NCBI GenBank assembly: GCA_027923505.1
Contig: BROI01000006.1
Location: forward strand, 558,001-622,000
From: Mayamaea pseudoterrestris
Taxonomy: Eukaryota > Bacillariophyta > Bacillariophyceae > Sellaphorales > Sellaphoraceae
Reading direction: 5' to 3'
DNA: 64,000 nt
Numbering within the stretch: position 1 is the stretch's first letter; each line of letters begins with the position of its first letter. Below, in pieces: positions 1-64,000 of the stretch. Under the pieces are notes generated by a model. It was not told where the DNA came from and made no database searches. It saw only the letters and a program-made list of their open reading frames with translations. A program made the position numbers and the translations under genes.

Positions 1-560
1 GCTCCTTGTGCATTTGCAGCTGCTGCGTGAACGATTCCTTCACACTGCCGCTTTAACAATCGATCGTACACTTGCTCACGCTTCAGTCCAGTCGAAGGCT
101 CCCTTTTGCAGCAGCAGTACCAGCATACAAACAGAATCACAAAGCAAGTATACAGCAGCAGATAAGGCCAATACATGAACAGGAGAACTGGAAGCAATAC
201 GAGAAACGCAATGAACACCAAGCAGTAACCGACAAGGCGCACCAAGCAATTGTTTCGAACAGTATAATGATGTTGAGCTTGTCGTCGATTTACTAATGAT
301 GGAGCGTCCGAAAGCGATCTGCGGGACAAGGGTTGAGAAGGAGGAGACGCAACTGATTGATTTGTTGCAGTGTTACTACAAGTTCTGGTAGTAGTTTCAG
401 TAGCAGTAGCAGTGGAATGTAGTGGCAGCTGCGTGGAAGATGATGATGCACCAATCGCCGGCGGACAAATAATGTTTTCGGAAAAAGCCAAGGGAGCTAG
501 TTTATCAGATGCCGCCGCCGCCTCTGCCGGCAAGCATCCACTCTCAGTGCTGCTACTCAT
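1..560 (-). CDS. Membrane protein of unknown function, 5' part only (runs off left edge)
   Basis: On the minus strand the frame is open from an ATG at 560-558 to the first base of the window, giving 186 visible residues. An in-frame stop at 581-579 lies just upstream, so this ATG is the first possible start. Residues 1-100 are Ser/Thr/Ala-rich and polar. Residues about 105-151 form one or two closely spaced membrane helices that end in a Cys-rich edge (CWYCCCK). A basic, helical-looking tail follows (KREQVYDRLLKRQ). I do not recognise the family. The clean open frame of 560 bases with a hydrophobic block supports a real gene. The next gene starts at 938 on the other strand, so the two share an upstream region. 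Confidence 0.6.
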   Translation of the reverse strand, partial: MSSSTESGCLPAEAAAASDKLAPLAFSENIICPPAIGASSSSTQLPLHSTATATETTTRTCSNTATNQSVASPPSQPLSRRSLSDAPSLVNRRQAQHHYTVRNNCLVRLVGYCLVFIAFLVLLPVLLFMYWPYLLLYTCFVILFVCWYCCCKREPSTGLKREQVYDRLLKRQCEGIVHAAAANAQG

Positions 561-937
561 TGTATTTGTCTTGAGGAGTCAATTCGCAAGTCGATTCTCT
601 CCATGGAGCGAAACGAATTCTCGTTCGATGAGTTTTTTCATAACCGCTCCGACACCTGAACGAGTACCAGTGCGTCGCAAGACCTAGTCGTAGAAATGGC
701 GCGCCTTGTTCGCTTTTCCTCAAAACACTCCGCGTTGCCACAGACACGGCCATCAACAAAAGAGCTGATTAAATTGAGATACAAATCTAAACTTTCAAAG
801 GAGAGAGGCAAAGCATTTTCGACGAACGACTGCAGCAACAAAGAGTGACGTTCACAGAGACAAGTGACTGATCCAGATAGCGACAGATTTTCGGAAGATC
901 CATCAGCTTTTTGCCCCTATCGTATTCTACGTCAAGC
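561..937. other. Divergent upstream region
   Basis: This holds the 5' leaders of the edge gene and the Ser-rich gene. One TGACGT half-site lies near 846. I see no coding sequence that I would support. Confidence 0.5.
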
Positions 938-3358
938 ATGACCAACGTCATGGACGAACGCAGCAACTATCTAGCCGCCAATCGCGCGCGACGAGCCAGC
1001 TTGACGTGCATTTCACGGGGCGTTCCGAATGCGACGCATCGTTTGCCGGGCAAGCCCACGGACGTTGCCACCCGGCGGCGCTTGAGCATGACGACGAGTA
1101 CAGCAGCTGATTTGGATTGTCCGGGGTTTCTGCGCAATGGATTCAACGTGAATCATGCAGCAGCAGCAGCAGCAGCAGCATCGACGACGACGCGAAGCAA
1201 TAGTCCAGTGCGCGGCGTGCGACGAACTGCTTCGGGGCTGCAGCAGCAGCAGCCATCGGCCTCCAGGCGCAGCAGCCACCATGTGAAATCTTCCTCGCAC
1301 CCTCGATCCACTGCAAATGCTTTACAAGGCAACAGTGCTACGAGTACTTCAAATGGCAGGCACGAGAGCCGGCGTCATGGCGCCACTAAGAGCAGCTCGC
1401 ATCACGACGGTGTGGCGCAACTATTGACGAAACACTTGTCACACCGAAACAACAACAGCAGCCGACGAAGCCGCCTGCATCGATCGGCGAGCATGTCGAG
1501 CATTGCCAGTGGCGCCGCCAAGGGGTGCACGGCAGTGGCAGCGAAACCGATAAGTGCATCTTCCGTGAGTCCCAGCAATCGGGGCCGCCGCCGCAACAGC
1601 ATGCTGGCGGCCGCTGAAAGAGGTTCATCATTGCATCAAGATGCGCCTACGATGCGAGGTACAGTGTCAACGAAATCGAATACACCAGAGATTGTGCCGA
1701 AAACCAGTTATTTGTACGAGTTTGACGATGACAATGACGATGTCGACGTGGAAGAGTTTGCCGGAGACAATGTTCCAGAGGAAAAAGCTTGGTTGAGTCC
1801 ATTTGAAGCAAACCCAGAGACGCAAGACGATAATGCCGACACGAACAGTGCTGCCATTGTGCAAAAGTTGCGTCGACTGGAGCGTCAGCGCATGCGCAAC
1901 CCGGCGGCTGCGGCCGCGTCGACGGTACTGAATACGCGTCGAGGTAGGGCGCCCGAGCGAGCGGCGAAACCATCATTGCCGTTGGAAACAACTACAACAG
2001 CAACCAAAACATCAGCTGCCGCTGCTGCACTGCTGTTGGAGCCTGCTGCGACACCTCCCAAACGCTCGAGAAGTGTACAGCCGCCGTCTAGTCACGCGAC
2101 AACAAAAACAATGCTGCAGACTACAGGCGATAGCAATACGGATCCTCACGTACGACGAGATTCGTCGACGCTATTTACGTCAATGGCGTTTGGCATTATT
2201 CCATGGACGGAGCCAAAGAAGGAAATTCTATTTACACCCACGCCACAGAGGAAAAGCGTAGTTACATTATCGCCGAGCGATCATGGAGAGCAGGCGGCGG
2301 CACTCTTTTCGGATAACATTTTGACGCCCTCGCTGCACCGCCGCACGCTGGCGCAGAAGCAAGCGCCAGTGTCGGCGTGTGCGGCATTGGGAGCCAAGTC
2401 GCTTTTGATGCGAAGCAAGTCGTTGGATGGAGTTGGAACAATCAATGATTTCTTGGTACCAAGTCTCCAGAGTCCCTCATCGTCAGCTGCGGCAAGTCCA
2501 CAAACTCCTTTCACCGCGACCAGTCCGGGTTCGAAACACTCCAAGACGCTCTCGAATCGCTCCAGTCGATCCACAGTATCCACGTCGAGTCGTGACAGCA
2601 AAACGAGTAGTAGCGGCAGCAAGGAAGGATTAACCTTGGCGACGCGAAGGAGAGAGTCAAGCGGAGCAGCGCATGCCACACCAAGGTCGTCGAAAACGCC
2701 CATACCCCGCGCCAAGTCCATGGATCAGTACACGACGCGCGACTTTTTGATGCTGAGCCCACTGAGTGCCATGTCTAACAACAGGTCAAAGGCGTTGGTT
2801 CCAGCCTTGAGCAGTCCCAATTCTGCGGCATCGCCGACTGTTGCGTTTGATACGGATGAGCCGCCATTGAGCAAAATAAATAAATTGAGCAGCAGTCATG
2901 AACATTTATCGTTGAAACATGAATTGTCATTTGACCAACAAGATGATCCATCGACCACGACGACGAGCGCTTCATCGTCCGACAAGAATACGAGTCCCAA
3001 GGTCCCGCGAGTGACAAACTCGAGCCGCAGCTGTCGATCTCGGCGAGCGTCAACGGGCGAAGATGGGCAATTGCATCGCCACATGCGTCGATCGAGCAAA
3101 AGTGATGATGCGCAACCAACTACTTGTCAACAACCATCCGTCGCGACTGCAGCCAGACAGCGTCGTCGCCAGTCCTTGTCACATGCACCAGCGAGCGCCG
3201 GCGCTGCTACGAGCATGCCGCGGAATAGCCGGCGAGTCTCCATGTCGTCGGGTGCAGCGGCGGTGGATGGAAATGTGACTGCGGTAGTGACGACCATGAC
3301 TCGCATGACCAAGCAATCGCCGGCGAATGCATCTGATGTGCACATGATGAACTGGTAG
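938..3358 (+). CDS. Ser/Ala/Arg-rich low-complexity protein with two KS(L/M)D...DFL motifs
   Basis: The first ATG of the frame is at 938; translation gives 806 residues with no intron. The protein is dominated by Ser, Ala, Arg and Thr, with poly-Ala, His/Ser and Gln runs, and looks largely disordered. An acidic island follows the string SYLYEF near 1710-1780. Two related motifs stand out: RSKSLDGVGTINDFL (about 2412-2456) and RAKSMDQYTTRDFL (about 2710-2751), each followed by Ser-Pro. Many RRxS strings look like basophilic kinase sites, which is an inference. No catalytic domain is visible and I do not know its function. It ends 49 bases from the end of the convergent lipase gene. Confidence 0.75.
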   Translation: MTNVMDERSNYLAANRARRASLTCISRGVPNATHRLPGKPTDVATRRRLSMTTSTAADLDCPGFLRNGFNVNHAAAAAAAASTTTRSNSPVRGVRRTASGLQQQQPSASRRSSHHVKSSSHPRSTANALQGNSATSTSNGRHESRRHGATKSSSHHDGVAQLLTKHLSHRNNNSSRRSRLHRSASMSSIASGAAKGCTAVAAKPISASSVSPSNRGRRRNSMLAAAERGSSLHQDAPTMRGTVSTKSNTPEIVPKTSYLYEFDDDNDDVDVEEFAGDNVPEEKAWLSPFEANPETQDDNADTNSAAIVQKLRRLERQRMRNPAAAAASTVLNTRRGRAPERAAKPSLPLETTTTATKTSAAAAALLLEPAATPPKRSRSVQPPSSHATTKTMLQTTGDSNTDPHVRRDSSTLFTSMAFGIIPWTEPKKEILFTPTPQRKSVVTLSPSDHGEQAAALFSDNILTPSLHRRTLAQKQAPVSACAALGAKSLLMRSKSLDGVGTINDFLVPSLQSPSSSAAASPQTPFTATSPGSKHSKTLSNRSSRSTVSTSSRDSKTSSSGSKEGLTLATRRRESSGAAHATPRSSKTPIPRAKSMDQYTTRDFLMLSPLSAMSNNRSKALVPALSSPNSAASPTVAFDTDEPPLSKINKLSSSHEHLSLKHELSFDQQDDPSTTTTSASSSDKNTSPKVPRVTNSSRSCRSRRASTGEDGQLHRHMRRSSKSDDAQPTTCQQPSVATAARQRRRQSLSHAPASAGAATSMPRNSRRVSMSSGAAAVDGNVTAVVTTMTRMTKQSPANASDVHMMNW
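1157..1180 (+). repeat. (GCA)8 trinucleotide run coding for Ala8
   Basis: Eight perfect GCA units lie inside the Ser-rich gene and encode eight alanines in a row. Shorter CAG/GCA runs occur nearby (for example around 1241). Such a run is a likely site of length variation. Confidence 0.85.
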
Positions 3359-3407
3359 GGGTGACATGTCTTTGACAATCGTATCATTGCTAGAGCCATG
3401 TATTCAC

Positions 3408-4889
3408 TCAACCAGAGATCATGAGTTTGTCATGCAACACTGCCGTTGCCGCTTGTAAACATCGAAGTGTTCCAAACGGATTGTGGTCAAGTAGCACGAA
3501 TGGAAGCTGCTCCGTTTCGGCAATCTCGTCCAAATAGTCAAGAGAATAAGTGGTACCATCTGCACGTTTACTTGAAATTGAAGCATCCTCCGCAAGCAAT
3601 AAACTTTGGGCAAGCACTCGTTGCCCAACGTGTTGAAACATTGTCGAACCTGTAAACGGAAACGGTGGCAACAGGGGCCCAAGCTCGACGCCATGCTCGT
3701 ACCGCCACGAAACACGCACACGTTCCGCATACAATCGACAACACTCTACATTGCCCGCCACGGGAGGAGCACCAAAGGTCACAATGGCGGCCAAGTCAAT
3801 TTTGTAGGCGAGTTGCAAGTGCAGCGCCAGCAAGTGTGCAACGCCGCCCCCGAGCGAGTGTCCCGTCGCGTACAGCTTGATTCCTTGCCGAGACAGGTAG
3901 CGCAACAACTGAACGACGGTCACCGTTCGCACCTTTTGCTGCTTTTGTTTCGTCTTTGACTTGGTGGTTGACGTTGATTTTTGCTCAAACTGCAAGTGAC
4001 TATTTCCAACGTGCAGCATGGCCTTCCAGTACGCCTCGCGCACGGTGGCAGTAGTTGTGGACGGCGCGTCGAAATGATCGTGAATGTCAATCACTTGATC
4101 ATCCAGCAACAGTTTCCACCAGTCATAACCACCAGCAATTGGATTAATGACTACGACGGCCCAACTTTGGTGCAAAAGGACGTGCACCAAGTTGCATTGT
4201 TGCGTCGTGTAGTAGGTGGTGCCGGGAAACATGCCGTCGTGAATGCATGGCCGAATGAGTGTTGGATGATAACTTAATATGTTCATGCAAAGTAGTGTTT
4301 GCGACAAGTGTAGATTGTTGATGGATGCGGTAGTCGTGTTTTTAATGTCGTCGTCGTTTTCGTTTTCGTCGTCATCCGACATGTACACAACTTCTTGTCC
4401 ACTTGGTCCTTTCGACAAGGCATTGGAGTAGAAGCAATTGTCGGATACGTAAAAGGAGCCAGACCCCATTCGAATCGCGTACTGAGCTGGTAGCCGCAAC
4501 AATAAATGTAAATCGTTGTAGTACTTTGTATTCTTGCAAAAGGTGAGCAACACCACGACAAATAGTTCACAGAGGGCAAAGAATGCCAATGGATGTGGAC
4601 TCGCACAAAGCAACAATATAGGCCAGTAGTAGCTTCTCACAAAGTTGGCGACTTTTCGCGGCAGCACTGACTGAACAAACGGTCCAACGACGTGGCGCAG
4701 CACTCCGTAGCAAACCAGCATGGTTGGTTCCAAAAGTGGACAAACCATGGTTCGTAGAAAGGATTGCACGAGCGAAATACACAGAAACGCCGACCATGCC
4801 TGCAGTAACAGGCTTTGTAATTTATACCACGCATCGAATAGTATAAAGTGAGACGACTTTGATGAATATGGATCAGTATAGGCTGTCAT
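3408..4889 (-). CDS. Class 3 (fungal-type) lipase, alpha/beta hydrolase
   Basis: The first ATG in the frame is at 4889, giving 493 residues. The nucleophile elbow GHSLGGG has Ser at residue 345 (codon 3857-3855), after YATGH and before a long helix, followed by VTFGAPPVAGN; this is the layout of Lipase_3 proteins, including sn-1 diacylglycerol lipases. Hydrophobic segments in residues about 20-130 (including ILLLCASPHPLAFFALCELFVVVLL) suggest membrane anchoring ahead of the catalytic domain. A DYLDE string lies near the C terminus. The expected substrate is an acylglycerol or a membrane lipid; which one cannot be told from sequence. The gene is divergent from Rrp8 and shares a short upstream region with it. 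Confidence 0.85.
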   Translation of the reverse strand: MTAYTDPYSSKSSHFILFDAWYKLQSLLLQAWSAFLCISLVQSFLRTMVCPLLEPTMLVCYGVLRHVVGPFVQSVLPRKVANFVRSYYWPILLLCASPHPLAFFALCELFVVVLLTFCKNTKYYNDLHLLLRLPAQYAIRMGSGSFYVSDNCFYSNALSKGPSGQEVVYMSDDDENENDDDIKNTTTASINNLHLSQTLLCMNILSYHPTLIRPCIHDGMFPGTTYYTTQQCNLVHVLLHQSWAVVVINPIAGGYDWWKLLLDDQVIDIHDHFDAPSTTTATVREAYWKAMLHVGNSHLQFEQKSTSTTKSKTKQKQQKVRTVTVVQLLRYLSRQGIKLYATGHSLGGGVAHLLALHLQLAYKIDLAAIVTFGAPPVAGNVECCRLYAERVRVSWRYEHGVELGPLLPPFPFTGSTMFQHVGQRVLAQSLLLAEDASISSKRADGTTYSLDYLDEIAETEQLPFVLLDHNPFGTLRCLQAATAVLHDKLMISG

Positions 4890-5093
4890 GAGACTGAATG
4901 TAGTGAGACGACGCAGCAACAATCACAAGCGTCGCCTCATTCTTGCTCCTCATATATTGCGAAGGCGAGACGATTCGAAGTTTTGTCCCTGCGTGACAGT
5001 ACCAGTACGACAGAATGAGTAACGATGCGTTGTGTGACAAGCGCGCGCCGCGTTGCGCGACCAACCATCCGTTTCCATTACTTCGTTGCGACC

Positions 5094-6380
5094 ATGGCGC
5101 CTCCGCAAGCCAACTCCCAACAATCCGCTTTTCCGCAAACGTCATCGTCTCGCAAACGTACCAAGCGTGACGAAAAGATTGAGCGCAGCAAGAAGCGAAA
5201 GCTAGAAAGGACAAAGACTACGGCAGCGTTAACTGCAGCGCCACACAACACTGCAACGCCTGACGACAATGCCTCGGAATGGAGCAAGAGCAAAAAGAAG
5301 CGCATGAGAGCCAACAAGGCCAAGATTGTCAAGCGAAACGATAATGGCGCCAGCAGAGAGCATGGTGGAGGAGAAGCAGCTGTCGACGTTGCGACTCGCA
5401 CGCAGCAGCGGAGTCCAATGGCAACGTCCAAGAACGATCAACGCGACAACTCGTTACACGCAGACTCGATAGCTAATACAATGACCAAGCAGCCATTGAC
5501 AACAGCATCATCTACGTTATCGAAATACCAAGCGCGTCTGCAAGGTTCCCGCTTTCGCGTTTTGAACGAACAACTCTACACCATGCATTCCAAGCAAGCC
5601 TACGCGCAATTTTCCACAAACCCGCAGCTGTTCCAAGACTACCACGCTGGTTTCGCCAGTCAAGTGGAGCACTGGCCCGTGCAACCAGTCGTTGTTGTGG
5701 CGGATGAATTAAAGCGGTTGGTAGTTGATGTTGCTGGTGGTGGTGAAACAGCCAGTAAAAACAATAGTAGGGGCGCTTTTAGGAAACAATTTCCAATCGT
5801 CATTGCCGACTTTGGTTGCGGCAAGGCCGAGCTTGCGCAAGACCTACTAAAATTCAAATCCTCCAGCAGCAAGGATGCTGCTGCTGCATGCCCCTTTCAA
5901 GTACATTCGTTCGATTTGGTGGCCAGCTCCAGCTTGGTGACGCCGTGCGACATGTCCAAAACGCCACTTGACGTTGGCATTGTGGACGTTGCCGTCTTTT
6001 GCCTCAGCCTCATGGGAAACAACTTGGCCGATTTTATCCGCGAGGCGCATCGCGTGCTGAAACCGAGTGGAATTGTCAAGATTGTGGAAGTGCGGTCCAG
6101 GTTTGAAACGACGGGAGACGAAAGTGGTGCTGCTCCTGATGCTCGTTCCAAAAAAGGCAAGCCAGGAAGGAATCACAATAATGAAAACACGGCACCACCG
6201 CCAAAGCCAATTTCTGAATTGAAGCGCTTTCTGAATGCCCTCGATCAACTTGGCTTTGAGTGTGTCAATTTGGATCGATCCAACAAAATGTTTTTCGTGT
6301 TGGATTTGCGGAAGAATGGCAAGCATCCGGATATGTCTCTGGAGTTTACGGCCAAGCCATGCATTTACAAGCGTAGATAG
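5094..6380 (+). CDS. RRP8: Ribosomal RNA-processing protein 8 (25S/28S rRNA adenine-N1 methyltransferase)
   Basis: A basic Lys/Arg-rich N-terminal half (nucleolar-type) is followed by the Rrp8 methyltransferase domain. Visible landmarks are SKYQARLQGSRFRVLNEQLY, the substrate segment with HAGFASQVEHWP, motif I IADFGCGKAELAQ, then VHSFDL, CDMSKTPL, VDVAVFCLSLMGNN and REAHRVLKPSG, ending in FFVLDLRK. Rrp8 proteins N1-methylate an adenine of the large-subunit rRNA in the nucleolus; they are Rossmann-fold SAM enzymes. I place the start at 5094 because ACCATGG is a good context; an upstream in-frame ATG at 5025 would add 23 residues. The insert between motif I strands is Gln/Lys-rich and longer than usual. 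Product 428 residues, intronless. Confidence 0.92.
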   Translation: MAPPQANSQQSAFPQTSSSRKRTKRDEKIERSKKRKLERTKTTAALTAAPHNTATPDDNASEWSKSKKKRMRANKAKIVKRNDNGASREHGGGEAAVDVATRTQQRSPMATSKNDQRDNSLHADSIANTMTKQPLTTASSTLSKYQARLQGSRFRVLNEQLYTMHSKQAYAQFSTNPQLFQDYHAGFASQVEHWPVQPVVVVADELKRLVVDVAGGGETASKNNSRGAFRKQFPIVIADFGCGKAELAQDLLKFKSSSSKDAAAACPFQVHSFDLVASSSLVTPCDMSKTPLDVGIVDVAVFCLSLMGNNLADFIREAHRVLKPSGIVKIVEVRSRFETTGDESGAAPDARSKKGKPGRNHNNENTAPPPKPISELKRFLNALDQLGFECVNLDRSNKMFFVLDLRKNGKHPDMSLEFTAKPCIYKRR

Positions 6381-6578
6381 TGTAAGTGTGATTTTTGATA
6401 ATTTCATGCTTTGCGCTAGAGTATGTAGCCTTCCTTAGTTTGCAACACTGAAGAATAGCTACTTTACGATTAACTTGCGCTCAATGCATCCGTTCGGATA
6501 TGGCCGCTGTCTTGCAAAACTATCAAGTGACGTAGAAAACCAACAGCGTACACGTGAAAAAAAATGATGTTTATTATG

Positions 6579-9563
6579 TTATAGAAAGCTAGCGTCTTCA
6601 TCTTCATCCTCCTCTCGATTGTCTTTTGGAAAATATTTCTGTTCGTCGCCGCCAACGTTAACGGACATGGGTGAATTCCGTCGGCTAGACTTGCCGCGAA
6701 GAAATGACATCTTTTTGAGCTTCTCCTTTAGACTCTTCAACGTGCTCTTTTGTTCATATTTCTCCTTCTTGCTGCTTTTCGGAATTGGCATGGCGGCCTT
6801 CGCGACAGCTTTCACTGCTGCGACTGGCATCGACTGCTTCGGTCGCGGTACTTGCTCCGGTCGTTGCTCTTCCTTGAACATGGCGCTAAACTTCTCCGGC
6901 TCCTCTGCGGGCGCCGGTAGAGGCTGAACTGGCAGCTTCTTTTTCTTCAATACTTTTCGCCTTCCAGGTGGGGGGCGTGCGGCTTTACGAGTTGCCTTGA
7001 CACCCGCATTGTCAGTAGCACCAGGGGCTGCTGATCCCTTCTTTGTAACCTTCTTCTTCCTAGTAGGTTCCGCTGCCTTTGCTCGCTCGCGTTCACTCTC
7101 TTCAGTGACACCTTGTATTATCTCTTCATCCAATACAACTCGAGTTATGTCTGTTTCGTTCTTTTCCTGAGCCGCAATCTCAGCCGCCCGAGCTAAGGCA
7201 ATTTCCATCTCCGCCAATTCTTGTTCCTCGGCAGTCGGAAGTTTGTTCTCGTCTGCCATCTTTTTGGCAAGTTCGAGTCGCAGACTGGCGGCCCACTGTG
7301 CAAGAGGATCAACATGAGCATCAACTTGCGAGTGGAGATGGGTATTGGCAGTACTGACAGACGACAAACTTGGCAAGGAGGTAACACCGCCAGGCGTGTT
7401 GGGAGGTATTGGGTAAATTGCCGCGTCTATTCCTGGTTCATCAAAATCGTCGTCGTCCTCCTCGCTCTCATCATGTAAATCGTCATTCTCGTCGTCAAAT
7501 TCGTTTCCTCGCTTGCTTCCTGATTCCTCGTCAACATGATCCTCATCAGCACCACTCAAATCGCCTTCGTCCGGAACGCTTCTTCCGGCTCCGCTTAACT
7601 CGTCTTCTGCCGGAATGTGTCCATCAGCAATGTAAAAATCTTCCACTTGTTCCACGTCTCCGTCGTCATCTACAGAAGCGTCGTCAAGTTCGTCATCAAG
7701 CACGTCTTCCTCTTGCTCGCCATTGCTCACGGTATCATCCTCAACCACGCCTTCTTCTTCAATGAGCATTTGCCTCGCCCTCAAACCATTCGTGATGCGG
7801 CCCAAGAATGCAGACATTGGATCGTCATTGTCGGGAGGCTCGTCCTTGACGACAAAATTCTTCGCAGTCGATATTATCGATTGAATATCTGTAACCTCAG
7901 ATAGCAGACTGCTAAACGACGAGTCCATCAACGTGGGCATATTCTCAACCACAGACTGTCCATCAACGCTTATTGATTGATTTGGCTTTTTGGGAGGCAT
8001 CGACGCACGTCCATAGGCTTGCACGGTCGGGTCATAACGGCGATCTTCGTCCTCGCTGCTGCCCTGCTCGTCGTTATCATGCATGTTTTGCTGTCTGGCA
8101 CTACCGGTAGACTTTGCATAATATTCTTGGATACCAATCGAACCTGAGCTGCTAGTGGTAGTACTCATACTGCTTATCATTTCCTTTTTGTTAATCTTTG
8201 ACTCATCATTCTCAGTTTCAAAGTCGACTGTCGATGCGGAGGTGGCAGCAGTCATCTTGCTTTCCGCCTGATGTTCCCCGTCGCAAGTCTCTGCTAGCAA
8301 GTTTTCAGCAATGGAACCCAAAAACGCTTGCATCGGATCATTCGCTGCTGGTGGTTGTACCACGTAGTTATTGGCCGACGTGACTGCCGTATTCAACGTG
8401 AGATTGGTCATTTCCGTTTGAATGCTAGAAAAACTGGAGTTCATGAGTGGTGGCAAAGCTCCATTGTTGATTGCTCGTTGCTCCTTTTCCTGCTGCATGG
8501 CCTTGGCAACGGTGGGCGGCAAAACGTCGCGGGTTGCAATGCTGTCATGATCCTCGTCGTCGTTTAAAATGTCGTCAATGCCCTTCCAGGCGCGCTGCTC
8601 CTTGGTCAGTAATAATTGGTTCGACTGGACGCTCACATCATCGTGCGCTGACTGTTTCTTTAATGAACGTTGTCGAGGTCTATCAACGTCGTAGAGTTTA
8701 TTGTTCGAATTCTTGACTGGAACTGCCATGGTGGTTGTACTGGAAATGCCAGTGCTCTTGACAGTCGTGCATAGGGTGGATGGTTGCGTCGGTGTCGCAT
8801 GATTCGCTGTTATCGTGTCTCCTCGTTTCGGTCGCTCCCCTGCGGATGCGCTCGTTTTGCGGTGACTGTCGCGCGACGTGCTTCGATCTCGCCGGCTCGC
8901 GGATGACCGAGGCGTTGCATTGGTTTTCGGTCGCGAATTACTTCGTCGTTGCTGTCCCCTTGGAGCGGAACTTTTGGATCGTGACCTACTACGCTGTCGT
9001 CGTCGCTCTTGTTCCTGCGAATCTTTGGAAGCGGATGTTTTGCTCGCTGCTGCGGAAAATTCTCGGGATGCATTCAGGGAGGATGTTCGGCTACTGTTCA
9101 GCGTGTCCTTGGAAGCATGTAGCGCATCTTCCGTTGGTCGCTTCTTTTTTCGCTTCAACGTACTGGATGGCTTATGGTCTTTTGTATCGGAACTATTCAT
9201 GGCGTTGGGCGCATTCAAGTGATCATGATTCTTGCTCATGGTATTACTGCTGTCAGCATGCATTGACGATGACTTTTTCCTCGTGCTTCGTTTCTTGCTT
9301 TCACTACCTGCTGCTGCTGTAGTCTTTCTAGACGTTCCAGCTGCAACCACATGATCACTCGAATGGTTCCGTCGAACGTTTCGACTTGACTCCCGACTGC
9401 TGGCGCGCTTTCCGGTCGAGGGTGACCGATGGGGCCTTCGTCTGCTGGTAGTTGCGTTGTTGCTGTTGCTGTTGGGATCAAACTCTATGTCGGAAACAGA
9501 CTGCGAAAGTCGTTCGGTCGCTGCAGATGCTTTTGAGCGGCGACGGGGTTCCGCGTTTGACAT
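6579..9563 (-). CDS. Long Ser-rich/acidic protein with two internal repeats of a DPM(Q/S)AFLG motif
   Basis: The first ATG is at 9563; 994 residues, no intron. The N-terminal third is Ser/Arg/Lys-rich, the middle is strongly acidic (Asp/Glu runs), and the C-terminal part is basic with an Ala/Glu coiled-coil-like stretch. Two copies of a roughly 55-residue unit occur: one coded at about 8455-8285 (SSFSSIQTEM ... NYVVQ ... DPMQAFLGSIAENL) and one at about 7945-7775 (SSFSSLLSEV ... NFVVK ... DPMSAFLGRITNGL). Outside these the protein looks disordered. I do not recognise the family. It ends convergently with RRP8 and is divergent from the homocysteine methyltransferase. Confidence 0.75.
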   Translation of the reverse strand: MSNAEPRRRSKASAATERLSQSVSDIEFDPNSNSNNATTSRRRPHRSPSTGKRASSRESSRNVRRNHSSDHVVAAGTSRKTTAAAGSESKKRSTRKKSSSMHADSSNTMSKNHDHLNAPNAMNSSDTKDHKPSSTLKRKKKRPTEDALHASKDTLNSSRTSSLNASREFSAAASKTSASKDSQEQERRRQRSRSRSKSSAPRGQQRRSNSRPKTNATPRSSASRRDRSTSRDSHRKTSASAGERPKRGDTITANHATPTQPSTLCTTVKSTGISSTTTMAVPVKNSNNKLYDVDRPRQRSLKKQSAHDDVSVQSNQLLLTKEQRAWKGIDDILNDDEDHDSIATRDVLPPTVAKAMQQEKEQRAINNGALPPLMNSSFSSIQTEMTNLTLNTAVTSANNYVVQPPAANDPMQAFLGSIAENLLAETCDGEHQAESKMTAATSASTVDFETENDESKINKKEMISSMSTTTSSSGSIGIQEYYAKSTGSARQQNMHDNDEQGSSEDEDRRYDPTVQAYGRASMPPKKPNQSISVDGQSVVENMPTLMDSSFSSLLSEVTDIQSIISTAKNFVVKDEPPDNDDPMSAFLGRITNGLRARQMLIEEEGVVEDDTVSNGEQEEDVLDDELDDASVDDDGDVEQVEDFYIADGHIPAEDELSGAGRSVPDEGDLSGADEDHVDEESGSKRGNEFDDENDDLHDESEEDDDDFDEPGIDAAIYPIPPNTPGGVTSLPSLSSVSTANTHLHSQVDAHVDPLAQWAASLRLELAKKMADENKLPTAEEQELAEMEIALARAAEIAAQEKNETDITRVVLDEEIIQGVTEESERERAKAAEPTRKKKVTKKGSAAPGATDNAGVKATRKAARPPPGRRKVLKKKKLPVQPLPAPAEEPEKFSAMFKEEQRPEQVPRPKQSMPVAAVKAVAKAAMPIPKSSKKEKYEQKSTLKSLKEKLKKMSFLRGKSSRRNSPMSVNVGGDEQKYFPKDNREEDEDEDASFL

Positions 9564-9926
9564 GGTTTGATGCAGATTACTCGACGAATATGTCGTATAA
9601 AATGACCTTTGATAATTGCTGTGTAATTTTGACACGGCTTCCTGGCAACCAATCTTCGCAATCGTTCCGTTCAAGTGAGATATTTCCCACAAGCCTCTGG
9701 ACTTGGTGGTTTCGACAAGCACGAGACGTAGCTTGCAGAATCAATATGAATCTTTACGTAAATTGTCGGCTAAACGTGTTTCAAGTTTCGGCTGCTTTCC
9801 CATGGTGTCGCCTCGAGGTTGCGCCAAGGCACACGCGGTGTTCTGTTTGGTCATAGCGGTACTCTCTGTATCGTACCGGTACTAAACCAAACAACGCCAC
9901 GTTCATTTTTCGCTGCACCATCGACC
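9564..9926. other. Divergent upstream region
   Basis: This lies between the starts of the acidic protein and the homocysteine methyltransferase. It contains the CGGTACT and TCGTACCGGT elements listed separately. I see no coding sequence. Confidence 0.5.
9857..9883 (+). promoter_or_regulatory. CGGTACT + TCGTACCGGTACT element upstream of homocysteine methyltransferase
   Basis: CGGTACT (9857-9863) is followed by TCGTACCGGTACT (9871-9883), 44 to 70 bases before the ATG at 9927. The same two words occur, in reverse order, before the lumenal protein gene at 19041-19070. The regulatory role is an inference from this sharing. Confidence 0.3.
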
Positions 9927-11015
9927 ATGACAACTCACGACCATCATCAGCAAACTCGCCCTAGCTTGGCAAATTACCTTTTCGAAAACAGTCACAACGT
10001 CTTTTTACTAGACGGCGGAACAGGCGAAGAACTCTTTCGTCATGGCGTTCCAGACGACCGAACGCACTGGAGTGCCGAGGCTCTCATGGATCCCAACTAT
10101 CATTCAATATTATACCAGGTCCATGACTCCTTTCTGCAGGCTGGATCAAGTGCTGTCACGACGAATAGCTACGGATGTGTTCCTGGCGTTGGATTTACGA
10201 TAGAAGAACTGCAAGGCCTCTGCGCAACGGCTGGAAGGATTGCTCGTAGTGTTGTTCATGACGAACAATCAAACGCGCCAAGACCACTATACGTTTTGGG
10301 AAGCCTTGGTCCACTCGTCGAGTCGTATCGAGCTGATACAGTCATGGAGCATGAGCAAGGTGTATTTTACTATGAAACCATGTGCAGCGCCATGCTACCC
10401 TTTGTGGATTGCTTTTTGGCGGAAACCATGAGCTCGGTGGAGGAAGCCACGCAAGCGATTGACGCCATATCAAGAATCAGTGAACAAACAACTGATCCGC
10501 AGCAACAACTGCCTTGCATGGTTTCATTTTCGTTGCAATCTGCATCAGCGCGACTATGGTCGGACGAATCTCCCTGCCATGCGTTGGATCAAATCTTGGA
10601 GTACTGCAACACCAAACAAGTGCAGCTGCTGGGAGTTCTCTTTAATTGCGCCACGCCGGAAGCAATCACGTGGGCTCTCGAGGAGATGCACAACCATGAG
10701 CAACTACGCAAACAGCTGCAGCGGCAGCGTGTTCGTCTCGGCGCCTACGCCAATCGACTCACACCCGTGCCATCCAATTGGAGCTTGGCAACACACTTCA
10801 ACGCACCACAGCCACTCCGCACCGATCTTGATCCAAATCGATACTATAACGACTTTGTGAAGCACTGGGTGACAAATTTGGGCGTTGGAATAGTCGGAGG
10901 GTGCTGCGGCGTGACGCCTGAGCACGTTTCACTGCTGCGAGACAAACTACTGGTGGGGCCGCGGCAGACGCAGCAATTAACCGAATGCTCAACGCAATCC
11001 TTGATTCTGTGTTAG
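9927..11015 (+). CDS. Homocysteine S-methyltransferase
   Basis: The ATG at 9927 has context ACCATGA and gives 362 residues. The protein has the single-domain homocysteine S-methyltransferase (Pfam S-methyl_trans) layout: LDGGTGEEL near the N terminus, TTNSYG, LGSLGPL, and the zinc site formed by Cys in LFNCATPEAI and the Cys pair in GGCCGVTPEH near the C terminus. Family members move a methyl group from S-methylmethionine (or SAM) to homocysteine to give methionine in the cytosol. No targeting sequence is evident. The window also codes for the B12-dependent methionine synthase, so two routes to methionine are present. The donor cannot be decided from sequence alone. Confidence 0.9.
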   Translation: MTTHDHHQQTRPSLANYLFENSHNVFLLDGGTGEELFRHGVPDDRTHWSAEALMDPNYHSILYQVHDSFLQAGSSAVTTNSYGCVPGVGFTIEELQGLCATAGRIARSVVHDEQSNAPRPLYVLGSLGPLVESYRADTVMEHEQGVFYYETMCSAMLPFVDCFLAETMSSVEEATQAIDAISRISEQTTDPQQQLPCMVSFSLQSASARLWSDESPCHALDQILEYCNTKQVQLLGVLFNCATPEAITWALEEMHNHEQLRKQLQRQRVRLGAYANRLTPVPSNWSLATHFNAPQPLRTDLDPNRYYNDFVKHWVTNLGVGIVGGCCGVTPEHVSLLRDKLLVGPRQTQQLTECSTQSLILC

Positions 11016-11459
11016 CAACTATGCTTGATTTCTCGGTCTTTTCTGTCCTGCACCGAATCGTTTCATGTGCAGCGTGTTGCTGCAAAGCCGCATCGGTTGT
11101 CACCGAACACTTTTGACGTTTGTTGCAAACAAGGTGGCGAGTGTCGGCTGCGTTGCTGGATGAAAGAAGAATGTTGATAATAATATGGTCGCTGCTCCAT
11201 AATGCGTACAATCGTGGTGGCTAATCTTGTGTTCACACATGTACATACCCGCGCATCTTAGCGCTCAAGGTTATTGAACGGGTTTGATGTCGCTCAATAG
11301 ATTGTGGCCTCCATAGTGCACATGGCGGCAGCACTTTTAAACAAACTAGTTGAACTCATAATCATGTTTTATTTTATATTTGTAGTTTAATGTTCGCCTA
11401 TTTTTCAGCTTACATCGAAGCATTTTACGAGAATTTCAACCTACCCTATCATGTCCATG
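11016..11459. other. Convergent 3' region
   Basis: AT-rich in its second half, between the ends of two genes. It probably holds both 3' UTRs. I see nothing else in it. Confidence 0.5.
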
Positions 11460-13322
11460 TTAGAGTCCAGCGTCAATAAACAATGTAGGATAATCCATCT
11501 TGCGAACCAACTGACTTCCACTCGCTTGCTCCGACTGACATTGTTGTAGAAGAATCGCGTGCGGAATACCCATCTTGTGCTCGTACATGAGGAAATGCAG
11601 CAAGCGCCGGTTCTCCTTGTCCAACAGATCAGCTTTGGTTACCTTTTTCTTCTCGCGCACCAGCACCAACAAGTCACGTCGACGCGGAAGAGTGACACTG
11701 CTACTTGACTGAGCCCGACGCAACCGCGGTCGGCTCCCATCCTCGACGGGCCGCGATGGTTGCTCCGGTGGTACGACTTGCCTCACGCTGGATCCCCGCT
11801 GCATGCGGAACCGGCCAGACGCTCGCGTCGTTGTGTGCCTTGAACTCGACGAGTCGAGCCCCTGTGCGTAGTCTTCCGGTGGTTTCACGTTTCGCGTCGA
11901 CATGGCTCGCTTCAAGACACCTCTGCGAGGGTCTTGCTTCGTCGCTGATGAACGCCGGCTACTACTATTTGCGTTATCCTGACGTTTGCCTCCACTGCGA
12001 ATGCGAGAAATTTGACTGCTTCCATGCACCGTCGTTCCAAGGTCTTGACGAGGGCCGCTACCAAGCTCTGTTCCATCAAAACTCTTGGTGCGAGGAACGT
12101 GGCGTCCGGCGCTACCTGGACCCTTGGAGCGAGACGCTGATGCAGAAGTGTCAACATGAACGGTACTTGCCAGTTCATCTTTTCGCGCCGATGCTCGTTT
12201 GCGCGTCCGATTGCTTTCCAGGTTACCATGACACGACGCACTTAGTTCGTCCTTGCCCGCCGCAGCAACATTTCGAGTGCTTGCGGACGGCGTTGTACGC
12301 CTCGGCGCAGCTTCCTCCTTGACGAGGTTGCGCTTGCTCGCACCGCGCTGTAGCTTTCCCGACTCTGGTTGACTAGGATCAGCCACTGGATGGTCAGCCG
12401 ACCGTGCATTGTTTGTCCGTCGCTGGCCTCGGCGAGGTTCATTCTGCTGCTGGCCATTGCTTTTATCGTGACTGCCATCGTCGCTGACCGACACTCCGTC
12501 AAGATCCATGCTTTCGTCCATGTCCTTTCGATTCCAGGCCAGCATGCTATTGTAGCCACTGGCACTCCCTCGCATCGAGTTGGCGCTAATTGCGTCGTCC
12601 TTTGGAAGCGATGATTGCTGCTGCTGCTGCACCAAGCGTGAGGCGACGCTCACCTGGTGATGGAGATTCTTGTTGGGCGTCGGCTTGAAGTCGGGTCGCT
12701 TCTTGGGCGGACTCTCCTGCAGCATTTCATCCTCGCAGCGCGGATCCGTCACTTCCTCATCGTCGTCGTCGTCGACTCCAAACGACGCTCCACTCTCCGA
12801 GCTGTCTTTACTGCTGGCCGCGCTGGAACTACTGCTACTGCTGTTGCTACTCGAGCTGTCGTCGTCGTCATCGTCGTCATCATCCGAATCATCCTTGCTT
12901 GCTTTGTGAGTATTTTTGGATATTGCTGTCGCTGCTCCTGCTTTCGCTGCCGTTTGGTGAAAACTAGTTGATCCTGTCGTTTGTGACTCTTCATCAAACG
13001 CCTCGTGCTCGACGAAATTTGGATCAAAGTATTCCTCGTTGATACGTTGCGCCTTTTTCGTCGGCCGCGTATTGCTGGCGCCGTTCCAGGCGCATGGCTC
13101 CTCGAACGGCCACGTTTTTGCGGCACTACTCGATGCACCAGTTTTCGACATGTGTACATCGCCTTGGTCATCCACGAGCGAAAGGTCCTGCAGCTTGGTG
13201 GCCGGAGACGCGGAATCGTCCTTCCAATCCTTGCCCCGCTCGAACGCTTGCGTGTCCCATGAACTGTCGCGCGCAGCTGAGGCTTGCTTGGTGATGGAGT
13301 TGTTCGAAACGTCCGAGGTCAT
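11460..13322 (-). CDS. Ser/Asp-rich low-complexity protein
   Basis: The ATG at 13322 gives 620 residues with no intron. Features in order: an N-terminal WDTQAFERGKDW segment, EEYFDPNFVEHEAFDEE, a run of nine Asp followed by a long poly-Ser stretch and a second Asp run (about 12900-12750), then a Ser/Arg/Lys-rich middle with an RTKSFDGTEL string, and a compact, less disordered C terminus (DLLVLVREKKKVTKADLLDKENRRLL...KMDYPTLFIDAGL). That C-terminal block of about 75 residues may be the folded or interacting part. The KSFD string resembles the KS(L/M)D motifs of the gene at 938-3358. Function unknown. Confidence 0.75.
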   Translation of the reverse strand: MTSDVSNNSITKQASAARDSSWDTQAFERGKDWKDDSASPATKLQDLSLVDDQGDVHMSKTGASSSAAKTWPFEEPCAWNGASNTRPTKKAQRINEEYFDPNFVEHEAFDEESQTTGSTSFHQTAAKAGAATAISKNTHKASKDDSDDDDDDDDDSSSSNSSSSSSSAASSKDSSESGASFGVDDDDDEEVTDPRCEDEMLQESPPKKRPDFKPTPNKNLHHQVSVASRLVQQQQQSSLPKDDAISANSMRGSASGYNSMLAWNRKDMDESMDLDGVSVSDDGSHDKSNGQQQNEPRRGQRRTNNARSADHPVADPSQPESGKLQRGASKRNLVKEEAAPRRTTPSASTRNVAAAGKDELSASCHGNLESNRTRKRASARKDELASTVHVDTSASASRSKGPGSAGRHVPRTKSFDGTELGSGPRQDLGTTVHGSSQISRIRSGGKRQDNANSSSRRSSATKQDPRRGVLKRAMSTRNVKPPEDYAQGLDSSSSRHTTTRASGRFRMQRGSSVRQVVPPEQPSRPVEDGSRPRLRRAQSSSSVTLPRRRDLLVLVREKKKVTKADLLDKENRRLLHFLMYEHKMGIPHAILLQQCQSEQASGSQLVRKMDYPTLFIDAGL

Positions 13323-13897
13323 AATGTGTGTGTTTTGTTGTTGCCTCGTGCAACAAGTGCAAGGACGTTCAATGTGCAGTAATTATGCGCTTCAAGCTCG
13401 GCTGATTGGTCACAAAGGTCCGGATACGTCAATCTATATATCTATGAACACTTTAAATCAAGGTCCTTGAGAGTATAAAAGGTTTCTCACTTGCCAATGG
13501 ACACTAAACAAGAGTAATGTGCTATTCTTGGAATGACCTCGTGACAGATGATCGCTCAGAGGAAAGAGTCACAACTCGATCGACTGCTTCACAAGTAAAT
13601 TGTACAATTGTTGTTCCAGGATCTCTCTCTATCTCTTCAGGCACCTTGAGTTCGGCCGTTAGCAGCAAACAGCACCATCAATCATGCCCATGGCACGGCG
13701 GTCATTTATCATGTCGGCGTCTCGAACCGGCGGAAAATGACTTGCGTGTCGCAGTGGTGTAAATGTAAACCGCTGCGACGTCTTGCTCATTCGTCACGCT
13801 TCGGCAGCTGCACCTTTCACCATGGCAGTCAGTCAGTGATGCTTTGTCGCTCGCTGACATTGCTGCCGTCTAGTTTCTTGAAAGAAGTGATCGAAAC
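13323..13897. other. Divergent upstream region
   Basis: This lies between the Ser/Asp-rich protein and the J-protein. An 81-codon frame at 13517-13762 shows no recognisable domain and is not supported as a gene. Confidence 0.45.
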
Positions 13898-14578
13898 ATG
13901 ATATCATGCTCACGACTGGCTGAAATGATTAGACGAGCCTCACTATGTCGCTTTTCACCGAGGCTTGTTCACATCGGCAAGAGCAGACTGCTGCACCTTC
14001 ATTGCGCGTCTTGCCGTGAAGCGCTACAATTCCATGCTCCTTGCCATCGCTCCTTTCACTCATCTCCAATATACTGCAAGAGACAGAGAAAATGTCCGCA
14101 TTCCGTCTTGGGCGTCCCAAAGCAGGCGCCGCTGCCAGAAGTCAAGCGCGCCTTTTTGCAGCTCGCTTTAATGCATCACCCCGACCGAGCGGAAACCAAG
14201 AGCTCGGAACGCTTCATTGAAGTACGCCAGGCGTTTGAGGAAATTGTCAGCAACAGCAACAGCAATGGCAATAACAACAATAGCACTACAACTCCCAACG
14301 GCTGGTCGAGGGAACACATTCAAGACTGGTGGAAGAGTCAACATCATGACGCAGCAACCACCACGGATTTTGTCAACTTTGACATGACGGACGAAACGCG
14401 CCACGAAGTCATTCAAGTCTACCGCACCATGGCGGCGGGTGGTAGAGACAAGGGTGGCTACTGGGACATGGCGCGACAATTGGCGGAGCGAGAAAGTGCG
14501 AATGATGGCGAGCCGCCGCCGACGCGACTGCTGGAAACAAGCGAAACGACGACGCGCAGGCGGCGGAGGAATCGATGA
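13898..14578 (+). CDS. J-domain (DnaJ/Hsp40) protein, probably mitochondrial
   Basis: The ATG at 13898 gives 226 residues. The N terminus is rich in Arg, Ser and His with no acidic residues until residue 9 and few after, ending in RSFHSSPIY, a typical mitochondrial presequence. The J domain spans about residues 66-115: a helix-II-like segment (LPEVKRAFLQLALM), the diagnostic HPD tripeptide at 94-96, then helix III with FIEVRQAFEEIV. J proteins stimulate Hsp70 ATPase. No G/F region or zinc-finger domain follows, so it is a class III type. The C-terminal half carries an Asn/Ser linker and a basic tail with unknown role. Confidence 0.85.
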   Translation: MISCSRLAEMIRRASLCRFSPRLVHIGKSRLLHLHCASCREALQFHAPCHRSFHSSPIYCKRQRKCPHSVLGVPKQAPLPEVKRAFLQLALMHHPDRAETKSSERFIEVRQAFEEIVSNSNSNGNNNNSTTTPNGWSREHIQDWWKSQHHDAATTTDFVNFDMTDETRHEVIQVYRTMAAGGRDKGGYWDMARQLAERESANDGEPPPTRLLETSETTTRRRRRNR

Positions 14579-16084
14579 AAGTGATAAAGAGAGGAGTAGG
14601 CAGCTGCGTGGCATGAACGGTCGTGGCAAGAACCAGTCGGCGTCATCCGATTGTCAGTGTTTGATGAAGGATTATCAGTACTACTGAGTATGAGCGACAG
14701 GCATGATCGGCCTGCCAGTCTCACGAAGTTTAATCGAGTACTCATCAAGCAAAGCCAATACAAAACTAATTTGCTTGCGATCGCTTGATCATGAGGGGCA
14801 TTGTGGTGCGGCAACTCTGATTTTGCAGCTCTAACTGCTCCTCTTGCTGCAGTGCCAATCTCGAGTTTAACTGATAAAGTACAGCGCATTTATATTGATC
14901 ATATCTGGCCTGGTATCTGAGCTTGTCAGTTCTACAGTAGCAATTGCGTGGTCGCATAATATAGCCCCAGCATTGTCTAGGTGCAGACGAGCGGATGCGT
15001 AACATAACTGTTTTATAATTCATGCCTACTCGAGGACATGGTCAATGCCATTAACGCAATTTAGAATACGCAGAGTAGAAGCGTCTGGTAGCCTATGCTG
15101 CAGATGTTGAAATTCGTTGACGTACATGTGCACTGACAGGCTTTATGTCGACTCTCTTTCGCTTTGCATGTTGATGCAACCTTTCGTCCAGGTTCGAAAT
15201 ATTGGAGAAGGTGCTTTTGGCGTATTCATGGGCCTTATCGTCTACAAATTGACAGGACCGGTCAGAGCCGTCTCCAAATTCTTTGTTCGCCGAAATGCAA
15301 AAGACGAACGGCTCGAAATAATGTGGAAAAGTGGGACGTCACCAATGCGGTCGATAAAGTTGAACTACGCCTTGCACGACCATGGAGGTGGATGCAAGAG
15401 TAACTATCCAAAAATTATCACGTTGTCCACAACGAAGACATCGATTAGTCGGATTAAAAATAATTAACGGCATGCAAAAAGTACGTGGAACTCGAAGCGG
15501 ACGAAATTTTAAGCGTGCGCGCTACGTACAGCATATGGCTGTGCAACAGCTACTGGCTGTAAATGTAGAAGCCATCTGCTTTGCGGTCTGCTACGTCGTA
15601 AACATATTCAAATCGAACGAAAAGCCGCCGTCATCGGTAGTGGTGTCTCTGCCAGCGAATCGATTCAACGTACCGAAGGAATCGCTAGATGACGCAAACG
15701 CAAACCCGCATTGCATGTCTCTTCACGATTTATTTCAGCGAAATCTTGAACGATTTTCGCAGCGTGTTCAATCCACGCCGCCCCTTCACTACACGGTCCA
15801 TCTCCTTCATGAGCAGCCGTGTTAACAGCAGCCGTGTCTAGGAACGCCATCATGGGTGAAGCATGCTCCATGGTCACAAATCGGTCCGTTTGATTGCGTT
15901 GACGAGTTTTCAGAACGCTCGCCAAAAGTCATCGCGCCGGGCGGCTAATTTTGTGACCCATCGCCTTAATTATCGGACTGATCGGCGTTGAGTCTTTCGA
16001 AACATTCTTAAAATTTATCAGCGCGGTCAAGCCACCGGTCGGCGTCACATTTTCTCATCCATCGGCAACGGATCGCTCATCAGC
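14579..16084. other. 1.5-kb stretch without a supported gene
   Basis: Three open frames lie here: 15117-15467 (+), 15382-15825 (+) and 15665-15925 (-). The first reads NIGEGAFGVFMGL, which looks like a kinase glycine loop, but no VAIK, HRD or DFG motif follows. None has a clear start, domain or splice structure. The stretch may hold a decayed gene, a noncoding transcript or simply UTRs. Composition is AT-richer than the flanking genes. Confidence 0.4.
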
Positions 16085-17640
16085 ATGACCATGACGAAAC
16101 GACGGAATGCAGCGGCTGTTGCATTGGGAGCTTTATTTGTTGTAGCAGCAGTGATAGGATTATACTCGCAATACTCTGCAAGCCAAACAAGCGGCGAAAA
16201 TGCGGTAGTGCAGCGTTTTCTGCGTGACACACCGCGTCGGCGTGAGCAAAGCACGATAACTTGTGCGCTCTCGCGCGTGGAAATGCTAATAAGCATTCAA
16301 CCCATGCAATCCCAAGACGTATTCCACTGCAATCCTATTGTCGATGGAGTAGAGACGAGTGATGCTCATACACTCGAGCTGGACGAGGCGACGGCGCAGC
16401 TCTATAGCAGTCGTGCTGAAGGGGGACAGGATGTGACAGCGACAATCACGAACGCGTATATTGATGACCTTCAAGCGCAAGTCATCCTTTCTAGCGACTC
16501 AACAATAACATTCCTACAAGCAGACTTTCGGAAACGAAGACGCAAGCTTATCGAGTCCACGGGAAGCTACTCGATGCTTGTAATTCGGGTCGAGCTGATG
16601 AATGCCGCGCCAACGTTTTCCGCATCCCAGCTCTACAGTTACATTTTCGCACAAGCCGTCTCATTAAAGAATCAGTACTATGCTTGTTCAGCTGGAAAGC
16701 TTGTTATCTCTCCGGCGCCCGCAGGCGCCATCACCGTCCGCGTCAGTCTGAGCACTGGCAACTCGCAGCAGTCGGTCGTGAATGCAGCGCAAACCGCCGC
16801 TGTCAGCTACCTGAATAGCGTCTACGGGCAACGGTACACTGACCTTCACGAGCATGCGGACATGTTTATGTTTGTGTTGCCGTACATGGGAAATTGGTTG
16901 GCCTACGCTACTGTTGGAGGCAGCACGTCGGTATACAATGACAAGTGGGGTGGCTACGTTGCCTCTAATATGCACGAGACTGGGTACGTTACTCTTATCT
17001 GACCTTTCTGCAACCGATCAATGTTACACTCTCTTACACTCTTGTCGTCCTTTGTTTTTACAGTCACAACTTTGGGTTGCTGCATTCACACGAAGGAGCA
17101 GAGTACCTTGATTACACTGGATACATGGGCGGCGCCGTGATCGGGTACCACGACCAAGTTGGCTTTCCTGCCATGTGCTACAATGCAGCAGATTTATGGC
17201 AGCTCGGTTGGTATTCTGACCGAACGGTTGCTGTCAATCTCTTTCGACCAACGTTGATCAAGCTTGCCGCTTTTCCCGACTACTCCAAGACAACAGCCGG
17301 CGAGCACTACGTTGTAGCCCGAACTGGAAACGTTTACCTTCACTACAATCGCGCCAAGGGGTACAACATTAATACATACGAGTATCAAGATGCCCTGACT
17401 ATCTACCAAAAGATTAGTTCAGGTTCTTATCTCTTTGCGGCGCTGTCGTGGACTGGAACCACGGCGTACGCACGGACATTTGCGGCTGGCACGTGGCGGG
17501 CCGAGATTTGTGACAAGGTTGACGGCAATGGCTACTCGACTCCAGACTATTTGGTTGTGAGTGTTGGATTTGGTAACTCGCTCTGCGGAGCATACGCCGC
17601 TGACCCATGGACGGCCTTGAGCACGTATCGGCCAGTGTAA
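16085..17640 (+). CDS. Gametolysin-like zinc metalloprotease, peptidase family M11
   Basis: Two exons, 16085-16983 and 17064-17640, joined across an 80-base intron (GTACGT...TTTACAG), give 491 residues. Without splicing, exon 1 reads into a stop 19 bases past the junction. Splicing rebuilds the metzincin zinc site HETGHNFGLLH at residues 297-307 (ligands H297, H301, H307; catalytic E298); downstream PAMCYNAADLWQLGW matches the Met-turn region of M11 proteases. Residues about 9-31 form a signal anchor, so the enzyme is expected on the cell surface or in the secretory path. The region between anchor and catalytic domain fits a propeptide. M11 founders degrade algal cell walls; the substrate here is unknown. 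Confidence 0.88.
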
Positions 17641-17964
17641 ATGCACCATCACCTTTGCTGGCTCATTGTCACTCTCTCTCTCGGCCTTGCATACCGCACA
17701 CCAGCGGAAGCACTCTGGCATTTTCGCATTGCGTTTTTGCAATGATTTTACCATGTAGATATTATCGTAAAATATTTACTGTACTAATTGAAAGTTACTT
17801 TAGCCAAGGATATCTTGCATCTCTAAAGACAGTATCATGTACCAATAGATCGCCGCCATGCGATGAGCCAGAGTCGGTACCGCCAGGGTCGAGCGAGAGC
17901 CGCAATGTTTAACATCATTAAAACGTTGCTACGTACTATCAGCGCTGCCGTTGCTTATTGGAGC
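17641..17964. other. Convergent 3' region
   Basis: Between two gene ends. It has no open frame with a recognisable product and probably contains both 3' UTRs. Confidence 0.5.
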
Positions 17965-18894
17965 TCATGAGTCTACGTCATTCGTCATCCAACGCAGCTC
18001 CAGCTCAAACGTTCGCTCACCCGCCTTTTGGTACTTTTCTTCAAAGTTGGTCCACGGCGGTTCCTCTTGCAACCGTTGGCGAGGTCCAGAGACTGTCAAA
18101 TTGCCGTCTGCGGTGGACGCCACTTCTTGACACTTCCAAACTTGATTCGCCATTTCCGCCGCCACGGCCATTTCCTCCAAATACTGCTTCCAGTTGGATC
18201 TAATGACAAGATGCGGCGAAGATTGCAGCAGCAAGGGAAAGGACGGGTGCGCGTACCAGCGCTGCTGGAGTCGCGACTGCTTGGGATAGGGGTTGGGATA
18301 AAGCATAAAGTGCTTGTCAAAGACCAGGTTGGCCGTTCGGGCGCACCGCCAAAAGTCCACGAGTTCGGCGCGAATCAACCAAACATTGTATGCGACTTGC
18401 TGAAACAAGGGATAGTCGTCAGTTACTGTCTGATCTTCTTGCGGCTGCAACAGTGGCCTGCTGGAATATGGATTACGCTCAAGCCGCGCCAAGGATCGAT
18501 CGACGCCAAGCACCACCGCGTTGGGATACGTTTCACCCAATACGAGCGACGACCTTCCCGTGCCGCATCCGCTATCCAATATAATGGATTCTCGTGACTG
18601 CAGCTTGATTTCGCGGTCGGCGAGCTGAAAGGCAGCTAGCGTATGCGGAGCCATTGGTTTGCGCGCAAGGTACTGGTCCAAAGTTGAAACGTGCTTGCTC
18701 ACATGGCGATGCAAGGTATCGGGATGCGTCGCTGGACACTCTATCGTGTAAGCTGTAGCTGTAGCGCCGGCTGTTGATACGAGACGCAATGCTTGTCTTT
18801 GCTGGTTTAAAACTGATGCTGAAAATGCCGATGCAGCGTGTCGCAGTGTTTGCGACGACATGAGCATCGTCATCAGAATCTCCAAGACTTTCAT
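17965..18894 (-). CDS. TrmB-like SAM-dependent methyltransferase, probably tRNA (guanine-N7) type
   Basis: The ATG at 18894 gives 309 residues. The SAM motif I ILDSGCGTGRSSLVLG and the acidic strand LGVDRSLARLERN are followed by LIRAELVDFWR and then FMLYPNPYPKQSRLQQRW, which matches the TrmB signature (F-P-D-P-W-P-K-x-R-H-x-x-R-R) with two changes. The end of the fold reads HLVIRSNWKQYLEEM, again TrmB-like. TrmB/Trm8 makes m7G46 in tRNA. The N terminus (first 30 to 40 residues) is Ser/Ala/Arg-rich with almost no acid, so mitochondrial or plastid import is possible. Substrate assignment is by family only. The gene is divergent from the lumenal coiled-coil protein gene. Confidence 0.75.
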   Translation of the reverse strand: MKVLEILMTMLMSSQTLRHAASAFSASVLNQQRQALRLVSTAGATATAYTIECPATHPDTLHRHVSKHVSTLDQYLARKPMAPHTLAAFQLADREIKLQSRESIILDSGCGTGRSSLVLGETYPNAVVLGVDRSLARLERNPYSSRPLLQPQEDQTVTDDYPLFQQVAYNVWLIRAELVDFWRCARTANLVFDKHFMLYPNPYPKQSRLQQRWYAHPSFPLLLQSSPHLVIRSNWKQYLEEMAVAAEMANQVWKCQEVASTADGNLTVSGPRQRLQEEPPWTNFEEKYQKAGERTFELELRWMTNDVDS

Positions 18895-19040
18895 ATCCGA
18901 ACACTAATCATGTCTTCTCTAATAGAATAAAATGATTGTCATCGCTTTATTATGATCGATAAATAGAGCTGAGAAGGAAGGACGCACAAATTTTTTTTGT
19001 ACGACGAGACATGCATTTGTTTCGCGAATGAAATTGCGTG

Positions 19041-19070
19041 TCGTACCGGTTATCTTGCCGCATCGGTACT
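19041..19070 (+). promoter_or_regulatory. TCGTACCGGT + CGGTACT element upstream of the lumenal protein gene
   Basis: TCGTACCGGT (19041-19050) and CGGTACT (19064-19070) repeat the two words seen before the homocysteine methyltransferase. The ATG is 86 bases downstream. Function is inferred only from recurrence. Confidence 0.3.
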
Positions 19071-19078
19071 CACATCCG

Positions 19079-19090
19079 ACTGACGTCAGT
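19079..19090. promoter_or_regulatory. CRE-type palindrome ACTGACGTCAGT
   Basis: A perfect 12-base palindrome containing TGACGTCA, 66 bases before the ATG at 19156. TGACGT/ACGTCA words act as CO2/cAMP-responsive elements read by bZIP proteins in the diatom carbonic anhydrase promoter ptca1. That use here is an inference. Confidence 0.4.
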
Positions 19091-19155
19091 TTTCAAATTT
19101 TCTTGTCACGCACCATGGTGGCTCCCACAACTTCGATCGTCTTCCTCCAGTCACC

Positions 19156-20250
19156 ATGAAGATATTTTTGGCGCTGTTGGCGCTCCTGTGCTTGTCGGTA
19201 AAGGGTTTTGCACCTGCTTCTGTGCCGCGTCCAAGCCTAGTGTCGCTTCAAGCACAAACAGACAGCAGCAATGATTTATCGTTTCTTTCGAAGCGAATCG
19301 TCGCCACGACTGCGGCGACCATGCTGAGTATTGGCCTACTAATGGGCGGCGATGTCATGCCGGCCATGGCTGCCACAAAGACTGCTCCAGTCGTGGAGCA
19401 GGTTGCGGCGGCCAAACCGAAGAAACAACCCGCTGCTCCAGTGGCTCCGGAAAAGAAGGCCGTCGACACTGCTCGCGCTGCCGTCGACGCGGCCAACGCC
19501 AAGATCGCAGCCGCCAACAAGGAAGGTGCGGCCGCCAAGGCTGCCAACGACAAGGCGACTGTCTTGCTGAAAAAGTGCGAGGCCGCCGTTGTTCAGGCTA
19601 AGAGTCAGTATCTGAACGAAAACGACAAATTGACCAAGGCCAAGGGCAAGAATGCAAACACAAACTTTATCGTGCAGGAACAGCAAAAAGTTGGTACGTC
19701 GACACGTAACTGGATGAGGATTATCATGTGATATATAGGATATTTCTCATTCAACTCATGTTTTTTTCTCTATGCAGCTGATTTGAAGGAGGCCGAACGC
19801 ATATCCCAGATCCAGCTGCAAAATGCCAAGCTCACCAAGAAGAATGCAGCCACCCGACTGGGACAAGCGGATAGCAACTTGAAAGCCGCTACCAAGCAGC
19901 GTGAACAAGCACAAAAGAATTTTCAAAATGTTGAAAAGAAGTACCAAAAGTATTTGGCGGAAAAGACAAAGCAAGAAAAGGTTCAAATGAAGCGACAAAA
20001 GGAGCAAGAGGCAGCGAAACGCAAGGAGGAGCAGAAACAAAAGGCAATCGCTGCGGAAAAGGCCAAGAAGGAAGCTGCGGAGAAGGCCCTTCGTCTCAAG
20101 CAGGAGGAAGCCAAGATCAAGGAGCTCCAGGCGGCCCGCGATAAGGCATTACAATTGCAACAAGAATCAGCCAAACAAGCTGCCGCGAACCAAGCTAAAC
20201 TCGAGGCAGAAGTCAAAACACTTGCCGAGCTAAAGAGGAATGCAAAATAA
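19156..20250 (+). CDS. Plastid thylakoid-lumen coiled-coil protein (predicted)
   Basis: Exons 19156-19693 and 19778-20250, separated by an 84-base intron (GTACGT...TGCAG), give 336 residues. The N terminus carries three stacked targeting cues: a signal peptide (FLALLALLCLSVKG), the diatom plastid site KG/FAPAS, and a second hydrophobic segment ending in VMPAMAA after KRIVATTAATML, which looks like a thylakoid transfer signal with an A-x-A cleavage site. The mature part is Ala/Lys/Gln/Glu-rich and almost wholly heptad-like: an Ala-rich block (about residues 85-180), then long charged helices to the C terminus. No enzyme motif is present. A structural or scaffold role in the lumen is inferred. 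A CRE palindrome lies just upstream. Confidence 0.8.
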
Positions 20251-20432
20251 TGACGACTTGCAACGAATGATGCGTCCCTGCCACGACGGCAAACGTTTAC
20301 GATCCATGAGGTACTGCTACGAATCATCCTTGCCGGCGATGTTAAAATGCTTGTAAAATGAACTGCTATAGAATAATGTTAATTGATTTCAGTATCGTTG
20401 GACGTTGTGGTAGTAGATGACGGACTGCTCGA

Positions 20433-21623
20433 TCATGGGGTTTGTAGCTTCACGTTATCCTCCGTACTTGATGTAGGGCTTGCATCGCCGTTGACGGCAT
20501 CGCTCTTGTGCGACGGCAGCAGCCACTCGTCAAGTTCATGCTGCGGCAAGTCCAATCCGCTCTTCCCAAACTCACCGACAACGCTCGTGAATGCCTCTGA
20601 AAACTCGACTGCCGACGCGTAGAAGCGACCCGGCCAGTACGTGTGCGCCACAACGTTTCGTCCCGAAACACGCATACCAATGACTGGATCCGAGTGCCAC
20701 AAGTGGTGCGCCCCATGCATGGCCATGAACTGAATGGGTCGCTTGGCCATTTTCGCTAGAAACTGTGCGCCGCCAAAGATGGGCAAGAGTCCCAGTTCCG
20801 GCGTTGGATTCAGTTGACCTTCCGGAAGTAAACCAATGTCGAAACCATTTGCTATACTTTGCTTGCACTGCTTCAATAACGTTTTGAAGCTCGACTTGTC
20901 GTATTCATTGTTGGTTCCGTTTCCGTTATCCGCCATGCTCACGGCAATGAAGCCAGCCTGTCGAAAGAGTAGGCGCGTGACTGGATTCTTTTCCAAGTCC
21001 TTCCAGTAGACAATCTGAATGGGCCGTCGATTCAAGCCACGCAGTCGCTTATCGGCCGCCAGGAGCAAAAAGACGTCGAGCATGCTCGTGTGGTTACACA
21101 CCCAAATCGTTGGCACGGGATTTTCTTGGTAAATGGTCGCGCCGGTGGCGCAGACTGCCTTTGTGTCGATGCGACAAAAGGGAATGATTTTGAGCAACTG
21201 GCGCGCGCAGAACTGGCCCGTCAGTAGCGCGAGTCGCTGGCGTTTGGCGTGAGGCCATTTTGTCGTTGGAACGACGCGGCCAATGTATTTGAGTGGCAGC
21301 AACGTGACGGGCAAGGCAATGCACATGCAGCAAATGTAGAGCACCATGCCGGTGCGCACCAAGGCAGCCTTCCAGCGAGGATAGTGGGGGAGGGAGTGAT
21401 GAATAGTCGTATCGACGTTGCTTCGTTCAGCCGACATGGAAGGACTCGACTTGAGCGAAGGCAATTTTGGTCGCTGCGTCTGCAATGCAAACTTATTGTG
21501 ATTCAATATTGTTGCCGTCTGCAACGGTCGCGATGATTGCCTTTGTATAGGCGTGGCTGTAAACGCCGTTGCCATTCTCTCGCAACAAATCGTTGTCACA
21601 AAGAAGCAGAAGAAGAGTCGCAT
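20433..21623 (-). CDS. 1-acyl-sn-glycerol-3-phosphate acyltransferase (PlsC family), plastid-targeted
   Basis: The ATG at 21623 gives 396 residues. A signal peptide (RLFFCFFVTTICC) and the site ATA/FTATP suggest plastid import. The acyltransferase motifs are in order: NHTSMLD (the H-x4-D catalytic motif), then GFIAVSMAD, LLPEGQLNPTPELG (the glycerol-phosphate binding motif, with EGQ for the usual EGT) and FGGAQFLAKMAKRPIQFMAM. One or two membrane segments precede the catalytic domain (LVRTGMVLYICCMCIALPVTLLPL). LPAATs acylate lysophosphatidate to phosphatidate on the way to plastid glycolipids. The EGQ variant and the NH-T-SMLD form leave some doubt about the exact acceptor. The gene ends convergently with the lumenal protein gene. 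Confidence 0.85.
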   Translation of the reverse strand: MRLFFCFFVTTICCERMATAFTATPIQRQSSRPLQTATILNHNKFALQTQRPKLPSLKSSPSMSAERSNVDTTIHHSLPHYPRWKAALVRTGMVLYICCMCIALPVTLLPLKYIGRVVPTTKWPHAKRQRLALLTGQFCARQLLKIIPFCRIDTKAVCATGATIYQENPVPTIWVCNHTSMLDVFLLLAADKRLRGLNRRPIQIVYWKDLEKNPVTRLLFRQAGFIAVSMADNGNGTNNEYDKSSFKTLLKQCKQSIANGFDIGLLPEGQLNPTPELGLLPIFGGAQFLAKMAKRPIQFMAMHGAHHLWHSDPVIGMRVSGRNVVAHTYWPGRFYASAVEFSEAFTSVVGEFGKSGLDLPQHELDEWLLPSHKSDAVNGDASPTSSTEDNVKLQTP

Positions 21624-21927
21624 GTTTTAAAGTACAGCAGTGCAGATTCAGGGTTATTTAGGTAAAATTCTTGAGGCAGTCCTCCGAATCCTCATGGTCG
21701 AGCCTTCACAGTCAAGGATCATTGAATGACACCGAAACGGCTGACTTGATTCGTTGAAACGATAACCAATGTGACGTCTGCAAACGTTGGCAGAGCGGGA
21801 CGCTAGCTACCGTACTAATGTTTAGAACAATACTCGACGAAGACAACCAGCAAATCAAAAACGCTTTCGTAGGACCAGCGACCATGTGCAAACAGTAGTA
21901 AAAACGTATTTTTAGCAGCTCGACGTC
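21624..21927. other. Intergenic region upstream of the acyltransferase
   Basis: Contains a TGACGT half-site near 21772 and an AGCTACCGTACT word near 21805. No gene is seen. Confidence 0.45.
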
Positions 21928-23880
21928 TTATGTCTTAGATTTGATTGGAGCAGGGCTCGTCTGAAGGTCTTCAATGGCGCGCAGTGACATGACAGTCTGC
22001 GGATGGTCCGGTCCTAGCGACGACCGCCAAGCATCGCGAGCCTCTAAATAATTCTTCATAGCCCCTGGAACATCTGCTTGTTGCTGCTTCACCAAGGCTA
22101 TGTTGTAGTAGGACGAACCAACGTACGGATGCGTCTCGCCCAAACTTTCTTTGAAAGCGTCCTTCGCGATCTCATAGTGCTTTAGCGCTCTCTCGTATTG
22201 ACCCTTCATGGCGTAAATCAAGCCAATATTGTTGTGGCTGCTTGCAACATCCGGATGGATCGAGCCGAGCGACTTTTCAAGCATATCATGAGCAGTTTGA
22301 AATTCTTTGAGAGCATCATTTAACTTTCCTTGCGCCTTGTAAACGTTGCCAATGCCTCCAATCGTTACCGCAAGCATGGGGTGTTCGGCGCCGAACAACC
22401 GCGTCTGTAGATCACGTGCCGCTTCAAACGACTCGAGCGCGTCCGCATGTCGGCCAAGCTGCAGTTGCGCGAGAGCAATGTTGTTGTAGCTGGAGGCAAC
22501 GTCAGCCGCCAGTTCAGGCTGATTGCCGCTCTTATCGAGTGCCTGCTGTAAGATACTCAATCCCTTTTCGTAAAGTTCCAGTGCATCAGTATACTTTTGC
22601 TGCTGATACATGACTGCTCCCATGTTGTTGATTGTGCTGGCCGTCACTGGATGTAATCGGCCGTAAATGCTTTCCTGGATTGCCAGCGCTGCTTGATATT
22701 GCTCCATACTAGCTTCCAACTCATTGATGGTACTTAGCAGCTGCGCGAGCGAGTAGTGCGAAGCCGCCACATCCGGATGCTCGTTGTTGTGGAGCGCTTT
22801 CCGAATCTGTAGGGCCTTTTGAATGAATTCCAATGCCTTGCCATAGTCGCCCTTGTGTTTGTAAGCAATTCCAATATTGTTATACGACCCGGCGGTATCA
22901 ACGTGCTCTTCGCCGTGCACTTGACGGTGAATGTCAAGCCCTTGCTGGTAATATTGTATAGCACCGTCGTAATCGCCCTTGCTATACAAAATGGCGCCCA
23001 AATTATTGAGCGACGCTGCAACGACTGGATGTTCGGGTCCGCAGTAATCCTGCTGCAGCTTTAGCGCGCATTCGAACTCGTGAAAGCAGCCGTCAATGTC
23101 GCCTTTGCGATTCAACACGGCCGCCAAGTGAATGTGCGCCGCCGCAAGCACATTTTTGCTGGATGAAACATCCTTGTGCAACCTCACAGCGTGCTGCAAG
23201 TGGACTTGCGATGATTCCAAGTCGCCGAGGCGGTAGAACAATGTTCCAATGAGAGTGTGAGTCTGTGCCTGATCTTCAGGAGAGTTTGCTTGTATCAAAA
23301 GTAGTCGTTCGTAAACCCTCAGTGCGTATTGTTTTGCCGACACAGACTGCTCCATGAGGCTAGCCAGTTCCATGAGCGCCGTTGCATTTTCGTTGGTAGT
23401 GACATATCTCGGCCAAAAAGATTGATCAACTGTATTTGCAGCCTCGTTCCAGTGCTCTATCCAAGCTTGCTGCAGTGCTGAATGTTGTACTTGCGTCGCT
23501 GCTTCGTCGGGAACGTCGACGGAAACAAGGTTTTCGCCGACTGACACGGAATCATTGACGGAGCAATGCCACTCCAAAACAAGACCAGCTCGTGGTGCGT
23601 ACACATCGACAGCAACATTATTGGCATCAGCGACGCGACCAATCAGTTGGCCGTCCTGAACGCGCTCTCCCGCTTGGACCGATTGCTCCTTCAAAGTGGC
23701 GCGATTTTGATTCGTTCCGTCATGTTGCGGCAAGCTGACTAGTTGAATGGTTTGAATTCGCAACACTGGCGACTGCGAATGGAACGGACGAAACTGTCTT
23801 TTTAACAGTATTCGACGTGACGTGCCAGAGACGGAGCGAATGAACATGATGGCGGCTATTTTGCGTCGAATGTATCCCAT
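21928..23880 (-). CDS. Mitochondrial TPR protein with a lipoyl-like domain lacking the lipoyl lysine
   Basis: The ATG at 23880 gives 650 residues, intronless. Residues 1-38 are basic with Ser and end in RPFHSQSP, a mitochondrial presequence. Residues about 42-124 match the lipoyl/biotinyl fold of 2-oxoacid dehydrogenase E2 proteins: QAGERVQDGQLIGRV, then VAVDVYAPRAGLVLEW and VNDSVSVGENLVSVDV. The position of the modified Lys in the E-T-D-K-A loop aligns with Asn88 (DANNVAVDV), so lipoylation is not expected. From about residue 185 come some ten TPR units of the 42-residue kinesin-light-chain type, with recurrent NNIG, YYQQGLDI and GxxHP strings. A protein-protein adaptor role near a lipoyl enzyme complex is an inference. 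Confidence 0.82.
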   Translation of the reverse strand: MGYIRRKIAAIMFIRSVSGTSRRILLKRQFRPFHSQSPVLRIQTIQLVSLPQHDGTNQNRATLKEQSVQAGERVQDGQLIGRVADANNVAVDVYAPRAGLVLEWHCSVNDSVSVGENLVSVDVPDEAATQVQHSALQQAWIEHWNEAANTVDQSFWPRYVTTNENATALMELASLMEQSVSAKQYALRVYERLLLIQANSPEDQAQTHTLIGTLFYRLGDLESSQVHLQHAVRLHKDVSSSKNVLAAAHIHLAAVLNRKGDIDGCFHEFECALKLQQDYCGPEHPVVAASLNNLGAILYSKGDYDGAIQYYQQGLDIHRQVHGEEHVDTAGSYNNIGIAYKHKGDYGKALEFIQKALQIRKALHNNEHPDVAASHYSLAQLLSTINELEASMEQYQAALAIQESIYGRLHPVTASTINNMGAVMYQQQKYTDALELYEKGLSILQQALDKSGNQPELAADVASSYNNIALAQLQLGRHADALESFEAARDLQTRLFGAEHPMLAVTIGGIGNVYKAQGKLNDALKEFQTAHDMLEKSLGSIHPDVASSHNNIGLIYAMKGQYERALKHYEIAKDAFKESLGETHPYVGSSYYNIALVKQQQADVPGAMKNYLEARDAWRSSLGPDHPQTVMSLRAIEDLQTSPAPIKSKT

Positions 23881-24238
23881 GGTCGCGACAAAACTTTCGT
23901 CGCTTTAATGCGGTACTCAAAAGTCGTAGCGGTTATGTCACGCTCGTCTGCAAAAACTACGACGTAACCGCTATCTACCGGTATACCTATCATTAACATG
24001 AACAAAAGGAGCAGTAAGAAATATTCTATTTAACATTCGTTGCGAAAAGTATTTGAGCTTGCAAGATTGTGATGCGAATGCCGGGGACGAGCGATTGTAA
24101 GAATTCACAGTCCATGGTTCGGTGAATGACGGTACAAAAGCGCAAGTCGTGTCAAGTCGAGTGCATGCAAGCTGATTTTACTCCCTTGTAGATGGCTTGA
24201 TGAATCTGCGGCCTATACTTTGTTTAAAGCCATTTCGA
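23881..24238. other. Intergenic region upstream of the TPR gene
   Basis: Contains the inverted TAGCGGTTAYGTC pair and other TACCG words listed separately. The part near 24200 is probably the 3' UTR of the KH gene. Confidence 0.45.
23911..23987. promoter_or_regulatory. Clustered CGGTACT / TAGCGGTTAYGTC inverted repeat / CTACCGGTATACC
   Basis: Upstream of the TPR gene (start 23880) lie CGGTACT (23911), TAGCGGTTATGTC (about 23927) and its near-inverted partner GACGTAACCGCTA (about 23961), then CTACCGGTATACC (about 23975). A regulatory role is inferred from symmetry and from similarity to the elements at 9857 and 19041. Confidence 0.3.
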
Positions 24239-26486
24239 TCAAGACTGACGTGATGGAGTGCCGATGGGCGCCTTGGCAACATGGCTATTTGCGTTTGATT
24301 CTTCATAGTGCTGACCACCACTACCTTGCATCAGCTCCCTAGGTGGTGTCGCTGGATCCAACGAGATTCCCTCGTGAGAAGCGTAATGGTGTTGGGAATC
24401 TGCAAGTGGTGGTCCTGGTGAATACACAGAAGGAGGAATTGCTGTTGAAGGCAGCACCATGCGTTGGTTCATCATGCACTGCGCCTGCCAAACGCTTTGC
24501 GCGGATGGACCTCGGACTGTGACAATTCGTGATCGAGTGCCAGGCATATACTCGCCTCTTTGGCTGACGCGAATTCTGGTGCCGGAAAGCATTTGCAACT
24601 CTGCGAGTGCGGTGCCAGCCCGACCAAGGATGGATCCCACCATTTGTTCGGGAACAAGAGCTTGCGCAATGAAGCAATCTGGCGCAGTCAGGACTGGTGC
24701 TTGAGGTAAAAAGCCTTCCAGCGGATGGGGAGGAGCGACCATCGAATGGGTCGTCGGCTGTAAGGTTGTGAAAGGTTGCTCACTTTTTAATGGTGGGTTT
24801 GATATGTACATGGATTGCTCGAACTGGAAAGCCAAAAGATCTGGCGCAGAGTGACTGTGGTGCACTTGTAGGGAACTTCTATCTATCGCAACTTCATCTC
24901 TGTTAGTTCTTGGTCGCAAGGTTGTTTGCTGAGAAAATGACGATGCATGTAATGGCTGCGGACCCGGTGGCATAAAAGTCGCCGGAATGGGCACAGACGC
25001 TGACGATTGAATCGTATCGCCGTGCAGCGCATTCTGCACGAAGGGTAAGGGGCGTTCCACGGCTGCTGTCGGTCCTGTTAGAGGCATCTGATAGTCGTGG
25101 AGCTGCACTTGTGAAGGGTGACCTTGCGTGAAGCCGGCGAGGTTGGGCGCAGAAACAAATCTTCTTTGCATGCCAGGGTGGCCGTATGGAAAAATGCCCT
25201 GACTGTGCAATCGCCAAGGATCTTGTGAGAGCGCATGGCGAGCGCGCATCTGGTGGGCCAAGTGCAGGCCGTTGCCACCATGGATAGGAAGCGCCTGAGA
25301 CAGGATTCGAGCATAGCTTGTTGTCAAATTCGTATACTGACATATATCAGGTTGAGTCGCCATACTGTCGACAATAAGAAAAAGACATTGGGTGGTGTGG
25401 TCAAGATGCGCCGCTGTCACTGTGACGATCCGCTCATTGGTGGCAGCGGCTACTGGAGTCGGGTAATTAGCATCAATCTCGTCTTTCGGAGACAACCGTA
25501 CAGACGTAACACCAGTTGATTCCTCCAGATACTTGATGTTTGCACCAGCCTTGCCTATAATCATTCCACAGCAGGAATTTGGTACGAGCAGCCGGGAAAT
25601 GAAGACGAAGGGATGCCTTGATTCGCTGCCTTGCTGCTGCTGTTGCCACGATATGTGCTGCGCATACTGGTGCTCCTGCAGCGCGAAAAGTCGTTCAAGC
25701 AACAATCGCAGAGCAGCTTTGACGTTTTCGGTTTCTCCTTGCACGAGACAAACTCTATCTTGCGTTCCAGGGAAGAAATCTCCCGACTGACTCAGTTTTA
25801 TCCGCGTCCTGGATTGTGCTTGCAATTCGGAGACGGTTTGGCCAGCGCGCCCAATGATCGAAGCTGCGACATTATTCGATACTAGAAGCTTGATAGCGGA
25901 GGGGTAATTTGCGGGATTGTATCGCTGCGGAGATGGTGGTGAATGTCCTGTATGATTCGCCAAGCTCCCCTGTTCTTCGAAGTATGGTGGATGCCCTAAT
26001 ATCCGTTTTTGCTGTGGCGATGGTGTGTGGTTGGGCCCGTACAAAGGCGTGGTCCTCCAGGCAGGTTCACTTTGAAAGCTGCCATGAGAAAGATCTGGTG
26101 GATGGACATTATGTCTGTCACTTGTGTTGTCCAATGCGACTCCATTGTCAACGCTAGTAGGTGTTGATGTTGTCCCGGTCGTTTGCCCGGATGAATGCGC
26201 CGGCGATGGAGACTTTTCTGTTCTTTCAGGCAGTGGTGTTTCTCTAAGCGTACTACCTTCGGGGATAGTGGATATATGTTGCTGAAAAGGATTATCGAGT
26301 GGAGTGCTTTGAAAATAGTTCGGAAAACCATTCTCATAAAATGTGTACGGATCTTGGGGATCAATGGAATGGCCTTGGTGTTGGCGCTCTTTCTTTGGGA
26401 ATGCATAGAATGAGGATCGTTAGAAGATATATACCAAAGAGCCACTGATATGCTTTATAACAACTTACTTCTTGGTGATGCTCCAT
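24239..26486 (-). CDS. Three-KH-domain RNA-binding protein (PCBP/Nova-like)
   Basis: The long frame has no ATG before KH2, so an upstream exon is required. An 18-base first coding exon at 26486-26469 (ATGGAGCATCACCAAGAA, then GTAAGT) joins in phase 0 to 26392-24239 across a 76-base intron ending CCCAAAG with a CTAAC branch-like site. The product is 723 residues. KH1 is about 170-242 (GxxG loop IIGRAGQT), KH2 about 268-360 (IIGKAGAN, with an insertion), and KH3 about 587-657 (ILGRAGTA). KH1 and KH3 share the GTRIR/GTQDR pattern. Long Gln/Pro/His-rich spacers join them. Such proteins bind C- or U-rich single-stranded RNA and control splicing, stability or translation; the targets are unknown. 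Confidence 0.85.
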
Positions 26487-27344
26487 GTCGATTGGCGTTA
26501 GGATCGGTAAATTGACGCGTCCCGCCAAAGTTTGCGTTGACCTGTCCGAGACAGCTGATAAGATGATATTTAGATGTCGGGACTAGTGAACATCTCAGGG
26601 GACCTTTCCTGTAATCGACTGGTCGTAAGATAAAAAAAGCATCATGAATGAGAGATCTGTCGCATGTCGCATCGACCGTAGTCGGAAACGGGAAATAACA
26701 AGATTCAAATCTATGTATGTATACAGATTCAGCTTCTCTCACAGACACTCGAAAATATGCAGTTGCTCTGGTGTCAGTTGCAAAGCTCCGAGACCGAAAA
26801 ATCGTCTTTCGAGCTACCGTAGTACCATTTGGCAATGACGATTCCAATGCTTTTCCAACAAAAATGTGGCCCTCAACCAGCGCCGCACCTCACTTCCGTT
26901 GGCCTGCACCCCTTGGCTGTCCTCCCTGCACTCTGCTTTATCTTTTCCGTGTCATACAAATCTTGCTACGTACCCGTCGATCAAAAAATGATCATCATTT
27001 TGGGGGATGCTTTCGCATCCAAGTCGATGTCGCCCATGGTTTGGCTTCCGCGATGAGAAGACTGACGTACTGCAACTCGCTACGTAGTTCCTACGACGAT
27101 TGTGTACCGAGACGCTTGACGCTGGTGACGTATGGCAACTCTTGCATCGTATCGGTTCTCATTTTTTCGCGCCAAAAATTCTTGGCGAGGCCTGGTTTTT
27201 GATCGACCGCTGCTTCGTGACATCTTCACTTCTCGTCGTCGACCGTCGAAGCTGCTGCCACAGCTGTCAAACAGTCCTTTCTTGCTCGTGCTAGACTCTC
27301 TGCACTAACTATCTTCTCGTCTCCATCAACGCTGCACTAATAAC
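26487..27344. other. Divergent upstream region of the KH protein and UBE2S
   Basis: It contains an E2F-like site (27162-27178), TGACGT half-sites near 27065 and 27126, and a GAGCTACCGTAGTACC word near 26811. Open frames at 26717-27202 (+) and 26455-26847 (-) show no recognisable product and are not supported. Confidence 0.45.
27162..27178. promoter_or_regulatory. E2F/DP-like site upstream of UBE2S
   Basis: TTTTTTCGCGCCAAAAA carries the E2F consensus TTTSSCGC on both strands (TTTCGCGC forward, TTTGGCGC reverse), 167 bases before the UBE2S start. E2F drives cell-cycle genes in plants and animals. Its action here is inferred. Confidence 0.45.
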
Positions 27345-28201
27345 ATGTCGTCAGCAATTCAATACGCTCGGTCTTTGTCTGGAAGCAATGTGAGCGAAAA
27401 TTTGCCTCCAAGAACTCTTGCGCGGCTGTCTCGCGAAGTTCGAGATTTGCATCAAAAACCACCAGAAGGCGTTTGCATGATTGTCGATAGCGACACTGGA
27501 TTGCCATCCAACCTTGGTGAGATTATGGTGAGTCGCAACAGACGAGGAGATCCCATGGTGGCAAAACGACAGCAATCGACAGCGGCGGCAGTCTTTGACG
27601 CGTGCTCCCAACGGCTGCTACTTAAGGGTTTCATGAAAATGCGAGATAATTAAATAAGCCCTTAACTGACAATGACTTTTTTCCCTTCTCGTCGAATCCG
27701 CAGGCGGAGATGGAAGGTCCCGTGGATACGCCGTATGAAGGCAAGTTCTTTTTGCTCAAGCTTGTCTTTGGCCAGGATTTTCCGCATACACCGCCGAGGG
27801 GTTTTTTCTTGACGAAATTGTACCATCCGAACGTTGATATTTCGAATGGAGGGATCTGTGTCAACACTTTGAAGAAGGATTGGACGCCCGACACTTCTAT
27901 CAGTCATGTCTTGGCGGTGATTCGCTGCTTGATGATTATTCCGTTTCCGGAGAGTAGTTTGAACGACGAAGCAGGCAAGCTTTTCATGGAATCATACGCG
28001 GAGTATGCCAAGCGAGCTCGACTCATGGCGGATGTCCATGGCCGCACCGAATCGGCGTGCGCCAAGGATAGTGATCAACAAAAGAAGCAACCAGACGATC
28101 GTGTTTTGAAGAGTTCGAGTGACAATCCGCTTCGTAGCAACAATACGAGCAAGCCGATGAAGAAGGAACTTAGTAAGAAGAAGAGTTTGAAACGTTTGTA
28201 G
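27345..28201 (+). CDS. UBE2S: Ubiquitin-conjugating enzyme E2 S (APC/C-associated)
   Basis: Exons 27345-27527 and 27704-28201, with a 176-base intron (GTGAGT...CCGCAG), give 226 residues. The UBC fold shows PPEGV, YEGKFFLLKL, FGQDFPHTPPRGFFLTK, HPN (102-104) and NGGICVNTLKKDW with the catalytic Cys113. The C-terminal extension is charged and ends in KKKSLKRL. In human UBE2S the final LRRL motif docks on the APC2/APC4 platform of the anaphase-promoting complex, where the enzyme extends K11-linked chains; LKRL is a close match. The frame stays open past the 5' splice site, but the UBC alignment demands splicing there. Upstream is an E2F-like site. Confidence 0.92.
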
Positions 28202-28917
28202 CATGCGAGTAGAGCGACTCGGTGTAAATTGGGATTAGAAAGCCAGTTAAGCTTTATTCGTCTTGATTTTTTGTATTCACGGAAATAGCGCATCCATTTG
28301 TAGCGGCAATGCTTCATTACAACCATGCTCCTACTACCGCAGTAGGTTAGAGCAATGCACATGTTGCCTCCCTCTATCCAGATCCTTGCTGCCAATCTAG
28401 ATACTTCCGCTACAACTGCAGTGTTCCATCGAGGAGCAAGAGCGTCGGTCGGTATGAAGAGGCAACACCGTCACTCTGACAAGTGACCATGCTGGGACAG
28501 GGAGCAGAGCAAAGAAGTTGCCCATTGACATTCCTCGTGTCTAATACTCTGAGGCACTACATTGTGCCAGATGGATGTGAGATTTACCACCCGCAATCAG
28601 ATGAAGCCGAGCAGTTCAAGCTGCAGTGTTAGCTACCGAAAGTCGGACACTCGAGCCATGCGACCTTTCTCAAAACCGTTGCGACGTCTTGCACGTTCGC
28701 CTATTTCGGACGACGGACGCGCGTCACGTTCCGAACCGCTCGCCATGGAGATGAGCATTTCGACCAAGGGCCAGCATCAAGGAAAGCAAGAGGTTCAAGG
28801 CTTGAAACAGACGTGCAGCATAAGAATCAAGCGAATCGGCTGACAGCTTGTTGGTTTTGCGAAGAAATTTCTTCTCTATTTGCTACCGCTATTTGAGTAA
28901 GCGTTGATCGCATCAAC
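28202..28917. other. Intergenic region between UBE2S and methionine synthase
   Basis: A 93-codon frame at 28562-28843 begins at TTG and has no domain, so it is not called. A GCTACCGCTA word lies 27 bases before the methionine synthase ATG. Nothing else is recognised. Confidence 0.45.
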
Positions 28918-31900
28918 ATGAGCTCGCCGCCGCCCAAGCCAAAGAAACTGCACCCCAGGCTGCTCTTCGACTACGACAAGGTTCCACCCAAGCCGCAGTT
29001 TGAACCGCCCCTTCCCACCTCGGATGCCGCAATCAACCATGTTCCGAATCCCTACAAGAACTCGAGTCTGGTGCATGAAAAGATTCAAGCCATTCGCGAG
29101 CGCAGCACCATTAGTGGAAACCGACGCGACGAGATTGATTGGAACCAGCAAGAATCACTAGCGACTGATAACCATCCTGCCGCCTTTCCATACTTTGTGC
29201 GAGGCCGCGATAGTGTACGCTCGTACTTGAACGAGTTGTTCCAAAAGCAGATTGTCATTTACGACGGCGCCATGGGCACCATGATTCAAAACTACTCGAA
29301 ACGCAACAAGCTGGAGGAGGAGGAGTATCGGGGCGACCGCTTTGCCGATTGGACCTGCGCCGTCAAGGGGAACAATGATATGCTGAGTATCTCCCAGCCG
29401 CAGATTATTAGTAACATTTACCGCGGCTACTTGGAGGAGGCTGGCTCCAACTTGATTGGAACAAACACCTTTTCGTCAACCACCATTGCCATGGCTGATT
29501 ACGCCATGGAGGCCTATGCCTACGAGTTGAACTATGAAGGCGCCCGCTTGGCGCGAGAAGCTTGTGATGCTGTCACTGCCATGGATCCCACCAAGCCCCG
29601 GTTTGTGGTGGGAGCCATTGGTCCTACCAACAGGACTGGGTCTATTTCTCCGAGTGTGGAGGATCCTGCCGCTCGTAATGTCACCTTTGATGAGTTGGTG
29701 GAAACATACTTTGAGCAAGTGGTTGGATTGGTGGATGGAGGATCGGATATTCTCATGGTGGAGACCATTTTTGATACATTGAACGCCAAGGCGGCGCTTT
29801 ACGCGATTGGCGAGTTTTTGGAGATGAGTGGACTTGATATTCCAGTCTTTGTGTCTGGGACACTGGTGGACCAGTCGGGACGAACACTATCTGGTCAAAC
29901 TGGAGAAGCCTTTTACGTTTCTATTCGTCATGCCAGACCATTCTGCGTCGGTTTGAACTGCGCTCTGGGAGCCTCGCACATGAAACCCTTTGTCGAGCGC
30001 CTTTCCAAAGCTGCCGAATGCTACGTTCACGTGTACTCGAACGCTGGTCTTCCCAACGCCATGGGTGGTTATGATGACACTCCTGCAACCATGGCGGAGC
30101 AAAACAAGGTTTTCTTTGAGAATGGATGGCTCAATATGGTTGGCGGCTGCTGCGGGTCGACGCCTCCTCACATTAAAGCCATTGCAGACGTTGCTAAAGA
30201 GTTTGCGCCGCGGAAACTGCCCGATCTCGGTCGCCCAAAAATGTGGCTGAGTGGACTTGAAGACTTAAAGGTGGAAGACTCGCATAACCACCTTGGTCTG
30301 CCGTTTTTGAACGTTGGTGAGCGGTGCAACATTGCCGGCAGCATCAAGTTTAAAAAGCTCATGATGGCTGGAGATTATGGAGCGGCAATGGATATTGCCA
30401 AGCAGCAAGTTGAGGATGGCGCCAATGTGATTGATATCAATGTTGACGACGGCATGCTGGATGGCCTTGCAGCGATGCAGAAATTTGTCAAGATTGCCGT
30501 TACGGAGCCAGAGATTGCCAAGGTCCCTTTCATGTTGGACGCTTCGAAATTTGAGATTGTCCTGGCTGGCCTTAAATGGTGCCAAGGAAAGTGCATTGTG
30601 AATTCTATCTCGCTCAAAGTTGGAGAGGAATTGTTTATAGAGCATGCAACCCTCTTGAAGAAGCATGGTGCTGCTGTAGTGGTCATGGCCTTTGACGAAG
30701 AAGGGCAAGCAGCCACCGAAGAAGAGAAGGTTCGCATTTGCAAGCGCTCCTATGATATACTGGTGGACAGAGTTAAGTTTCCTCCGGAGGATATCATTTT
30801 TGACCCAAACGTGCTGACCATCGGTACGGGTATGGAAGAGCATGCCAACTATGGCGTAGACTTTTTGAGGGCAACCAAGCGCATCAAGGAGGTGTGCCCC
30901 TACGTTAAGATTAGTGGAGGCATCTCCAACCTTTCCTTTGGTTTTCGCGGTGTGACGAAGGTTCGCGAGTCGATTCATGCCGTGTTCCTGCACCATGCGA
31001 TTCTGGAATATGGCATGGACGTTGGAATTGTAAATGCGAAGGAGATGCTTGGCATTGAGGACCTTCAGAATGATATGCTCACGCTCTGCGAGAATTTGGT
31101 GTTTAACAAGACGCCAGCTGCGACTGACGACATGCTCGAGCGAACAGAATACGAGCGTGCTGTCATGGATGCTAAGAAGAAGGGACATCCGCCTCCTCGA
31201 AAGCCGCGAGGAACTGTCACAAATCTACCGCGCTTGACCTTTCCTTATGACGAAAAGGCGCCCACGCCGCAATTTGAGCCTCCGACTCCCACGTCGGATG
31301 CTGCTATAAATCATTGGCCGAATCCGTACATGAACTCGAGCTTGGTGCACGAAAAAATCCAGGCTATTCGCCACAGGAGCACTATGACTGGAGAACGCCG
31401 GCAACAGATTGACTGGGCTCAAGCAGGTGACTCCGCACCAGCTACATTTCCGTATTTCGTCAGAGGGCGTGACAGCGTCAGAACGTACCTGAACGAGCTT
31501 TTCAAACGACAAATTGTTATATACGATGGAGCTATGGGAACCATGATTCAAAACTACGCCAAGAGGAACAAGCTCGAGGAGGAGGAATACCGAGGAGAGC
31601 GATTTAAGGATTGGAGTTGTAATGTGAAAGGAAACAATGACATGCTTAGTATTTCGCAGCCTCAAATCATCAGCGCTATCTACAGAGGGTATCTTAAGGA
31701 AGCTGGATCGAACCTTATTGGGACGAATACATTTTCATCGACGACGATTGCCATGGCGGACTACAAGATGGAAGCTTTTGCATACGAATTAAATTACGAA
31801 GGGGCTCGGTTGGCTCGTGAGGCTTGCGATGCAGTGACGGCTATGGACCCGACGAAGCCTCGCTTTGTTGTCGGAGCTATCGGGCCGACGAATCGAACTG

Positions 31901-34900
31901 GATCGATTTCGCCCAGTGTTGAAGACCCGGCGGCGCGAAACGTAACATTTGACGAGCTTGTCGAGACTTACTTTGAGGAAGTTGTTGGTTTAGTTGACGG
32001 TGGGTCGGATATTTTAATGGTGGAGACCATCTTTGATACTTTAAACGCAAAGGCAGCCTTGTATGCTATTGGGGAATTTTTGGAAATGAGTGGTCTTGAT
32101 ATCCCGGTCTTCATTTCGGGAACGTTGGTTGATCAGTCTGGGCGGACGCTTTCTGGCCAGACTGGAGAAGCTTTTTATGTGTCTGTCCGACACGCGAAGC
32201 CGTTCTGTGTTGGTCTCAATTGTGCCTTAGGAGCATCACATATGAAGCCATTTGTTGAGCGACTGTCAAAGGCAGCGGAATGTTATGTCCATGTTTACTC
32301 AAATGCGGGGCTGCCTAATGCGATGGGAGGATATGATGATACGCCTGCTACCATGGCCGAACAGAACAAGGTATTTTTCGAGAATAGCTGGCTCAACATG
32401 GTCGGGGGTTGCTGTGGCTCAACACCGCCCCATATTAAGGCCATTGCCGAGGAGGCCCGTAACTTTGCTCCTCGCAAACTACCGCACCTTGGTCGTCCGA
32501 AAATGTGGCTGAGCGGCTTGGAGGATTTGAAAGTGGAAGATACCCACAATCATCTTGGCTTACCATTCTTGAACGTTGGCGAACGGTGCAACATTGCGGG
32601 CAGCATCAAGTTTAAGAAGCTGATGATGGCTGGCGACTACGGTGCCGCGATGGATATTGCCAAGCAACAGGTTGAAGATGGGGCGAACGTTATCGACATT
32701 AATGTCGATGATGGTATGCTTGACGGCCTTGCGGCCATGCAAAAGTTTGTAAAAATTGCGGTGACTGAACCAGAAATTGCGAAAGTGCCGTTTATGCTGG
32801 ATGCCTCCAAGTTTGAGATTGTTCTCGCTGGGTTGAAGTGGTGTCAAGGGAAGTGCATCGTTAACTCCATCTCATTGAAGGTTGGCGAAGCGCTTTTCAT
32901 TGAGCATGCTACTCTCCTAAAGAAACACGGAGCCGCCGTCGTCGTGATGGCTTTTGATGAAGAAGGCCAGGCTGCAACAGAAGAGGAGAAAGTCCGCATC
33001 TGCAAGCGCTCGTATGATATTCTTGTGGACAAGGTCAAGTTTCCACCCGAGGACATTATCTTTGATCCTAATGTGTTAACTATTGGGACTGGCATGGAGG
33101 AGCATTCGAATTATGGTGTTGACTTTCTTAAAGCAACGAAGCGCATTAAAGAAGTCTGCCCATATGTGAAGATCAGTGGTGGCATTTCCAACCTGTCATT
33201 TGGGTTCCGAGGGGTGACAAAGATTCGGGAATCCATTCATGCTGTCTTTCTCCATCACGCCATTTTGGAGTATGGCATGGATGTTGGTATCGTTAATGCT
33301 AAGGAAATGCTTGCTTTGGACGAAGTCGAGCCTGAACTTCTTGAAGCGTCCGAGAATCTGATATTTAATAAGAATCCTGAAGCGACTGACGTTATGCTTG
33401 AGCTCACAAAGAAGGAGAAAGAGGCTATGGAAGCGCTTAAGAAGGGGGGTGGTGCTCCGAAAGAAGCCAAGTCGGCTTGGCGCGAGCTTGAGCCGAAGAA
33501 GCGACTCGAACATTCTCTCATCAATGGAATATCCGAGTACATTGATGCGGACGTGGAAGAGGCGCGACAGCTTTGCAGCAGACCACTTGAAGTTATTGAA
33601 GGCCCCTTGATGGATGGCATGAATATTGTCGGCGACTTGTTTGGTTCTGGAAAGATGTTTTTGCCTCAGGTCATTAAATCGGCTCGCGTGATGAAGAAGG
33701 CGGTTGCATATCTGCTTCCTTTCATGGACAAAGAGAAGAGGGATAACTTGATAGCTCAAGGACTGGACCCGGACTCGGTCGATGAAAATGACGATTCCAA
33801 TTTCAACGGCAAAGTTCTGATGGCCACGGTCAAAGGCGATGTCCATGACATTGGCAAAAATATCGTCGCAGTCGTGCTTGGATGCAACAATTATAAAGTG
33901 TTTGATATCGGCGTCATGTGCTCGACGGAGCTGATTCTCGAAAAGGCTCGCGAATACGATGTGGACGTCATAGGGCTCTCGGGCCTTATCACACCATCGC
34001 TAGATGAGATGGTTGTAGTTGCAAAAGAGCTTTCGAAACGCGGGTTTAAGCAACCATTGCTGATTGGCGGCGCGACGACGTCAAAGATGCACACAGCTGT
34101 GAAAATCTCGCCGAATTATTCAACTGCCGAGCATCCAGTCATCCATGTTCTTGACGCGTCGCGTTCTGTGACTGTCGTCTCTTCGCTGCTGAACGAGAAC
34201 AAGCGAGACTTCGTGGAAGACTTGAAGGAAGAGTACAACGAACTGCGCGAGGACTATTATGCTGGACTTGAGGACCGATATTTCCTGACGCACGAGAAGG
34301 CTATGGAGCAGAAGATGCCAATTGACTTTACTGCGCGACCCCCTGCGCCTTCGCCCAACCAAATTGGTGTGACTGTCATTGACTCGGTAAGCCTCGTTGA
34401 CATCGTCCCTTTTATCGACTGGAATCCCTTCTTTCAGACTTGGGAGCTTCGTGGCCGCTACCCAAATCGTGGCTACCCCAAGATTTTTAATGATGAATCG
34501 GTCGGTTCCGAGGCCAAGAAGCTTTTTAACGATGCGCAAGCATTGCTGAACAAGATTATCGCCGATGGTTCAATGAACGTGAAAGGAGTTGTTGGTTTGT
34601 TTCCGGCAAACAGTTCGAATGGCGGCGAAGATGTTGATGTGTTTGCAAGCGAAGCCGAGCGCGAGGCTGGCAACAAACTTGCTACCTTTTGCATGCTTCG
34701 TCAGCAGGCCGAGAAAGAGTCCTCAGACCCCTACCTGTCTCAAGCGGATTTTGTCGCTCCACCTGGCATCAAGGACTATCTTGGAATGTTTGCCGTTTCT
34801 TGTTTCGGTTGCGAAGCTCTCGTGAATAAGTTCGAAAGTGAGAATGACGACTACAACAAGATTATGTCACAGGCACTTGCGGATCGTTTTGTTGAAGCCT

Positions 34901-35289
34901 TTGCAGAGTACTTACATCGCGAAATTCGAATGAAACTGTGGGGCTACGCCCCCAACGAGCAGTTGAACGAGGTTGATTTGTTAAAGATTAAGTACGACGG
35001 CATTCGCCCTGCTCCTGGATACCCGTCTCAGCCTGATCATACCGAGAAACTTACAATGTGGCAGGTACTGCAAGCGGAAGAGCTGGCTGGGATAAAGTTG
35101 TCCGAGTCTCTTAGCATGGTTCCTGCCGCGTCGGTTTCTGCGCTTGTTTTTGCTCATCCAGATTCGGAGTATTTTGCTGTAGGCCAGATTGGTAAGGACC
35201 AAGTAGAAAGCTACGCTGCACGCAAGGGAATGCCGCTTGACCAATGTGAAAGGTGGCTGTCGCCAATTCTAAACTACGAAAGAGATTAA
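28918..35289 (+). CDS. MetH: Cobalamin-dependent methionine synthase with duplicated homocysteine and folate modules
   Basis: A single intronless frame of 2123 residues, against roughly 1230 for usual MetH. Order: N-terminal extension 1-112; homocysteine module 1 (zinc ligands C348, C411, C412); pterin module 1 (about 462-740, [17 protein letters not shown]); a second extension (772-866); homocysteine module 2 (C1102, C1165, C1166); pterin module 2 (about 1216-1494); cap from W1521; B12 domain with D-x-H-x-x-G at 1641-1646 (H1643 is the lower cobalt ligand); and the activation domain with [15 protein letters not shown] from R2030. All motifs look intact in both copies. The enzyme transfers methyl from 5-methyl-THF to homocysteine through cobalamin. 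The repeated 5' part is strikingly conserved as protein but not as DNA (see findings). No targeting peptide is evident. Confidence 0.95.
28957..31230 (+). repeat. MetH internal repeat, copy 1 (extension + homocysteine + pterin modules)
   Basis: It codes residues 14-771. It begins [18 protein letters not shown] and carries TSDAAINH and [13 protein letters not shown]. It aligns with copy 2 along its whole length apart from a four-residue length difference in a linker. Zinc and pterin-binding residues are complete. Confidence 0.9.
31231..33477 (+). repeat. MetH internal repeat, copy 2
   Basis: It codes residues 772-1520, beginning [18 protein letters not shown]. From FPYFVRG to the end of the pterin module I count 28 differences over about 620 residues. 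Codons differ silently in most places: in one 20-codon sample (29455 against 31717) 12 of 19 shared residues use another codon. Confidence 0.9.
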
Positions 35290-35377
35290 GTTGGTAATCA
35301 CAACTAATACGTCTATCGCATGCTACGTATCTAGCCTGTCTTTGTAGCGAGACTATGTAGTATTTACGGAAGCAAAA

Positions 35378-37698
35378 TTAAGGTTCCAATTTCTTTCTCG
35401 CCGGCCGTCGCTGCGAGAAGAGGTCATACTGATCCGATGTGACAGCATGCTGGAGTAAAGTTTTTCGCTCCACGTGAAAGTCTCCTTTGACAATTGCAAA
35501 GGTATTGTCGCGAAGATCCAAAGGTATTGCTGAGTCCCACAGAGCACGGACAAAACCGGGGTTTGCGTTGTGTACTGTTCCGTCGTCTGAGTGCGCGTCA
35601 AGTGTATTGTCGATAGCTTCTGTCTCGTCCTCGTCGTACCCACCTTCATCGCCGCTGTTCTCTTCATCGTCGATTTCATCTGCTCCTTCCTCTTCCTCAG
35701 TAATAGGATCAGGTCGCACCACCGCATCATCTTCTTCAAACGAATCAAGCGGACTTTCGTCGCTTTCTAGACTTGAGTTACGAGAGTGCTTACTAGAAGC
35801 CTTGAGTGCCGCAGCTGCGGCCCCATGGTTAAAGACGGAACCGAGTGTTTCCCATGTTTCCAAGCTGCCGTCCGCCGAGTCAAGCGTCGCCATTTCAACC
35901 TCGTAGCGTTCCGTCGAACACTTGCTTGCGTCGTCCTTCCAAAATCGACCACCACGCCCAACGCGTCGAGTATGCCACTTCATGGGCATTTGATTGAGCG
36001 ACCTCGTGCGCGCTTCGACCGCCTGTGGCGAATAATCGCTGTGCGGGAACACATAAATGTGCACCACAGCCGCCACAAACATTTCAATGCAAATCATGTA
36101 GTCCTGAATGCCCTTGGCAACATCTTCCGCCGACAAGTTGTACTGCTCGCCAACGGTGTAGCTCGGCATCATTCCTGCCTGGTATAGCATACTAATGGCG
36201 ACACTTTGCCACCATGTGAAAAAGACCAGCGCCTTGACAGAAAGGAACTTCCCAACCGGATTAATCGCGCTCAGCTCGTTGTGCGTCGCATAGTAGAAGA
36301 TAATCAAGCAGTACAGCGCCCAGCATTGACTGAGATTTGTGAATATACAGATATACAGATACGCTCCCTTCCACGAAAAATCTCCTTCCTTGTACAAGCC
36401 GCGCCATTCCAGTAGTAGCACCAGCACCGAGCACAGAATTTTGAGCAAAACATACTGCAAAACACCAAACTTGCACTTTATGAAAAAGGGCGACTTCCAA
36501 TGAATCTGCTTCAGCGCCCGCCGGCGTCCCGACTCGTCGTCGTGCTCGTACACGGTCCTTCGCACCGGCTGACCCATGAGCCACGGCTTGACGCACCACT
36601 GAAGTCCCCACATGTGGGCACCTCGCGTCGGGCTCTTGTCCTTGAGCATTAGCACGAGCGCTTCCTCGCCGCCAAGTACTTGAATGAGGAACTGCAAAAA
36701 CGAGTAGAGAACATAGGATTCGTAAAAATCGCGGAGCGTTTCAATGTAAATTGCTTTATTGTGAAACCTCATGGCAAGCCAACTTTCAACCGAATATATG
36801 GGTACCATGAAGAGGATCCTAACAACATAGACTTGAACGTGCGGTTGATTATAGTTTGCCAGCTGCAATATAAAGAGATGTGAAACGTTGGTGGAGGTGA
36901 GTTGAAACCCGCGACGATGCAATCAACTCGAGGTGAGGTTCGCTCGTCCTCTCTGCAAGCCTTCAGCATCTTCTATCAGGACAGACGCAATTACTACAAT
37001 CGCAATCAAATTCACGTACATGCCCGACAATGCCCCACATGCTAATGGGAAAACCCATGAGTACAAAGGCGCCAGCCGAAAACCACGCGATTAAATGAGG
37101 GTCAGTGCTGCGAATGCAAGAGGCACGAACATGTGAGACGTAAGAGCGAAGCAAATTCAACTTCCTAAACTTGTTCGGCTCGCAAAAGTAGACAAGACTC
37201 AAATTCTACGAATCTGATAGTCATCAAAAGTCGCGTTCGTCATTCAGTTACATACCCATGATTGAACAACTCGTACGAGTACCAAACAACGGCAGCCGCC
37301 AGACTGACAAAGGTACTCCACAGCAGCATTTTGGCCATGCAGTTCATGCACGAAAGGGTCGACTTGGATCGACAGCAGGCGCATGGCAGGCGCTGCGGCT
37401 TGACTTGGACCGAGTGCTGGTTGTGACGCTTGCGGCGTCGCTTTTCCGTCGTTTTGCGAGAGCGAAAGAGTGATTGCTTATTGTGAGTCGGGTTTTCGAC
37501 TAGTGCAGACGTAGATGAAGATGAGGGAGGTCCTAGCAGAGGCTGCAGTATTTGTTCGCTCGCAGTTTGGTCAATTTCGTCGTCTTCCTGGGGGTTCCGG
37601 CTGCTGTTGGCGCTGTCAGTCGTAGCAGCGATGGCGATATTTGCTTCGGAAGGCAGTCCAGCAGCCATCAAATCCTCCTCATTCATGGCCTGAAGCAT
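35378..37698 (-). CDS. TMEM184 / organic solute transporter alpha family membrane protein
   Basis: Three exons: 37698-37256, 37107-37020 and 36862-35378 (introns 148 and 157 bases, GTATGT...TTCGCAG and GTACGT...TTGCAG) give 671 residues. The splice joins CAT.GG to C.ACT and then CAT to CTG, restoring the family core: HLIAWFSAGAFVLMGFPISMWGIVGH followed by YNQPHVQVYVVRILFMVPIYSVESWLA. About seven membrane helices follow, including IHWKSPFFIKCKFGVLQYVLLK and FYESYVLYSFLQFL. The N terminus has a Cys cluster (CACCRSK...CMNC) before the first helix; the C-terminal 170 residues are acidic and Ser-rich. Family members include bile-acid transporter Ost-alpha and endomembrane LAZARUS1 proteins; the substrate is unknown. 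The last exon ends 88 bases from the MetH stop. Confidence 0.88.
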
Positions 37699-38755
37699 GA
37701 TGCAAGTCTCTTCCGATGATTATAGGTTGTAAATATGTGAATGAATGGACTTCTGGTCATCAATGAAACATGCACAGTCACCGCATCGTTCGTCGAGGAG
37801 CGGTTCTGCATCCAATCGCGCATGAAACGAAAAAATGTGTCGCACCAATTCTCAGTGACGCAGATGTACAATTTTTATTATTGCCCAGCGCTCCTTGGGA
37901 GGTTGGGCAATCAATACGTAGTTTGTCACGAAACAACATGTACTGTATGAAGGAAATGATCCTGCTATAGTGAGAGTGTTAGGATTGTGATGGATTTTAA
38001 CTGAGTTATGCTAAGCAGCTTCAAAGGGGTGTCTGCCATTTAGCTAGGGCAACAAACACAACAAGTGCGCCGCCGGAATCAGTTCAACGGACTCGAAAGC
38101 TGACTGGCGCGCTGAAATTGAGCGAGAACTTGAGTACCGAAGCGATAAGCTAAAAAATTCGTCGCCCTTTCGACTCCTCGTCCGCCTCCAATGCGGCGCG
38201 GCAAAACGAGACGCACGACAAAGGAACCAAGTTGATCCTGGAGCGTGACAAGAAACGAAAGAACAATTTGAATTGCGTTTTTGTCTGTCACGCTATTGCG
38301 AAACAATACTGCTGCTCGCTCGAGCCCTCATTGACGACGACAACGGCCGCCCCTCTATCATCTGCACCGCCGCTTCCCTTGTGACACCCTCTCGCCTCGT
38401 TCCACCATTCCTTGGCTCGCAGCGAAATTAGCGTACAGCGAGAACTAGTCAAGAAAAAGTAGCAGGTACGTGACAGAAGCGTCTGCAATACAATCAGAAT
38501 TACTAAATAGTGATGCTGCTGTCCAAGGAATAATCGTTGCAATGCTTTGCGATTGATTTTTCGTGTCAATGGTTTCGTCCATGGTCCGTTGATGCAGCAG
38601 CAGGCAGCGAGGCATTCATGGTTTCGCTCGCTGTCAGCTTTTTGCAGTTAAATGACGACAAGTTTGACATTTTCGATGCCTTGCAATTTATTCTTACAAT
38701 CTCGCTCACCGTTTTGCCCTAAATATACTAATTAGGTATCACCAAAAAAGACAGC
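37699..38755. other. Long divergent upstream region
   Basis: About 1.06 kb between the TMEM184-like and AP2 genes. Two minus-strand frames (38079-38306 and 38288-38569) have no recognisable domain. A pyrimidine-rich, intron-like end near 38700 could belong to a 5' UTR intron of the AP2 gene, but this is unproven. Confidence 0.4.
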
Positions 38756-41467
38756 ATGTTGACGACGCTTGCTTCACTGAGTGATGTTTGCACTCCGGCA
38801 CGAGCCGAAACTAGCGATTCCAATGCAAAATCATCGGACGCTCCATTTACTTCCAATGGAGCTCTTTGCAATACTGTTACTCCGTCGGAACCCAAGGATG
38901 CTGCAATAGACGAAGAGCAGCAGCCACGAATTGCAGCATCGACCCTTGCAACAAATAATGCAGCTTCTGCTGAAGACGACGGAACTACCTCCGCTGCTAC
39001 ATTGACAAGTTCAAATACTACTACAGTAACTTCTAGCAAGGATACTGCTTCATCGTCTGCCTCCAAACGAGGCCTCGTTTCGCGACGAGGAAGGGGATTG
39101 GGAAATCCTGGCCAGCGAGGCCGCTGCAGTCGTTCCGCCGACTATGATTTGCAGACTGAAAATGTTTTTGAAACGCCAATGCTTCAGCGAAGCTCGGTGA
39201 CATTTTCACCGGAGCGGGATTACGAGGAAGATGGAGGAGCATCATTGGATTTGCAGCATGAGGTGTGTTGTGGCTGACTAGAAGGCTTGTGTTTCGTTGC
39301 ACGGGAGATGCTCACCATTTACATTCGCTTGTATTTGCAGTCTATGGATCCCATTAACGCTGGATCGGTCCTCAACAGTCAAAGTCCAAATCCAGAAGCA
39401 TTTTTGGGGGGTCCGACAACGCCATGCCGGAACAAGGACGCCGCAAAGAAACACGACTTCAAGTTGTCGCCTCCTGCTCGGCAAGGTGAGCTTGACTTTT
39501 ACGCTTCCACTCCGACTGATTTTGCGCTAGACTATGGGAAGCACTATCCTACTTCGTTCGACACATCCAATGTCCTTGCTTGGCTTAACTCCCCAAATCC
39601 AAATCAATTGTTTTCGCCTGGTGGAGGCTTGTCCTCCATGATGAATTCACCTCGATTTGCTCCTCGAACACCCCGAACACCGACCATTAGCATGTCATTT
39701 TTCTTCTCGGACGTGGCGGGTTTACCCAAGAACAAGGACAGTGGCGTCAAAGAGGGAAATGGCGGCAGAGATCATATTATTTGCATTTCTCCCTTGGCGT
39801 CAAAGACGAACGCGGTGGCAAGTCCCATGAATCTTAAGGATGTGTTTAACTCGCCACCTCGACCCTGCAACGCTTCATTACCAATGTTAGCAGACGATAC
39901 TCCCATGGCCAAGCCGCATATCGGAGTCATGGCAAGCGACAATGATAAACTGCTTCAAAGTGGACGGAAATCTCTAGAGCAAGTCGAACGCGATCTCATG
40001 GAGGATGAAGATTTGAGTGTGCTGCTACAACTGGCGGCGAATACTGCGGCAGCTGCCACCAAGTCATCCTCAAGTCCAAGTCGGCCTCACGACGGAGCTT
40101 CAGTCTTTCGAACGCAATCAGAAAAGTCAACTGACATGCCAAATTTGCACCTTCCCATGATTCTTGGAAACGGCAAGACAAGCGACAATGTCGAAGCTCC
40201 TCCTAAAATTCTTCGAAAAAAGTCGAGCTCGCGAGACGACGATGATCATCATCGCCATTCAGGCTTGACGCCTCCGACGCTGGGCATGCGATCCATGTCA
40301 TCGTCGGGAGGAGTGCATCCAAACGAGTTTTTCGGCGGCGGTGACAGCAGCGGATCAGTCGAGAATGGCGGTGCAGGTAATATGAAGCTTAATACAACGT
40401 CCACACTGGACGGAGCAAAGAAAGAAGACAATTTAAGCAAGCTTGCCAGCCTCTCAGCCGCAGCAGCTGCGGCCACAACTCAGTCATCAAATTATGCTAA
40501 TGCAAGTCCGTACCCGCTCACCTTGAGCATGTTGAATGGACACGACGTTGGCCACTACTACAATGTGAATTCTGGATCGCAAGGAGCACATCCAAGCACA
40601 ATGTCTCCTAGTGGCATACCTCCTGGTGCCGCAACGGGGACTCTACGTATGGTTGTTGGCGGACCGCCACCTCCAAATTCACAGCCTGATGTTCATGGTT
40701 CCATGATGGGCGCGGGTAATAGTTCAGCTACCAACAAGACTCAATCGCTTTACCATGGTGACTATACGAATGGATTGCCAACGTCGTCCTACCATCATCC
40801 TGGAATGTATCCGCATCCCCATTTTGGACCGCCTCCCATTGGCTATCCATACCCACCTCCAGGGCATTTTCCTGTTCCTAGTCGTGCCGGAGCACCCGCA
40901 CCGTTGGCGCCACAGTCCCACATGCCCTTGTTTAGCTCTCCGCTAGCTTTGGAGAAGAAGAAGGGCCAAAAGAACAAGACACCAAGGTCTGCTGCTGGAG
41001 CCAAGCGACCGTCGCCGCCAACGCCACACCTTGACGAATCTGGCCAATTTTGTAGTCCCGACAAGAAGTCTAAAAAGTCTCGCGGCGGCGGCGATAATGG
41101 CAGCGCCAAGCGAAAGAAGAATCGCTCGCCGCAGGTTGCCGATATGCAAAAGTGCGCCGAAACGATACTGGCCGTCAATGCCGCGAGCGGTGGCAAGCAT
41201 GACAAGGAGGCGGAACTGGCTGCCGCCATCATGCGGGGCGTTACCATGCGACCATCGGGCAAGTGGCAAGCCCAGCTATACTATTCTGGAAAGTCGCGCT
41301 ACATTGGGGTGTTTGATTCGCGAGAAAAGGCTGCTCTTGCCTATGAAATTGCTCGCGAAAAGCTCAAGGCGGCTGGCAACAAGCGGGATCCCGAGTCGAC
41401 GGAATTGCTGGTCAACCAGGCCCGAAAGGCTGCCTTTGATGGAGTCAATGAGCAGCTACCGGCATAA
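38756..41467 (+). CDS. AP2/ERF-domain protein, probable transcription factor
   Basis: Exons 38756-39262 and 39341-41467, with a 78-base intron (GTGTGT...TTTGCAG), joined in phase 0, give 877 residues. The single AP2 domain is C-terminal (about 801-845): RGVTMRPSGKWQAQLYYSGK, then SRYIGVFDSREKAALAYEIA, matching the YRG and RAYD elements of AP2/ERF domains. Two basic nuclear-signal-like clusters precede it (KKKGQKNK and KKSKKSRGGG...KRKKNRS). The rest is low-complexity: Ser/Thr/Pro-rich, with Asp and His runs and a Pro/Tyr/His-rich stretch. Without splicing, exon 1 runs into TGA at once. Targets unknown. Confidence 0.9.
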
Positions 41468-41887
41468 AATTGCGGAAGGAACACTTTTGGGGGTTGGACT
41501 TCCGATGTAAAGTAACATGATAGATCACGCGTCACAATCTGCTCCCGCCTCATGTGTGTAGGCTTGTCTTTGCATATAGACCACTTCTATATTCGCAATA
41601 GCTACTTCTTGCTTGGACAATCAACTGATTCTTACTCGTAGTTAGCTTCCTTGTATATATTATATGTTCTGTCCATGGCATGATAGCTGGAAGGATGTCG
41701 ACATGGCGTGACTGAGATGACGTACTCGCAGAAGGTTCGGCCTCCTTGGTTCGAAAGAAAAAAGTGAGCGACACCTCTTGTCATTCTTCGTCCTCCCTCT
41801 TGTGAATGGCCGATTGGAACATTAGGGCGAGAGGTGCTGGCATTTCTTAAGCTGCGCTCATTGATTCTGCTATCAACGTATTAGATA
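41468..41887. other. Intergenic region before the IscU-like gene
   Basis: It holds the AP2 3' UTR and the promoter of the next gene. There is a TGACGT half-site near 41720. No coding sequence is seen. Confidence 0.45.
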
Positions 41888-42904
41888 ATGAGGTTCTTGC
41901 TGCATCCCGTCAATGTCAAGTCGCGCGTCAATGCGAGTGCTGGTCGTCAAGCACTGACAGCAGTTGTCAACCATCAAGGAGGCAGTAGTGCAAGGGCCTC
42001 ATTGCCAGCACCCTCACCAACATCGATACCTCCTCCTACACTAAAACCAAACGCATGGGGCCAGCAGTGCAGTCCCAACTGCGGCTGCGTGCTGCGCTTC
42101 GAAGCCACCACTTGCTCCGCCACGAATCAAATTATGAATGCTTCCTACACGGCCAAGCGAGTGCTGACGGACGCGCACGGTTGCGTGCAGCTCACCAATC
42201 GCACCAAACGCCCCATGATGACCGATTGCAACTGCGATTCGCTTCACTACTTGGCGCATGCCGTCGTGCAAGAGTTTCTACTGAATTCTACTGCTTCGAA
42301 GAAAGTGACATGGCAATATATCAAGTCGCAACTCGAGTTTGACGCGACGCGATCGTCACCAGCATTTGCCAAGAGTGTCTTGTATGCGCAAAATCTGCCC
42401 TTGACATCGACTGGATGTTTCGATTTGGTGGAGGAAGCGCTGACCGGCATGCTCAAGGGCTACTTGCCAAAGCAGCGACGAATTTCACAAAATGATGTGT
42501 CGAGGATCATGTCTGCTGAGGATGATGACGACGAAGCAGCTCAATTCAAACCTGCCAATTCACATGCTACATTGCCAGAATCTACTACGCAACAAGATTA
42601 TGACTTTACCATGTTGACTCATCACAGTTACCAGCAGCAGCAACACGATTCAGCGGACAATTTTCCCTTTGCCTTTTGGAAGGACGAGGACAAGCCGACG
42701 GAAAGACAAACCATGCTCGAATATGTCGATGAGCAGCAGGCAAAGATGGTTGCCGCTGCCAAAGGCAGGAATGGATTGGGCAAGCAGCAGCATGTGCCGA
42801 AGGATTGGGTCGACTATGTCGATTGGCTGCAACAACAGGAAGGAGGAGAATATGGGACACGAGAAGGCTCGGGGATGGTCAATCAGCAGCAGCAGTCAGC
42901 GTAG
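41888..42904 (+). CDS. IscU/NifU-N-like cysteine protein, possibly mitochondrial
   Basis: The ATG at 41888 gives 338 residues. The first 30 are basic and lack acids, as in a mitochondrial presequence. Residues about 58-195 resemble the IscU scaffold: SPNCGCVLRFEA stands where IscU has PACGDVMKL, then NQIMNASYTAKRV, then TDCNCDSLHYLAHAV in place of the GCGSAIASSS loop, and LPLTSTGCFDLVEEALTGMLK in place of LPPVKLHCSMLAEDAI. The three ligand cysteines would be C65, C114 (or C116) and C177. Extra Cys residues (61, 67, 76, 99, 116) are unusual. The C-terminal 140 residues are Gln/Asp-rich. A scaffold or carrier for Fe-S clusters is inferred; the match is by eye. Confidence 0.6.
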   Translation: MRFLLHPVNVKSRVNASAGRQALTAVVNHQGGSSARASLPAPSPTSIPPPTLKPNAWGQQCSPNCGCVLRFEATTCSATNQIMNASYTAKRVLTDAHGCVQLTNRTKRPMMTDCNCDSLHYLAHAVVQEFLLNSTASKKVTWQYIKSQLEFDATRSSPAFAKSVLYAQNLPLTSTGCFDLVEEALTGMLKGYLPKQRRISQNDVSRIMSAEDDDDEAAQFKPANSHATLPESTTQQDYDFTMLTHHSYQQQQHDSADNFPFAFWKDEDKPTERQTMLEYVDEQQAKMVAAAKGRNGLGKQQHVPKDWVDYVDWLQQQEGGEYGTREGSGMVNQQQQSA

Positions 42905-43248
42905 CGGGAAGATGAGTGCTATGAATGTATATAATGTAGAGTAGTTCAGTTTATCAGGAATTATGCGAGTTGTGCTATTTGTAGAGCAGCGCTGAACGAG
43001 GAGATGGTTCGTGTGTGCGCATTGTCCAGCGCTAGGAGCGGATGGGCAAATCCACGCAAGCGGATTTTGACAATGCAACTATTTAACATACAGTATCCAT
43101 TTACAAATGAATATATAAGGCTTGACTAATTAAATTCTGTAACAGGAGAGAGTCACCGACTGATTTCAAATTTCGAAATCATAAGAGCAGCTTTAGCCAT
43201 TCGAACCAACGGCAATACCATATCAGTAACACCAATCAATCTCTTATC
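42905..43248. other. Convergent 3' region
   Basis: AT-rich region between the IscU-like gene and SDHB. No gene is seen. Confidence 0.5.
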
Positions 43249-44097
43249 TTAATGCGCCAACTTTTTCTTAATCTGCGCAATCGCCTTGGCCGGATTCAAA
43301 TGCTTGGGACAAACCTTGGTACAGTTCATAATCGTATGACAGCGATACAACTTGAACGCATCATCCACATTCGCCAGTCGCTTTTCCGTGGCAACGTCAC
43401 GCGAATCCTGAATCCATCGATACGCCTGCAGCAGCACGGCCGGTCCCAAGTACTTGTCGGCGCTCCACCAGTAGGACGGACACGCCGTGCTGCAGCAGGC
43501 ACATAGAATGCACTCGTACATGCCATCGAGCTTGGCGCGGTCTTCGCGCGACTGCAAGTACTCGGCCTGGCCTGGCTCCTTGGGCGGCGCCTGCAGCCAC
43601 GGCTCAATGGAACGATACTGCTCGTAAAAGTTGCTCATGTCGGGCACCAAGTCCTTGACGACATACATGTGCGGGAGTGGATAAATCTTGCTCGCTTTGG
43701 AAGTATCTTGCTGAATGTAGCTCAAGCAGGCCAGTGTGTTTGTTCCGTCAATGTTCATGGCGCAGCTGCCGCAAATGCCTTCGCGACAGCTGCGGCGAAA
43801 GGTTAATGTAGGGTCTTGCTCGTTTTTGATTTTGATGAGAGCATCCAACACCATGACGCCGCAATCGTTCAAATCAACTGGATAGGTGGAAAGGTAGGGA
43901 GCCTGCGAATGCTCGGGATCCCAGCGATAGACTTTGAAATACTTGATGCGCTCCTGCTTTGGCGGAGACGTTGATTCAACCTTGGTGGAAAAGAGGCGAG
44001 GAGCATGGCTTCGCGTCAAGAACTGCGAGGAAGGACGAGAGCGAAAATGGCCGATGAGAAAAATCATCCTCCGGCAGTAAATAAAACTCAATCGCAT
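43249..44097 (-). CDS. SDHB: Succinate dehydrogenase iron-sulfur subunit (complex II), mitochondrial
   Basis: The ATG at 44097 gives 282 residues; an alternative in-frame ATG is ten codons later. The presequence is basic and Ser/Arg-rich ([20 protein letters not shown]). The ferredoxin-like part carries the [2Fe-2S] ligands in [21 protein letters not shown]; the second part carries the [4Fe-4S] set [12 protein letters not shown] and the [3Fe-4S]/quinone-site Cys in [17 protein letters not shown]. Lengths and spacing match SDHB. The subunit passes electrons from the flavin in SDHA to ubiquinone at the inner membrane. No oddity was seen. It lies next to the IscU-like gene, convergent. Confidence 0.97.
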
Positions 44098-44482
44098 TCA
44101 TGTTCTTACCGTCGCTACGTTTGTCCGAGACAGCTTAGTTGCAAGCATTGTAAGCTGAGTTTAAGAAAGCGTATGGAGTAAAGACAGTGTATCGTAATTT
44201 GGTTTTGTTTTTCAACAGAAGATGGTCATGGTGGCGAGGCAACTGATTCACTCGGATGGACGAGAAGCCAGCGATCTTGGAGGTTCGTCGTAGGATCCGT
44301 ACGGGGTTCCACGTAGGAATTGCGTTCGGATCTTGCGCCAAGTCACTGTACCAAAGAGTGTAGGCTTTTCAATCACGAGTTTGTTTGGTCGTGTAAGAAA
44401 TGTCGTAGCGTTATTGAAGCAGGCTTGACGGAGGGACGAACAAGTCAACCGACAACATCACTTGGACCATGATGGAAGCTTT
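44098..44482. other. Divergent upstream region
   Basis: Between SDHB and the tail-anchored protein. No supported open frame. Confidence 0.45.
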
Positions 44483-46379
44483 ATGCGAGGCTTGTTTCAG
44501 ACTTGCAATGTACAGAATCATGACCAGGAATCACTAGAGAAAGAAACTAGGATTCAAGGCGACAATCATTTCTCTTTTGGTAGCTTTTGCGTACAGGACA
44601 CGTTTCTGGCTACAACCTTGGTTGACTTGCTGTCAATAACTCGGACAGTCAAATTGTTCGATCGAGATATCGATCAACTCAGGTTATACACACGGTCAAC
44701 GGTCCCAATACAGTTGAGTCCTACTGGCGAGTGGAAAATGCAGCAGCAACTCAGCATGAATGGCGGAAGCATGACGAATCCAGAGCATCAGCCTTTGATC
44801 ATTGAGAATGTAGAGATTCTAGAGCGAGATAAAAGGTAAGCTTCATGCAATGTCTGAAAGGATTCCGAGTGATGGCTTTCATTTGATTCATCACATATCT
44901 TTTTGTTTCATGTGTGTCAGAATCGAACAGAACCGGCTCGGAAACGACCATTTCCGGAGTGACTCGTCGAGCGAGGCATTTCTTGGCACTGCGCGAAACT
45001 CGCCATCGGATGCACCTGCTGTGGCGCATTCACAACCTCCACCTCGAACGACTGCAATCAATTATGGTACACACAACAATTTGCAGGTGTATTCTCCGCA
45101 ACAAACGAGGAGCGACGCTCTCAGCCGAGCTAACAGTTATCAACCTTCTCGGCTCGCCAATGGTATTTCAACATTTCAGAGTCAGCATGCTCCTCCACCG
45201 TATCCTCATACGTCTCGGTCATCCAAGCGCGCCAGATCCATTGTATCTGAACCTGCCTTACCGATAGCGCAGCCGGTCACTCAGGAACGAGTGTCGATTC
45301 TCTCAATGGATGATATCGAGCAAGCGTTCCAGGTTGCACTGAACGATCAGCAACCCGATTATCACCAAACAGATTCTTCTCCTCAGTGGTCTTCGGCTGA
45401 AGGTACGGGAAGAGGTGATGTTTACATGCATCCTTTGAAGCGCGATGCGCCGTTGCGGCAAAATCGAAACTATGGATCGATACCGGCAGCGCCCGTGAAT
45501 GCTGCTACCAAACGACCACCCTCGCCAAACGCCCGACCGCCGTCGCCCCATCGTGGTCTAGCGGCGTTGAGCATTCCAAAGGATCATGGAAGGACACGGT
45601 CGGGCAGTCCGGCTAGGCAAGTAAATAAAAGTAGGAGCTACACGGAAACGTCACCGCAGCAGTTGCAACGGAAACAACTTGACGTTGTTCTCGCGCAACG
45701 TCGCCGCTCACTGGATGCCGGTACGGGCAACAAAAGCCCAATCAAGCAATTCCAGCACCAGCAGACGCGACAAGTTCTCTTGTCGTCGCCGTCGCAGCAT
45801 GGTCCGCAACACCGGCGACACGCCTCGTTACAGTCCAGTCATGGCGACAGCGTTAGATCCGATGTTTCTCTCATGTCGTACAGGTCCGACATTCGAAAGT
45901 CTACATACTTTGACGAATTTGATTCACAGACAGGCAAGGCAAAGCTCAACTATCCAAATTCCCACGTGCACTTGGTAATGGACGAAAGTCGCTCCTTGGT
46001 CTACGGCCACGTTTACGCCGTGCCAGTGCATTCAAGTGTATACGACGAATATTACGCAGCCCTGCAAGATCAGGAAGATGGTAGCCTTGGTTTTGATTTC
46101 GACGTTGGTAATCTAAACTATTGCGGATGCGATTGCCCCAACTGCGCCACTTGTCGCGGCAAGACTGCGCTGCCACCGCGATTCTACGCCATTTCCGTGC
46201 GAAACGACTTGTATCGGCACGTCGTGGACGAAATATCTCTATCCAGATCCATGCCTTGTGGCTTGTTCTTCTGTGGCTATCATGAAGATGTCAGTCGGCC
46301 TTCCATTTTGATTGCTGTTGTGGTAATTGGTTTGTTGCTCGTGGGCATGGTTGTTGCCGCGTATCTGGTAGCTGACTAG
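44483..46379 (+). CDS. Tail-anchored membrane protein of unknown function with a Cys cluster
   Basis: Exons 44483-44835 and 44921-46379, with an 85-base intron (GTAAGC...TGTCAG), give 603 residues. The frame is open further upstream to a TTG, but 44483 is the first ATG. The N-terminal exon codes for a mixed, possibly folded domain. The middle is Ser/Gln/Pro/Arg-rich and disordered. A conserved-looking block follows (TYFDEFDSQTGKAKLNYP, SLVYGHVYAVP), then a Cys cluster CGCDCPNCATCRGK and CGLFFCGYHED. A single hydrophobic helix (ILIAVVVIGLLLVGMVVAAYL) sits at the extreme C terminus, so the protein is expected to be tail-anchored and cytosolic. Metal binding by the Cys cluster is possible. No known family is recognised. 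Confidence 0.7.
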
Positions 46380-46659
46380 TGACGGGTGCTTGATCACTAT
46401 AGCACTGCACATATTGTTCATAAGCTTCGTAAATAATGATACGCTAATAATACTATAGTCAGTTTCCCATGTGCAAAACGGCGCTTCATGTCCAAACGAC
46501 GTCGGTCCGCGACCAGAATTAGCCAATCATATCGCGTAACAAGTGTGACTGCCGAAATCGGATCCGTTTCCGACGGCGCAGTTTTACTTCTCATCGTAGC
46601 TGATATCTATCTTAAACATTGTTCATGTATGTCTTGTTGACTGTCGTTGATCTCACGGG

Positions 46660-47191
46660 ATGAAAAAGAAGAACAGCGACTTTGTGCTTCCTCGACAAAA
46701 CCGGCGGGAAAGAATCGCTCAGCATGTCTACAACAGCGGTCCATGGAGCGAGGAAGAGCGACTATTTTTATTGAAAGGCCTTCGAAGACATGGAATTGGG
46801 AGATGGAAAGAGATTGGAACACTCGTGACGACTCGGTGAGTCACTATACGAAACAGTTAGAGCGGTGAATGGTATCTGGGAATGGCTCATATTTCTCACA
46901 TCGAGCACATACGCATTCAGGGATGCTACGCAAATCAAAAGTTACGCACAAAAACTTGTCCAGAAGATGCGACTTGGGGTAAATATATTCGCCGAGTTGG
47001 AGGATGCTGAAAAGCGAGGGACAGATCCACCAACTCCACCCAATGCGCCATACAGGCTGCGGAACGGAACGCCAGCAACATTTTCGCAGCAAGATGACTT
47101 CGCAACTACCAACACAACACAGATTGACGATGCTGACGATACAATATCGGCAGCCACAGCACTCTGTCATTTCAAACTAACTACGCGATGA
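46660..47191 (+). CDS. Small SHAQKY-type MYB/SANT protein
   Basis: Exons 46660-46835 and 46921-47191, with an 85-base intron (GTGAGT...CATTCAG), give 148 residues. Exon 1 reads MKKKNSDFVLPRQNRRERIA, then the repeat GPWSEEERLFLLKGLRRHG and IGRWKEIGTLVTTR; splicing continues DATQIKSYAQKLVQKM, which matches the third helix of single-repeat MYBs with SHAQKYF, here SYAQKLV. The remaining 80 residues are acidic with Thr/Asp and have no domain. Such proteins bind I-box-like DNA in plants and are numerous in diatoms. Tryptophan spacing (W...W...) fits one MYB repeat with the third aromatic replaced by Ile/Tyr. Confidence 0.82.
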
Positions 47192-47333
47192 GCCGGCCTA
47201 AAGCCGTCAACGAAACAACATCGTTTTCACAGCAATCACAATGGACGGACTGATCCGCCAATCTTTCCTTTAAAAGAGTAACAATATAGATAGCGCAAGC
47301 TAATTGATAGTATCATGATTCTTTTTTAAGTCT

Positions 47334-49415
47334 TTAAATGCTTTGATATTCACCTTTGACAGCTCGATCGCCCTGAGGCACAAGATTCTCTAGGCGACGA
47401 ATCAGTCGCTTCTGCAAACCTTGTTGGCTATCCAGCGCTCCCAGCATGGCTGGTTCAACACATGATGCAATATCACCTGCGAATGCATACATTAGTAAGT
47501 TCCGCGCCATTTGGCGATCCAAACCTCGTGCCCGCAGATAAAATAGCTCCTCCTCACTCAGATCGGATACGGTTGTCCCGTGAGCGCACTTGACATCATC
47601 GGCAATGATTTCCAAGCTCGGAACGGACCAAGCGCGTGCCTTGTCACTCAGTAGCACCGTCCTTGACAGTTGCTGACTGTCTGTTTGCTGAGCGCTCTGT
47701 TCAACTCGAATACGTCCTCGAAAGGAACCCGTCGATCGACCACCAACCATGTTCTTTTGCGTTTGCCGACTGACAGTCGCTTGCGCAATGTGATGAATGT
47801 TTGTCTTCATATCAGTTCGTTGTGAACCACCCGATAGACTGAATCCATTCACCTCGGCCCTGGTGCCCGAGTGAAGCAAGGTGGCCGACACGCCAATGCG
47901 CACGCGGCCACTCCCGCCAACACTCATGACTGTTCCTCGATAATCGGCATCTTGACCCATGCAATGTACGTCAATCGCTTCCAAATGAGTATCCTTTAAT
48001 GCCGAACGGTCAGCTTCCGCGACGCGAGGTGAAATGACGGATTCATCGGATAGCTCATCGTCACTTAGTTCGACACCTGCAGTGACCATACCACCAGATT
48101 CCTCTAGATAAGAGTGAGTCACATTGGCTCCTGCCTTCAGAAAGACTTGAGTATAGCCATTATATAGCTTCGGGTTGCTGCCGTCACTTCTATCGTTCGC
48201 ATTGCCAGTTGTTGTTAAATCGACTGTAGATTGAACAACAGATAGACGCGAGTGTTCATTAGCTACGATCAATGTCCGCGGATGTAGACTCGCTCCCATG
48301 CTATTGTCTACATTAGACGCCAATCCCAATGACGGTGTCACTGTATTAATGATCAAGACTGGCTTGGGAAGTGGAGCTGTCGCTTTTTCCTCCTCCGTCA
48401 GTGGCGCACCGGCTGGTGCGGAAACGAATGCAACTGCTCTTGCCTTTATTGTATTTAATGCAGCAAAGCAGGCTGTTCCTTGCTGCGTATTGATTGCAAA
48501 TTGCGAGGTTGGAGCGCCAACATTGTGGTTTGGGCCGCTCAGTTTCTCAAAGGACGAAATGGTGGATTCGCCATTGGCAACGGGACAAGCAAGCTCATCC
48601 GTAAAGCCGTCTGTCAGTCGCGCCAAGTATTTTGTCAGCTCTTGGCTTTCGGCAATTTGTGACTCGTCTTGAATATTGTAAACATGCTCGGAAGGTTTCG
48701 ATAGCTCGTCAACGTAGTATCCATTGACATAAACGAGGCGAGCCGCGCATTCGTCATCGTCAAGCCATCCTCCCTGCGCCAACAAGTCTTGCTGAATAGA
48801 ATGGCATCGCTCGCTTGACATTTCTATTGGCTCAGCAATTTGCGAATAATCCTGCGCAATCATGCCTGGTACATCAAATTGTCTCCATGTTTCCGCGTTT
48901 CGTCGAGGCGTTGGAATGCCAAACTGCTCCAAGCCAAACGACGGCACCAGCGGCGTCCAAGGCAGCTTGGTTGTCACGTAGGGAGTCCATTCGACATCAT
49001 CCGTATCCTTCTCCAAATCATTGACTAGTTCCACTGGAGTTTCGAGGATTGTCCGTGTCTGCTGGGCTAGTGACTTGAGAATGCCATCCGCAGCATGTGT
49101 TTGCAAAAGTCCTTCGTACCACTCGTCGCAGGCTTGATCGAGCTTGGTGCGTCGGGACAATCGATATTCCTCATGGTTTGGAATCTCGTATTCAAATTCA
49201 GTCTCATCGCCTGCTCTTTGCGACTGTTCCTCCTCCTTGCTAGGGCCCAGGCCGATACTGACTGCCAAAGTTGTCGTTGATGGCGAAGAAGATGCAATGG
49301 AATTTGGAGCTATGTTTGCATGGTGTTTCTTTAACGACGAAACGACAAAGGCTAGCGACGACTCGAATAACTGTGAGCTCGTTAGCGTTAGCAAGAGTAT
49401 GCAGCTAGTCTTCAT
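47334..49415 (-). CDS. SufD: Fe-S cluster assembly protein SufD, plastid-targeted
   Basis: The first ATG of the frame is at 49415 and gives 693 residues; the open frame upstream has no ATG. The N terminus has a signal peptide (TSCILLLTLTSSQLFESSLA) and Phe just after the likely cut (SSLA/FVVSS), the diatom plastid pattern. The SufB/SufD beta-helix part contains DYRGTVMSVGGSGRVRIG, SGTRAEVNGFSLSG, NIHHIAQ and the C-terminal signature CAHGTTVSDLSEEELFYLRARG. Together with SufB and SufC, SufD forms the scaffold that builds Fe-S clusters in the plastid stroma. In diatoms SufB and SufC are plastid-encoded, so a nuclear SufD is expected. A CRE palindrome lies 246 bases upstream. Confidence 0.93.
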   Translation of the reverse strand: MKTSCILLLTLTSSQLFESSLAFVVSSLKKHHANIAPNSIASSSPSTTTLAVSIGLGPSKEEEQSQRAGDETEFEYEIPNHEEYRLSRRTKLDQACDEWYEGLLQTHAADGILKSLAQQTRTILETPVELVNDLEKDTDDVEWTPYVTTKLPWTPLVPSFGLEQFGIPTPRRNAETWRQFDVPGMIAQDYSQIAEPIEMSSERCHSIQQDLLAQGGWLDDDECAARLVYVNGYYVDELSKPSEHVYNIQDESQIAESQELTKYLARLTDGFTDELACPVANGESTISSFEKLSGPNHNVGAPTSQFAINTQQGTACFAALNTIKARAVAFVSAPAGAPLTEEEKATAPLPKPVLIINTVTPSLGLASNVDNSMGASLHPRTLIVANEHSRLSVVQSTVDLTTTGNANDRSDGSNPKLYNGYTQVFLKAGANVTHSYLEESGGMVTAGVELSDDELSDESVISPRVAEADRSALKDTHLEAIDVHCMGQDADYRGTVMSVGGSGRVRIGVSATLLHSGTRAEVNGFSLSGGSQRTDMKTNIHHIAQATVSRQTQKNMVGGRSTGSFRGRIRVEQSAQQTDSQQLSRTVLLSDKARAWSVPSLEIIADDVKCAHGTTVSDLSEEELFYLRARGLDRQMARNLLMYAFAGDIASCVEPAMLGALDSQQGLQKRLIRRLENLVPQGDRAVKGEYQSI

Positions 49416-49968
49416 AGTCAAAGGTGCAATGTGTTTGATCCGTTGTTGCTGCTCGTTTTTGGATCTCAAAGAATGTGATGGTTCATGGTCGCGAGAGCCA
49501 TCGCGGTTGATGCGTGACGCACTTTCTGCCACTGCGACAGCTAGCTAGCCCTTTGCATAAAAGCGCATCAGGAAGTTAGCTGCGAGTAGCCACTTCACAG
49601 CAGGCTTGAAAAAGGATAGGTAAGAGAAACTGACCAAATACTGCTTATCACCTTTTGACTTGACGTCAAACAAGTTTATGGACATGAATAGCCGATTTAA
49701 CGGCCTCCAGCATTGCAGTCTGATTCAACGTCTACATTTCGGTCATTCCGACAAATCATTTGTCGGGAACTAATTGGGTGCAGGCCAAAGTATTCGATAA
49801 ATGCTATAAAATGCGACGAAGAAGGGATTCACAACTTGTTACGCTCTCGACGAGCGGCGAGCAGGCTAGCGAATTGACTTTCAAATTTTTCAATTTATTC
49901 GTTATGCGTAACTATAATTATATATCTCATGCAGTTTCATATCTAGCGCAGATTGCTGCTCTTACCCA
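49416..49968. other. Intergenic region upstream of SufD
   Basis: It contains a perfect TTGACGTCAA palindrome (49660-49669). A 74-codon frame at 49760-49984 is not supported. The part near 49900 is probably the RING gene 3' UTR. Confidence 0.45.
49660..49669. promoter_or_regulatory. CRE-type palindrome TTGACGTCAA
   Basis: A perfect ten-base palindrome with TGACGTCA, 245-254 bases upstream of the SufD start on the minus strand. The role is inferred. Confidence 0.35.
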
Positions 49969-50484
49969 TCAGTGCAAAACGTAAACCATTACGAAAATGA
50001 GAGCCAGCATCACGGTTGGCATTTGTAGGCGTTCCCAGTACATGAGCGCTTCGAGTATAGCCATGAGCAACAAAATCTGACGCGCAATGTAGAGAAAATA
50101 AGCAAGAAAATATGAAAATATTTGGTCGGCATCGTTCGGATTCGCGCCATCCTTGAGTAGTTCTTCATTGGTCAGAAAAGCCACAAATTGCGAGACTGCG
50201 ACGAACATAAATGGCGACATCAAAAATCGTTCCAAGAATGGCTGTTTCATGCAAACAAGACTTCCATCCGGATTCATGTACTCGATGACTGGTTGATTGC
50301 AGCGAGGGCATCGGCATTGTCCGACGCAGGCAGCCTTCCACTGGAGGAAACACTCGTGATGGAAATCATTGTGACCGCATGGCCGCGTTCGTCCGCTCGT
50401 GCCTGAAGCAACCGCCTCCAAACAGACGCGACATTCAGTGTCATGGTCTTTCTGTGGCTCGTCAAAGTTCTGAAAGATTAGCAT
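49969..50484 (-). CDS. RING-finger membrane protein, probable E3 ubiquitin ligase
   Basis: The ATG at 50484 gives 171 residues. The RING is N-terminal (about residues 18-62): ECRVCLEA, then RPCGHNDFHHECFLQW and CRCPRCNQP, giving Cys/His ligands in a C3H2C3-like order with a Trp before the last pair, as in E3 RINGs. After it come three hydrophobic segments (FMFVAVSQFVAFL, FSYFLAYFLYIARQILLLMAIL, MLALIFVMVYVL), so the RING probably faces the cytosol. Membrane RINGs of this size act in ER or endosome quality control; the target is unknown. The gene is divergent from uroporphyrinogen decarboxylase, 241 bases away. Confidence 0.8.
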   Translation of the reverse strand: MLIFQNFDEPQKDHDTECRVCLEAVASGTSGRTRPCGHNDFHHECFLQWKAACVGQCRCPRCNQPVIEYMNPDGSLVCMKQPFLERFLMSPFMFVAVSQFVAFLTNEELLKDGANPNDADQIFSYFLAYFLYIARQILLLMAILEALMYWERLQMPTVMLALIFVMVYVLH

Positions 50485-50725
50485 GGCGGCGTTGGTAGTA
50501 GGGAGAAGGCTGCTTGTCGTCGTGGTCGTTCGGAATTGTGATTGAAACGGAGCCTCGCCAACTGGAGGGCGTCGGCAGTGCCGTTCGGACGCAATAAATG
50601 TCTTAGCGGTTCATGAGAGAAGCGCAAGCCGCGCCGCGATCCTCGACCGTCACAACATCAACCGAACGACGACCACGAAAGCTGCTCGTCTCTCCTTCTC
50701 CATAAGACTACGTTAACGTCCGGCC

Positions 50726-52093
50726 ATGACAGTCATTCGAATATCGGGAGCATCTTCTCGACTTCTTTCATATCATGTCTGCATATTGACGCTTTTCATC
50801 ATCCTAACGATTTCGGTGTCAAGTTTCACTTCGCCTCTTCGTCAATCAACGATTTATGCTCGTCACAACATGGCTGCCAAGAATGCAGAGGAAGATCTCG
50901 AGCTGACTCGACAAATTATCCTTGGTCACATTGTGACTTCAGACTCGCCAGAATCCAAGGATGATACAAACCCTTCCTCTGACCGGCCCGTCAATGATTT
51001 GATGATTCGAGCGGCAATGGGCGAAACGGTGGAGCGAACGCCCGTTTGGCTGTTTCGACAAGCTGGTAGACACTTACCAGAGTATCAAGACTACAAGAAG
51101 CAACTTGGAAAGAACTTTTTGGAGCTACTCGCCGATCCCATGGCTGTGGCTGAATGTACACTGCAACCTGTTCGAAGGTATCCATTGGATGCTGCCATAT
51201 TGTTTAGCGACATTCTCGTCCTGGTCGAAGCCTTGGGCATTCCGGTAACCATGCCGGGCGGAGTTGGCATACAAGTCCCAGAGCCTCTCCAGAGTCCATC
51301 CGAAATTGAAACGCGATTGGTAGAGAAGTCGCAAATTACGCCAGCTTGGGTCAGAGACAATCTTGGTCACGTTTTGGCGGCGGTTCGACAGATTCGATCG
51401 CATATGAAGGCCGAGGCAATTAGTGTTCCACTCATTGGATTCTCTGCAGCACCTTACACCTTGCTTTACTACATGATTGGTGGGTCATCAAAGAAGAATA
51501 ACGATATTGGAACCAAGTGGTTGACAGAACATCCGGAAGAGTCTAAGAAATTGCTCGACAAACTCACTCTCTTGGTTGTCGAATATCTATCGGCACAAGT
51601 CGAAGCAGGCTGCCACATGCTTCAAATCTTTGAGGCCATGGGCATGATGATTGATGATGCAAACTTTGAAAAGTTTGCCCTGCCATGCCTTGAATCCATT
51701 GGCACGCAGCTCAAGGAGCGTCATCCTAACATTCCACTCATGGTGTTTTGCCGTGGCGCTTGTCAAATGAACGACAAGGTCGCCGCTCTTGGATGCTATA
51801 ACGTTATAACCATGGATGGCTCTGTCGATCGTACGACAGCCAGAAGTGTCGTAGGTTCCAATGTATCGTTGCAGGGCAGCTATGATCCAGCGGAGCTCAT
51901 TGCCGAAAATGGCAAGACAGCCGAAACCGTTCGCAACACTGCAAAGCAATATCTTGAAGATCTAGGACCGCAGCGATTGATTGCCAACCTCGGAGAAGGT
52001 TTGGGCGGAAAGGAAAGTACGGATCTTGTCGATGTCTTTGTCCGCGCCATTCATGAAGAAAGCGAGGCGATGATCAAAGCGGGAATGCAATGA
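50726..52093 (+). CDS. HemE: Uroporphyrinogen decarboxylase, plastid-targeted
   Basis: The ATG at 50726 gives 455 residues. A signal peptide (VCILTLFIILTISVSS) and Phe at the likely cut (VSS/FTSPLRQS) point to plastid import. The catalytic barrel begins at NDLMIRAAMGE and shows the substrate-binding segment PVWLFRQAGRHLPEYQ (usual form RQAGRYLPEY, so Tyr to His here), then AILFSDILV with the catalytic Asp, PGGVGI, IGFSAAPYTLLYYMI, HMLQIFEAMG, and VITMDGSVDR. It decarboxylates uroporphyrinogen III to coproporphyrinogen III in tetrapyrrole synthesis. The Tyr-to-His change is the only oddity. Confidence 0.95.
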   Translation: MTVIRISGASSRLLSYHVCILTLFIILTISVSSFTSPLRQSTIYARHNMAAKNAEEDLELTRQIILGHIVTSDSPESKDDTNPSSDRPVNDLMIRAAMGETVERTPVWLFRQAGRHLPEYQDYKKQLGKNFLELLADPMAVAECTLQPVRRYPLDAAILFSDILVLVEALGIPVTMPGGVGIQVPEPLQSPSEIETRLVEKSQITPAWVRDNLGHVLAAVRQIRSHMKAEAISVPLIGFSAAPYTLLYYMIGGSSKKNNDIGTKWLTEHPEESKKLLDKLTLLVVEYLSAQVEAGCHMLQIFEAMGMMIDDANFEKFALPCLESIGTQLKERHPNIPLMVFCRGACQMNDKVAALGCYNVITMDGSVDRTTARSVVGSNVSLQGSYDPAELIAENGKTAETVRNTAKQYLEDLGPQRLIANLGEGLGGKESTDLVDVFVRAIHEESEAMIKAGMQ

Positions 52094-52331
52094 TTGTTTC
52101 CGGCAACATTTAGCTAGCAGTTCTACTTTAAATCCCTGCTATTGATGCAGTTATTTATAAACTTTATCGTCTGTGTGTTGCTGGCTAAAGCGTGCCAATT
52201 GATTCATGCCACCAACCGCCACAAAAGCTTTCAAAACTGGCAAACATGTCTGCTCCCCTTTCGCACTTCAGCCATCGCACCGACTGGACCAAAAAAGCTA
52301 CCTACCGTAGCCTTCAGAAGGCAAAACGACC

Positions 52332-52352
52332 GGTCCGCTCGGGGAATCGAGC
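52332..52352 (-). repeat. Partial tRNA-Pro-like fragment
   Basis: GGTCCGCTCGGGGAATCGAGC matches 19 of 21 bases of the 3' acceptor and T-arm part of the tRNA-Pro gene 320 bases downstream (52653-52673), in the same orientation. A GCAAAA word, like the tRNA terminator side, lies just before it. The similarity stops at the end of the T loop. Confidence 0.45.
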
Positions 52353-52648
52353 ACGGGATTTCTCACCATTTCCCGTTCGAAACGTGGTTCAAAAATATTG
52401 CTTTCAGAGAAGCCAAAAAAGTCGGAAACAGCACCAAGGTGCTAACATTCTAGGTTCTGCCTGAGTCTTATCCCTGTATGTACGTGTTCTTCTGGACATG
52501 TAAGATGTAGTCCCCTGGATGCTCCTCGGGCACCTCGACAGCATGCATTGAGACAGCCAGCAAACACGCCCAAGTTCCCTGGGAACTCCGATTCTTTTTT
52601 ATACATAGCAAAAGTGATTTCACCCTGGTTAGGATTGTTTCAGGGGGC

Positions 52649-52652
52649 AAAA
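52649..52652 (-). terminator. RNA polymerase III terminator (TTTT) of tRNA-Pro
   Basis: The tRNA is followed on the minus strand, after one base, by TTTT, the minimal polymerase III stop signal. Confidence 0.6.
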
Positions 52653-52653
52653 G

Positions 52654-52724
52654 GTCCGCTTGGGGAATCGAACCCCAGACCACCTCGACCCGAACGAGGT
52701 ATCATACCACTAGACCAAGCGGAC
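52654..52724 (-). tRNA. tRNA-Pro (anticodon CGG)
   Basis: On the minus strand 71 bases fold as a complete cloverleaf: acceptor GTCCGCT pairs with AGCGGAC, the D arm is GTCTAGTGGTATGATA, the anticodon stem CCTCG/CGAGG encloses loop TTCGGGT (anticodon CGG), and the T stem TGGGG/CCCCA encloses TTCGATT. The A and B boxes (TAGTGGTATG-type and GGTTCGATTCC) are intact. No intron and no encoded CCA. The loop and D arm match eukaryotic tRNA-Pro. Confidence 0.95.
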
Positions 52725-52998
52725 TTTAGAATGAAGATGAGGGAAATTGAAATAAGAACCTAGCAGTTTTATTTTCAACTACCATCATCCTCTGACATTA
52801 AATTAAGGACTTTGTGAACATTTAAAGATGAGGCAGGATGTCCTCATTATTACGTTGCTAGTGTGTCAATATGTGCAAGGTCTAGGCAGTGATATGATAC
52901 GGACTACGTAGCTACGGTGCAGTGGCTCGCTGATTTTAGATCAGTACCGGAAAGACGGACGACATTTTCATTCGGTTGGATCAATTATTGCGACCGAG

Positions 52999-54567
52999 AT
53001 GACCACCAAGATCGGCACTTCATTCAAAATATATTTTTCCATTCCGCAACACCACGGCAGTATGTCTGTACAAAGAAGCCACAGGATAGTTAGGCAAGAT
53101 GTATTACAGTCATTTCTTATGCTTATCTCGTTGCTACGCCTCAGCATTCACGCCCGAGTCGCAGATCCCTCCAATGCCAGCAACAGCAACAACAATCATT
53201 GCTTTGGCCATTCACTAAAGGTGCCATCGAAAAGTCTGAAGCAACACTTTGTCATTGCACATCGCGGAGCATCCGCTCATTTACCGGAACACACGCTGGC
53301 AGCCTACCAGTTGGCCCTTGAGCTTGGCGCAGACTTTATTGAACCCGACCTAGTATCCACAAGCGACAATCAACTCATGGCAATGCATACTTCGGATCTA
53401 AACATTACTTCCAATGTCTTTGAAGTGTTTGGTGATTCACGCGAGCCATGGTTTAGTCCCTTTGCCAATCGATCCAGCTACTGGGCCTTCAACTTTACGG
53501 CGGACGAGATTCGCCAGTTGCGGGTCAAGCAGCGACTGCCAAGTGCAAGGACCAGCATGTACGACGGCATGTTCCAAATACCAATGCTCAACGATATTTT
53601 GGAGTTGCTGAATGTTTACAATAGCAATACACTATCGCAACTTGTTGTAACAGCAAGTGCTACCAAAGATGCAAAAGTCGACGCGTCGAATCTTCGTCGA
53701 GTAAAACTCGCGCAGGCGGGCTTGTACGCCGAGCTCAAGGATAGTGTTTGGCTAAAAGAGGAGGCGAACATTGACTTGGTGCAGCTGCTACTTGATCATG
53801 TGCAAACCAACCAGGAGTCATGGGATCCACTGCTAAAGTGCCAAACTGGCTTCAAGTACGATGAATACAAAGTACCTGGTTTCATTGTTCAATCGTTTGA
53901 TCCAAACGCCTTGGAACGACTCCATGATCAGTGGGCAGATACGCTAACAGCAACCTACGACTATCCGATGCCACCATCCATATTGCTTGTTTCGGCACCC
54001 GACTGCTGGGCGGATGACTTTTGGTTCCAATTGGGCGAACACTGGCGCGGCTACGTGGATGGTTTGGGACCCGACAAGCGGTGCATGCTCGACGACCAAA
54101 CGCGACAAGTCTTTTTGGAGAAGGCGAGAGAGTTTGACATGGTGCTGCATCCGTGGACGGAGCGACCAGAAACAATCTACTTGGCGAATGGATTTGACAG
54201 CATATTGGATGAGACCAAGCATTTGTATTGCATGTGCGGAGCGCAAGCGGTCTTTTCGGAAAGTGTATCCACGGCTGTGGCGGCGATTGCACTTGGTTGC
54301 GATGACTTAATTGAGAATGGAGCTTCTCCAACCGTCTCGTCAAATGATGCCGACTCGAACAAGACATTGCCAGTCTCCGCAACATCAGTATGCGTCTATG
54401 ACGACATCGCAGCATCAGAGATATATCTTACAGCTTCAGCGTTCATCGGAGGCATTGTTGCTACGCTATTGGTCAGCTGCTTGATTCGTCGACGTGCGGT
54501 GCAAAAGCAACAATTTCTAGGGCGTCGGAGAGTGCCAAGCTACGAGAACGAACTAGAGTTGACGTAA
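52999..54567 (+). CDS. Glycerophosphodiester phosphodiesterase family protein, membrane-anchored
   Basis: The ATG at 52999 gives 522 residues. The GDPD barrel starts with the signature FVIAHRGASAHLPEHTLAAY, then LGADFIEPDLVSTSDNQLMAMH, MYDGMFQIPMLNDILELL, GLYAELKD and, late, FDMVLHPWTER. The usual second motif LVVxHD reads LMAMHT, so the Asp after the second His is replaced by Thr, while both His are kept. A hydrophobic segment near residues 35-50 (LQSFLMLISLLRLSIH) may be a signal peptide or anchor; a C-terminal helix (YLTASAFIGGIVATLLVSCLI) and basic tail make a second anchor, so the catalytic part is probably on the outer or lumenal face. It should split glycerophosphodiesters. Upstream the word CTACGTAGCTACGG lies at 52903. 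Confidence 0.88.
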   Translation: MTTKIGTSFKIYFSIPQHHGSMSVQRSHRIVRQDVLQSFLMLISLLRLSIHARVADPSNASNSNNNHCFGHSLKVPSKSLKQHFVIAHRGASAHLPEHTLAAYQLALELGADFIEPDLVSTSDNQLMAMHTSDLNITSNVFEVFGDSREPWFSPFANRSSYWAFNFTADEIRQLRVKQRLPSARTSMYDGMFQIPMLNDILELLNVYNSNTLSQLVVTASATKDAKVDASNLRRVKLAQAGLYAELKDSVWLKEEANIDLVQLLLDHVQTNQESWDPLLKCQTGFKYDEYKVPGFIVQSFDPNALERLHDQWADTLTATYDYPMPPSILLVSAPDCWADDFWFQLGEHWRGYVDGLGPDKRCMLDDQTRQVFLEKAREFDMVLHPWTERPETIYLANGFDSILDETKHLYCMCGAQAVFSESVSTAVAAIALGCDDLIENGASPTVSSNDADSNKTLPVSATSVCVYDDIAASEIYLTASAFIGGIVATLLVSCLIRRRAVQKQQFLGRRRVPSYENELELT

Positions 54568-54634
54568 CATATCTGCGGTGGGCGCTATGGCCATTATAAA
54601 CATATAAACCACGGACGAATTGAGTCGCTGATGC

Positions 54635-56415
54635 TTAATACTTCATCAACGTTTTTAATGAAGTCGGTTTTCCAGTGCTATCCACGCTGCAATTTGCGTT
54701 TCCAATAAATAGTTGGGCTACATGCTCCGTTGAATTTACACTTAACATGGCAACATTTCTCTTGCGCGATGACCTGACTCCGTCCCACAACAATTCATGT
54801 CCGGTCAGGTTCATAGCTCGAATTTCCTTCAAAGAACTAGTCAAAAATTGGACAAGCGACTTGGCACTTGGTCTGTTCGCTGGCTGATGGCGATATGCTC
54901 GACGCATGGCTTCCAGCAAAACGTGTACCGCCGGGTCTGGATATTCTTCGATACAATGGGGAATAGGAGGAAGTGCTCCAGTTGATCGCTTCAAGTGAAC
55001 GATGATAGCCTTTTGTTTTGGCGTTACTTTATGAGTATGCGGTACCTTCCAAGGAGTGGAACCAATGGCAAGACGATAAAAAATATTGCCCAACGCATAA
55101 ATATCAACCTTTTCCGTCCCACGAGGCGGATTATGCGTTGATTCATCCTCGCTTGCAACTTGCTCCTCTGGTGCCCGCCATCGTGGATTCGGAAAACGGC
55201 TTAGAAATGGACATGGTTCATTAGTCTCATTGTGTTTCATGAGCAAGACTGCGATATTAAAGTCATTCAAAACGGCGCGATTATCTTGTGTAAGGACAAG
55301 GTTTGCGGGATTCAAGTCATTGTGAACAAGACTGGGCATATTCGACGTAATGCCATGCACATCAGCGACCCCTTGAGCGACTTGAATAGCCATTTTTAAT
55401 CGTTGAATCGAGTCCAGTCGATTCACGAGGGTCTCGAAGTTTTTGCCAGCAAACTCGGTCACAACAGAGGTTCCGCAAATGGCGTAAATGTCGATAATAT
55501 TACGTGAGGCCGTCAAGGTTTCCATAGCAACCGCATCAACTCGATTGTGCTCGTAGTAGGCTTCGTCAAAGTTGTGCTCGATTCTGCAAGGCAAGAAAGG
55601 TGCGATACGACGGCGTCAGATAAAATGCGCACAGGAAAATTGAACCACAAACTCTATTGGAAAACTCACTTCAACGTTTTCCACACGGTAACATGTATGC
55701 TGCCAACACTGCCGACAAGATTTTCTTGCTGTTTCCACGCGAGCCGCCAAAATCCCTTGGACGAGAGGACACTCAGCGATTGGTCCAGCAATTCTTCAAC
55801 CATACTATGCGCGTGGATGTTGTTACAGACGGGATAAAAAGTGCTTTGCCAGCTCGGATCAATCGGTTCGCAGTGCGGATCGTACTCATGCTTCGGATAT
55901 AGTCGACGCTCCTTCGAATCTGAATAGAATCGCGTTGGATCATGCTCGGAAGCAAGCGAAGAGACTGTACGCGGAGGCTTGATGGGGTACAACGATTCTT
56001 CAGGATGTTCATACTGCGTTTCCCTTAAAGAAGCGACGGAGTAAAGTATCGGCTGGCATTGAAGATGGCCCGAGATTGCTGCAGGGGCCGAGTGATTCCG
56101 GTCATCCAGCCTGCAAAGCATAATGCGCGGAAACGTCCTTTGGCGCAGTCTCATCGAAGCTTCCTTCACGAGTAATTCTCGTGGTAAGGAACGCTCCATA
56201 TATCGCGAGAAGGAGAAGAGAACGACAATTGTTCCCGCTAGCAACATGGTGTTCAAAATGCGAAAGACTTGATTCATTTTGAATATTGGTCGTCGCGGTT
56301 CCTTTCGCACCATGGCTGGGCGAGGCTCCTGAGCATGAGTAACGTTGCTAGCAATGACATTGCTTGTTTGCTCGACTAGGTCATTGCTCGTGGCAACTAG
56401 ATTGCGATGCGCCAT
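54635..56415 (-). CDS. Single-pass membrane protein kinase-like protein with altered HRD and DFG motifs
   Basis: Exons 56415-55670 and 55583-54635, with an 86-base intron (GTGAGT...TTGCAG), give 564 residues. A membrane helix spans about residues 50-70. The kinase-like domain starts near residue 220 (FWRLAWKQQENLVG, VTVWKTLK with the likely ATP-Lys K246), and the splice restores KIEHNFDEAYYEHN and DAVAME. Conserved motifs are changed: HRD is HND (336-338), DFG is DFN (356-358), and APE is present as RWRAPEE. The Asp of the catalytic loop is kept and HxDLNPANLVL follows. ALGNIFYRL and RPSAKSL mark the C lobe. The metal-binding DFG Asp is kept, so weak activity is possible. The enlarged N-terminal part is unlike known receptors. 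Confidence 0.82.
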
Positions 56416-56763
56416 GAGAGCAAACAAGTTCGAGGGCAATGGTTATTATATCTAGCGCAAACATCGTGTGACGATTCTTCCCGGCTACAACCTGCTGCCG
56501 CGCAAACGAGGGATGCGTTTTATCTGTCTTTGTTTCTCAATGGACGATTCGTGACGGAAACAGACCGTTTCGTATCGTTCAAGTACAGCACCTCCTCGGC
56601 ATGCGATCGGTTAAGCTATGGAAGAACTACGACAGCAGTTTGCTCGCAGCGGTGATGTCAGGTTCCACGTCGAACTTGCTTCTGACGTCATTGGCGTCAT
56701 CTTTGTGACACTTGGCTAGAAAGTACTCAGTGACGCAACGACATTGAAGAACACGTCTGATGC
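56416..56763. other. Divergent upstream region
   Basis: Between the kinase-like gene and the RING/SAP-like gene. It contains the TGACGTCA site listed separately and no open frame. Confidence 0.5.
56685..56692. promoter_or_regulatory. CRE-type palindrome TGACGTCA
   Basis: It lies 72 bases before the RING/SAP-like gene start (56764). The role is inferred by similarity with the other two sites. Confidence 0.35.
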
Positions 56764-59055
56764 ATGAGCGAGCGAGCGAGTCAACGACCATGGGAGAAGG
56801 GATCATTTAAGACTCCGTCTCCGCCGCTAACTGTAAACGAGACGCACATTCCTGCGACTCCCATCGCTAATCCCTCGCGCAACCCGTGTCTCAAACGTAA
56901 AATTTCCCATATGGAGAACTTCTTTCGCGAACTATTTCAGCAGCGAGCGCAGGCACAGGCACCTCCTGGTGCGGCTGGCGGAGACGATAACAACTCCGGC
57001 GCGAATAACAACGGAGCGATTGCGCCAGACGTTAATGTAACGGCTAATGCGGATGCTGAACCGAATGCTGTTCCCGTCTTTGTCTTTATGAGTCCCGATT
57101 ACATTATGGCAACCATTTTCGGCGGCCCCATGGGAGGCATGCCAGCAATGCCTGCTGGTATACCAGTCCCACCCAATTTCATGAACGCCGCCATGGCTGC
57201 CAGCATGATGCAGGAGCAACCAACGGGGTCGCCTCCAACGTCGGCCCGCGCCTTGCAGCAGCTGCCAATCATTTCCGTCACCTCGCACGATTTGATCGAG
57301 CCTGTGAATCGCGAGTGCTGCATTTGCTTGGCGGAGAACGAGTTGCACTCCAAAGTCCTGCGACTACCCTGCGCGCATATTTTGCATCCCGACTGCGCCA
57401 AGCAGTGGCTCACCAAGCATAACACTTGCCCAGTCTGCCGGTACGAGCTACCGACTGATTGTCCTCAATATGAGCAGGGTCGACTGGAACGCATGCGTAG
57501 TCGCAAGCCGCGGTTTGCCCGACATGAACTCGACCGCTTGAGCATTCGCGAACTCAAGGAATTGTTGAAGCGAGAGGATGTAGCGTCAGACGTGAGCAAG
57601 TACCATCCAGTTGACAAGAATGACTTGATCCAGTATTTGATTCAGTCGAATGTGATTGATTTAATACCGTCTCCACCACCAGTCGAGTATTGCTACACGG
57701 AGCTAAAGCAAATGAGCATTTCGCGTCTCAAGGAGGTGATGAATGACGCTGGCGTGTTTTTCAGCAAGGAGGATGTCGTTGAGAAGGATGATTTATTGCG
57801 TCTCTTTCTCATGAGCGGTCGCCTCACCGTTTTGTCCGAGGAAGAGACATTGCAAAAGCAAACGTCGCCAGATGGAAAGCCGACTGATGCGACAAAATTG
57901 CGCGAGCATCGCTCTCCTCCGCTCGTAGAGACTGTTTTCGACGATTCGGATGAAGAAAATTGCGACAATATGGATGAACGGGCGGATGCGGATCTGCTCA
58001 TGGAAGAGAATGATTCGTTTGAGCCAGCTGCTGCTCCAGACGGCATGATGGCCGAAACTGGCCAATACGAGGACGCCGACGAAATTCAAGTTGTACATTT
58101 GGGAGCTAATGATGCGGACATGGATGATATCATGGATGTTGACGAAGAAGAGATTCAGCGGGTCCAGTCTTCGTCCGGTGATTTGCAGATTTCTCAGTCG
58201 GTTGGCACGGAAACAATTCTAGGTGTAGCATTCGATGCCAATGAGCCAAGTCAAGGCACTGACCAAGCGGCTTCACGCACTCGCGTAATTTCGGATGCTT
58301 CGGTGGCGACGACAAGCAGCTCTGGCGGAGAAGTCAGCGAAGATAATGTTCGAATTGAAGATAATGGATTAAGCCAAGGAGGAAATTTGGATGGCGAGCA
58401 TGTGGACTATGACCACAATGCGAACGATGCATCGCTCTCTCGTAAACGCCAGCGCCGGTTGGACGAGGCCGCCATTTCCTCATTGACAGAAGAGGAAGCA
58501 TGCGACGGGGACGGCGGTGGCATGGAGGAGAACCAACAGACTGTTCATCAAAATCAAAGTGTTGAGATTCAAGTCACCGAACCTCCTTATCCGACCATGG
58601 ATCATTCCGAATCAGAAATTGTCCAACGTTTTCAAGCACTTGGCATTAATCAGTTGCAAGTCCTCGCACGAGAATACTCGGTGGACACGACAAACTGCCT
58701 CGAAAAGGGTGACATTATTGATCGCTTGGTAGCATTCGACCAGTCCCGCGCCGTCAACACCACGTTTGAAGATTGGGGCTGCGGTGAAATGCGCGCTCTT
58801 GCGTCCCTAGTCGACGTTGACTTGTCGCAAACAACATGTCGCCACGAAATGATTGGAACCTTGCACGACGAAGTGAGTCGCCGACCCCATGCTGGTCGAT
58901 ATCTATTGGCACTGGCTCCACTGGCGCGCTTGACCACGGCCCAGCTGCAGGCGGTCGCCCGCGCGTGGGTGGTGAATGTTTCCGATTGCTTGGAGCGAGG
59001 TGAAATTATCCACCGCTTGGTGTTTGCGGCGCAGAATCGCGAGTATGCTCGGTAG
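56764..59055 (+). CDS. RING-H2 protein with five SAP-like repeats
   Basis: The ATG at 56764 gives 763 residues; a second in-frame Met (MENFFRELF, about 56911) is an alternative start. Residues about 80-165 are Ala/Gly/Asn/Met-rich. The RING-H2 lies at about 185-226: ECCICLAEN, LPCAHILHPDCAKQWL, NTCPVCRYEL. It is followed by two SAP-like helix units (LSIRELKELLKREDV...DKNDLIQYL; MSISRLKEVMNDAGV...EKDDLLRLF), a long acidic Ser/Asp/Glu-rich spacer, then three more units at the C terminus (LGINQLQVLAREYSV...EKGDIIDRL; GEMRALASLVDVDL; LTTAQLQAVARAWVV...ERGEIIHRL). The RING implies E3 ligase activity; the repeats may bind DNA, RNA or protein. Combination and number of units are unusual. Confidence 0.85.
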   Translation: MSERASQRPWEKGSFKTPSPPLTVNETHIPATPIANPSRNPCLKRKISHMENFFRELFQQRAQAQAPPGAAGGDDNNSGANNNGAIAPDVNVTANADAEPNAVPVFVFMSPDYIMATIFGGPMGGMPAMPAGIPVPPNFMNAAMAASMMQEQPTGSPPTSARALQQLPIISVTSHDLIEPVNRECCICLAENELHSKVLRLPCAHILHPDCAKQWLTKHNTCPVCRYELPTDCPQYEQGRLERMRSRKPRFARHELDRLSIRELKELLKREDVASDVSKYHPVDKNDLIQYLIQSNVIDLIPSPPPVEYCYTELKQMSISRLKEVMNDAGVFFSKEDVVEKDDLLRLFLMSGRLTVLSEEETLQKQTSPDGKPTDATKLREHRSPPLVETVFDDSDEENCDNMDERADADLLMEENDSFEPAAAPDGMMAETGQYEDADEIQVVHLGANDADMDDIMDVDEEEIQRVQSSSGDLQISQSVGTETILGVAFDANEPSQGTDQAASRTRVISDASVATTSSSGGEVSEDNVRIEDNGLSQGGNLDGEHVDYDHNANDASLSRKRQRRLDEAAISSLTEEEACDGDGGGMEENQQTVHQNQSVEIQVTEPPYPTMDHSESEIVQRFQALGINQLQVLAREYSVDTTNCLEKGDIIDRLVAFDQSRAVNTTFEDWGCGEMRALASLVDVDLSQTTCRHEMIGTLHDEVSRRPHAGRYLLALAPLARLTTAQLQAVARAWVVNVSDCLERGEIIHRLVFAAQNREYAR

Positions 59056-59335
59056 ATTTGTAGTAGTGTAGCACATGTAATTAAAATGTAAAGCATGAGA
59101 CAGATGATTGCGAGCGTTAACTATCGTCGTTTGAGAGACTTTTTATACGATACTTATAGCGCAGTATCGCCAACTTGCAAGCACTGCCAAGGTAGCTCTT
59201 GGTCACACTGCGACGTGCACAAGATTTTCGGCGTGACAACCATCGATCCATTCGCTTCGACAGCTGGCGACTTGCTCAGCTCACTGTTTCTGCAATTATC
59301 AATCAATTCTCCATCTTATTTAACTATTTATTTTT

Positions 59336-61213
59336 ATGAAGAATCTTGTCGCTGCTGTAGCGTTTCTGACGTTTGGCTCCGTCGACGCCTTTGTCAGTTC
59401 AGGGCGCACCGCTTTGACACCGCGACGCCGCTACTCCTTGTTAACTCCGCGACACGTAGCGACAACACCACCGGCACCAATTCTGGCAGCCCAAGATGCT
59501 CACGATGACGACTGTCCATACAAGGATACATACGAATTGAACAAGGCGCTGCGGAAACTAGCGAGTCTCAAGGGCGATGCAGACGATCATGTTGATGACG
59601 ACGAAACGGAATCGCACGGCAAACGCTTCGACCACGCTGATACATCAGCGTCCATGATTGCTAAAGCCGCATCCTGTCAGGAGGAATGGGAAAAGTATAG
59701 GTTTCGGCAAAATGGCAGCGTTCAAGCCGACTTGTTTAGTTTGAATACCGTGCTCAAAGCGTGGAGTCGGTGCGCGCAATTTTTGGCCGAGCAGCGTTCG
59801 CATAGCGGCAGCAGCGGCAGTCAGCAGCAGCCGGTATCTATGGATCGCACCGTGAACAATGCTGTTTCCGCGCAAGCAGTGACTGCGAATGGATTAAGTA
59901 GCAGCAGCAAGAGCTTGTCCATTTACTCTATTTACACGGCGCAGGAGGCAGCGCAGCGGGCGACGGACTTGCTGGTCCAGCAGGAGAACGAGGCCAAGGC
60001 AGACAAGACTGCATCCATCGCTGCTCCAAACGCTGCGTCGTACAATATCTGCATGGATTGTTGGAGCAAGTGTCGAAGACCAGAGAGTCCCGATCAAGTG
60101 GAGGAGTTGTTTGAGCGAATGCAACGCAACAAGGCACTGCAACCTACTGTGATGACATATAATGCACTGATAGAAGCGCATGCTCATTCTGATAGACTAG
60201 ATCGCATGGAGCGAATACTGGAGTTGTGGAAGGAGATTGATGATGCTACTGACATTCAGCCGTCCGTTTGGACCTTTAATGCATTATTGTATGCCTATAG
60301 TCGAGCTGGAAAGATGCAATACGACAAACTAAAGCAACAGCAACAATCATCATCGGAAAGTGTTATCGAAATGAGTCCTCACTACGCAGCAAAGGAATGT
60401 CTTTTGCTTTTGAAGCGAATGAAAACGTCGTTTGCTGAAACAAACAGCACCGACGACCGGCCCGATATCATGACTTACAGCATTATCATTGAAGCACTAG
60501 GCCGATGCGGGTCGCCCGACATGACGCGCAAGGCCGAGGAACTACTGGAGGAAGTCAAGCGGATACCGTACTTGCAACCAACCTCGTACACGTACGCTGG
60601 TGTGTTGTCGGCTTGGGCGCGCACGAGATTGCCAGAGGCGCAGGAACGCGCCGATGCCTTGCTGCAGGAAGTGTTGGACAAAAAGTTGGCAAATACAAAG
60701 ACCTTTACAACAACCATACAAGCATGGAGTCGATCGGACTCACCAAAAAAGGCTGCGCGATGTCTCGAGTTGTTGAAGCAAATGAAGGAGATGAAAGCCT
60801 CCGGAGTAAGAGTGGTTTCACCAGACTCGTTCGCCTATCAAATTGTCATTGATGCTTGCGCAAGCGTCAAGGGCAACGCGATTCAGCAGAATGCAGCGTT
60901 GCGAATTGCATTTGCTGTGTTCAAGTCGATGCAACTCGATACAAGCGTTCATATTGGCCATTCCATTTTCTCTAGTCTCTTGAATGCAGCAGCCCGACTT
61001 CTTCCGCCTGGCGAGGAACGAAGTCAAGTTGCATCTGCAGTCTTTGAAAAGGCAATCGCCGCGCAGAAGGTGGACAATCGAGTGATTTGGTCCATGCGGC
61101 AGGGAGCGGACGCAAGCACCGTGCAGAAACTCTTGGCTTTGACGGGAAGTCAACCAGATACGAGCGTTGTCAAGAAACCATCAAGCACCACTTGGCAAAG
61201 CCGGACCAAGTAA
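59336..61213 (+). CDS. Pentatricopeptide repeat (PPR) protein, plastid-targeted
   Basis: The ATG at 59336 gives 625 residues. A signal peptide (LVAAVAFLTFGSVDA) with Phe at the cut site (VDA/FVSS) indicates plastid import. Six or more PPR units follow, for example NAASYNICMDCWSKC, TVMTYNALIEAHAHSDRLD, SVWTFNALLYAYSRAGKM, DIMTYSIIIEALGRCGSPDM, TSYTYAGVLSAWART, TKTFTTTIQAWSRSDSPKKA and DSFAYQIVIDACAS. The Ser/Gln linkers between units 3 and 4 are long. PPR proteins bind single-stranded plastid RNA and help process or edit it; the target is unknown. No C-terminal E or DYW extension is present. It is intronless. Confidence 0.9.
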   Translation: MKNLVAAVAFLTFGSVDAFVSSGRTALTPRRRYSLLTPRHVATTPPAPILAAQDAHDDDCPYKDTYELNKALRKLASLKGDADDHVDDDETESHGKRFDHADTSASMIAKAASCQEEWEKYRFRQNGSVQADLFSLNTVLKAWSRCAQFLAEQRSHSGSSGSQQQPVSMDRTVNNAVSAQAVTANGLSSSSKSLSIYSIYTAQEAAQRATDLLVQQENEAKADKTASIAAPNAASYNICMDCWSKCRRPESPDQVEELFERMQRNKALQPTVMTYNALIEAHAHSDRLDRMERILELWKEIDDATDIQPSVWTFNALLYAYSRAGKMQYDKLKQQQQSSSESVIEMSPHYAAKECLLLLKRMKTSFAETNSTDDRPDIMTYSIIIEALGRCGSPDMTRKAEELLEEVKRIPYLQPTSYTYAGVLSAWARTRLPEAQERADALLQEVLDKKLANTKTFTTTIQAWSRSDSPKKAARCLELLKQMKEMKASGVRVVSPDSFAYQIVIDACASVKGNAIQQNAALRIAFAVFKSMQLDTSVHIGHSIFSSLLNAAARLLPPGEERSQVASAVFEKAIAAQKVDNRVIWSMRQGADASTVQKLLALTGSQPDTSVVKKPSSTTWQSRTK

Positions 61214-61795
61214 TTGAAATCATGGCTCTGACTTCCTTTCTAAAGTCATTGTGTGGCCCAACTACATCACATCACACGGCAGTAGTGAAGGTTGGGGCAA
61301 AGACGTGTGGACGCAAATCGTCAGATTGCGCAAGCCAACGGACAAGATAAAAAACGTTTAAATGGTCGCATGTGCATCATTCCGCAACATTCCTGTGCTA
61401 ATCTGCAAGAAGTGCTTCCTGATATGACTGTGAAGTAATTTATGTTTCACCGGTTAGCATACTTAATCAAGTGTTAATGTCAGCAATTTTTATTACAGCA
61501 ACTACTTTGCTGTTGCCACTGGTTCTCATACAAAGCAAGCAGCCAATGGAATACACAGTTACGTTAGTTTACTTCGCTGCTGCCACACGTTACAAACAAC
61601 AAACGATGAAATATGGAACTGAAAGTTTATACGCGCTAATACTACGATTGTAAACATATGACCAAACTTGTGATTTACCGTAACGAACAGATCAAAGGGA
61701 TGCGAAAAACTGGACGGATGCGTTAAAGCTGCGGTTGGAGACTGTAGCCGCTGTTGCAACATAGATTAATAGATATCAAACGTATTAAAGCGTCG
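61214..61795. other. Convergent 3' region
   Basis: Between the PPR gene end and the HIG1 gene end. Frames such as 61471-61653 start at TTG and have no domain. Nothing else is recognised. Confidence 0.45.
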
Positions 61796-62357
61796 CTAGT
61801 TTCGATCATCCTCCTTTTGACCCTTTTTGGCGTCTTGATACATGGGAGCCACGCGAAAATCCAATCGTTCCACTCCCAAGTAACCAATGAAACATATCAG
61901 AGTGACAAACTGCGCCGCCACCCGATACTTCATCATTTTCTGACTTCGCACTGGATCGCGTTTCTGAAAGCTGCGAATACCCGAAATCAAAAAGTATGCC
62001 GTTGCTGCACATCCTATCGGTACGAGTGGTTGCTGGCGAAACTAAGAATTAGAGATACAAGAATGCGATTGGTGAGAAAGGAAAGAAAACAAATGTGACA
62101 CGCAAATTGCCGTTCATAACGAAGAAACTGCAGGCTCACAAAGCCCTTTGACCGATAAGCCAGTCTTATCGTTCTCCAAGCATCGTTGTCATTTTTCTTC
62201 ATACCTTTCTATACATCTTTTCCTCGTTTGTCTCGACTTTTCGTAGCGTTGGCGGCGGTGCTGCTGCGCCGCTTCCATAGAAAGGATCGCTATTGGACTC
62301 GCAGTATGCGCGCGGAGCTGGAGACAATATCCCTCGACTGCTGTGCGCTGACCCCAT
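61796..62357 (-). CDS. HIG1-domain protein (Rcf1-like), probably mitochondrial inner membrane
   Basis: Exon 1 is 62357-62205 and exon 2 begins at 62041 (or 62032) and ends at 61796; both acceptors keep phase 0, giving 132 or 129 residues with a 163- or 172-base intron. Exon 1: SSRGILSPAPRAY...FYGSGAAAPPPTLRKVETNEEKMYRK. Exon 2 carries the HIG1 domain: QQPLVPIGCAATAYFLISGI, then RSQKMMKYRVAAQF and TLICFIGYLGV, matching the RSQxMMRxRVxAQ signature with two helices. HIG1 proteins stabilise cytochrome c oxidase and respiratory supercomplexes. The two possible acceptors differ by FRQ. The C terminus is charged. The gene is divergent from the small unknown gene at 62960. Confidence 0.82.
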
Positions 62358-62494
62358 GATATGATTGCAAAGTAGCTTGTTCAAAGACGAGCTGGCTGCC
62401 AGTTTTATCGCCCTCAACGAACACGATCAAAGCAAGCGAATGTGAATGAGTCGACGGATCGTCGTCGAAACTAAACGTCACAGCGGTTCTGATA

Positions 62495-62544
62495 TTTTCG
62501 CGCCCATTTTGAAGTGCGATCTTGGTGCCGCGACGGCGCGAAAA
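62495..62544. promoter_or_regulatory. Pair of inverted E2F-like sites
   Basis: TTTTCGCGCC (62495-62504) and GGCGCGAAAA (62535-62544) match TTTSSCGC in opposite orientation, 31 bases apart. They could serve either flanking gene. Confidence 0.4.
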
Positions 62545-62601
62545 CGGACGCGCGCCATGCGCCCATTTCCATAGCATGCAACGCCAACCGCAGCAAGTCT
62601 C

Positions 62602-62617
62602 GCCACTTTAAAGTGGC
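62602..62617. repeat. Perfect 16-base palindrome GCCACTTTAAAGTGGC
   Basis: Perfect self-complementary word about 60 bases downstream of the paired E2F-like sites. It could bind a dimeric factor; nothing else supports this. Confidence 0.6.
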
Positions 62618-62959
62618 TGCCAACGCCCAAATTGTGGACCACCAACGACGGCTTGGCGACTCTCATCGTGCACTGCGTGCCAAAATGACTGATACTACTT
62701 GTCCGTCGATGAGGACAAGATTCATTATTCAAGTCATAAGCAAGCGACCGCCAACTGCGCCGACTGTAATCGCGTGCAACAACGACTTGATCTTGTTTAC
62801 ACGTTAACCATCAAGCTGCGAGTTGCATTTATTTGTAAACGAAACGATATTTGACGAGTCAATCAGACTGACTGGCAAGAAAGATCTCTTCAAACGACTC
62901 TGGCAATCGTACTGCCTTCAGAACAGCAATTTCCGACTTGTAAACGTTTGCGCTTTAAC

Positions 62960-63385
62960 ATGCCACCTTTGGAGCGATTCCCCTCAACTCTTGACACGTC
63001 AAGCTTTCTTTCCGTAGTTGACAGCCAGAGCCACTCGAGCAAGTCTTGCCATGAAACATTTACACGCATAGATCTTCGGAAAGTTGCAGTGCATGCTCAT
63101 CGAGACTTGGTGTGCAAGACTAATCCACTGCTTGAAACACGGTCGACTCAACATACGTCTGAAAAGGAACAGGACACCAACATGGATTGGGTAGACTTGT
63201 TTACGACGTGGTGCTCCTGTCGACCAATGTCGGAACGTCCGCGCAAGCGATCGGCTGTTGGAAGCACCAAGAATATCATGTATCCAGTGGCTCGATACCC
63301 AGATCGTTTGAACAGTCCACATTTGGTGCAACGCAGACGAAAGAGTATTGAACAGCACCTAATGTTTCGGCCAGTTGTGGAATGA
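62960..63385 (+). CDS. Small protein of unknown function
   Basis: The first ATG at 62960 gives 141 residues. Ser/Thr/Arg-rich, with a MDWVDLFTTWCSCRP segment in the middle and a basic C terminus (PRKRSAVG, QRRRKSIEQHL). No signal peptide, helix bundle or known domain is visible. Evidence is only the length of the frame and the promoter-like region upstream with E2F-like sites, so it may be spurious. It ends 195 bases before the dioxygenase gene end. Confidence 0.45.
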   Translation: MPPLERFPSTLDTSSFLSVVDSQSHSSKSCHETFTRIDLRKVAVHAHRDLVCKTNPLLETRSTQHTSEKEQDTNMDWVDLFTTWCSCRPMSERPRKRSAVGSTKNIMYPVARYPDRLNSPHLVQRRRKSIEQHLMFRPVVE

Positions 63386-63580
63386 GAAAGTGCGCTTGTG
63401 GAATAGTTCACGGACATTGCGGAGAGCGATGTGGCTTGCGCTTAAGAAACAACGTGAGATCCAAATGTATACTGAGTATAACTTGCTATGATGCGCAAAC
63501 TAATAAATGTAAATTAAATGTCTAGGAATTTGGAGTAGATGGTCACACTGGGTGACCACTGTAGTTTAAGAAGCGGTAGC

Positions 63581-64000
63581 TTATGCGCTGATTGCGCCGG
63601 CAGTGGCTCGCATTTCATTCTTCATTTCCTCTTCACCTTCCCATCCTTCAAACCACGCAACACCATGCTTTCGTGTGCCATCAAACACGTTGCGTCCGTG
63701 CATGCACTTGTAGTTGTCGAGCAATACAACATCGCCGTGCCTCATCTTGATGAAGCGAACATTCTTCATGGTAACTTCGTCAAGGTGCTTGAGCTGCTCG
63801 TCCGTCAATTCACCGTCGTCGCCAAAGAACATGTCAGACTTGTTGATTTGTGATGCACCATCCTCGAATCGCTCGGCGCCGTATCTGCAATCAAATTAAA
63901 TTAGCAAGATTAACAACGGAACACGCTATGCCATGCCATCATCGCATGGTTATACTCACATTGCTTCACGATCCTTTCGCAGCTTGCTCGAATGCGAATG
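63581..64000 (-). CDS. TauD/TfdA-type Fe(II)/2-oxoglutarate dioxygenase, 3' part (cut by right edge)
   Basis: The last exon is 63884-63581; an upstream exon is visible from 64000 to 63960, joined across a 75-base intron (GTGAGT...TTGCAG) in phase 2. The visible C terminus reads REAIYGAERFEDG, MFFGDDGELTDEQL, then RHGDVVLLDNYKCMHGRNVF and TRKHGVAWFEGW. The HGR carries the distal His of the 2-His-1-carboxylate iron site and the Arg in TRKHGVAWF should bind 2-oxoglutarate, as in TauD-type enzymes and gamma-butyrobetaine hydroxylase relatives. The first His-x-Asp lies outside the window. Substrate unknown. The two exons share one frame, which supports the call. Confidence 0.8.

Follow-up and report, generated by a model that had tools for sequence, protein, structure and literature searches.

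The 64,000-nucleotide stretch of the Mayamaea pseudoterrestris genome analysed here (the window) contains a gene that probably encodes a real cobalamin-dependent methionine synthase (MetH) of unusual design. The double barrel of homocysteine (Hcy) and methyl-folate (Fol) modules occurs twice before one Cap, one cobalamin-binding (Cob) and one activation (Act) domain, and the enzyme would work at a 2:2:1 ratio, plausibly raising turnover per B12. The gene is a single forward-strand reading frame with an ATG at 28918, a TAA ending at 35289 and no internal stops, in a window without any N. Pfam finds S-methyl_trans and Pterin_bind twice each in the protein and B12-binding_2, B12-binding and Met_synt_B12 once each, in the order extension-Hcy-Fol, extension-Hcy-Fol, Cap-Cob-Act (Table 1). 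This agrees with the first-pass annotation, which had read the 2123-residue frame as extension, homocysteine and pterin modules given twice, followed by one B12 and one activation module. Its view that both zinc sites and both pterin signatures are intact also holds: the two PF02574 modules carry Cys348, Cys411 and Cys412 in set 1 and Cys1102, Cys1165 and Cys1166 in set 2, which we take from known MetH to be zinc ligands, and both PF00809 modules have the chosen conserved residues. The remaining hallmarks of MetH are present as well, namely the Cap domain (PF02607), a cobalamin domain (PF02310) whose DxHxxG motif with His1643 falls in invariant columns, and a C-terminal activation domain (PF02965, 1826-2104). 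The folate and B12 modules speak against a B12-free homocysteine S-methyltransferase (HMT/BHMT), since the protein does not have PF02574 alone. The protein departs from the canonical architecture of one Hcy and one Fol module per B12 part in having two of each.

Table 1. Features of the two-set MetH gene (positions in the window).
Feature	Position	Strand	Basis
Whole two-set MetH frame, 2123 aa	28918..35289	+	sequence, open frame
Set 1 N-terminal extension, residues 13-112	28954..29253	+	aligns to 771-866; no Pfam domain
Set 1 homocysteine methyltransferase module, residues 113-425	29254..30192	+	PF02574
Set 1 putative zinc ligand Cys348 (GLNC)	29959..29961	+	sequence, alignment
Set 1 putative zinc ligands Cys411-Cys412 (GGCCG)	30148..30153	+	sequence, alignment
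Set 1 methyl-folate (pterin) module, residues 467-706	30316..31035	+	PF00809
Junction tail, residues 712-770, position-specific across stramenopiles	31051..31227	+	comparison; model: helix, then weaker stretch
Set 2 extension, residues 771-866	31228..31515	+	alignment; model mostly confident, largely without helix or strand
Set 2 homocysteine methyltransferase module, residues 867-1179	31516..32454	+	PF02574
Set 2 putative zinc ligand Cys1102	32221..32223	+	alignment
Set 2 putative zinc ligands Cys1165-Cys1166	32410..32415	+	alignment
Set 2 methyl-folate (pterin) module, residues 1221-1460	32578..33297	+	PF00809
End tail before the B12 part, residues 1466-1520, position-specific	33313..33477	+	comparison
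Cap domain, residues 1528-1599	33499..33714	+	PF02607
Cobalamin-binding domain, residues 1631-1725, DVHDIG with His1643	33808..34092	+	PF02310; invariant columns
Activation domain, residues 1826-2104	34393..35229	+	PF02965

The two sets match far beyond chance, with 669 of 748 aligned residues identical. The likeness is concentrated in the Hcy-Fol core, where 574 of 599 residues (95.8%) are the same; the extension (73/96) and the tail behind the folate module (22/53) are much less alike. An earlier hand count had given 28 differences in about 620 residues; the near-identity stands, and the measured count is 25 in 599. At the DNA level the cores are 75.7% identical (1361/1797), the longest run common to both sets is 18 bases, and 166 of 201 fourfold sites differ. 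Among the identical core residues, 369 of 574 (64%) use a different codon and 205 the same one, in line with the 12 of 19 found in the first small sample. Silent sites had been described as heavily diverged and the protein as nearly frozen, and comparing synonymous with nonsynonymous differences bears this out (core pS 0.93, which is saturated; pN 0.034). The proposed selection on both halves is likewise upheld, as 574 identical residues against saturated silent sites imply strong constraint on the protein. A recent duplication is ruled out by the core pS and the fourfold differences, and the repeat cannot be an assembly artefact because its silent sites are saturated. No gene-conversion tract between the sets was seen in this genome: pS is at least 0.67 in every 60-codon window, and no identical run exceeds the 18 bases. 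We infer that these copies have long escaped homogenisation and are now kept alike by purifying selection.

The doubled layout is not private to this genome; it is one in a series of two-, three- and four-set MetH proteins. The first-pass annotation had suggested looking for the order Hcy-pterin-Hcy-pterin-B12 in other diatoms and ochrophytes, and the layout does occur there, for example in Nitzschia inconspicua and Epithemia, and with a third set in Chrysophaeum. Domains were counted in the Mayamaea protein and 180 listed relatives, taken from searches that list the 120 best matches and favour long, similar proteins, and the counts are not frequencies. Among these proteins, at least two homocysteine modules are present in 158 of the 181 proteins, exactly two Hcy, two Fol, one Cob and one Act in 102, and a 3:3:1:1 composition in 14. 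The B12 part is essentially single, with more than one Cob match in P0057 and P0175 (2/181) and more than one Act match in P0108 (1/181). The closest named relatives among the matches listed are the diatoms Epithemia and Nitzschia inconspicua (81% identical). Two sets are found in these and in Hondaea, Mucochytrium, Chlorella vulgaris, Symbiodinium natans and the entries Chlat1 and Mesvir1, presumably Chlorokybus and Mesostigma; three in Chrysophaeum, Chlorella sorokiniana, Volvox carteri and Polarella; and four, the most seen, in the green algae Bryopsis and Haematococcus. Prorocentrum is also among the multi-set database entries, whose names are generic (methionine synthase, hypothetical protein). 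The transcript-derived relatives P0026 and P0038 span both sets. Two entries have unusual layouts: P0133 (Chlamydomonas reinhardtii, 2453 aa) has three Hcy-Fol sets with odd spacing and no Cap match, and its gene model may be faulty near the repeats, and P0124 (Symbiodinium, 4119 aa) has ten Hcy and six Fol matches, with further modules following the activation domain in a second series, and may be a fusion of two gene models.

A second set is not required, because apparently complete single-set MetHs occur in close relatives. One of them, P0093, shares 566 and 570 of 599 core residues with sets 1 and 2, respectively. Some single-set relatives could be faked by repeat collapse in short-read assemblies, and the apparently single-set transcript protein P0102 starts within the junction tail and is thus a truncated double. 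Among prokaryotes, the best 80 of at least 593 matching stretches each carry a single Hcy-Fol set, and we rejected a prokaryotic origin of the doubling on these grounds. At two prokaryotic MetH loci (L031, L056) an extra homocysteine methyltransferase match, about 30% identical, lies in a separate neighbouring frame. No second set was found on nine contigs of the viral collection, five of them incomplete, and the genome-contig and viral-contig collections gave no multi-set MetH DNA (no match in the scan with P0001, no multi-set locus in the alignment-based scan).

How old is the duplication? The answer differs between the cores and the tails. In a tree of 100 cores, taken from 235 sets, most copies pair with the sister set of their own protein, with exceptions such as P0033 and P0078, whose set 1 pairs with P0097 and P0081, respectively. 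In 75 of the 96 multi-set proteins from the first search (among the matches listed), no pair of cores falls below 97% identity. We compared 42 dereplicated proteins from P0001-P0072 (minus P0030 and P0031), each of which has both sets complete, 90 or more residues ahead of set 1 and less than 95% core identity to any already kept. Their core windows are 0.96-0.99 identical within a protein versus 0.70-0.91 between species, and core and extension alike are far closer within proteins than between species, with no position signal. The pattern flips just behind residue 1465: in the last tail window identity is 0.57 for the same position, 0.48 for the sister set and 0.43 for the other position. Trees of 16 of these proteins, hand-picked to span the tree, tell the same story. 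The cores require 16 label changes, and a set-1 clade is rejected (p-AU 2e-6), whereas the tails (48 columns) require 3 versus a mean of 11 in shuffles, and none of 500 shuffles was as low. The tails are homogenised too in P0047 and P0054. The Mayamaea protein has the set-1-type junction tail at residues 712-770, and its sets join each other before P0093 in the core tree (SH-aLRT 90, not starred).

The junction is common to Ochrophyta and Labyrinthulomycetes, so the stramenopile duplication should be older than their split, unless it was transferred horizontally. Such transfer is conceivable, as the core tree places the pelagophyte outside diatoms and labyrinthulids. The best reading of these sequences is one old duplication shared by stramenopiles, with cores that were repeatedly homogenised and tails that stayed fixed by position. 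Gene conversion or unequal exchange would keep the near-identical sets alike in most species. The junctions of green algae and dinoflagellates look different from those of stramenopiles, and their appearance suggests separate expansions in these groups. The early proposal of an old in-frame tandem duplication can thus be kept in part: the duplication is in frame and old, but the divergence between the halves does not date it, since the stramenopile tails show that it is older.

Codon usage adds a peculiar observation. Under neutral reversible change, codon matches should drop to the random level and never below. When the set 2 codons are shuffled within each amino acid, 233.5 (sd 9.9) same-codon matches are expected, against the 205 observed, and 48 of 20,000 shuffles were as low. 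As controls, we used hand-chosen families of the same genome (HSP70, histone, light-harvesting, tubulin). The 92 saturated comparisons among 246 (fourfold difference of at least 0.5 on at least 20 sites, with overlapping loci of one gene counted repeatedly) have a mean z of +1.16 and a minimum of -1.03, with 18 below zero and none below -2, although the control genes are shorter than MetH and their z values have less power. The fourfold (2.80) and twofold (1.97) classes carry the effect, the sixfold class goes slightly the opposite way (z -1.24), and the longest DNA runs common to both sets are at least as long as in the shuffles. Hence, the two sets share fewer codons than chance, and this observation, made post hoc in one gene and uneven over codon classes, is suggestive only. 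A more ambitious and decidedly speculative scenario, which we think improbable as a whole, is that algae repeatedly built B12-economising MetHs with two to four substrate stations per cobalamin, subject to a tug-of-war. Gene conversion would homogenise the sets in most species, and selection would here have driven silent sites apart to below random codon similarity, thereby shielding the repeat from recombinational loss.

Judging by natural variants, one station may be lost without the other. Among the 352 sets cut from the 181 listed proteins, all three zinc cysteines are kept in 345, and all but one (N1219) of 14 hand-chosen conserved positions of the pterin module hold in at least 350. A zinc ligand is lost in set 1 of P0033, P0084, P0085, P0097 and P0098 and in set 2 of P0042 and P0105 (one ligand each). 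Set 1 of P0033, P0084, P0085 and P0097 also lacks pieces of Hcy1, next to a gap-free Fol1 that is 90-99% identical to Fol2. P0098, which lost zinc ligands as well, lies elsewhere in the tree; its folate modules, like those of P0042, are intact. In P0130 and P0132 it is Fol1 that has changed residues, being just 53-58% identical to Fol2, with Hcy1 at 79-83%. Each of these variants is known from single predicted proteins. As some relatives appear to have lost the key residues of one homocysteine or one folate module while keeping the rest, any benefit may not depend on two full sets in every case.

Many phytoplankton are limited by B12, which they use mainly for MetH. In the mechanism that we propose, both sets would fold and bind Zn, homocysteine and methyl-folate. 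The one B12 domain could dock on either set, in the classical geometry on the near set 2 and with a longer swing on the far set 1. With more loaded sites for each B12, turnover per cobalamin could then be higher when B12 is scarce, which is the least certain step. The first-pass annotation had raised higher substrate capture by a 2:2:1 enzyme as a possibility. Such an economy is not the only way out for this genome, because it also has a MetE-type gene (PF08267, two pieces). Across the genome (30.6 Mb, 41 contigs) there is one Met_synt_B12 match, and two homocysteine methyltransferase matches exist besides MetH. One is a stand-alone frame (PF02574 only) at 9819-11015 (+) of the window, about 18 kb upstream of the MetH gene, and another match lies on contig C7. 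The window also encodes a SufB/D-type Fe-S assembly protein (47334-49532, -) and a uroporphyrinogen decarboxylase (50726-52093, +). The predicted structure of Fol1-junction-extension-Hcy2 (730 residues, mean pLDDT 78, pTM 0.58) does not give the relative placement of the sets. A terminal Fol1 helix at 735-755 is followed by a weaker stretch around 761-780; most of the extension is modelled with confidence, yet little of it forms helices or strands. We read the modelled junction as a short hinge and a chain packed on the barrel, rather than a long floppy linker. According to the available part of PMC10567725, the Hcy and Fol modules of a solved MetH move together as a rigid unit, and Cob has to meet Hcy:Fol and Act by turns.

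Other explanations deserve consideration. Set 1 could be a passive passenger, if duplication is easy, gene conversion maintains the likeness of the copies and cells put up with an extra set that brings little benefit. This agrees with the range of one to four sets, with the apparent single-set relatives and with the changed or lost key residues tolerated in several lineages. We still regard it as unlikely, given the zinc triad kept in nearly all sets, the gap-free Fol1 next to a broken Hcy1 in P0033-type proteins, and a Mayamaea gene that holds its core residues against saturated silent change with no sign of recent conversion. Set 1 could also be important without being a second catalytic station, acting as a scaffold, dimer-like partner, regulator or substrate reservoir. 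The extension, modelled mostly as a confident chain rather than a floppy linker (with the weaker stretch near 761-780), would suit such a role, as would the loss of key residues from single modules while the rest of the set stays. The key residues are nevertheless kept in set 1 here and in nearly all other sets, and no MetH is known to need such a partner; this role seems quite unlikely.

Each species could instead have duplicated its set recently and independently. The pairing of copies within species in the core trees is what this predicts, and the different junctions of green algae and dinoflagellates may indeed mark separate events. Such a history is nonetheless very unlikely in our view, since within stramenopiles the tails of Bacillariophyta and Labyrinthulomycetes cluster junction with junction and end with end, on few columns, and silent change between the Mayamaea halves has reached saturation. 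In principle, assembly trouble could explain near-identical copies in other species, and one may ask whether the present gene is an assembly join or two separate genes read as one. There is hardly any chance of this: 24% of core bases are different between the halves, the reading frame runs through the junction without a break, Met_synt_B12 is matched just once in the genome, and the junction recurs in many sources, transcript-derived proteins included. Unless long reads contradict the assembly, we consider a join refuted for this window. The reading of set 1 as a second working station on one B12 domain is the one we favour.

This reading could have broader consequences. The doubled layout may help algae to extract more from scarce B12. 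Should many algal MetHs turn out to have several stations per cobalamin, enzyme design would set the methionine output per B12, a quantity that can be measured, and models built on a 1:1:1 enzyme would need revision. Concerted cores with position-fixed tails, and relatives without one zinc or folate site, are ready-made tests, and the saturated silent sites of the present gene are clean evidence against an assembly artefact. In the literature searched we found no description of repeated Hcy-Fol sets in MetH and no kinetics, zinc count or structure of any multi-set MetH. The available parts of PMC4523565, PMC11439496, PMC6557843, PMC6451014 and PMC7287063 make no mention of repeated modules; among them are a Pfam survey of METH across a 1,666-strain data set (PMC11439496) and an alignment of 1508 positions that includes T. 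pseudonana and P. tricornutum (PMC6557843), whose length implies that the models of these two diatoms are probably single-set.

The protein shares the module types and their order, the zinc triad, the DVHDIG motif and the activation domain with single-set MetH/MTR (EC 2.1.1.13), and its sequence matches in the PDB include 9ssp, 8g3h, 4ccz and 3bul. It differs from these enzymes in doubling Hcy and Fol and in the extension, about 95 residues long, that precedes each set; the match to 9ssp, the best in the PDB, does not begin until residue 853. The multi-set entries of Nitzschia inconspicua, Epithemia, Hondaea, Mucochytrium, Chrysophaeum, Chlorella, Volvox carteri, Polarella and Prorocentrum likewise have two to four Hcy-Fol sets and one Cap-Cob part. 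Most of the multi-set proteins listed (75/96) have cores at least 97% identical, whereas those of Mayamaea are 95.8% identical with saturated silent sites. The closest precedent that we found for a duplicated and homogenised corrinoid methyltransferase system is the mtrA-1/mtrA-2 pair of methanogens, for which the available part of PMC4632066 describes an ancient duplication, long-lasting gene conversion and copy-specific parts. According to the same part of that source, mtrA-1 and mtrA-2 are separate archaeal genes for the corrinoid subunit, whereas in the present MetH it is the substrate modules that are repeated, within one protein.
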